In this document: positions 1 through 33,718 of the stretch, one piece after another | How the letters are laid out: each line of letters starts with the position of its first letter | How positions within the stretch are numbered: the first letter of the stretch is position 1 | Assembly: GCA_028874985.1 (NCBI GenBank) | Contig: JAPPGI010000214.1 | Span: forward strand, 1-33,718 | DNA: 33,718 bases | From: Gemmatimonadota bacterium | Lineage (GTDB): Bacteria > Gemmatimonadota > Gemmatimonadetes > Longimicrobiales > Gaopeijiaceae | Direction: 5' to 3' | Program-made: the position numbers and the translations under genes | Notes under the pieces: model-generated | The model's database searches: none | What the model saw: the letters and a program-made list of their open reading frames with translations, nothing else | Told to the model about the DNA's origin: nothing

Positions 1-1
1 G

Positions 2-3000
2 ACCGCAACGGACCCGGGCGGGCTCTCGGCCGAGCAGGAGTTTTCGGCGACCGTGGCCGGGCCGAACCGTGCGCCGGAGGCGGTGGGCGAGATGGACGAT
101 CTTGAGTTCAATGAGGGCGACACGGTGGAGATCGCGCTCGCGGCCTACTTCAGCGATCCGGACGGCGACGACCTCGAGTACTCCGCGAGCTCTTCGGACA
201 CCGATGTGGCGACCGTCGGCGTAACGGGCGCGACTCTCCGGGTGGCGGGCGTGGGCCAGGGCACCGCGACGGTGACGGTGACCGCCACGGATCCGGGCGG
301 GCTCTCGGCCAAGCAGGAGTTTTCGGTGAACGTGCCGAACCGTGCGCCGGAGGCGGAGGGCGAGATGGACGACCTTGAGATCGATGAGGGCGACACGGTG
401 GAGATCGCGCTCGCGGCCTACTTCAGCGATCCGGACGGCGACGACCTCGAGTACTCCGCGAGCTCTTCGGACACCGATGTGGCGACCGTCGGCGTAACGG
501 GCGCGACTCTCCGGGTGGCGGGCGTGGGCCAGGGCACCGCGACGGTGACGGTGACCGCAACGGACCCGGGCGGGCTCTCGGCCGAGCAGGAGTTTTCGGC
601 GACCGTGACCGGGCCGAACCGTGCGCCGGAGGCGGTGGGCGAGATGGACGATCTTGAGATCGATGAGGACGACACGGTGAAGATCGCGCTCGCGGGGTAC
701 TTCAGCGATCCGGACGGCGACGACCTCGACTACTCCGCGAGGTCTTCGGACACCGATGTGGCGACCGTCGGCGTCGCGGGCGCGACTCTCCGGGTGGCGG
801 GCGTGGGCCAGGGCACCGCGACGGTGACGGTGACCGCAACGGACCCGGGCGGGCTCTCGGCCGAGCAGGAGTTTTCGGCGACCGTGACCGGGCCGAACCG
901 TGCGCCGGAGGCGGTGGGCGAGATGGACGATCTTGAGATCGATGAGGACGACACGGTGAAGATCGCGCTCGCGGACTACTTCAGCGATCCGGACGGCGAC
1001 GACCTCGACTACTCCGCGAGCTCGTCGGACACCGATGCGGCGACGGTCAGCGTAACGGGCGCGACTCTCCGGGTGGCGGGCGCGGGCCAGGGCGCCGCGA
1101 CGGTGACCGTGACCGCCACGGATCCGGGCGGGCTCTCGGCCGAGCAGGAGTTTTCGGTGACCGTGACCGGGCCGAACCGTGCGCCGGAGGCGGTCGGGGA
1201 GATGGACGACGCCGAGACCTTCGTCAGGGACTCGGTCGAGGTCGCGCTCGCGGGGTACTTCAGCGATCCGGACGGCGACGACCTCGACTACTCCGCGAGC
1301 TCTTCGAACACCGATGTGGCGACCGTCAGCGTCGCGGACACGACTCTCCGGGTGGCGGGCGCGGGCAAGGGCGCCGCGACGGTGACCGTGACCGCAACGG
1401 ACCCGGGCGGCCTCTCGGCGACGCAGACATTCGCGGTGACCGTGCCGAACCGTGCGCCAGTGGTGGTGCGCGAGATGATCGATCGTAGGATCAGGGAGGG
1501 CGACACGGTGAGGATCGCGCACTTGTGGGAATACATAAGCGATCCGGACGACGACGACCTCGACTACTCCGCAAGCTCGTCGGACACCGATGTGGCGACC
1601 GCCGCGGTCTCGGGGCACTGGCAAGACACCGTAGTGGTCACGGGAGTGGCGGCAGGGAGCGCGGAGATCGCCGTAACGGCCTCCGACGGCAGCCTCTCGG
1701 CAACCCAGACCTTCGTCGCCACCGTCTACATTTCCCGGGACCCCCTGGACGCTTACTTGATCCAGGCAGTGCAGTCGCGGGAACCGCAGTGGCGGGATCA
1801 GGTTCCCGTGCCCGTGGTGGCGGACAAGGAGGCCCTTCTCAGGGTCTTCGTGACCGCCACCAGCACGACGACGGAGACACTGCCACCGGCGACGGCGACC
1901 TTCTACGTCGACGATGCCGAGACGTACACGGTGGAGATCGACGGAACATCCGAGCCGATCCCGACCGAGGTCGACGAGGGGTCGCTCGACAAGTCGCTGA
2001 ACGTGACGATTCCCGATTCGGTGATCGAGGAGGGTCTGTCGGTGGTGATCGAGATCGACCCCGACTCGACGATCGACGCCGAGATCCTCACCACCAAGCG
2101 GATCCCGGAGAGCGGCGAGCTGGATATGGGGGTGGAGGGCGTCCCCGACTTCGAGCTCACGGCCATTCCGTTCCTGTACACCGAGGAACCCGATTCTTCG
2201 GTGATCGAGGATGTCGAGGAGATGGCGGACGACGAGGAAGACCACGAACTCCTCCACGACACCTACGATCTGCTCCCGATCGATGGGATGGGCGTGGAGG
2301 ACCACGACCCCGTCGAGATCGACAGCGAAAGCGCGTACCGTGTGCTGAGCCGGACTAGAGCGATTCGGGCTGCCGAGAGTGGGTCAGGATACTGGATGGG
2401 CCTGATGACGGAGTTCTCGGATAATATTGCGGGCCTGGCATATCTTTCCGGCACCTCCTCGGTGTCGGTCCCGCATGTCAAGGTCATAGCGCACGAGCTG
2501 GGGCACAACCTGAGCCTTTGGCACGCTCCATGCGGCGGTGCCGGCGGGCCCGATCCCTACTACCCTCACAACGGCGGCAGCATAGGCGCGTGGGGCTACG
2601 ATCACCGCGGCGACTCGCTGATCGACAAGGATGAGGCGAAGGACCTCATGTCCTACTGCAAGCCATGGTGGGTCAGCGACTACCACTTCGAGAAGGCGCA
2701 TCAGTACAGGACCACGCAGGGCATGTCGCGCGGCGAGGCGAGCCGGACGGGGCCGTCGCTGCTTGTGTGGGGCACGCGGAGCCCGTCGGGGGAGCTGTCG
2801 ATGGACCCGGCGCTGCTGGTGGAGGGCCGGAACCTGCTGCCGGAGGCGCGTGGCGACTACACGCTGACGGGGCTGGACGACGCTCAGCGCGAGCTCTTCT
2901 CGATTTCGTTCGATATGGACGAGCCGGCGGACGCGGAGGAGGGGACCGGGATCTTCGTCTTCCTCTTGCCGGTGGAGCCGGGGTGGGAGGCGCTCGCGAG

Positions 3001-3229
3001 CCTCGTCCTGGCCGGTCCGGGGGACGCCCTATTCATCCTCGACGGCGACACGGAGGCGACCATGGCGCTGATCCGCGACGCGCGGAGCGGGCAGGTGCGC
3101 GCCATCCGGGGCGACTTCGCCGAGCGGCCGCCCGCGCCGCCGGGCCATGTCGTGCGCTGGAGCCGCGGGGTGCCGGACCGCGAAGCATGGAGGCTGATGA
3201 CTGGCAGGAGGGCGGGTGCCGGCTCGTAG
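2..3229 (+). CDS. Ig-like repeat protein with C-terminal metzincin-type zinc protease domain (5' end outside window)
   Basis: The reading frame is open from the first bases, so the true start and signal peptide lie upstream; the GTG at 53 is only an internal codon. Six Ig/cadherin-like repeats of about 91-93 residues are visible, each starting PNRAP and containing YFSDPDGDDL and TATDPGGLSA. A protease domain follows with HELGHNLSLWH at nt 2492-2524, a metzincin pattern HExxHxxxxxH (the usual Gly between the second and third His is Ser here). DLMSYC about 45 residues later fits a Met-turn. The Glu of the motif would be the catalytic base and the three His the zinc ligands. The C-terminus is a beta-rich domain of unknown role. 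Such proteins are normally exported, with the repeats acting as stalk or adhesion modules. A gametolysin-like (M11) or M66-like assignment is possible but cannot be decided from sequence alone. Confidence 0.85.
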   Translation, partial: TATDPGGLSAEQEFSATVAGPNRAPEAVGEMDDLEFNEGDTVEIALAAYFSDPDGDDLEYSASSSDTDVATVGVTGATLRVAGVGQGTATVTVTATDPGGLSAKQEFSVNVPNRAPEAEGEMDDLEIDEGDTVEIALAAYFSDPDGDDLEYSASSSDTDVATVGVTGATLRVAGVGQGTATVTVTATDPGGLSAEQEFSATVTGPNRAPEAVGEMDDLEIDEDDTVKIALAGYFSDPDGDDLDYSARSSDTDVATVGVAGATLRVAGVGQGTATVTVTATDPGGLSAEQEFSATVTGPNRAPEAVGEMDDLEIDEDDTVKIALADYFSDPDGDDLDYSASSSDTDAATVSVTGATLRVAGAGQGAATVTVTATDPGGLSAEQEFSVTVTGPNRAPEAVGEMDDAETFVRDSVEVALAGYFSDPDGDDLDYSASSSNTDVATVSVADTTLRVAGAGKGAATVTVTATDPGGLSATQTFAVTVPNRAPVVVREMIDRRIREGDTVRIAHLWEYISDPDDDDLDYSASSSDTDVATAAVSGHWQDTVVVTGVAAGSAEIAVTASDGSLSATQTFVATVYISRDPLDAYLIQAVQSREPQWRDQVPVPVVADKEALLRVFVTATSTTTETLPPATATFYVDDAETYTVEIDGTSEPIPTEVDEGSLDKSLNVTIPDSVIEEGLSVVIEIDPDSTIDAEILTTKRIPESGELDMGVEGVPDFELTAIPFLYTEEPDSSVIEDVEEMADDEEDHELLHDTYDLLPIDGMGVEDHDPVEIDSESAYRVLSRTRAIRAAESGSGYWMGLMTEFSDNIAGLAYLSGTSSVSVPHVKVIAHELGHNLSLWHAPCGGAGGPDPYYPHNGGSIGAWGYDHRGDSLIDKDEAKDLMSYCKPWWVSDYHFEKAHQYRTTQGMSRGEASRTGPSLLVWGTRSPSGELSMDPALLVEGRNLLPEARGDYTLTGLDDAQRELFSISFDMDEPADAEEGTGIFVFLLPVEPGWEALASLVLAGPGDALFILDGDTEATMALIRDARSGQVRAIRGDFAERPPAPPGHVVRWSRGVPDREAWRLMTGRRAGAGS
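62..1720 (+). repeat. Tandem 273/279-bp Ig-like domain repeats
   Basis: Units begin at 62, 335, 614, 893, 1172 and 1445 (each at the CCG of PNRAP). The first five are nearly identical at DNA level, including at synonymous positions; the last is diverged. Lengths are 273, 279, 279, 279 and 273 bp, always a multiple of three. The array is open to the left because the preceding bases are the end of another unit. Confidence 0.9.
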
Positions 3230-3635
3230 CGCGCAGGGGCCCGAGAACCTTCAGGCGATAGCCCGTGCGCGGCGGTAGCTAGCTAAGCATCGTGAAAAGT
3301 TGAGGAGCTACCTAGCACGAGCGTGTCGAAGGCGACGCCGCCGATGGTCACGATTTGAACATGATAGTTGGCTCATTGGACATGAAAACCACACAATACC
3401 GCTGCACATACCGTCCGGATACAGTCTTCGGTTGCTCACAATGCCGTCGGCTGTCTCGACATGAACACGTGACAGCCGCAATGGACGGAACAAATCGGAT
3501 GTGACGGGTTACCCTTTCGAGGCGGCCATCGAGCCCCGGCATCGCCCGCCGCGGACGGGCCGCCCTTCCAGAGAGCCGTTGCAACCGGAAGGCCGGGGGC
3601 AAACGGGAGACACCCGCAAGAAGGAGGTACACACG
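3230..3635. other. Gene-free stretch upstream of the tandem lipoproteins
   Basis: No convincing gene was seen. The part around 3350-3440 is more AT-rich than its surroundings and is the likely promoter region for the lipoprotein starting at 3636. A weak sigma70-like pair (TTGGCT at 3368, CACAAT at 3392, 18-bp spacer) is the best candidate, but it is poor. A 7-bp inverted repeat (GGTAGCT at 3274, AGCTACC at 3306) with a 25-nt loop follows the protease gene and has no T-run. A clear ribosome binding site AAGGAGG lies at 3621-3627. Confidence 0.5.
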
Positions 3636-4250
3636 ATGTTCGAGAGACGGCAGTTCCCCAGGTTCGCTCTGTTCGGCGTCTTCGCCTGTCTGGTGGTGGC
3701 AGGCTGCGACGACGACGAACCGGTCGCGTTCACCAAGACAGAGGCCATGACGGTCGCCAACGCGGTCGTGGGGGTGTCCACCGCTCCCGCGGTCGGCAAG
3801 GTGATGGCCAGTTCCGACGATTCCCACGAGTTCGAGGTCGACTGCTCCGAGGGCGGAAAGGCCAAAATTTCCGTGACCGTGAAGGAGGACGGCACCACCC
3901 ACACGATCACCGGGGTCACCGAGTTCATCGACTGCGCAGAGGAAATGGACGATGTCATCATCACCCTGAACGGCGACGTCAACTCGAAGACGACGCTGTC
4001 CTTCACCGTCTCGGACGGCAAGAGCGACATCGACATCGACGGGACGGTGGCCGGCGAGGTCGACTGGGAGGACGACGATGGCGGCGAGGGCACCTGCGAG
4101 CTGGACCTGGAGATCGACGCCGACTTCGACATCACCCACAGGCCCTGGGCGGTCGAACAGTCCGGGGGCATGAAGGGGACGGTCTGCGGGATCTCCGTCG
4201 ACGACGAGAACGTGGACTGGCGGCACTGGTTCAGGCAGGGGCTTTCGTAG
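3636..4250 (+). CDS. Small lipoprotein, paralogue of the next gene
   Basis: A 204-aa protein. The ATG at 3636 is preceded by AAGGAGG at 3621, which decides the start over an in-frame upstream ATG. The N-terminus MFERRQFPRF plus a hydrophobic stretch ending LVVAGC is a type II signal peptide, so the mature protein should be lipid-anchored at the Cys and then acidic. Four later cysteines (in VDCSEGG, FIDCAEE, GTCELDLEID and TVCGIS) have counterparts in the next gene, as does the GTC-x-(I/L)DLE(I/L)DA block, so the two are tandem paralogues probably with two disulfides. The function is unknown. The C-terminus (NVDWRHWFRQGLS) differs from the paralogue. Confidence 0.8.
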   Translation: MFERRQFPRFALFGVFACLVVAGCDDDEPVAFTKTEAMTVANAVVGVSTAPAVGKVMASSDDSHEFEVDCSEGGKAKISVTVKEDGTTHTITGVTEFIDCAEEMDDVIITLNGDVNSKTTLSFTVSDGKSDIDIDGTVAGEVDWEDDDGGEGTCELDLEIDADFDITHRPWAVEQSGGMKGTVCGISVDDENVDWRHWFRQGLS

Positions 4251-4286
4251 GGAGCCCGCCCTGCCGAGCGCGACCCAAGGACAACC

Positions 4287-4318
4287 GGCGGCCCCCGGGA
4301 ACGGTTCCGGGGGCCGCC
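4287..4318 (+). terminator. Strong GC hairpin between the two lipoprotein genes
   Basis: GGCGGCCCCCGG at 4287-4298 pairs perfectly with CCGGGGGCCGCC at 4307-4318, with an 8-nt loop. It lies 36 nt after the stop of the first lipoprotein gene. No T-run follows, so it may be a factor-dependent terminator, a partial terminator, or an mRNA-stabilising 3' end rather than a classical intrinsic terminator. Confidence 0.5.
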
Positions 4319-4384
4319 CTGCAACACCCGGGGTTCCGGGACACGGGACCCTATTCGATTATTCAATTCAAGGGAGAAGCGAAG

Positions 4385-4978
4385 ATGAAAACGAAGGAAG
4401 CAGCACGTGCGGCACTCATGGCGATCGGGTTCACCGTCCTCCTGGCGGGATGCGGGGACGACCCCGTGAAGCCGGCGGCCACGCTTACGGAGGCCGAGGC
4501 CGGGGCCCTGTTCAAGGCCATGGGAACCCTCGGGGTCCTCGACGACGACGCCGAACCCGGCGCTTCGGTGGACACCACGCTTGCGTGTCCGGGGGGTGGC
4601 GAGGCCAGGATTGTCGGGTCCGCGAAGGACCGGACCTCCGGCGACACGATCCGGCTGGACATCGTCACCGTGGTCACGCCGGCCGGGTGCGTGGTGACGG
4701 GCGACGGCAGGCAGTTCACCGTGGATGGGGATCCGTCGGTCCGAATCGAGACGAACATCGAAGTCGTGGCACTTCGGAACAGCACCCTCACCGGGGGAGT
4801 GGAAGGCGACGTCGAATGGACGCTGGCCGACCGCTCGGGCACCTGCGCGATCGACCTGGAGCTGGACGCGGCCGTCGATCTCTCCGACCCGGCCAGTCCC
4901 GCCGTGACCGGGGGGTGGGAGGGGAAGCTGTGCGGCCACGACGTGAAACTCCCCCTCACCGTGGTTTCCGGCGCCTGA
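4385..4978 (+). CDS. Small lipoprotein, paralogue of the preceding gene
   Basis: A 197-aa protein with a signal peptide ending VLLAGC (lipobox), followed by acidic residues and a TLTEAEAGALFKAM segment that matches FTKTEAMTVANAV in the upstream paralogue. Four mature cysteines (TLACPGGG, PAGCVVTG, GTCAIDLELDA, KLCGHD) are conserved with the neighbour in the same order. The start ATG is preceded by a purine-rich AAGGGAGAAG segment. Function is unknown; an envelope role is inferred from the lipobox. It lies 134 bp after its paralogue, with the GC hairpin between, and faces the small membrane gene on the other strand. Confidence 0.8.
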   Translation: MKTKEAARAALMAIGFTVLLAGCGDDPVKPAATLTEAEAGALFKAMGTLGVLDDDAEPGASVDTTLACPGGGEARIVGSAKDRTSGDTIRLDIVTVVTPAGCVVTGDGRQFTVDGDPSVRIETNIEVVALRNSTLTGGVEGDVEWTLADRSGTCAIDLELDAAVDLSDPASPAVTGGWEGKLCGHDVKLPLTVVSGA

Positions 4979-5009
4979 GTCCGGCACCGGGTGCTCCTCC
5001 GGAGGTTGG

Positions 5010-5174
5010 CTACGGCCTCTCCGGTGGCGGAGGAGGATTCAGCCAGCCCTCGATGATGCCTTCGATGCGGGCCAATCGTTCACCGAACTCGGACAGCTTG
5101 CGAGACAACGCGGCATAGGCTGCGCCAACCGCGAGCAGAATTGTGAGGATGATTGCCAATGTGTCGTTATCCAC
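5010..5174 (-). CDS. Small membrane protein (54 aa, GTG start)
   Basis: The start is a GTG at 5174 preceded on the minus strand by AGGAGGG (plus-strand 5179-5185). It reads VDNDTLAIILTILLAVGAAY, then an amphipathic stretch with SRKLSEFGERLARIEG, and ends in WLN followed by a proline run. So it has a short N-terminal tail, one membrane helix, a coiled-coil-like cytosolic helix and a Pro-rich end. An overlapping frame starting at the neighbouring ATG lacks any such design. It sits 84 bp downstream of the fused kinase-regulator gene on the same strand; AGTCAA at plus 5237-5242 (TTGACT on the minus strand) could be a -35 box of its own. No family was recognised. Confidence 0.65.
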   Translation of the reverse strand: MDNDTLAIILTILLAVGAAYAALSRKLSEFGERLARIEGIIEGWLNPPPPPERP

Positions 5175-5258
5175 ATCGCCCTCCTAGCTGTCCGAGTCGT
5201 GGTCCCTGCCTCTGACGCTACTCCGGCGTCAAGGGAAGTCAAGGGGTTTCCTTGCGGA

Positions 5259-7562
5259 CTATACCGCCGGCATGCGGTAGCCGACCCCGCGTTCGGTGAA
5301 GATGTAGGTCGGCTTCCTGGCCCGGTCGCCGAGCTTGCTGCGGAGCTTCTTCACGGCGGTGCGCACGGGCTGCGCGCTGCCGGGGGCGTGCTCTCCCCAG
5401 ACTTGGCGCAGGAGGGCGTCGTAGGTCGTCACGCCCCCCGCGTTGAGCGATAGGGCGCGCAGCAGCCCGTACTCGGTGGCGGTGAGGCGCACGGGGCGGC
5501 CGGCCACGGTGACGCGGCGCTTCTCGTAGTCGATGGCGAGGTCGCCGAGCATGAAGGGCTCGCGTCCGGGTCCGGCCTGCCTGCGCAGCGCCAGCTTGAC
5601 GCGCGCCACGAGTTCGGCCGGCGAGAACGGCTTGACTATGTAGTCGGCGGCGCCGGCCTCGAGCGCCTTCGCGACGGTGTCGCCGCGTCCGTAGGCGGAG
5701 ATGAGTATCACCGGCAGTCCTGCTAGGGCCGGGAGCGTTTCCAGCAGCGTAATGCCGTCGCTGCCGGGCAGTATGAGGTCCAGCAGGACCAGACGCGGCC
5801 TGTGGGTCTCGATCAGGCGGGACACCTCGCCCGGCTCGGCGGTGACGACGGGGGCGTAGCCCGCCGCGGCGAGCGCGCCGCACACCTGCCGCAGCGAATT
5901 GGGATCGTCGTCCACTACCAGGATGGGTGTCCGCTCCCGTGACGGGCGCGTCGGCGGAGAACCGCTCCGGGAAGGCTCGGGCTCCGCCTCCGCCACCGGC
6001 AGCGTGAACACCACGCGCGTGCCCCGCCCCGGCCCGCCGCTCTCGGCCCGGATGCGCCCGCCGTGCGCCTCCACCAGCCCCTTGCAGATGACGAGTCCCA
6101 GGCCGGACCCCCGGCCCCGGGGGTCGGCGCCCGCGTGCCGGCTGAACAGGTGGGCGAGCGCGTCCGGCGCCACGCCCTCTCCTTCGTCGGCGACCGAAAC
6201 CGCGACGTGCTCTCCGTCGTGCGCCGCCGCCACCCGGATGGGAGAGGTCTCCGGCGAGTGGCGCGCGGCGTTGGCGATCAGGTTGTCGAGCACCTGGACG
6301 ACGCGTCGGCCGTCGGCCATCACCGGGGGCAGGTCCGGCGGCAGATCGGCGACGATGGTGTGCCTCCCGCCCGCGCCCGCGAACGCCGTGCGCGCCCGCT
6401 CGACGAGGCCGCCGACCTCCTCGGGCGCGGCGTCCACCGGCAGCGTGCCCGCGCCGATGCGTCCCGCGTCCATCAGGTCGGCGATGAGCCCGTCCATGCG
6501 GTCGGCCTGCTCCTCGACGATGCGCAGGAACTGGCGCAGTTCCGCCCGGCCGGGGTCCCGCGAATCCCCCAGCGCCGTCGCCGCCGAGCCCTTGATGGCG
6601 GCGAGCGGCGCCCGGAGCTCGTGGCTCACCAGCTCCAGGAACTCGGCCCGCGAGCGCTCCAGCGCCTCCAACGGGGCCAGGTCCTGCATGGTCACCACCA
6701 GCGTCTCGACCGAGCCGTCCGCGGAGACTATCGGGGTCGCGTTGATCAGCGTTCGGACGCTCCGCCCGCCGGACACCGAGAGCTCCACCTCCTCGGCGCG
6801 CACCCGCTCGGCGTTGCCGACATCGGCGAGAGTGGTCTCGCGCCCGTCGCCGCGCCGGCAGGTCACCACCTCCGCAAGCCGCTCGATGGAGTGGCCCGGC
6901 GTGCGCAGCCCGGCCACGATGCGCTTCGCCTCCCGGTTGATGGACACCGGCGCGGCGGTCGCGGCGTCGAACACCACGACGCCGACGGGCGAGGTCTCGA
7001 GCAGCGCCTCCAGGTCGGCCCGGGCGCGCCGCTCGTCGCTGTGCGCGCGGGCGTGGGCGATGGCCGCCGCCGTCTGCTGCGCGAACAGCGCCAGCACCGC
7101 CTCGTCCCGGTCCGTGAACCCGCCCTCCTTCTCCGCGAGGAAGAAGCCGCCCACGGGCGTGTCCCGGTGACGCATCGGCGTGGCCATCAGGGCCCCGCAG
7201 GGGAGCGGGAGCGGCGCGCATCCGAGCGAGCGGGTGAAGTCCTCCAGGTCCGGCAGCCTTCGCGGCACCGCGAGGCCGCGCAGTTGTTCGAAGAGCCGGA
7301 GCCCGTCGGGCCACGCGGCCAGGATTCCGTGTTCCTCCGGCGTGAGGCCGGAGGTCACGAAATCGAAGGGACTGTCCGGAACGGCCGGGGCGTAGATGGC
7401 GCCGTAGCGGGCTCCGGTAAGCGCGCGGGCGCCCTCGACGGCCTCGCGCAGCACTGTGTCGAGGTCGAGACTCGCGCCGATGCGCAGGATCGCCGCGATC
7501 ACGGCCCAGTCGCCCCCGCCCGGGTGCTGAGCCTCCTGTACCGGTAGGTGGAAGTCGTTCAC
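5259..7562 (-). CDS. Single-chain two-component system: GAF-PAS-histidine kinase-receiver-winged helix regulator
   Basis: A 767-aa soluble protein. Domains in order are GAF (about 20-175), PAS (about 183-295), HisKA with phospho-acceptor His314 in SHELRAP, HATPase (N-box around Asn427, G1 DEGEG at 459, G2 RGSGLGL at 484), receiver (acidic pair 551-553, phospho-acceptor Asp595, Lys644) and an OmpR/PhoB-type winged helix (about 671-765). Autophosphorylation at His314, transfer to Asp595 and direct promoter binding could therefore all occur in one polypeptide. No membrane segment is seen, so the signal is probably cytosolic, sensed by GAF or PAS. The GTG start at 7562 is supported by AGGAGG 8 nt upstream. 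It is divergent from the large LRR lipoprotein gene, a plausible target. Confidence 0.92.
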   Translation of the reverse strand: MNDFHLPVQEAQHPGGGDWAVIAAILRIGASLDLDTVLREAVEGARALTGARYGAIYAPAVPDSPFDFVTSGLTPEEHGILAAWPDGLRLFEQLRGLAVPRRLPDLEDFTRSLGCAPLPLPCGALMATPMRHRDTPVGGFFLAEKEGGFTDRDEAVLALFAQQTAAAIAHARAHSDERRARADLEALLETSPVGVVVFDAATAAPVSINREAKRIVAGLRTPGHSIERLAEVVTCRRGDGRETTLADVGNAERVRAEEVELSVSGGRSVRTLINATPIVSADGSVETLVVTMQDLAPLEALERSRAEFLELVSHELRAPLAAIKGSAATALGDSRDPGRAELRQFLRIVEEQADRMDGLIADLMDAGRIGAGTLPVDAAPEEVGGLVERARTAFAGAGGRHTIVADLPPDLPPVMADGRRVVQVLDNLIANAARHSPETSPIRVAAAHDGEHVAVSVADEGEGVAPDALAHLFSRHAGADPRGRGSGLGLVICKGLVEAHGGRIRAESGGPGRGTRVVFTLPVAEAEPEPSRSGSPPTRPSRERTPILVVDDDPNSLRQVCGALAAAGYAPVVTAEPGEVSRLIETHRPRLVLLDLILPGSDGITLLETLPALAGLPVILISAYGRGDTVAKALEAGAADYIVKPFSPAELVARVKLALRRQAGPGREPFMLGDLAIDYEKRRVTVAGRPVRLTATEYGLLRALSLNAGGVTTYDALLRQVWGEHAPGSAQPVRTAVKKLRSKLGDRARKPTYIFTERGVGYRMPAV

Positions 7563-7599
7563 GGGTCTATCCTCCTAGTCAAGTGTTCACGATCAATAC

Positions 7600-7628
7600 A
7601 CAATAACGAGCCAAATGGACATATGCAA
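7600..7628 (-). promoter_or_regulatory. Candidate sigma70 promoter for the fused kinase-regulator gene
   Basis: On the minus strand TTGCAT (plus 7623-7628) and TATTGT (plus 7600-7605) are separated by 17 bp and lie about 40 nt upstream of the GTG start. The -35 match is modest. Confidence 0.4.
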
Positions 7629-7662
7629 GGCATACCATTCTCGGCGGATGGACACGGCAAAG

Positions 7663-7691
7663 TTGGCAATGGGACCCGTAACCCCTATTAT
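7663..7691 (+). promoter_or_regulatory. Sigma70-type promoter for the large LRR lipoprotein gene
   Basis: TTGGCA (7663-7668) and TATTAT (7686-7691) with an ideal 17-bp spacer. A perfect hairpin, GCTCGC at 7692-7697 and GCGAGC at 7703-7708 with a 5-nt loop, covers the expected transcription start and could be an operator or a 5' mRNA stem. Confidence 0.6.
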
Positions 7692-7862
7692 GCTCGCGCT
7701 GAGCGAGCGAGTCGCCGCGAGATGGACACGTTACAAATACGATGAGTGGGGCCGCCCGTGGGGCGACCGGGCCGAGAATCGAGACGAGACAGGATGGCGA
7801 GTTGAAAACCCTGGGCAGACACACCATGGGGCGTGGACGGTGGGCGCGCTGGACGGCCGCGC

Positions 7863-7960
7863 TGGCGCTGGATCGAGGGGCGGCTGGCGGAGTATCCGGA
7901 GTTGAGCACCGTGCGACTGTTCGAGGAATTGGCCCAATGGGCATTCGGCACGGTAGCCAC
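7863..7960 (+). pseudogene. Possible IS21-family transposase (IstA) fragment
   Basis: In the frame starting at 7863 the translation contains WIEGRLAEYPELSTVRLFEE, which resembles from memory the segment around 'YIEARLAEYPELSAVRLFEE' of IS21-type transposases. The frame is broken upstream and no second ORF (IstB) or terminal repeats are seen. If real, the ribosome binding site and ATG of the LRR gene lie inside this relic. This call rests on recall of a motif and needs a search. Confidence 0.3.
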
Positions 7961-10900
7961 GGCCGGGTCGCCAGTCTGGTGGCCGTTCTCTTCGCCGCGC
8001 TGCTGATCGAGGCCTGTTCGGACGACACCCCGGTTGCGCCGGGCGACGAGGCCGCCCCGGGCTTGGCCGCAATGGCGGCAGGGGAGGCCAGGGTCGTGGT
8101 CGAGCCCCACTGGCTGACGCTCGACACGATAGGGCTGAGCGACACGCTGACCGCCACGGTGATCAGTGCCGAGGGGGACACGATCGACGACGCGTCGGTG
8201 ACGTGGGAGAGCGCCGACACCACTATCGCGAAGGTCGACACGGCGGGAGTGGTCATCTCGGTGGAGTTCGGCAAGACCAAGGTTACGGCGACGTACGATT
8301 CGGTCTCCTCCTACGCCACGGTGGAGGTCGCCGAGCAGCTCACCGACCGCGAGATCCTGGAGATCTTCTACGAAGCCACGGGGGGCGAGGACTGGACCGA
8401 CGACACGAACTGGTTGAGCGACGAGGACCTGGACGATTGGTTTGGCGTTTCGGCCGACGATGGCAAGGTGGGCTGGCTGAGTCTCGGCGACAACAACCTG
8501 GTGGGGACGATTCCGCCGGAGCTGGGCGGGCTGGACGAGCTGTTCAGCCTCGGTCTCCGGTACAACGAACTCTCGGGACCGATTCCGGCCGAACTCTCGA
8601 AGTTTCGGGGCCTTCGCGACCTGTACCTGTACGGCAACGCCGGGATCAGCGGCATGCTGCCCCCGGAGATGGGATATACGGGTGGGCTCGAGTACCTCAA
8701 TGTGACCGATACCGACCTTTCCGGCCCGGTCCCCCTCACCTTCGCCAACCTGGACCTGACCCGCTTCTACTTCGACAGCGACGGCGTGTGCATCCCGCCC
8801 GCGCTCCGGGAATGGGTGGACTCGATTCCGCAAAATCAGGACGACTACCGGCTGTGCACCGACAAGATCGTCATCGATCCGCCTTCGCTGTACCTGGAGG
8901 TGCACTCGCCCGGCGACACGACCCGGCTGACGGCCGCGGTCATCAACGCGGAAGGTGACACGGTGCAGGACGCCGAAATCGCCTGGGCGAGCGGAGACAC
9001 CGCAATCGCCACCGTCGACTCCACTGGGCTGCTCACCACGGTCGGCTACGGCGACGTCGATATCACGGCCACCTCGGATTCGCTCGCCGACACGGCCCGG
9101 GTGGAGATCGTCTTCAAGCTCAGCAACCGGCAGGTTCTGGACAGCCTGTTCCGGGTCACCGGCGGCGAGAACTGGACCGACACGACCAACTGGCTGAGCG
9201 ACGAACCGCTCTCGGAGTGGTACGGGGTCGAGACCGGCGATTCGTCGGGGGAGGTCGTCGTGGGCCTGTCGCTCGGCGGCAACAACCTGACCGGGTCGAT
9301 CCCTGGCGGTGTTCTGGCGGAGCTGGACTCCCTGGTCACCCTCGACCTGGGCGGAAACGCGCTCGGGGGGGAGATCCCCCGGGAATTGCACGAACTGGGG
9401 CAGCTTCGCCGGCTGCGCCTGAACGGGAATGCGCTCGATGGTCTCCTTCCCCGGAGCATCGGATCCATGGCCGCGCTCCGTTACCTTCACATCGGCGACA
9501 ACGAGCTGAGCGGAGTGGTGCCGCGCTCGTTCCGCAACCTTGAGCTGGACACCCTCTACGCCTCGGGCTCGGGCGTGTGTGTACCGCCTTCACTCGGCGA
9601 GTGGTTCGAGGAGATCGAGGAGACGGACAGCGCGGCGCACTGCGTGGCCTCCATCGCGATCGAAGTCGTCGACCTGCCGTCGTTGAAGTTCTATGCGGCC
9701 GGCGAGACGGGCGACCTGTCGGCCACGTACGTGAGCGCCGAGGGCGACACCACGCTTGAGGTGACGGCGACCTGGTCGAGCGGGGACACGGCGGTCGTGT
9801 CGGTGAGCGCGACCGGGAAGGTGACCGCGGTCGGCTCCGGCGAGACGGAGATCACGGCCACCTACGACTCCATCGCCGGGACGATCGCCGCGGTGGTGGC
9901 GCTGCCGGAGAACGATCGCGATGTCCTGGAGATCCTCTACGACCGTGCGCGCGGAGACGGCTGGACCGAAGCGACCAACTGGCTGAGCGACGAGCCGCTC
10001 TCCGAGTGGGCGGGGGTCGAGACCGACGACAGCGGCCGGGTCGTGAAGCTGAGCCTGCGCGACAACAACGTGCGAGGTCCGCTCCACTCGTCGATCGGGC
10101 TCCTGGACAGGCTGGTCACCCTCGACCTGAGCCGAAACTGGATTTCCGGCCCTATCCTGGCCGAAGTGGGCGACCTTCCCCTGCTGCGCGACCTCACGCT
10201 GAGTGTCAACGGGTTTGTCGGCGGGCTTCCCTCCGCACTTGGCACACTCGACAGCCTCCGGAGCGTCAGCGTGGTGGCGACGAGTCTCTCCGGCCCGGTT
10301 CCCGCCTCCTTCGAGGACCTCGAACTCGAGAGCTTCCTGGTCGGAGGGACCGATCTGTGCGTGCCCCCCTCGCTCGCCGAGTGGCTGGACTCGATCGCGG
10401 AGACCGACGATCCGCCCGAGTGCGCGAGCCGGGTGGTGGTCGAGCCCTCGTCTCTCACCTTCGAGGCGAGCGGCGACACGGCCCGGCTCGAGGCGACGGT
10501 CATCGATGCCGAGGGGAATGTCGTGGAGGATGCGGAGGTGACGTGGAAGAGCGGCGATACCAGGGTTGCGAGGGTCGGCGCGACGGGGCTGGTGTCGGCG
10601 CGTGCGACCGGAGTGACGGACGTGACCGCCACCTACGATTCGGTGACCTCCGCCGCGGCCGAGGTGGTGGTCAGACTGTCCGACGGCGACCGCACGGCGC
10701 TCGAGGCCTTCTACCGGGCGATGGGCGGCGACGACTGGAACGACAACACCAACTGGATGAGCGACGAACCGCTCGGGGAGTGGTACGGGGTCGACACATG
10801 GAAGAGCGGCCGGGTCAAGTACCTGATGCTGCAGGACAATGATCTGTCCGGCGAGATCCCCGCCGAAATCGGGCTGCTGGACAGCCTGTTCAGCCTCGAG

Positions 10901-12022
10901 CTGCGCGACGCTACCGTTACCGGCCCCATCCCGCCCGCGATAGGACGGCTGCAACGCCTTCGCGACCTGAACCTTCGCGAAACCGGAGTGGAGGGCCCGC
11001 TTCCCCCCGAGATGGGCGATATGGTGGGGCTCGAGGAACTGCGCCTGGGGCACACGGAGCTCTCGGGCCCCCTGCCCGAGACGTTCGCCGATCTCGACCT
11101 CGAAGTGTTCTACCACTCGGGAACCGGCCTGTGCGTGCCGCGTTCCCTGATGGAGTGGTACGAGCGACTCGGGAACACCGATCCCCTTACCTGCATACCG
11201 GAGACCTCAGACCGCGAGGTCCTCGTCACCTTCTATAACACGACGGGAGGTCCGGACTGGGAAGAGCAACGGAACTGGTTGACACCGTTTGGCATCAACA
11301 CGTGGGACGGCATCTACACTGACGACGAGGGGTTCGTCACCAAGATCGATTTATGCTGCAATCAAATCACCGGCCCCATTCCGCCGGAGTTTGGGCGCCT
11401 TTCGCGAATCGAAGAAATCATTCTGTACAGCAACCAGCTGACCGGCAGGATTCCCCCGGAACTGGGCAAGGCGACGGCCATGCGCCAAGTGTGGCTGTCC
11501 GTCAACAAGCTCTCGGGGCCAATCCCGCCGGAACTCGGCGACCTGGTCAACCTGGAGTACCTGGGCCTGCACTGGAACTCGCTGGAGGGGCAAATACCCC
11601 CCGAGTTCGGCAACTTGAAGAAGCTGGAGGAATTTTCGCTCTCCGGAAATCAAATCGAAGGACCGCTTCCTCCCGAGCTCGGCAAGCTCCAAGCTCTCAA
11701 GCATGTCGTGCTGGACCGGCTCCAAATATCTGGAAGCATTCCGCCCGAGCTGGGCCGGCTGTCCAACCTCGAGACACTCTGGCTCACCTACACCGACCTG
11801 TCGGGCCCGATCCCGCCCGAACTCGGCGGCCTCGAGAGCCTTGACCACCTCGAAATCAACAACACCGCCCTGCACGGCCGGCTGCCGCGGGAGTTGATGG
11901 CTCTCCGTCTCACCCGGTTCTACTGGTACGAAACGGATCTCTGTTCGCCGCCCGACGCAGAGTTTCAGCGGTGGCTGGCATTGGTTCCCGGTCGAAGGGG
12001 AAGCGGGAAGTGTGAGTCCTGA
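7937..12022 (+). CDS. Large mosaic LRR lipoprotein with alternating Ig-like (BIG2-type) and LRR cassettes
   Basis: A 1361-aa protein. I chose the ATG at 7937 because GAGGAA precedes it and because MGIRHGSHGR plus a hydrophobic run to LLIEAC then forms a lipoprotein signal; the frame is open further upstream to 7742. Four cassettes follow, each an Ig-like domain (motifs such as VTWESADTTIAKVDTAG) and then an LRR block opening with a (R/D)xxLE.FY..TGG..WT..TNWLSDE motif and closing with a short Cys-containing cap (VCIPPALREW). Ig-like parts begin near 8090, 8865, 9650 and 10430. A fifth LRR block (11205-12022) lacks an Ig-like domain, has more repeats and ends in the cap RFYWYETDLCSPPD. The LRRs are the plant-like 24-residue type (LTGPIPPELGxL). 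A surface, binding role is likely; no enzyme domain is seen. Confidence 0.85.
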   Translation: MGIRHGSHGRVASLVAVLFAALLIEACSDDTPVAPGDEAAPGLAAMAAGEARVVVEPHWLTLDTIGLSDTLTATVISAEGDTIDDASVTWESADTTIAKVDTAGVVISVEFGKTKVTATYDSVSSYATVEVAEQLTDREILEIFYEATGGEDWTDDTNWLSDEDLDDWFGVSADDGKVGWLSLGDNNLVGTIPPELGGLDELFSLGLRYNELSGPIPAELSKFRGLRDLYLYGNAGISGMLPPEMGYTGGLEYLNVTDTDLSGPVPLTFANLDLTRFYFDSDGVCIPPALREWVDSIPQNQDDYRLCTDKIVIDPPSLYLEVHSPGDTTRLTAAVINAEGDTVQDAEIAWASGDTAIATVDSTGLLTTVGYGDVDITATSDSLADTARVEIVFKLSNRQVLDSLFRVTGGENWTDTTNWLSDEPLSEWYGVETGDSSGEVVVGLSLGGNNLTGSIPGGVLAELDSLVTLDLGGNALGGEIPRELHELGQLRRLRLNGNALDGLLPRSIGSMAALRYLHIGDNELSGVVPRSFRNLELDTLYASGSGVCVPPSLGEWFEEIEETDSAAHCVASIAIEVVDLPSLKFYAAGETGDLSATYVSAEGDTTLEVTATWSSGDTAVVSVSATGKVTAVGSGETEITATYDSIAGTIAAVVALPENDRDVLEILYDRARGDGWTEATNWLSDEPLSEWAGVETDDSGRVVKLSLRDNNVRGPLHSSIGLLDRLVTLDLSRNWISGPILAEVGDLPLLRDLTLSVNGFVGGLPSALGTLDSLRSVSVVATSLSGPVPASFEDLELESFLVGGTDLCVPPSLAEWLDSIAETDDPPECASRVVVEPSSLTFEASGDTARLEATVIDAEGNVVEDAEVTWKSGDTRVARVGATGLVSARATGVTDVTATYDSVTSAAAEVVVRLSDGDRTALEAFYRAMGGDDWNDNTNWMSDEPLGEWYGVDTWKSGRVKYLMLQDNDLSGEIPAEIGLLDSLFSLELRDATVTGPIPPAIGRLQRLRDLNLRETGVEGPLPPEMGDMVGLEELRLGHTELSGPLPETFADLDLEVFYHSGTGLCVPRSLMEWYERLGNTDPLTCIPETSDREVLVTFYNTTGGPDWEEQRNWLTPFGINTWDGIYTDDEGFVTKIDLCCNQITGPIPPEFGRLSRIEEIILYSNQLTGRIPPELGKATAMRQVWLSVNKLSGPIPPELGDLVNLEYLGLHWNSLEGQIPPEFGNLKKLEEFSLSGNQIEGPLPPELGKLQALKHVVLDRLQISGSIPPELGRLSNLETLWLTYTDLSGPIPPELGGLESLDHLEINNTALHGRLPRELMALRLTRFYWYETDLCSPPDAEFQRWLALVPGRRGSGKCES

Positions 12023-12252
12023 CAAGGCTCAGCGCGGGCAATTCGAGCGGACGAACCCTATCAGCGGGACCGCGTAGCAGCCAGGCGGGGTCACCCGCGC
12101 TGGGAGAGCAGTCGGGTGTGGCCGCCTTGCATGGTGGCTGAGGTTTGGCAGCCCGTGGGAAACGACCGCTCGAATCAGACGTATGATTGACCGATGTGGA
12201 CTCCACCATCCGCGGTGGCAGGGCTCGCGGCACGACACCGGGGACGATACGA

Positions 12253-13119
12253 ATGGAAACGAAAACGATCAGGCGTGCGGCGTCAGGGAGTTTTCCGTTC
12301 GCGTCAGGTCTCGCAGCCGTGGCTCTGGCTGGCGGCTGCGCCGATCTGGCGGGCCCGCGCCATGTATTGACCGAGGTCTACAATTCGCTGGGGGGCCCCG
12401 GATGGGACGCCCGCGACAACTGGGCTTCAGATGCACCGCTCGGAACCTGGTACGGTGTGACGACCGATTCGGAGGGGCGTGTCACCGGACTGAATCTGAA
12501 CGGCAATGGGCTGACTGGTTCGATTCCCGCCGTGACGGGCAGTTTGAAGGCCCTCGATACCCTTGATCTGGGCCGCAACGCCTTGTCGGGCTCCATCCCG
12601 CCCGAACTGGGAAACCTCACCCGACTCGTCTACCTGAATCTGCATGACAACGGTCGGACTCTGTTCGCCGACGGCCTTGCCGGCCCGATCCCGCCCGAAC
12701 TGGGAGATCTGCGGAGTCTCCAGCAACTGATTCTGAGTCAAAACGATCTGACCGGTCCGATTCCGCCCGGACTCGGAAACCTCCGCCACCTCCTGCGCCT
12801 GAGTCTGTCCGGGAACGATCTGACCGGTGCGATTCCCTCCGAACTGGGTGATCTCAACGAGCTCGCGATTCTGGATCTCAGCTACAACGAAGACCTTACG
12901 GGCACGGTCCCGCCGGCGCTCGGCAACCTGGAGCAGCTCAGGCTGCTCCTGATCCACGCCACCGGGCTGAGTGGCCGGCTTCCGCGGGAGCTGATCGGTG
13001 TCCCCCTTGACATGTTCCTGTGGGATCGGACGGATCTCTGTGCGCCCGCCGACGAAGAGTTTCAACGATGGCTGGCGTCCATTCCCGATCACAGGGGAGG
13101 AGGGGAATGTGCGCCCTGA
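12253..13119 (+). CDS. LRR lipoprotein, short form without Ig-like domain
   Basis: A 288-aa protein. The ATG at 12253 gives METKTIRRAASG followed by a hydrophobic run ending ALAGGC, a lipobox. After the cleavage site comes the LRR-N cap-like HVLTEVYNSLGG..W...DNW, then seven LRRs of the LTGPIPPELGNL type, one with a short insertion (NGRTLFADG), and the C-terminal cap with TDLCAPADEEFQRW and a last Cys in GGGECAP. It resembles the final block of the preceding gene and the two genes that follow, so the cluster grew by duplication. Probably surface-exposed; ligand unknown. Confidence 0.85.
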   Translation: METKTIRRAASGSFPFASGLAAVALAGGCADLAGPRHVLTEVYNSLGGPGWDARDNWASDAPLGTWYGVTTDSEGRVTGLNLNGNGLTGSIPAVTGSLKALDTLDLGRNALSGSIPPELGNLTRLVYLNLHDNGRTLFADGLAGPIPPELGDLRSLQQLILSQNDLTGPIPPGLGNLRHLLRLSLSGNDLTGAIPSELGDLNELAILDLSYNEDLTGTVPPALGNLEQLRLLLIHATGLSGRLPRELIGVPLDMFLWDRTDLCAPADEEFQRWLASIPDHRGGGECAP

Positions 13120-13182
13120 ACGGATCGCACTTGGGCGGGAAGAGACCGGACGTGACGGAATCGGGTTGGCCGGAATCGCCGT

Positions 13183-13212
13183 TTGCAGCGCCACCGCTCA
13201 GTCGGCTATACT
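13183..13212 (+). promoter_or_regulatory. Candidate sigma70 promoter for the third LRR gene
   Basis: TTGCAG (13183-13188) and TATACT (13207-13212) with an 18-bp spacer, placed 60-80 nt upstream of the likely start of the third LRR gene. A near-perfect GGAGGAGGA (13219-13227) lies right at the predicted transcript 5' end. Confidence 0.5.
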
Positions 13213-13293
13213 GGTAACGGAGGAGGAGCCCCGGTGCGGCGCCTTCGAGTGGTGCGGGGGCAGCAGACAGAGGTCAACGAAGAGGGCATGGAA

Positions 13294-14799
13294 ATGAGTC
13301 CGATCGATCGGGTATTTCCGCGGACGCGTCCCTTCGGGTTCGGGTCGGCAGCCCGTGGACAGAATCCCCTCGGCTCGCGCGGCCTTATCCACGTACTGCC
13401 AGTCGTCGCCGCCCTGGCCGGCGGGTGCGGAACCGAGCCGTCGGTTCCCGCGGCCATAACGGTTTCTCCCGACTCCCCGACACTCCTCTGGGTCGACGAG
13501 ATCGTCCAGCTGACCGCGACCGTGCGGGATGTGAATGGGCAGGACATCCTCGGTGCCGCGGTGACCTGGAGGTCGGAGGACGAATCGGTGGTGACGGTGG
13601 ACGCCAACGGGCGGGTGAGGGCCGTGGGGAAGGGGGTGGCATCCGTGCGGGCGGCCGCGGGAGCGGTGGAGGGTATCTCCACCGTGAGGGTCTACCCCGA
13701 CCGCCGTGCGCTGCTCGGGATCTTCGCAGCGCTGGATGGTTCTAGCTGGAGAAACCGCGACAACTGGTGGACGGGCGCACCGCTCCACGAATGGTATGGA
13801 GTCACGACCGATTCCAAGGGAAATGTCGTGGCACTGGAGCTGCCCGCCAACGGACTCGCCGGCGCGCTTCCCGCGGCGGTTGGCGCGTTGGGGGCACTTG
13901 ACCGCCTTCTGCTTTCGGCCAACGGCTTGACCGGTCCGATTCCGTCCGAACTCGGCAACCTCGGGAAACTCAGATCTCTTCGCCTGGTAGATAACGATCT
14001 GACCGGTCCGATTCCGCCTGAATTCGGCAACCTCACTGCACTCAGATTCCTTAACCTGGCAGGTAACCAGCTGACCGGTGAGATTCCACGCGAGTTCGGC
14101 AACCTCACGAATCTTGTCAGTTTGGATATCGGTGACAACGGCCTGACCGGTGAGATTCCGCACGAGCTCGGCAATCTGCGGGAACTCGGGAGTCTGGTCC
14201 TGACCCACAACGATCTGACCGGTCCGATCCCGCCCGAATTCGCCGACCTGCATAACCTCCGGGGTCTGCGACTGGAGGACAACGGCCTGACCGGTCCGAT
14301 TCCGCCCGAACTCGGAATCCTCCCGGAACTCACGGTTCTACACCTGCAGGGTAACCGGTTGTCCGGCCGGATTCCGCCCGAACTCGGCAACTTGCGCACA
14401 CTCCGGGAGCTGGGACTGCATCATAACGAGCTGGCCGGTCCAATCCCATCCGAACTCGGCAATCTCACGAACCTCGCCCTGTTGCATGTCTCCGACAACG
14501 CCCTGACCGGTTCGATTCCCCCCGAACTCGGCAACTTGGAATTCCTCGCGGATCTGGGACTGAGCGGCAACGATTTGACCGGTCCGATCCCGCCCGAGAT
14601 CATCAGTCCCAAGCACCTTGTACGCCTTGTAGTTCACGACACCGGTCTCAGCGGTCGGCTCCCACGTGAACTGATCGGCGTGCCCCTCAACGAATTCCGA
14701 TGGCATCTGACCGAGCTCTGTTCTCCAGCCGACGAAGAGTTTCAGCGATGGTTGGAGTCGCTACGCAATCACATCGGAAACCGAAAATGTCAGCCCTGA
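13294..14799 (+). CDS. LRR lipoprotein with one Ig-like domain and 12 LRRs
   Basis: A 501-aa protein from the ATG at 13294, which has AGAGGG 7 nt upstream. An in-frame GTG at 13234 with a stronger Shine-Dalgarno (GGAGGAGG) is a real alternative, but it would put about 60 residues ahead of the lipobox. The hydrophobic stretch ends ALAGGC. An Ig-like (BIG2-type) domain (TVSPDSPTLLW to STVRVYPD) is followed by the LRR-N cap and twelve consecutive 24-residue LRRs (nt about 13834-14697) with the plant-like LTGPIPPELGNL core, then a C-terminal cap with TELCSPADEEFQRW and a final Cys. The gene end overlaps the next gene by 13 bp. Confidence 0.83.
   Translation: MSPIDRVFPRTRPFGFGSAARGQNPLGSRGLIHVLPVVAALAGGCGTEPSVPAAITVSPDSPTLLWVDEIVQLTATVRDVNGQDILGAAVTWRSEDESVVTVDANGRVRAVGKGVASVRAAAGAVEGISTVRVYPDRRALLGIFAALDGSSWRNRDNWWTGAPLHEWYGVTTDSKGNVVALELPANGLAGALPAAVGALGALDRLLLSANGLTGPIPSELGNLGKLRSLRLVDNDLTGPIPPEFGNLTALRFLNLAGNQLTGEIPREFGNLTNLVSLDIGDNGLTGEIPHELGNLRELGSLVLTHNDLTGPIPPEFADLHNLRGLRLEDNGLTGPIPPELGILPELTVLHLQGNRLSGRIPPELGNLRTLRELGLHHNELAGPIPSELGNLTNLALLHVSDNALTGSIPPELGNLEFLADLGLSGNDLTGPIPPEIISPKHLVRLVVHDTGLSGRLPRELIGVPLNEFRWHLTELCSPADEEFQRWLESLRNHIGNRKCQP
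13834..14697 (+). repeat. Tandem 72-bp LRR-coding repeats (third LRR gene)
   Basis: Twelve 72-bp units encoding 24-residue leucine-rich repeats; the core CTGACCGGTCCGATTCCG recurs with small changes. The same unit recurs in the two flanking LRR genes, giving many short identical tracts for recombination. Confidence 0.85.
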
Positions 14800-16193
14800 G
14801 AAACAAACGGAACAAGGGCCTCACCGGACTGGCCGCATTGCCTCGGGCCATTTCCGCATTCGGCGGTGGGATTGTGGCCATGGCCGTGGCCGGCGGGTGT
14901 GGGACGGAGCCGCCGCTGCCGGTGCCCGCGGCCATCATGATCACACCCGACTCGGCGATACTACCCCGATTGGGCGATACCGTGCAGTTGACCGCCACCG
15001 TGCAGGATATGGATGGCCGGACCATCTCGGGCTCCCAGGTCAATTGGGCGTCAGGGGACGAATCGGTGGTGACTGTGAACACCACCGGGTTGGTGACGGC
15101 CGTGGGGGAAGGCGTCGCCCCCGTGCGGGCCGCGGTGGGAGGGGTGGAGGCACGCTCCATGGTCACCGTCGACCTGCAGCGGGGTGTGTTGGTCCGAATC
15201 TACGAAGCCATGGGTGGGTCCCGCTGGTTCTACAACCGAAACTGGGGAACGGACGAACCGCTTCATTCGTGGTGGGGCGTGGGCACGGATGAGTTGGGGA
15301 GGGTCACGAGACTGTCCCTGAATGCAAACGCGCTCACCGGCACGATTCCCGCCGAGGTAGGTGCACTGGAGGCTCTTCAATCCCTGTCGCTGTCGACCAA
15401 CGGACTCACCGGTCCGATCCCTGCCGAACTTGGCAACCTGCGGGAACTTGAGTGGCTGGTACTAGGTCGGAACGAGCTGACCGGTTCGATCCCGCCCGAG
15501 CTCGGCAACCTTCAGCAACTCCGGCGGCTGAGTCTGTCCGGCAACGAACTCACCGGTCCGATCCCGCCGGAACTCGGCAACCTCCGGGCGCTTGAGGATC
15601 TCAGTCTGCATGACAACAATCTCACGGGTCCGATTCCTCCCGGGCTCGGCAACCTCCGGGCTCTTGACTATCTACGTCTGTCCGGCAACGAACTCACCGG
15701 TCCGATTCCGCCGGAGCTCGGCAACCTCGAAGCGCTTGAGGGTCTACGTCTGTTCGGCAACGAACTCACCGGTCCGATTCCGCCGGAGCTCGGCAACCTC
15801 CGGGCGCTCGTGGTTCTGGAACTGTACCGCAACAACCTGACCGGTCAGATCCCGCCGGAGTTCGGCAACCTTCAGCGACTCCTTTGGCTGACGCTGTTCG
15901 ACAACAATCTCACCGGCCCGGTCCCGCCGGAGCTGGGCAGGATTCGGGATCTGACGCGCCTCGAGATAGACAACACCGCGTTGGCCGGCCGGCTTCCGCG
16001 AGAGTTGATCGGTATCCGCCGCCTCTCCTCTCCCGGTTCTACTGGTACGAAACGGATCTCTGTTCCCCGCCCGACGAGGAGTTTCAGGAGTGGCTGGCGT
16101 CGATCTACGGCCGCAAGGGCAACGGGAAGTGTTCGTCCTGACGCGGCGCGGCCTGCGGAGGACCCCGTGCGGGGGGCTTCGCGGGTGATGTGA
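14787..16193 (+). pseudogene. LRR lipoprotein with Ig-like domain, frameshifted near the C-terminal cap
   Basis: The ATG at 14787 overlaps the previous stop by 13 bp and has no Shine-Dalgarno of its own, suggesting translational coupling. The signal peptide ends AVAGGC, followed by an Ig-like domain (ITPDSAILPRLGDTVQLTATV) and about ten 24-residue LRRs (nt 15312-16031). The cap expected after RELIG (RFYWYETDLCSPPD...GKC) is present in another frame and ends at 16141. A CTCTC duplication at 16023-16032 shifts the frame, so the encoded protein continues into an unrelated tail to 16193 (468 aa). Removing 5 nt restores a normal family member. It may be a true frameshift, a phase-variable state or a sequencing/assembly error. 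Confidence 0.75.
15312..16031 (+). repeat. Tandem 72-bp LRR-coding repeats (fourth LRR gene)
   Basis: About ten 72-bp units. Those between roughly 15540 and 15830 are almost identical (core CTCACCGGTCCGATTCCGCC), more homogeneous than in the third gene, pointing to recent expansion or gene conversion. Confidence 0.85.
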
Positions 16194-16214
16194 TATGAGA
16201 GCCGAGTCGCCCGC

Positions 16215-16820
16215 CTATTCCTGATCCCTGTCCGCGGCGGGGTCCACCGCACCCGGGCCTGTGTCACCCCCGTCTTCGCCGTTGCCCTCCGCGCCCGCGC
16301 CGTCGCTCCCGAAGTCACCGCCCGCGCCATCCGCCCCGCCACCTCCCCGCATCTTCCCCAGCAACCCCGCCCCCTTCCGCAGCATGCGCACCTTCGCGGC
16401 CACGTCCAGCACCGCATCCTCGGCCTCGGACTGGGCCAGGTCGAGAAGGGCGGAGAGGTCACCGAGACGGCGCCGTACTTCCACCGAGGCCTCGCCGACA
16501 TCGTCCGCCACGCTCCCTATCGTCTCGTTGAGGCGGTCGACCTCGGTTCTCACCACCGTGGTTACGTGATCCAGATTGCGGGCCGCGTTGCCCGCATGCT
16601 CCAGCATCGGCCGGGACCGGTCGCCCGTCGCGGCCAACAACCCCGTCCATGCCCGCGAGAGGCGGCGGAGTTCGGCCAGCACCATAACCAGGACCACCAG
16701 AATCGCCGCAAACGCCAGGGCCATCCCGATCATGGTCCACGCGGAGACGATGGCGAGCCCGTCCCGCGCCACCTCGACGACGGTGGTGTCCTGAAGGGCG
16801 GGGTGCGGGGGTAGTGACAT
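16215..16820 (-). CDS. DUF948-like single-pass membrane protein with coiled coil
   Basis: A 201-aa protein. The ATG at 16820 is chosen because MSLPPHPALQ leads directly into the membrane helix (IVSAWTMIGMALAFAAILVV); the open frame extends upstream but without protein-like sequence. Residues after the helix form a long alpha-helical stretch (NLDHVTTVVRTEVDRLNETI, DLSALLDLAQSEAEDAV) typical of DUF948/YtxG-like proteins, and the C-terminus is Gly/Asp-rich low complexity. Function of the family is poorly known. It is convergent with the LRR cluster and divergent from murA. Confidence 0.7.
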   Translation of the reverse strand: MSLPPHPALQDTTVVEVARDGLAIVSAWTMIGMALAFAAILVVLVMVLAELRRLSRAWTGLLAATGDRSRPMLEHAGNAARNLDHVTTVVRTEVDRLNETIGSVADDVGEASVEVRRRLGDLSALLDLAQSEAEDAVLDVAAKVRMLRKGAGLLGKMRGGGGADGAGGDFGSDGAGAEGNGEDGGDTGPGAVDPAADRDQE

Positions 16821-16907
16821 GGGCGCTCCGGCGCTCCGGGTGGCGTGATCCGGGGCCTCGAATATGGGGCGGCACGGGAAAGCTATCCAGAGATGGCGCA
16901 AATGCGG

Positions 16908-16921
16908 TATCTTTCGGCCGA
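16908..16921 (+). promoter_or_regulatory. Promoter of a probably leaderless murA transcript
   Basis: A -10 hexamer TATCTT at 16908-16913 ends 7 nt before the murA ATG at 16921, and no Shine-Dalgarno is present. This TAnnnT-to-start spacing is that of leaderless mRNAs. No clear -35 box was found. Confidence 0.45.
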
Positions 16922-18198
16922 TGTCATCGTTCATCGTTTCGGGCGGCCATGAGCTGAGCGGCAGCATTCGCCCCGCCGGCAACAAGAACGCGGCGCTGCC
17001 GGTCCTCGCGGCCACGCTCATGTCGGCGCAGCCCGTCACCGTTCGCAACGTCCCCCGCATCCGGGACGTGCATACCCTCCTCGATATCATGGAGTCTCTC
17101 GGGGCTTCCGTGACGTGGACCGGTTCCAACGTGGTGGTGGTCGATGCTGCCAACCTGCAGGCCGGGGACCTCGATGCCGAACTCTCGGAGCGCATACGTG
17201 CGTCGATCCTGCTTGCGGGCCCGCTCCTGGCGCGCTTCGGATCGCTCTCGCTGCCTCCTCCGGGGGGCGACGTCATCGGGCGCCGCCGGCTCGACACGCA
17301 CCTGCTGGCCTTCCGGGCCCTGGGCGCCGAAGTCGAGACCGCCGCCGGGCTGGACATCCGCGCGCGCGCCCTCACCGGCACCGACATGTTCCTGGACGAA
17401 CCATCGGTCACGGCAACCGAGAACGCAGTCATGGCCGCGTCGCGGGCCGCGGGCCGGACGGTGATCCGCAACGCGGCGGCCGAGCCCCACGTTCAGGACC
17501 TCTGCCACCTCCTGAGCGCCATGGGTGCGCGCATCGAGGGAATCGGCACCTCCAACCTGACCATCCACGGCGTACGTTCGCTCGGCGGGGCCGACTACGA
17601 GATCGGTGCCGACCACGTGGAAACGGGGTCCTTCATCGGGCTGGCGGCGGTCACGGGCAGCCGGCTCGTGATCGAGGACGCCCCGGTCTCGCACCTCGAC
17701 TCCACCCTGATCGGGTTTCGCCGCCTCGGGATCGACTGCCGCCTTGACGGCCGTGACCTGATCGTGGACGGGCGCGAGCAGCCTGTGATCCGGATGGACG
17801 CCTTCGGGCACATTCCGAAGGTCGACGACGGACCATGGCCGGCGTTCCCGGCCGACCTGACGTCGATCGCGATCGTCGCGGCCACCTGCGCGCGCGGGAC
17901 GATCCTGATTCACGAGAAGATGTTCGAGTCCCGCATGTTCTTCACCGACAAGCTCGTGGCGATGGGTGCCCGGATCATCCTGTGCGACCCCCACCGGGTC
18001 GTGGTGGTCGGTCCGTCGCGCCTGCGCGGGGCCCGCATGGAGAGCCCGGACATCCGGGCCGGGATGGCGATGCTCATCGCGGCGCTGGGTGCACGCGGCG
18101 AGAGCGAGATCCGCAACGCGGACCAGATCGAACGCGGCTACGAGAGGATCGACGAGCGCCTGGCGGCGCTGGGCGCCAGGATCGAGCGCCGGACGTGA
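16921..18198 (+). CDS. murA: UDP-N-acetylglucosamine 1-carboxyvinyltransferase
   Basis: A 425-aa protein, the normal family length. It catalyses the first committed step of peptidoglycan synthesis: transfer of enolpyruvate from PEP to UDP-GlcNAc in the cytosol. The N-terminus has the GNKNAALP motif with the conserved Lys22, and HIPKVDDGPWPAFPADLTS is the characteristic C-terminal-half block. The active-site loop reads PPGGDVIG: Asp117 stands where E. coli has the PEP-alkylating Cys115, the same substitution known in mycobacteria and linked to intrinsic fosfomycin resistance. The start at 16921 is chosen from homology and the leaderless promoter; an upstream in-frame ATG would add residues not typical of the family. 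Confidence 0.95.
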   Translation: MSSFIVSGGHELSGSIRPAGNKNAALPVLAATLMSAQPVTVRNVPRIRDVHTLLDIMESLGASVTWTGSNVVVVDAANLQAGDLDAELSERIRASILLAGPLLARFGSLSLPPPGGDVIGRRRLDTHLLAFRALGAEVETAAGLDIRARALTGTDMFLDEPSVTATENAVMAASRAAGRTVIRNAAAEPHVQDLCHLLSAMGARIEGIGTSNLTIHGVRSLGGADYEIGADHVETGSFIGLAAVTGSRLVIEDAPVSHLDSTLIGFRRLGIDCRLDGRDLIVDGREQPVIRMDAFGHIPKVDDGPWPAFPADLTSIAIVAATCARGTILIHEKMFESRMFFTDKLVAMGARIILCDPHRVVVVGPSRLRGARMESPDIRAGMAMLIAALGARGESEIRNADQIERGYERIDERLAALGARIERRT

Positions 18199-18204
18199 CC
18201 CGGA

Positions 18205-18234
18205 TTGACCGGAAAGACCTGCCTGGGCTATAAT
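18205..18234 (+). promoter_or_regulatory. Sigma70 promoter of the rimP-nusA-infB operon
   Basis: TTGACC (18205-18210), 18-bp spacer, and a perfect TATAAT (18229-18234), just after the murA stop. Expected transcript start is near 18240, about 95 nt before rimP. Confidence 0.75.
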
Positions 18235-18252
18235 TAAAGTCGGTGTCCCGGC

Positions 18253-18311
18253 CTCCCCGGCGGAGGGCGGCGGCCCTTCGAGTGGGGGAGAAGGCAGCCC
18301 CCGCTTTTTTT
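18253..18311 (+). terminator. Leader terminator/attenuator upstream of rimP-nusA-infB
   Basis: AGTGGGGG (18281-18288) pairs with CCCCCGCT (18298-18305, one G-U pair) with a 9-nt loop and runs into seven T (18305-18311), a classical intrinsic terminator. It lies between the promoter at 18205 and the rimP start. CTCCCC at 18253-18258 is complementary to GGGGAG at 18285-18290, the left arm of the terminator, so a mutually exclusive antiterminator can be drawn. It could also simply end read-through from murA. Confidence 0.65.
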
Positions 18312-18335
18312 GTCCACTATGGCCAGGGGGAGCAC

Positions 18336-18830
18336 GTGAACTTGAACCGGGCGCAACTCGGGGAAGAACTCGAGGCACGGCTTTCCGGCCTCGGGTACGA
18401 ACTCGTCCAGCTGGAATGGGCCGGCGGACCCCGCAGGCCGGTGATCAGGCTGCGGGTGGAACGCGAGGCCCTGGACCGCCCGGTCTCCCTTGACGACTGC
18501 ACGACGGTAAGCCGGGGCATCGAGGCCTGGCTGGACCGCGATGCCCGGGTGCCGGAGAGCTACGTGCTGGAGGTTTCCTCGCCGGGTCTGGAGCGCCCGC
18601 TCACGAGGGACAAGGACTTCCGGCGGTTCCGCGGGCACCGGATCGCCGTCACCGGCACCGGGGCCCTTCGGGGCAGGAGTTCACACCTCGAGGGCGAACT
18701 TCTCGGCCTCTTCGCGGAAGGCGGGGAGACGGCGTCGATCCGGCTGCGTCTGCAGGGGGGAGACGAGATAGACGTTCCGACGTCGCTTGTGGCCTCCGCC
18801 CGCCTGGTGCACGAGTGGAGGGTATCATGA
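18336..18830 (+). CDS. rimP: Ribosome maturation factor RimP
   Basis: A 164-aa protein needed for 30S subunit maturation. The GTG at 18336 is used: a GGGGGAG Shine-Dalgarno lies just upstream, and the resulting N-terminus (MNLNRAQLGEELEARL) fits the family, while the longer open frame would translate the terminator. Visible family features are LGYELVQLEW near the N-terminus and the YVLEVSSPGLERPL motif near the middle, followed by the C-terminal SH3-like part (GHRIAVTG). It overlaps nusA by 4 bp (ATGA). Confidence 0.93.
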   Translation: MNLNRAQLGEELEARLSGLGYELVQLEWAGGPRRPVIRLRVEREALDRPVSLDDCTTVSRGIEAWLDRDARVPESYVLEVSSPGLERPLTRDKDFRRFRGHRIAVTGTGALRGRSSHLEGELLGLFAEGGETASIRLRLQGGDEIDVPTSLVASARLVHEWRVS

Positions 18831-20176
18831 CCGTCGACACCGCCCAGATCATCGAGGCGTTCAAGGCCATCGCGGCCGCCAAGAGCCTCGAGCCGGACGA
18901 GGTCAATGAGCTCATCCGGGATGGCATTCACGCCGGTCTGGCCCGGATTTTCGGCGCCAACGTCGACACCGAAATCACCATAGACGATATCGAGGGCGAC
19001 ATCGCGATGCTCGTGCTCAAGCGCGTCGTGGAGAATGTCGAGGACCCGTCCTCCGAGATATCGGTGGACGAAGCGCGCTGGGACGATCCCACCTACGAGA
19101 TCGGCGACGTGATGGAGATCCCGGTGGAGTTCTCGGAGTTCGGCCGTAACGCCGTGATGGCCGCCAAGCAGCGGATCGTGCAGCTGGTGCGGGAAGGCGA
19201 GCGGCAGCGCATCCGCGACGAGTACTCCGACCGTGTGGGGGATCTGCTCTCCGGCGAGGTGCAGCAGATCGAGCGCGGCAAACTGGTCCTCATGCTGAAC
19301 CGTTCCCGTGACGCGGAGGCCATCATTCCCTGGAAGGAGCAGAATCCGCGGGAGCGCTTCCGGCAGGGTGAGTCCATCCGCGCCGTCCTCAAGAAGGTGG
19401 ACGAGACGCCCAAGGGTCCCCGGCTGATCTTTTCCCGCGCGGACCCCCTCTTCGTGGCGGCGCTGTTCCGGCTCGAGGTCCCGGAGATCTACCAGGGCAT
19501 CGTCGATATCAAGGAGCTCACCCGGGAGGTGGGTGGCCGGACGAAGATCGCGGTGCACAGCCGTGACGACTCCATCGATCCGGTCGGGGCCTGCGTGGGG
19601 CTCAAGGGTTCCCGGGTCCAGGCGGTGGTTTCGGAGCTGGGCGGGGAGCGCATAGACATCGTGCCCTGGCACCCGGATCCCGAGGTCTTCGCCCGCCGTG
19701 CGCTGGCCCCCGCGCGGGTGGCCAAGGTCATCTCCGACCCGGCGCGGCAGGTGATAACCGCGATCGTCGACGAGGACCAGCTCTCCCTTGCGATCGGAAG
19801 GAACGGTCAGAACGTCCGGCTCGCGTCCCAGCTGATCGGATGGCAGATCGACCTCTACGGTTCACGGGAGTGGCTGGAGCGTGGAGAGGACGTGTCCCTC
19901 TTCCTCGAGGATGAAACCGACTCCTACGAGACCGCCGACTTCCCCCTGCGGGAACTGTCCCTCGACGGAGCCACTCTGACGGCGCTGAGCCAGGCGGGGT
20001 ACAACAGCTTCCTCGACATCATCGACCTCGACCGGGCGGATTTCCTGGCCGTGGACGGGGTCAGCGAGGAGGCGGCGGCGCAGTTGCTGGCCCTCATCGA
20101 GGACCTCACCGTGATCGATGCCGAGACGGCTCCGGTCGGCGAAGAAGCGGTGGCCCCGAAGGGCGAGCCGGCCTGA
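18827..20176 (+). CDS. nusA: Transcription termination/antitermination factor NusA
   Basis: A 449-aa protein that binds RNA polymerase and nascent RNA and modulates pausing, termination and antitermination. Seen in order: NusA N-terminal domain (about 1-130), S1 domain (SGEVQQIERGKLVLML), KH1 (KIAVHSRDDSIDPVGACVG) and KH2 (LSLAIGRNGQNVRLAS), then one C-terminal helix-hairpin-helix region (LTALSQAGYNSFLDII). The start at 18827 overlaps the rimP stop, with GGAGGG upstream. As a termination factor it is a natural candidate to act on the operon's own leader terminator. Confidence 0.97.
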   Translation: MTVDTAQIIEAFKAIAAAKSLEPDEVNELIRDGIHAGLARIFGANVDTEITIDDIEGDIAMLVLKRVVENVEDPSSEISVDEARWDDPTYEIGDVMEIPVEFSEFGRNAVMAAKQRIVQLVREGERQRIRDEYSDRVGDLLSGEVQQIERGKLVLMLNRSRDAEAIIPWKEQNPRERFRQGESIRAVLKKVDETPKGPRLIFSRADPLFVAALFRLEVPEIYQGIVDIKELTREVGGRTKIAVHSRDDSIDPVGACVGLKGSRVQAVVSELGGERIDIVPWHPDPEVFARRALAPARVAKVISDPARQVITAIVDEDQLSLAIGRNGQNVRLASQLIGWQIDLYGSREWLERGEDVSLFLEDETDSYETADFPLRELSLDGATLTALSQAGYNSFLDIIDLDRADFLAVDGVSEEAAAQLLALIEDLTVIDAETAPVGEEAVAPKGEPA

Positions 20177-22965
20177 TGCGGGTCAAGGAGCTTGCCGTCG
20201 ACCTGAGGGTCAACGCCGATGTGCTCCTCAGGTTTCTTCGGGAATCGGGCGTGCGTGTCGGGCACGCCGACGCTTTCATCCGGGACGCGGACGTGGCCAA
20301 GGTTCGCACCCGCCTCGAGCGTGAACGCAGGGCGGGTCGGGGCGAAGCCGCGGATGTGATGCGAGCGGTTGTCAGGGCCCACAAGCCGACGAGCCGCCGC
20401 CGCCGTCGACGGCGGCGGGTTTCACCGCCGGCTCCTAGGCCGGAAGCCTCGGCTGAAACGCCCGTCTTGGAGGACGTGGTGGTGCGGCAGGACGGCGACG
20501 GAGAGGCGGTCGCCGCGCCCCGGGTGGAGGCGGCCGCCGTCGACGCCGAGCAGACGCCGCCGGATGGCCGCGCGGAGGAACCGGTGATCTCGCCGGCAGC
20601 CGAAGCCCCGGCCCCCGCCGCCGTGAGTGCGGGACCGGTGGTGGAGGAAGTCCCGCCGACGTCCGTTGCTCCGCCCCCGGATCACACGGATGCCATGTCG
20701 GAGGCGCCGGCCGAGACGGCATCCGCGGAACCGGCCGGGGCCGAGCCCGCCGAAGCGGAGACTCCCGTCTCCGCGGCGGTGGACCCGGCCCCCGCCACTC
20801 CGGCCGAACCCGGCGTCGAGGAGACTCCTTCCGCCCCGCCGCTCGCGCCCGCTCGCCCGGGAACGAAGCCGGCCCCCGCAAGGGATGGAGCTCCCGGAGG
20901 CCTTGCCCCGGTGAGGAGCAGGCCCGAACCGGCGGCCAGCGCGGGCCCGGGGGGGAAGGTCCGCATACAGGCCGAGGGATACACGTCCGACGGTCGGAGG
21001 AAGAAGGAGCGGAAACGGGGTCGGCGCCGGCGAGGCGGCGATCGCGACAAGGCGAAGGAGAACATCCAGCGGGTCATGGCCGAGATAAAGGGCGGCCGCA
21101 AGAAGCGCAGGAAGGGAAAGGCGACCGTGGCCGCGGCCAAGGAGGAACGGGTGGCCGCCGAGGAACGGGCCGCCGAAAAGGTTGCCGCCGAGGCCCGCAC
21201 CGTCCGCGTCAACGAATTCCTCACCGTCGCCGAACTCGCGGAACTGATCGAGACCAGCGCCGCGGAGATCATCGGGTCCGCATTCCGGAACATGGGCCTG
21301 CCGGTGACCATCAATCAGCGGCTCGACTTCGATCAGATCGAACTGCTGCTGGAAGGGTTCGGCTTCAAGGCCGTCCGGGAGGCCGACTACCTGCCGCCGA
21401 CCGAAGAGATCGAGGAAGACGACCCGGCGGATCTGCGCCCACGTCCGCCCGTGGTCACGGTGATGGGACACGTTGACCACGGAAAGACCAGGCTCCTGGA
21501 CTGGATCCGACGCACCAACGTGGTGGCGGGCGAGGCCGGGGGCATCACCCAGCACATCGGCGCATACCACGTCGAACTGGACGAGGGACGCACCATCTCC
21601 TTCCTGGACACGCCCGGCCACGCCGCCTTCACGGCCATGCGCGCCCGGGGGGCGGACGTCACGGACCTCGTGGTTCTCGTCGTGGCGGCCGACGACGCCG
21701 TCATGCCGCAGACCGTCGAAGCGATCAGCCATTCCAGGAACGCTGGGGTGCCGATGGTCGTGGCCGTCAACAAGATCGACCTGCCCACCGCCGAACCGGA
21801 CCGGGTCAGGCAGGACCTGCTGCAGCACGGTGTCACCGTCGAGGACTTCGGGGGCGAAACGCTGGTGGCTGATATCTCGGCCAGAACCGGTGACGGGATG
21901 GACGACCTGCTGGAGAAGATCCTTCTGCAGGCGGAGATTCTGGAAATCCAGGCCAATCCTGCGCGGGACGCCGTGGGGACGGTGGTGGAAGCCGAACTCG
22001 ACATCGGCAAGGGACCCGTCGCGACGATCCTGGTGCAGAACGGCACCCTGCGGGTGGGCGACAGCTTCGTGGCCGGGCTGTACGACGGCCGCGTCCGGGC
22101 ACTCCTGGACGAGCGCGGAAATCACGTCGACGAGATCGGACCGGGGATTCCGGGCCAGATTCTGGGGGCGGCGGGCGTGCCGCAGGCGGGTGATGTCTTC
22201 CAGGTCATGGACGGGGTCGCGGCCGCTTCGATCGCCGCCAACCGCCAGCGACTGGACCGCGAGAAGCAGCTCCGGATCAAGGAACGCGGCATCAAGCTCG
22301 GAGACTTCACCCAACTGCTGGCCGCGGGCGACGTGAGCACGCTGCGCCTGGTTGTGAAGGGTGACGTGGATGGTTCGGTGCAGGCTCTCTGCGACTCCCT
22401 CGAGCAGCTCTCCGCCAGGGAGGTGCAGGTTGAGATCATCCACCGGGGGGTGGGCGCGGTCAACGAGTCGGACGTGATGCTCGCGCTGACGGCCGGCGCG
22501 GTGATCATCGGCTTCAGGGTCCGCCCGGACGCCGGGGCGCGGCAGGCGTCGGCGCGCGAGACCGTCGAGATCCAGACCTACGACGTGATCTACGAGGCCG
22601 TCGACGATGTCAGGGCCGGGTTGGAGGGACTCCTCGCGCCGGAGCGGCGGGAGAGCATCGTGGGCGCGGCCGAGGCACGGGTGATCTTCAAGATCCGCGG
22701 GGTCGGCACCATCGCCGGCAGCTATGTTGTGGAAGGGGCGATCCAGCGTGGAGCGCTGGCCCGGGTGATCCGCGAGGGCGTGGTCATCTACGACGGCGAG
22801 ATCGGATCGCTCAAGCGCTTCAAGGACGACGCGCGCGAGGTCAAGGAAGGCTTCGAATGCGGGATCGGGATCGCCAACTTCAACGACCTCAAGGCCGGCG
22901 ACATCGTCGAGACCTACCAGATCCAGGAGGTCGCGCGCACCCTTGCCAGCGTCGAGCGGGATTGA
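20176..22965 (+). CDS. infB: Translation initiation factor IF-2
   Basis: A 929-aa GTPase that delivers initiator tRNA to the 30S subunit. The start overlaps the nusA stop by one base (TGATG). It has an N-terminal IF2_N-like domain (MRVKELAVDLRVNADVLLRF), a long Ala/Pro/Glu-rich linker with Arg runs (about 70-330), a second IF2_N region, then the G domain with GHVDHGKT from about residue 431, DTPGHAAF and NKID, followed by domains II-IV. All G motifs are intact. Confidence 0.98.
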   Translation: MRVKELAVDLRVNADVLLRFLRESGVRVGHADAFIRDADVAKVRTRLERERRAGRGEAADVMRAVVRAHKPTSRRRRRRRRVSPPAPRPEASAETPVLEDVVVRQDGDGEAVAAPRVEAAAVDAEQTPPDGRAEEPVISPAAEAPAPAAVSAGPVVEEVPPTSVAPPPDHTDAMSEAPAETASAEPAGAEPAEAETPVSAAVDPAPATPAEPGVEETPSAPPLAPARPGTKPAPARDGAPGGLAPVRSRPEPAASAGPGGKVRIQAEGYTSDGRRKKERKRGRRRRGGDRDKAKENIQRVMAEIKGGRKKRRKGKATVAAAKEERVAAEERAAEKVAAEARTVRVNEFLTVAELAELIETSAAEIIGSAFRNMGLPVTINQRLDFDQIELLLEGFGFKAVREADYLPPTEEIEEDDPADLRPRPPVVTVMGHVDHGKTRLLDWIRRTNVVAGEAGGITQHIGAYHVELDEGRTISFLDTPGHAAFTAMRARGADVTDLVVLVVAADDAVMPQTVEAISHSRNAGVPMVVAVNKIDLPTAEPDRVRQDLLQHGVTVEDFGGETLVADISARTGDGMDDLLEKILLQAEILEIQANPARDAVGTVVEAELDIGKGPVATILVQNGTLRVGDSFVAGLYDGRVRALLDERGNHVDEIGPGIPGQILGAAGVPQAGDVFQVMDGVAAASIAANRQRLDREKQLRIKERGIKLGDFTQLLAAGDVSTLRLVVKGDVDGSVQALCDSLEQLSAREVQVEIIHRGVGAVNESDVMLALTAGAVIIGFRVRPDAGARQASARETVEIQTYDVIYEAVDDVRAGLEGLLAPERRESIVGAAEARVIFKIRGVGTIAGSYVVEGAIQRGALARVIREGVVIYDGEIGSLKRFKDDAREVKEGFECGIGIANFNDLKAGDIVETYQIQEVARTLASVERD

Positions 22966-23003
22966 GGACGTCCGGCCTCGAATCGCACCCGCGGCCCCCT
23001 CTG

Positions 23004-23279
23004 GTGGTCACAGTGTCGACATGGGACCTGGCGATCCCCGCCGCGGATTCGCTCAAGCGGAAGCGTTCCGTGATCCGCTCGCTCAAGGACCGCCTCGCCC
23101 GCATGAACGTCTCGGTCGTGGAGTCGGGACTGCAGGACGTGCGCAACCGGGGGCGCATTTCCGTGGCCTTCCTGGCCGCCCACGCCGCGCAGGCCGACGC
23201 AATCCAGGAGTCGGTGGACCGCGTCATGGCGGGGGCGCGGGATGCGGTGGTCGTCGGGAACTCCAAAGAGCGATTGTAG
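23004..23279 (+). CDS. ylxP: DUF503/YlxP-like protein, probable ribosome-associated factor
   Basis: About 91 aa. The core LAIPAADSLKRKRSVIRSLKDR and NVSVVESGLQDV matches the DUF503 (YlxP) family, which almost always sits between infB and rbfA. The start is uncertain: family alignment favours the region of 23001-23004 (GTG at 23004 used here), without a Shine-Dalgarno. A TTG at 22962 overlapping the infB stop (TTGA) would add 14 residues and be translationally coupled, as truB appears to be. Confidence 0.85.
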   Translation: MVTVSTWDLAIPAADSLKRKRSVIRSLKDRLARMNVSVVESGLQDVRNRGRISVAFLAAHAAQADAIQESVDRVMAGARDAVVVGNSKERL

Positions 23280-23292
23280 CAGCGCCGGCACC

Positions 23293-23361
23293 ATGAACGC
23301 GAACGCCCACGCGTCCGCCTTGACGGATTCCGCCGCCCGCACTTCGTCCGCGGGCCGCTGA
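23293..23361 (+). CDS. Possible 22-codon coupling ORF before rbfA
   Basis: The 80-nt gap between ylxP and rbfA contains an ATG at 23293 opening a 22-residue frame (MNANAHASALTDSAARTSSA and two more residues) whose TGA overlaps the rbfA ATG as TGATG, exactly the nusA-infB junction type. rbfA itself has no Shine-Dalgarno. It may be a leader ORF that carries ribosomes to rbfA, or chance. Confidence 0.3.
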   Translation: MNANAHASALTDSAARTSSAGR

Positions 23362-23786
23362 TGTCCGTCCACCGACGTTCGCGGCTGGGCGAGCAACTGC
23401 GCCGCGAGCTCTCGCTCAAGATCAGGAACCTGGTGCGTGATCCGGAGGTCGGGCCGCTCGCCGTCACAGGGGTGGAGGTGAGTTCGGATCTCTGGTTTGC
23501 GCGTGTGTATGTGGAGCCGCACGGGTCGGCCGACGAGCAGACCCGAACTCTGGCCGCACTGGCCCGGGCCGCGCCCTTCCTGCGTTCGGTGCTGGGACGG
23601 GAACTGCATATCCGGCGCATGCCGGAGCTGCGCTTCGAGCGGGACACGTCGATCGAGGCGGGGCAGCGGATCGAGGCCATCCTGCGTGAGGTTCTGCCGC
23701 CGGACGAGGGGAGGGAAGAGCCGGACGCCCCGGAGGAGGACTCTCCCGCCATCGAATCTCCGGAAGCTGGAGACGGGGAACCTTGA
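23361..23786 (+). CDS. rbfA: 30S ribosome-binding factor RbfA
   Basis: A 141-aa cold-shock-type factor for 30S maturation. RRSRLGEQLRRELSLKIRNL, VTGVEVSSDLWFARVYV and the LRFERDTSIEAGQRIE end are family signatures. The last about 25 residues are an acidic tail beyond the usual domain. Its TGA overlaps the truB TTG start. Confidence 0.94.
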   Translation: MSVHRRSRLGEQLRRELSLKIRNLVRDPEVGPLAVTGVEVSSDLWFARVYVEPHGSADEQTRTLAALARAAPFLRSVLGRELHIRRMPELRFERDTSIEAGQRIEAILREVLPPDEGREEPDAPEEDSPAIESPEAGDGEP

Positions 23787-24670
23787 AGGATCCGTCCCCG
23801 GCGATGGGGATCCTGCTGGCGGACAAGCCCGCCGGCGTGACATCGCACGACGTCGTGGCCGTGGTCCGCCGCGCACTGAGGAGAGGGAAGGCGGGCCACG
23901 CAGGCACCCTCGACCCGTTCGCCACGGGGCTGCTCGTGCTGGGGATCGGGCGGGCCACACGCCTCCTGGAATACCTCACGGGGCTGGACAAGGAATACGT
24001 CGGGACCGCGTGCCTCGGAGTCGCCACCGACTCCCTGGATCCGGAGGGGGCGCGAGTGGCCGAGGACGACCGCTGGAGGGCACTGAGCGCGGATCGGATC
24101 CGGAGCGTTGCGGCGCGCCTGGTGGGGACGATGCTGCAGACGCCTCCCGCGTACTCCGCCGTCAAGGTGGACGGTGTGCCGGCGCATCGGCGGGTGCGGC
24201 GGGGGGAGAAGGTCGAGCTGCGGCCACGTACCGTAACCGTACGGTCGATGGAGATTCTGGAACTCGCGCTTCCCACCGTCCGCTTCCGTGTGGCGTGCTC
24301 GAGCGGAACGTACGTGCGCAGCCTGGCGGCCGAGATGGGTGGGCGGCTGGGCACGGCCTGCCACCTCACCGCGCTGCGCCGTACACGGGTCGGGGACTTA
24401 CATCTGCGAGACGCGGCGCCGCTCGGGGCGTTGCAGCGCGGGGAGATCCCGCCGCGCGCCTGGGTGGAGGCCGTGCCGGCGCTGGCCCACCTGCCGTGCG
24501 TGGTCGTGGAACCGGGTGAGGCCGCGATGCTGGCGGCGGGGAGGCGGGTGCCGAGCGGGGCTCCGGACTGCGGTGCGGCGGTGTTCGCCCTGCCCGGGGG
24601 GCGGCTGGTGGCGGTGGGGGCGGTGCGGGACGGCGTGCTGGAGCCGCGCAAGGTGTTCCAGCGTGTGTGA
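23783..24670 (+). CDS. truB: tRNA pseudouridine-55 synthase TruB
   Basis: A 295-aa enzyme that makes pseudouridine 55 in the T-loop of tRNAs. GILLADKPAGVTSHD, the catalytic GHAGTLDPFATG (Asp44) and CSSGTYVRSLAAE are diagnostic. I use the TTG at 23783 because it overlaps the rbfA stop as TTGA; the ATG at 23804, seven codons later, is the alternative. It is the last gene of the operon; no clear terminator was seen in the 238 bp before the convergent regulator gene. Confidence 0.95.
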   Translation: MKDPSPAMGILLADKPAGVTSHDVVAVVRRALRRGKAGHAGTLDPFATGLLVLGIGRATRLLEYLTGLDKEYVGTACLGVATDSLDPEGARVAEDDRWRALSADRIRSVAARLVGTMLQTPPAYSAVKVDGVPAHRRVRRGEKVELRPRTVTVRSMEILELALPTVRFRVACSSGTYVRSLAAEMGGRLGTACHLTALRRTRVGDLHLRDAAPLGALQRGEIPPRAWVEAVPALAHLPCVVVEPGEAAMLAAGRRVPSGAPDCGAAVFALPGGRLVAVGAVRDGVLEPRKVFQRV

Positions 24671-24908
24671 CGGCTCCGCTCGCGTTGCTCCCCGGTCGAA
24701 CAGCGCTGCTGCTTCCCGCTCGTCGCGCCTTGCCGGCCCGACAGAGCACCTGAGGTCCGAATCACGGCAGGAGATCACGTAAAGTCAACCCGGACTGCAC
24801 GATCTGCGTTTTCAACCGTTAGACTGGACCCTACTGGACCGTGCCTCGACAGCGGGAAAACGGGTTTGATTGGCGGGAACCTGCGCGAACCCCAGCACCG
24901 GGTCAAGC

Positions 24909-25592
24909 TCACGGATTCTTCCGTCCGATCCCGGCTGTCTTCAGCATGTCCGCCAGATGGCCCGATTCCACGACGACCCGCATGAGGTCCACGCGGCTCT
25001 GGACGCCCAGCTTGCTCTTCAGGGACACTCGGTAGTTCGCGACGGTTTTCGGTGCAAGATGGATCCTGCGGGCGATCTCGTCGGCGGTGTAACCGGTCGC
25101 GGTGAGGTACAGGACATCGCGTTCCCGCTCGCTCAGGGAGTCCCAGCCACCAGCGAGGCCCTGCGAGGCGTTTCGTGCCTTGGAAAGCAGACCGACGACA
25201 TGCGCGGGGAAGGTCATCCTTCCGGCGGCCACCATGTCGAGGGCTCCGACCAGATCGGAGCGAGCCCGCCGCTTGCTCAGGCACCCCATGGCGCCCGCCT
25301 CGATCGCGGCCTCGACATACTCCGGCTCATCGTAGGCGGTCAACACCAGCACGCGGACATCCGGATTCCGCGTCGTGATCCTTCGGGTTGCGGCGATGCC
25401 GTCCATGCCCGGCATGCGGATGTCCATCACGACCAACTCCGGCTTGAGCGCGTCCACCCGCTCGATGGCTGCTTCACCGGAGGAAGCCTCTCCGACCACA
25501 TCGTACCGTTCGGTGAGTTCGATGAGCAGCTTGATTCCGGCGCGGACAACGGCATGGTCGTCGACGAGCACGACGCGGCAGGAGTAGCTCAT
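24909..25592 (-). CDS. NarL/LuxR-family response regulator
   Basis: A 227-aa protein. The receiver domain has the DD pair (11-12), phospho-acceptor Asp57 (VVMDIRMPG), the conserved Thr in VLTAYDE and Lys107. The LuxR-type HTH (LSERERDVLYL through VANYRVSLKSKLG) covers about 152-195. The ATG overlaps the kinase stop by 4 bp (ATGA), so the two are a cognate pair. It is the best candidate to bind the TTCCCG repeat region upstream of the operon. Confidence 0.93.
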   Translation of the reverse strand: MSYSCRVVLVDDHAVVRAGIKLLIELTERYDVVGEASSGEAAIERVDALKPELVVMDIRMPGMDGIAATRRITTRNPDVRVLVLTAYDEPEYVEAAIEAGAMGCLSKRRARSDLVGALDMVAAGRMTFPAHVVGLLSKARNASQGLAGGWDSLSERERDVLYLTATGYTADEIARRIHLAPKTVANYRVSLKSKLGVQSRVDLMRVVVESGHLADMLKTAGIGRKNP

Positions 25593-26671
25593 TCCGAGTC
25601 GTCCTCCTCGCGCCCAGGCATCGCAATGGGCACTTCGAGTCTGACCGACGTGCCGTCCCCGGGCGCGCTCGCGATGGTGAGCCGCCCTCCGGCGATCCGG
25701 CTCCGCTCCCGCATGCTCCCGACGCCGACCGACAGATGCGGCTCAAGTTCGTCGGGCGAGAAGCCCGCCCCGGAATCGCTGACTTCGGCGTACAGCGTCC
25801 TGCCCTCCCTCCAGTACCTCACCTTGGCGCTTCCGGCACCGCTGTGCCGCTTGGCGTTGTTGAGCGCTTCCTGCACGACCCGGAACACGGCCAGACTGGT
25901 CTCGGCCCTCAGCGCCCTGCCCGCCCAGCGGATGTCCCGCTCGATGACGAAGCCCTGCGTCGCCGTGCGCCGACAAAGGACGCTGAGCGCGAATTCGAGC
26001 CCATGCCCCTCCAACTCGACAGGCATCAGATCTCGTATGGCGCGATCCAGCGAGTCATGACACCGGTCCAGATCGCCTTGGACGCCCGAGATCATCTTGG
26101 GCGCGTCCTCCCCCGCCATTCCCCGTTCAACCAGGGCGGCGAGATGAAGCTGGACGGCCGTGAGGCTTTGCTTCACTTCGTCGTGCAGGTCCCGGGCGAT
26201 CCGCGACCGCTCCGCCTCGGCCGCCAGGACCCTCGCCGCTGCCACCCTGCGAAGCATCTGGCTTTGAGCCAGGCTGCGCACGGCGCAGACCACCAGCACC
26301 TCTCCCGCCTCGTCGGTCATCGGACCGAGACTGATCTCGACGGGGAACCCGCCGCCGTCCTTGTGCACCGCTTCAAGTTCCATGCCGACGCCCATCGGGC
26401 GCGATGTGGGTTTGCGGTGGTACACTTCCCGGTGGCGGCGGTGGCGGTCCCGAAGCTCAGCGGGAACCAGGATTTCGACCGACTCGCCGACCAACTCTTC
26501 GCGCGACCACCCGAACATCGTCTCGGCCTCGGGGTTCGCGTCCCTCAACAGGCCGTCGGCCCCGACCAGGAGCATCGCGTCCGGCGATGCGCGGAACACC
26601 GCCCGGAAGTCGCTTGGGCGGGCAAGCAGCTTGTGGATGAGAATCTCCTCGAAGTACAGGCCGGGGATCAT
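25589..26671 (-). CDS. PAS-domain sensor histidine kinase (HisKA_3 type)
   Basis: A 360-aa protein without membrane segments. The PAS domain (about 20-135) is followed by a HisKA_3 dimerisation domain with His163 in RIARDLHDEVKQSLT and an HATPase domain (VVQEALNNAKRHS, DSGAGFSPDEL, GVGSMRERS). The ATG at 26671 overlaps the sigma-factor stop by 4 bp; the frame is open further upstream, but only as a shadow of the sigma gene. It is the expected partner of the adjacent NarL-type regulator; the input is probably cytosolic. Confidence 0.92.
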   Translation of the reverse strand: MIPGLYFEEILIHKLLARPSDFRAVFRASPDAMLLVGADGLLRDANPEAETMFGWSREELVGESVEILVPAELRDRHRRHREVYHRKPTSRPMGVGMELEAVHKDGGGFPVEISLGPMTDEAGEVLVVCAVRSLAQSQMLRRVAAARVLAAEAERSRIARDLHDEVKQSLTAVQLHLAALVERGMAGEDAPKMISGVQGDLDRCHDSLDRAIRDLMPVELEGHGLEFALSVLCRRTATQGFVIERDIRWAGRALRAETSLAVFRVVQEALNNAKRHSGAGSAKVRYWREGRTLYAEVSDSGAGFSPDELEPHLSVGVGSMRERSRIAGGRLTIASAPGDGTSVRLEVPIAMPGREEDDSE

Positions 26672-27312
26672 GGCGCTGCCTCGCCAAGCGCGGGAGGAGC
26701 GCCAGTGTCCGATCCGTTGATCATACGGTTCCCCGGCTCTTGCGACCACAGCGACGGCCGACGTGGCGCGTAGCAGGCGAGCTCGGGCGTGCGCCGCAGC
26801 CGCAGGCAGGCGCGCCTCAGTCTGTTCCGCACTGTGGAAGCCGGGAGGCTCTCGCGGTGCGCGATGTCGTTGGCGCTCAGCCCGTGCCAGTAGCGGAGGA
26901 GCAGCAATCGCCGCTGCTCGTCCGGGAGACGGGCTAAGGCGCTTCCAATCCGAACCCGCAACTCGGCGGTCTCGGCGGCGGCCAGGGGATCCGGAGCCGT
27001 ATCCACAGCCGGAGTAACGTCGCCGTCGATCTCGACAAAGCGGTCCCCCTCGATCCGGTCCCGACCGACCGCGTCGGCGCAGACGCGCCGGCAAAGCGTC
27101 TTCGCCCATCCGAGCAACGCTTCCGGGTCGCGGCACTGCCTCCGCTTCTCATGGATTCGGATGCGGCAGGCCTGCGCCAGTTCCTCGGCGGTCGTCCGGT
27201 CCCGCGCGAATCGCATGGCGACCGACTGGACAAGCGGTTCGACCCTCGGCAGCAGGTCGTCGTCCCGGCACCGCCCGTCTCCCCGAGTACTGCGAAAGCC
27301 GTTGCGGTTCAT
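26668..27312 (-). CDS. ECF-like RNA polymerase sigma factor
   Basis: A 214-aa protein. Region 2 resembles LVQSVAMRFARDRTTAEELAQ with a WAKTLCRRVCADAVGRDR segment; region 4 has LARLPDEQRRLLLLRYWHG and the HTH SANDIAHRESLPASTVRNRL. The ATG at 27312 has AAGGAG 8 nt upstream. It is the first gene of a three-gene operon with the kinase and regulator, each joined by an ATGA overlap, an arrangement that makes phospho-signalling and sigma supply co-regulated. No anti-sigma gene is adjacent. Confidence 0.88.
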   Translation of the reverse strand: MNRNGFRSTRGDGRCRDDDLLPRVEPLVQSVAMRFARDRTTAEELAQACRIRIHEKRRQCRDPEALLGWAKTLCRRVCADAVGRDRIEGDRFVEIDGDVTPAVDTAPDPLAAAETAELRVRIGSALARLPDEQRRLLLLRYWHGLSANDIAHRESLPASTVRNRLRRACLRLRRTPELACYAPRRPSLWSQEPGNRMINGSDTGAPPALGEAAP

Positions 27313-27393
27313 CCGTCCGCTCCTTTCGGCACGAGTCCGCGCCTCGCTGGCCGAAGCGCACACTAAAGCTGCCGGTGGGACGGGCGCGCAGAC

Positions 27394-27423
27394 AGGGTAC
27401 TTTTTCCACGACTTTGGTGCCAA
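27394..27423 (-). promoter_or_regulatory. Candidate promoter of the sigma-kinase-regulator operon
   Basis: On the minus strand TTGGCA (plus 27418-27423) and TACCCT (plus 27394-27399), 18-bp spacer, about 80 nt upstream of the sigma ATG. The TTCCCG repeat cluster begins 5 bp upstream of the -35, the usual place for an activator. Confidence 0.45.
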
Positions 27424-27427
27424 AAGG

Positions 27428-27533
27428 TTCCCGAGTCGTCCGGGAAGAAGTTCCCGTGCCAGGGCAGCAACTTCCCGTCGGGTCGGGAAGAAAGTTCCCG
27501 AAATCCGCCCCGAAACGTGCCAAGAACTTCCCG
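27428..27533. promoter_or_regulatory. Cluster of seven TTCCCG motifs (putative operator array)
   Basis: TTCCCG on the plus strand starts at 27428, 27451, 27472, 27495 and 27528; the inverted form CGGGAA starts at 27441 and 27484. They form two copies of a three-part unit (TTCCCG, CGGGAA, TTCCCG) offset by 44 bp, plus a single extra site. CGGGAA-4-TTCCCG and CGGGAA-5-TTCCCG are perfect inverted repeats. The array lies in the divergent region between the sigma operon and the peptide gene. Confidence 0.65.
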
Positions 27534-27689
27534 TCCGGCGCGATTTGCCGAAAACATGCCGAACAAACCGCCGAATCCGAGCTTCTGGGCCGGTGAGACG
27601 TTTTTCTCGCTCGCACTGTCTAATGGGGCGAGGGCAACGATCTCACACGGGGATCGCCCGAAACCCAATTCGTCACAAGGAGGCATACC

Positions 27690-27941
27690 ATGACGAACCC
27701 CATCAAGCTCGTCCGTGCTGTAGCGCTGGCGGGCGTCCTCTCCGTTGTCCCCCTCGCGGTGGACAAGACCTCCGAGAATCCCGGATTCGCCGGATTTTCG
27801 GTGACCCCCTCCGTGGCCTGCGCCCAGGCCGATGAGTGCTCCTTTTCTCTCTTCAAGATCTGCAGCAGCCACCACGGTGACCGCAGGTTCTACCGGTGCT
27901 CGAAGGGCTGCAAGGAGCCGGCAGAGGAAGAGAAGAAGTAG
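27690..27941 (+). CDS. Small secreted Cys-rich peptide
   Basis: An 83-aa protein with a strong ribosome binding site (AAGGAGG, 7 nt before ATG). The N-terminus (KLVRAVALAGVLSVVPLAV) is a hydrophobic export signal, followed by a spacer rich in Pro/Phe/Gly and then SVACAQADEC. The C-terminal part has four cysteines, C-x7-C-x11-C-x3-C, with basic and His residues and a charged tail (EPAEEEKK). The layout (hydrophobic start, 20-25-residue spacer, short motif, Cys-rich mature peptide, propeller genes next door) resembles Bacteroidota NVEALA-type peptides, but the motif itself is different, so this is an analogy. A -10-like TCTAAT at 27619-27624 is the likely promoter; its -35 is weak, as expected if an activator is needed. 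Confidence 0.75.
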   Translation: MTNPIKLVRAVALAGVLSVVPLAVDKTSENPGFAGFSVTPSVACAQADECSFSLFKICSSHHGDRRFYRCSKGCKEPAEEEKK

Positions 27942-27963
27942 CAACACCCACCACGAGTCCCAG

Positions 27964-28000
27964 CCCGCCGACTGCAGCCAACGGGCTCGCGGTCGGCGGG
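27964..28000 (+). other. Intercistronic stem-loop between peptide and propeller genes
   Basis: CCCGCCGAC (27964-27972) and GTCGGCGGG (27992-28000) form a perfect 9-bp stem with a 19-nt loop, 23 nt after the peptide stop. No T-run follows. It could protect the peptide mRNA or limit read-through into the propeller genes. Confidence 0.5.
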
Positions 28001-28022
28001 ACGGGACGGGAGAACAAGAGAC

Positions 28023-29096
28023 ATGGAATCGTTTATTACGAAAGTCGCGCGCACCGGGCTCGCACTGGTCGCAGCCGGTTGCGCCGAAGCGAACGTACCC
28101 ACTGAGGAAAGCGTCCGAACCGAGATGTTCCCCACCCTGGCCGATCCGGTAGAGGTGGTTCTGAAGGAGAGCCGGACGCTGGGCAAGCCCGACGACTTTG
28201 GCCTTCTCTTCGCGGTCGCAGCGCTCAACGACGAGTACCTGCTCGTCGGCGATGCGGCTGCGGATCGCCACCTGCTCGTCGTGGATATTGGGAGCGGGCA
28301 GGTGGTGACGCGGATGGGACCCCACGGTGAGGGACCACAGGAGTTCATGGGTCCGCATCGCATCGTCGCCGACCCCAACCGCACCGATACCTGGTGGGTG
28401 TACGATTTTCCCTCATGGACTTGGACTCCGGTGACGATGCTCGGAGATCCCGGCATCTGGGAGATTGGCGAGCGTTATTCGGTGCAAGGGCTACCGCCCA
28501 CACCGGAGACGCCGATATGGGTCGGCGAGAACGAAGCTGTGGTTCACGGAATGTTCCCCGGATTCGCCGTTGCCCGGGTCTCGTTTGATGAGGACAGCCG
28601 CCGCTTGGAGGAGTGGACTCTGATTGAGGCGGAGCAACCGTTCTCCCCAGAAGAGATTCCAGAACCTGGGTTGTCCCTGCTGAACAGAAGCTTCGTGGCC
28701 GTCCGGCCGAGCGGCGGATTCGCAGTCGCCTACCAGTTCGACAATTGGATCGAGGTACGCGACAGGAACGGCCAGTTCGTTCGCAGGGTTGACGGCCCCC
28801 GCGAAGTGACGCCCGATTACAGGATCGACGACACCAACACTTTCCATTGGGGTGAGGATGACCAGAACGGCTATGTCGGCGGCTACGGTACGGAAACGGC
28901 CTTCTACCTGTTGTGGTGCGGCGCTGCCGAGTGCCCGACCATGGCGATCCACCAGTTCGATTGGGAAGGGAACTTCATCCGCGAACTCGGGATCCCGGCA
29001 GTGACCGATTTCGCCGTCTCCTCGACTGGAGATCGCATGTGGGGGTTCATGCACGAGCGCATCCCACCGCTCATTGGCGAGTGGATCCTGCCGTAG
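28023..29096 (+). CDS. 6-bladed beta-propeller lipoprotein
   Basis: A 357-aa protein. MESFITKVARTG followed by LALVAAGC is a lipoprotein-type signal. The body shows propeller-like strands, including GPHGEGPQEFMGPHRIVADP, a form of the G.GEGPGEF motif common in 6-bladed propeller proteins, and a WEGNFIRELG strand near the end. It follows the small peptide gene in the same direction and precedes a second propeller, so the three are likely one transcript. Binding or display of the peptide is a guess. Six-blade folds were judged from motifs only. Confidence 0.7.
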   Translation: MESFITKVARTGLALVAAGCAEANVPTEESVRTEMFPTLADPVEVVLKESRTLGKPDDFGLLFAVAALNDEYLLVGDAAADRHLLVVDIGSGQVVTRMGPHGEGPQEFMGPHRIVADPNRTDTWWVYDFPSWTWTPVTMLGDPGIWEIGERYSVQGLPPTPETPIWVGENEAVVHGMFPGFAVARVSFDEDSRRLEEWTLIEAEQPFSPEEIPEPGLSLLNRSFVAVRPSGGFAVAYQFDNWIEVRDRNGQFVRRVDGPREVTPDYRIDDTNTFHWGEDDQNGYVGGYGTETAFYLLWCGAAECPTMAIHQFDWEGNFIRELGIPAVTDFAVSSTGDRMWGFMHERIPPLIGEWILP

Positions 29097-29152
29097 AGCA
29101 AATCGGACCGATCAGATCAGTTTCCCGCTTGTTGACAAGGAGCACGACAACC

Positions 29153-30355
29153 ATGCACCGCATCACCCACCTGGCCCTAGCGGCCCTGTCGCTCACAGCC
29201 GTTCTCACCGTCGCCTGCGTTCAGAACGATGCGCCCGCAGCAGACTTCATGATCGGCTACGATGGCGTCACCCCCGTCACCAACCCCGGCCCGCCACCAG
29301 CGGCGCGCCTCGACTTGGTCGTCTCGATCGGTCCAAAGAGCCTGACCGACATGGGGTCTCCCGACGAGTTCGGACGCGTGTCTAGCGTGGCGCTTGGGCC
29401 GAACAAGGAGGTTTTCGTCGCCGACCGCCTCAACAGCGAGGTAAGGGTCTTCGGGCTGGACGGTGTCCACCACCGCACCTTCGGGCGGAGGGGCGAGGGA
29501 CCGGGCGAGTTCCGATCTCTTAATTCGCTGGCTTGGTCGGGTGACCGCCTGCTTACCTTCGATCCCGACCAAGGCCGCATCGGTCAATGGTCGGCGGCGG
29601 GCGAGTATCTCGGGCAGCGGAGGACGCAGACTGGTGTCACGGGTCAGTCCGACTTGGTCCGGTTTTACCCTGTCGGACCGGACGAAGTGTTCGTGTATGC
29701 CTTGCTGAGCGATCAGCGCTATCAGCGATACTTCGTCGGCCTGAACAGCCGCGGCGAGACGGGCGACACGATAGCATGGTTGCGCGGGCCATCGAGCGGG
29801 CCTCCGGCGTACATCGAGTGCCAATACGAGCGGAGCCTCGCCTTCTTCGAGGTTCCCTTCGCCCCGAGGTTTCTCCAACACCCGGGCCCGGGAGGCGTCC
29901 TTTACTCGGCGCTCACCAGCGACTACCGCATCTTCGTCACACGAAGCGACGGCACCGAGGTGCTCAGGCTGATCGAGCGGCCGATGACGGGCGAGTCATT
30001 CAGCACCGCCGAATGGAGATCGGCAAACGCCGAGTACCGCGAGTGGAGGGAGGCCCGCAAGGGCGCGTCCTGCGACCCGCGCGAACCGACCCGTCCAGAC
30101 GCGAAACCGTTCATAGAGGATCTCTTCGTTGCTCCAGACGGCAAGCTGTGGGTCGAAGTCGTGCGCACGGCTGGCAACCGCTGGGAGGTGTTCGGTACCC
30201 AGGGCAGGCTCCTTGGCAGCATACCCGCTCCGCCACGGAAGGAGGGCGTCGCTCCGGCTTTCGGCCCTGACTACCTGCTCACGATCCGCCAAGACAGCCT
30301 CGACCTCGACCACATTGATGTCTGGCGCCTCGAGATTGGCGGCGGGACACACTGA
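29153..30355 (+). CDS. 6-bladed beta-propeller lipoprotein (second)
   Basis: A 400-aa protein. The ATG at 29153 follows AAGGAG and starts a signal peptide ending VLTVAC, a lipobox. NHL/propeller motifs are clear: VFVADRLNSEVRVFGLDG, RTFGRRGEGPGEFRSLNSLA and LWVEVVRTAGNRWEVFG. Another TTCCCG occurs just upstream at 29122. It is the third member of the peptide-propeller unit; the two propellers are related in design but not close paralogues. Confidence 0.8.
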   Translation: MHRITHLALAALSLTAVLTVACVQNDAPAADFMIGYDGVTPVTNPGPPPAARLDLVVSIGPKSLTDMGSPDEFGRVSSVALGPNKEVFVADRLNSEVRVFGLDGVHHRTFGRRGEGPGEFRSLNSLAWSGDRLLTFDPDQGRIGQWSAAGEYLGQRRTQTGVTGQSDLVRFYPVGPDEVFVYALLSDQRYQRYFVGLNSRGETGDTIAWLRGPSSGPPAYIECQYERSLAFFEVPFAPRFLQHPGPGGVLYSALTSDYRIFVTRSDGTEVLRLIERPMTGESFSTAEWRSANAEYREWREARKGASCDPREPTRPDAKPFIEDLFVAPDGKLWVEVVRTAGNRWEVFGTQGRLLGSIPAPPRKEGVAPAFGPDYLLTIRQDSLDLDHIDVWRLEIGGGTH

Positions 30356-30394
30356 CTATAGTGGTTGGGCCAGAGCAACGTGGCGCGCAGCTGA

Positions 30395-30460
30395 GGGCGG
30401 GGAGCCGCCCCTCTGGGACCTCGTCGCCGTTTTCGCCGACGGCCGTGACGGCCGTCCGGC
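30395..30460 (+). terminator. Two GC hairpins downstream of the propeller gene
   Basis: GGGCGG (30395-30400) pairs with CCGCCC (30405-30410) over a 4-nt loop. GACGGCCG (30438-30445) pairs with CGGCCGTC (30449-30456) over a 3-nt loop, and the stem extends past one bulge. Neither has a T-run; a role in ending the propeller transcript is plausible. Confidence 0.4.
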
Positions 30461-30802
30461 GGCGGTCAGAGAACAGGCGATCTGCCATCGCGGCGAACCC
30501 GTCGTCCGCAAGGCGTGGTCCGGCTACACCGAAGCTGGTCATATCGGTGGCGTGGAGACCCTGCGTCCCCCGAAACCCGGTTGGAACGGACGGCGCATAG
30601 GTCGAAGGCGGCCTCGTCTGAGGGCGGCTCCTCCGGTCGGCTGCCGTGGATCCTAGGATTGTGCGGCTAAGGCCCTCGCTGCCACTTACGACCGCACCGT
30701 TAGTGTGAAGAAGACATCAGGGGTCGATTCACGTTTCGGCCCTTCGGCGATTCACACCGGACCTTCCGTCCATCCGCTGGCGGGGTGGCGTCTTGCGGCC
30801 TC

Positions 30803-30935
30803 GCGACCGGTCCGCCGGTTGCCGACGGGCCGCTACGGCCGTGGCGGGAGCGACCCCCCAGTCCGAGGGCCTGGTACGGGTTCGGACGCAGGTGTGTTTT
30901 CACACCCGTGCCCCCGCCCCCTGGGTCGCTCCCGC
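30803..30935. ncRNA. Candidate structured RNA (nested hairpins, three-way junction)
   Basis: An outer 13-bp perfect stem (GCGGGAGCGACCC 30844-30856 with GGGTCGCTCCCGC 30923-30935) encloses two hairpins: GTCCGA/TCGGAC (30861-30866/30882-30887) and GGTGTG-TTTT-CACACC (30891-30906). Just upstream are an 8-bp hairpin at 30803-30822 (one G-U, 4-nt loop) and a 5-bp hairpin at 30828-30840. The strand is undetermined. It matches no RNA family I know; tmRNA, RNase P RNA and SRP RNA signatures were looked for and not seen. Confidence 0.4.
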
Positions 30936-31128
30936 TTCATCAATCCCTGGCGGGAAGGCCTATCCGCACGCCTCTGTGCAACGCGGCGGATCAACCGATC
31001 CCTCCTCCGGCCACCGACTCCCCGCGTCCGCCACTACGGAACGCACGTCGTCTGGGTTTCGTCGCCGGTCCATGGAAGACCTCCGCGGCTTCGATGCGCC
31101 GCCGCGGTGAAGAGCGCCTCGCAACGAA

Positions 31129-32595
31129 TCACCTGACGGATCCCATGGTTCGCCGAAGTCTGGTTCGCCGAAATCGGACTTGGGAGAGCTGCTGTCTGAG
31201 TCGGTGGAGCACTTGGACACTGGTCTCTCCGGTCTGCGCCGCGCTCCAGAGGTCCTGAAGGTCCTCTTGAGCGAGAAGGACAACATCGTCACGCTCCGCC
31301 TTCTCCACCTCGGCCTTTGATAGCGCCTCACGCGGTCTGGCCGTCGAGAGAACCGCCATCACTTCGGTGTCGGGAAGTCGGCTGCGCAGGTCCTCCGACC
31401 GAGCGATGAGCTTGCCCACCTTGCCGCCTGCGTCGAGCGACCCGACCGTACACTCGATCACGAGTAGAACCGAAGACCCGGGGGCGTGAGCAAGGTGATC
31501 GACCGTCTCTCCGCGTCTCGTGTGACCCGAAAGGGGGTGCACGTGGAAGCCGAGGAAGAAGAACAGCAGCCCCACGGCGGCCTCGAACTGCTGCGACTTG
31601 TCCTCCCCACTCGGCCGAAGCCACTTGAGGAAGCGTTCAAGGCCGGGATCGAGAGCGTCTTGAGCCTTGATCCGGATACTGGAGGCGGTAGACGCCATCG
31701 GCACGGTCGTGCGGTCTGCGCACCGGTCCCCGACGACGATGAATGCGGTGACGGTGGAATCACCGTTCTGAACCGGGATGTCCACTTCCGAGCGGCGAGC
31801 ACCCCCCGCGTGCGCCCATTCGCGCTCGGCGAGCTTGGCCGATCCATGACGGACCGGCTCTCCGGTGGTTCCGCCTACCGTCCAGTTGAGGTCCGCATTC
31901 GCTACAAAGACATCCGCGGCAGCCCGCACGGCGACGGTCACCCGATCCGCCGAGGAGGATACCCTCTCGGGATCGAAGCGCACGGCAAGGGGGGCGATCA
32001 GTTCGACGACGGACATCGTGCTATGGATCTTCAGGCCTTCCGACCGTGTGCAGAATCTGCGCACGAGATCCGGCAGGCCGTCGTAGGCGTTCGGTCCGCC
32101 ACGAATCATGCCGTCCAACTCGAACGGATCGTGACCGGCCTGTTTCACGAGCTCGAAGACTGTGGCACCATAGCCCACGAGCGAGTGGCGGCTCCACAGG
32201 CCATAAGCAGCAGACCGGTACGAGCCGGCCAACTCATTGAAGCTGTAACTGAGGTCGATCGCAGGCTGGCCCGACTGGCCTACGTATCTGACGTACCTGG
32301 GTCGCAGCCTCATCGTTCCATTGGCGATGCCGCGGACGACGGCGGGGACGTCCGCAACCGGACGAACCACCTGCCAGGCACGGAATTGGCGCCGCTCGAC
32401 TGGTGAACGGCGTGGGACCGATCGAGGGGGACGATGGTCCAGAAAACCACGCGTAATGAGGTTCATCCACCGGCGACCGTTGCGGATCGCACAGACGCGC
32501 AGATCGACGGACCGCCAGAACCCTCCGCCATTCACCAGCTCGATAAACCGATTTGCGTCCTCCTCTGGAGAGCGCTCGCGTCTCTTCTGTGACAT
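31129..32595 (-). CDS. Putative PD-(D/E)xK-like nuclease, orphan
   Basis: A 488-aa protein of no recognised family. The first about 320 residues carry no motif I know. From about 335 a restriction-endonuclease-like core appears: Glu338 in QQFEAAVGLLFFFLGF, Asp366 in TVDHLAH, Glu381 in LLVIECTVG, then Lys392 and Lys395 in GGKVGKLIAR. The usual E-x-K is E-x-T, with a Lys moved to the following helix, a variation known in this superfamily. Target and role are unknown; a defence or repair function is inferred. It is isolated between two gene-free stretches. Confidence 0.6.
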   Translation of the reverse strand: MSQKRRERSPEEDANRFIELVNGGGFWRSVDLRVCAIRNGRRWMNLITRGFLDHRPPRSVPRRSPVERRQFRAWQVVRPVADVPAVVRGIANGTMRLRPRYVRYVGQSGQPAIDLSYSFNELAGSYRSAAYGLWSRHSLVGYGATVFELVKQAGHDPFELDGMIRGGPNAYDGLPDLVRRFCTRSEGLKIHSTMSVVELIAPLAVRFDPERVSSSADRVTVAVRAAADVFVANADLNWTVGGTTGEPVRHGSAKLAEREWAHAGGARRSEVDIPVQNGDSTVTAFIVVGDRCADRTTVPMASTASSIRIKAQDALDPGLERFLKWLRPSGEDKSQQFEAAVGLLFFFLGFHVHPLSGHTRRGETVDHLAHAPGSSVLLVIECTVGSLDAGGKVGKLIARSEDLRSRLPDTEVMAVLSTARPREALSKAEVEKAERDDVVLLAQEDLQDLWSAAQTGETSVQVLHRLRQQLSQVRFRRTRLRRTMGSVR

Positions 32596-32887
32596 ACGAG
32601 TGTCCGTGGTCCCGGCAAGGTTCGAGCACTACGGCAGGTGTCGGGAAACTAATATGGTCCGGTCTGCGGTGGCCGAGTAGCGGCGAGTCCTAATCGCGGA
32701 TCACCCAAGGCGTAAGCCAACAGTCCGCCGAACTGCCGGGCATAGCGCAGCACGGCTCGCCTTGGGGCTGGCGACGACGAGGCCGAGGAGCTTTCCCGCG
32801 ACGGCGCGGTGGGTGCCGCTTTGGGGCGGCGTGCGGGAGCGTCTCTCGCGCCCCTCCACGCTGGCTATAGCCACGCTAATGTGGGAG

Positions 32888-32925
<38 letters not shown>

Positions 32926-33541
32926 CAGCCTACTCGCTGGGGCCACACTCCGCGTGTCCCCGAGCGAGGCTGGCGGGGGGCTGCGCCCCCTCTGACCCCT
33001 GCGTTTCCGGCCCGCCACGGGAGCGGCGGGCGGCGAGATGCTCCAACCCCGAACCCCGTCGCGGCGGCCACGGTCGAGCGTAGCCCCGTCGTGGCCGACG
33101 ATCCGGCCGACGTGATCGATCCCTCTTCGGATCGCCAGCCGGGAACTTGGCCGTGACCGGCGCGGGCGTGAGGATCCGCCCGTGGATGGGTCCTTGGCCG
33201 ACTAGGTGGCACCCATCCGGGTCATGCTCCCCCCACCCCGGAAAACCGCTCTCACGGCGATTCTGGGCGTTTTGGGGGCCGTTTGGCGGAATCCGAGGCC
33301 GTGGGATCGCCTGTAACGCACGAAATCAACCCCGGAGGGGTGGGGGTATCCCCGGTTTCGGGCTTCCGGCCGAGGAACTCGACATCCTCGCGGCGGAGGA
33401 TCGGGCACGGAAACGGTTGGAGGCGCGCTCGCGACCGCTGAAAGGCTGGCGATGGCCGCGCGGCCCACGAGCGCCATCAGGTGACCCGGGTCCGGCGCTC
33501 CGCGCCCATGGACATGGCGCGGGACGGTCGTTATAGGGGGT

Positions 33542-33569
33542 TCGGGGGCATCCCCCGACCAGAGTTTTT
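33542..33569 (+). terminator. Terminator-like hairpin
   Basis: TCGGGGG (33542-33548), loop CAT, CCCCCGA (33552-33558): a perfect 7-bp stem, then six bases and TTTTT (33565-33569). The offset of the T-run makes it a weak intrinsic terminator. A second small stem, TTTTGT-GAA-ACAAAA, follows directly. Confidence 0.4.
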
Positions 33570-33718
33570 GTGAAACAAAATAACATCTGGCTCCTCCACA
33601 AACCGCAGAAACCAACGCCGCCGTGGCAGCTGCCCCGTAGGCCCGATCCCGGGCACTCTCCCGAAGGCCGTTTCATCGACCGAGCCAAGGTGGCCTGACG
33701 GAAGACTAGCGGAAAACC

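What the first reader, a model, noticed from the sequence alone, without database searches (positions are those of the whole stretch)
24909..30355. Divergent sigma/kinase/regulator operon facing a secreted Cys-rich peptide and two beta-propeller lipoproteins
An ECF-like sigma factor, PAS kinase and NarL-type regulator (ATGA overlaps) diverge from a small exported peptide and two 6-bladed propeller lipoproteins, with a repeat-type operator between them. The gene order suggests one regulated peptide-envelope system. The peptide/propeller pairing recalls Bacteroidota NVEALA peptides and their propeller partners, but the dedicated regulators and the different motif suggest an independent or undescribed version.
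Basis: partly seen in the sequence, partly recalled or inferred. Interest (0 to 1): 0.75.

Follow-up and report, generated by a model that had tools for sequence, protein, structure and literature searches.

The report
Regulator cassette driving swappable peptide-propeller pairs
In some Gemmatimonadota bacteria one conserved set of three regulatory genes with its own promoter sits back-to-back with an exported small peptide (usually cysteine-rich) and a propeller-shaped lipoprotein, and the same regulators recur elsewhere with entirely different peptide-propeller pairs, as if the cargo had been swapped.

Summary
Observation confirmed. An ECF sigma / cytosolic PAS kinase / NarL-type regulator trio (24909-27312, ATGA overlaps) diverges across a repeat operator from a Cys-rich exported peptide (27690-27941) and two 6-bladed propeller lipoproteins. 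Trio and promoter are up to 93-95% identical in DNA while the cargo is unrelated; at one orthologous site the cargo differs between conserved flanks. The operator occurs only at the three trio copies in the host's 4.2 Mb. Separately, the peptide family is class-wide (six families), unknown to Pfam and NCBIfam, beside a propeller in 15 of 17 newly found loci, fused to it once, and often near an ECF sigma and a thioredoxin-fold protein. It works like Bacteroidota NVEALA/propeller pairs but fails the NVEALA model. Best reading: an inducible, exchangeable peptide-envelope module. Conserved pairing and cargo exchange are shown by comparison; regulatory wiring, peptide-propeller binding and biological role are inferred.

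The parts
24909..25592 (-). NarL/FixJ-type response regulator
   Evidence: PF00072 4e-31 and GerE 2.5e-16; recurs in the cassette copies at 73-96% aa identity
25589..26671 (-). Cytosolic PAS histidine kinase (HisKA_3)
   Evidence: PF00989 4e-17, HisKA_3 2.5e-10, HATPase_c 1e-11; 59-98% aa identity among copies
26668..27312 (-). ECF sigma factor, no adjacent anti-sigma gene
   Evidence: Sigma70_r4_2 5e-13, Sigma70_r2 2e-8; subfamily at 12 places in 8 genomes class-wide at E<=1e-30
27428..27533 (.). Operator array: two GGGAA-N4/5-TTCCCG inverted repeats and further TTCCCG sites
   Evidence: Repeats, conserved in other copies, inverted-repeat pattern found only at the trio copies in the own genome
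27593..27623 (+). Putative ECF-type promoter of the peptide operon: -35 GTGAGACG, 17-bp spacer, -10 GTCTAA
   Evidence: GTGAnnCG and GTC columns conserved in the copies; function inferred
27690..27941 (+). Exported 83-aa Cys-rich peptide
   Evidence: Homologues across six families; pN/pS below 1 in all pairs tested; no Pfam or NCBIfam match
28023..29096 (+). Propeller 1, TolB_like 6-bladed propeller lipoprotein, conserved partner of the peptide
   Evidence: PF15869 1.6e-7; ortholog search; model of the G037 ortholog is a 6-bladed NHL-type propeller
29153..30355 (+). Propeller 2, DUF5128/NHL propeller lipoprotein
   Evidence: PF17170 3e-7; 43% identical to the propeller next to the peptide-propeller fusion in G037
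24677..27665 (.). Block shared with paralogous cassettes; similarity stops 24 bp before the peptide ATG
   Evidence: blastn 93% over 2994 bp to G000:C184, 92% over 3006 bp to G013:C2
24740..24878 (-). R2 dispersed repeat at the 3' end of the trio, also found at the 3' end of several peptide-propeller operons
30671..31011 (+). R1 dispersed repeat downstream of the cargo, present downstream of the cargo in all three own-genome cassettes
   Evidence: 20 matches in the own genome

Best explanation
The locus is a self-contained inducible module that travels and exchanges its cargo. A cytosolic PAS kinase phosphorylates the NarL-type regulator, which binds the GGGAA-N4/5-TTCCCG array and raises transcription of the trio; the ECF sigma then reads the conserved GTGAnnCG-17-GTCTA promoter of the divergent operon (inferred). 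That operon exports a small peptide, usually disulfide-rich, and a lipid-anchored 6-bladed propeller that holds or handles the peptide at the cell envelope (binding inferred from conserved pairing and one natural fusion). In many other loci a thioredoxin-fold protein in or near the operon would make or test the peptide's disulfides (inferred). The regulatory half is conserved and the peptide-propeller half is replaced wholesale (shown by sequence comparison), as expected for a variable surface, recognition or signalling function.
For: Trio found at G000:C84 (window), C184 and C16, G013, G019 (three times), G020, G025 (C20; regulator-only remnant at C79), G005, G121, G214; 12 of 12 with a readable divergent side face a small exported peptide plus propeller (the G214 peptide frame looks broken). 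DNA identity 93% over 2994 bp ending 24 bp before the peptide start, unrelated cargo beyond. Orthologous site G019:C49 / G005:C213: efflux genes 84% and trio 86% DNA identical on either side, kinases 89%, yet propellers 24% and peptides different. Operator only at trio copies in the own genome. Peptide-propeller pair class-wide: 15 of 17 new hits at E<=1e-3, against 3 of 25 sampled propellers in the own genome with an exported peptide of 3 or more Cys upstream. In-frame fusion in G037. Thioredoxin-fold neighbours: AhpC/TSA, DsbA-like, fold match of the third cargo gene of L205. ECF sigma within 4.5 kb in 17 of 29 pair loci, with 11-38 sigma genes per genome.
Against: The same peptide-propeller pair lives without the trio in G025:C58, G014, G023 and G011, so the trio is not required. 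The fused peptide was predicted disordered and did not dock. No thioredoxin-fold gene lies next to the window's own pair. Cargo peptides are not one detectable family: only those of L209 and L210 score above shuffled controls with the class-wide profile, and the L208 type has only 2 Cys. No expression data.
Confidence: 0.6

Rival explanations
1. The peptide is a structural or catalytic small subunit of the propeller (as in methylamine dehydrogenase, where a Cys-rich small subunit packs on a propeller and MauD is thioredoxin-like); the locus makes a redox enzyme or redox sensor and the variation reflects substrate range.
For: Near-constant pairing, one in-frame fusion, thioredoxin-fold neighbours in several lineages.
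Against: No Pfam or NCBIfam match of any peptide; 6-bladed NHL-type fold; no Trp in the window peptide that could form a quinone cofactor; maturation genes not found.
Confidence: 0.2
2. The peptide is an antagonistic peptide (bacteriocin-like) and the lipoprotein propeller is its cognate holder or self-protection protein; exchange of pairs under one regulator is driven by rivalry between strains.
For: Paired, unrelated cargoes under one conserved regulator and promoter, exchanged in place; integrase and relaxase genes close to some copies.
Against: The class-wide family is under constraint (pN/pS below 1) and keeps one architecture over long times; no dedicated export or processing genes seen.
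Confidence: 0.2
3. The trio is a mobile regulatory region that landed next to various peptide-propeller operons; co-regulation is incidental.
For: The window's pair exists without the trio in sister genomes; dispersed repeats and integrases nearby.
Against: Only 3 of 25 sampled propellers in the genome have a Cys-rich exported peptide upstream, yet every readable trio faces a peptide-propeller pair in the same divergent orientation, with the promoter region kept almost to the start codon.
Confidence: 0.1
4. It is a Gemmatimonadota branch of the Bacteroidota NVEALA peptide / propeller pairs.
For: Same layout (hydrophobic leader, short motif, Cys-rich tail, TolB_like propeller next door); class-wide motif such as VNEACG or ENTACA recalls NVEALA.
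Against: No match of any of 14 peptides to PF14055 at E<=10; no PF14055 hit in 21 relatives while the Bacteroides control rings.
Confidence: 0.1

Closest known systems
NVEALA peptides (PF14055) with 6-bladed propeller neighbours in Bacteroidota
   Same: Small exported Cys-containing peptide next to a TolB_like/6-bladed propeller; short conserved motif between leader and Cys-rich tail (the Bacteroidota neighbourhood is from memory, not tested)
   Different: No PF14055 match; motif is N-x-A-C-[AG] or RPxxACAQ; dedicated ECF sigma regulators; recurrent thioredoxin-fold partners
ECF sigma factors under transcriptional control of a two-component system (SigE with CseA/B/C, ECF39; ECF234) (PMC8999054)
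   Same: ECF sigma co-encoded with kinase and response regulator, no anti-sigma gene beside it
   Different: Kinase is cytosolic PAS/HisKA_3 and regulator NarL-type; operator seen only at the cassette; divergent exchangeable cargo
Methylamine dehydrogenase (propeller plus Cys-rich small subunit, thioredoxin-like MauD; from memory)
   Same: Exported propeller paired with a small Cys-rich protein and, in many loci, a thioredoxin-fold helper
   Different: 6-bladed NHL-type propeller; no family match; no cofactor residues or maturation genes seen
Gene-cassette exchange systems such as integrons (from memory)
   Same: Fixed promoter side with interchangeable gene cargo; tyrosine integrase genes and shared repeats nearby
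   Different: No attC-like site demonstrated; cargo is always a peptide-propeller operon; mechanism of exchange not shown

Membership tests
NVEALA (PF14055) | Match to the Pfam model | tested here: not met
   0 of 14 peptides at E<=10; 0 of 21 relatives, Bacteroides control positive
NVEALA (PF14055) | Literal NVEALA motif after the leader | tested here: not met
   Motif is RPxxACAQ or N-x-A-C-[AG]
NVEALA (PF14055) | Encoded beside a 6-bladed propeller | tested here: met
   15 of 17 new class-wide hits; that this defines NVEALA itself is from memory
ECF sigma controlled by a two-component system | Sigma-70 regions 2 and 4 only | tested here: met
   TIGR02937 3.7e-21
ECF sigma controlled by a two-component system | Kinase and response regulator in the same operon, conserved | tested here: met
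   Kept in the complete copies; one remnant keeps only operator and regulator
ECF sigma controlled by a two-component system | No anti-sigma gene next to the sigma | tested here: met
   Gene calls and Pfam
ECF sigma controlled by a two-component system | Regulator controls sigma transcription | not testable with these tools
   Needs expression or binding data
TolB_like 6-bladed propellers (PF15869) | Match above the Pfam gathering score | tested here: met
   31.4 bits against 29.2 for propeller 1
Methylamine dehydrogenase | Small-subunit family match | tested here: not met
   No Pfam or NCBIfam small-subunit match of 14 peptides
Methylamine dehydrogenase | Seven-bladed large subunit | tested here: inconclusive
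   Best rows are 6-bladed NHL domains, Z 20-23
Integron cassettes | attC recombination site and integron integrase | tested here: inconclusive
   Shared repeats R1 and R2 and a PF00589 integrase nearby; no attC structure shown

The most novel reading that the evidence does not exclude
A previously undescribed kind of bacterial locus in which a fixed ECF sigma / kinase / regulator cassette with a private operator controls an exchangeable cargo consisting of an exported, usually disulfide-rich peptide, its propeller partner and sometimes a thioredoxin-fold maturase, spread by mobile elements and diversified by cargo replacement, for self/non-self recognition, antagonism or host interaction.
Probability: 0.4. 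Interest if true: 0.85.

Novelty: new variant of a known kind. Interest (0 to 1): 0.7.

Why it matters
It turns a pair of anonymous annotations (hypothetical peptide, 6-bladed propeller) into a defined, testable system: a class-wide exported peptide family with an almost fixed propeller partner, an ECF-type switch in several lineages, and one lineage in which the regulators are kept while the peptide-propeller pair is replaced. Propeller lipoproteins are very abundant in these genomes (73 PF17170 hits in the host) and their role is open. Co-exchange of peptide and propeller suggests that the two recognise each other, which can be tested directly.

Tried and rejected
Chance adjacency: rejected, since 12 of 12 readable trio copies and 15 of 17 new class-wide peptide hits have the propeller. 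Fast divergence instead of replacement: rejected, since HK dS is 0.07 between window and L203 while the cargoes share no DNA similarity. A spurious peptide ORF: rejected (homologues in six families; pN/pS below 1, although only weakly so, 0.82-0.88, for two window pairs; a good ribosome-binding site). A regulon in trans: not seen; the inverted-repeat operator is found only at the trio copies in the host, and the G025:C40 and G032:C1 hits lie inside unrelated genes. Known RNA element in the region: none above threshold. Peptide docking in the fusion model: not seen, peptide part pLDDT under 50. A protein-pattern scan of genome contigs found no peptide relatives; whole-genome search did. Literature: no paper for NVEALA, none combining propeller, ECF sigma and secreted peptide in this phylum; methylamine dehydrogenase searches gave nothing relevant. 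A FixL-like heme role of the PAS domain was considered (NCBIfam FixL hit far below cut-off) and not pursued.
Full report
THE OBSERVATION. The peptide has five cysteines (44, 50, 58, 70, 74). The window is contig C84 of a 4.25-Mb, 230-contig genome. Related loci carry record titles of Gemmatimonadetes MAGs; the bin names look like those of sponge-symbiont MAGs, which is from memory and was not tested.

THE PEPTIDE-PROPELLER PAIR IS CONSERVED BY ITSELF. Searching the genome's family with the peptide found clear homologues in G025, G014 (three tandem copies), G023 and G011, each followed by an ortholog of propeller 1 (55-64% identity). An independent search with the propeller found seven genomes, of which six have the peptide beside it; G026 is the exception. 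In G037 peptide and propeller are one in-frame 401-aa protein, preceded by a homolog of the window's propeller 2 (43% identity). A 14-member profile against 395 genomes of the phylum added 17 new hits at E<=1e-3; 15 have a propeller immediately beside or fused to them. With the seeds, the pair spans families f1, f2, f3, f4, f6 and f7 (some copies are near-identical, so not all are independent). As a control, of 25 evaluable propeller genes in the host genome only 3 have an exported peptide with at least 3 cysteines upstream, and one of those is a trio copy. No peptide matches a Pfam or NCBIfam family convincingly. pN/pS is below 1 in every peptide pair tested (0.26-0.88).

RECURRENT PARTNERS. 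In family f4 and in G296 (family f2) the pair sits in an operon ECF sigma - ~715-aa protein - peptide - propeller. The 715-aa protein starts with a zf-HC2 motif (anti-sigma type), has TPR repeats and ends in a weak AhpC/TSA or redoxin domain. Overall an ECF sigma lies within 4.5 kb in 17 of 29 pair loci, while such genomes hold 11-38 sigma-70-family genes, so roughly 5% would be expected by chance (my estimate). Thioredoxin-fold genes recur next to pairs in several lineages: AhpC/TSA in L083 and L084, DsbA-like in L128 and L132, and within cargo operons DsbA-like in L306 and a 199-aa protein in L205/L206 whose model, of modest confidence (pLDDT 59.5), matches thiol:disulfide oxidoreductases. 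The window's own pair has no such neighbour.

THE TRIO IS A CASSETTE WITH EXCHANGEABLE CARGO. The window sigma belongs to a tight subfamily (53-90% identity) with two further copies in the host and others in G013, G019 (three), G020, G025, G005; a class-wide profile adds G121 and G214 in another family (transfer or mis-binning cannot be told apart). One more copy, G025:C79, keeps only operator and regulator. Kinase and regulator accompany the sigma in the complete copies; G000:C16, G214 and G019:C22 are cut by contig ends inside the trio. Of these 13 places, window included, 12 have a readable divergent side; all 12 show a small exported peptide plus propeller, with the caveat that the G214 peptide frame looks broken. 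The peptides fall into several types: window; 184 aa (C184); 89 aa (C16, G013, G019:C74); 99 aa (G019:C22); 116 aa with 2 Cys (G020, G025:C79); 73 aa (G019:C49); 77 aa (G025:C20); 72 aa (G005); and G214. Those of G019:C49 and G025:C20 are detectably related to the class-wide family (19 and 22 bits against at most 15 for shuffled controls); the rest are not.

REPLACEMENT, NOT DRIFT. Window against C184: 93% DNA identity over 2994 bp, from 7 bp after the truB-type stop to 24 bp before the peptide ATG, then no similarity through the cargo. HK synonymous divergence is only 0.07. At an orthologous site in G019:C49 and G005:C213, flanking efflux genes are 84% and the trio 86% identical, but the 2.5 kb between holds propellers 24% identical and different peptides. 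Conversely the C184 cargo recurs at 90% DNA identity on the other side of the trio in G025:C20.

REGULATORY DNA. Ten intergenic regions align: GGGAA-N4/5-TTCCC inverted repeats and single TTCCCG sites lie near the middle, and GTGAnnCG-17-GTCTA, which resembles an ECF promoter, lies before the cargo. In several copies with different cargo the similarity continues to the ribosome-binding site. The inverted-repeat pattern occurs six times in the host genome, all at the three cassettes. That the regulator binds the array and the sigma the promoter is inference. ECF sigmas controlled by two-component systems without anti-sigma factors are known (SigE/CseBC; PMC8999054).

STRUCTURE. The propeller part of the G037 fusion is predicted with high confidence (pLDDT around 90 or more for most of residues 71-390) and is a 6-bladed NHL-type propeller (Brat NHL Z 23.1, rmsd 3.2, 263 aligned; Bacteroides DUF4221 protein 3s9j Z 19.3, rmsd 3.8, 310 aligned). 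The peptide part is not confidently placed.

MOBILITY. A dispersed repeat (R1) lies downstream of the cargo in all three host cassettes and elsewhere beside conjugation-type and integrase genes. A second repeat (R2) lies at the 3' end of the trio in the window and at the 3' end of several peptide-propeller operons. A 386-389-aa PF00589 integrase family is common nearby. No recombination site was demonstrated.

VERDICT. Shown by comparison: conserved pair, conserved trio plus operator, exchange of cargo. Inferred: regulatory wiring, peptide-propeller binding, disulfide maturation, biological role. It works like the NVEALA/propeller arrangement but is not a member by the test available.

Noticed in passing
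window 30671-31011: Dispersed repeat R1, about 16 places in the host genome, downstream of the cargo in all three cassettes and often next to a 387-aa integrase or conjugation genes.
   Followed up: partly
window 24740-24878; L208 10387-10526; L306 3201-3340: Dispersed repeat R2 (140 bp) at the 3' ends of the trio and of several peptide-propeller operons, read in sense; the reverse strand could encode a conserved ..ESRQEI-stop tail.
   Followed up: partly
L032 8481-9271: Three tandem peptide genes before one propeller; the first two lack the last two cysteines.
   Followed up: no
L080 7717-8922: Natural in-frame fusion of a degenerate peptide to its propeller in G037.
   Followed up: yes
L123 7487-9658 and relatives: About 715-aa zf-HC2 / TPR / AhpC-TSA proteins between ECF sigma and peptide in family f4: a candidate anti-sigma with a redox domain.
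   Followed up: partly
L308 1268-5690 (G000:C147): Another Cys-rich exported protein (174 aa) with two propellers followed by a different kinase and NarL-type regulator on the same strand.
   Followed up: no
L307 969-3998 and L315 9100-11329 (G000:C57, C176): Further peptide-propeller operons followed by small proteins with CHTC or CFTC motifs (thioredoxin-like by eye, no Pfam match).
   Followed up: partly
L305, L306 (G121, G214): Trio nearly identical (94% DNA to C184 for G121) in genomes of another family: horizontal transfer or binning error.
   Followed up: partly
L093 (JAPPHB010000067.1): Record labelled Gammaproteobacteria RHO1_bin_70 has the length and match position of the G011 contig, and G011 groups with the window's family: probably a mislabelled MAG.
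   Followed up: no
window 31129-32595: 488-aa ORF on the minus strand beyond the cargo without any Pfam or NCBIfam match.
   Followed up: no
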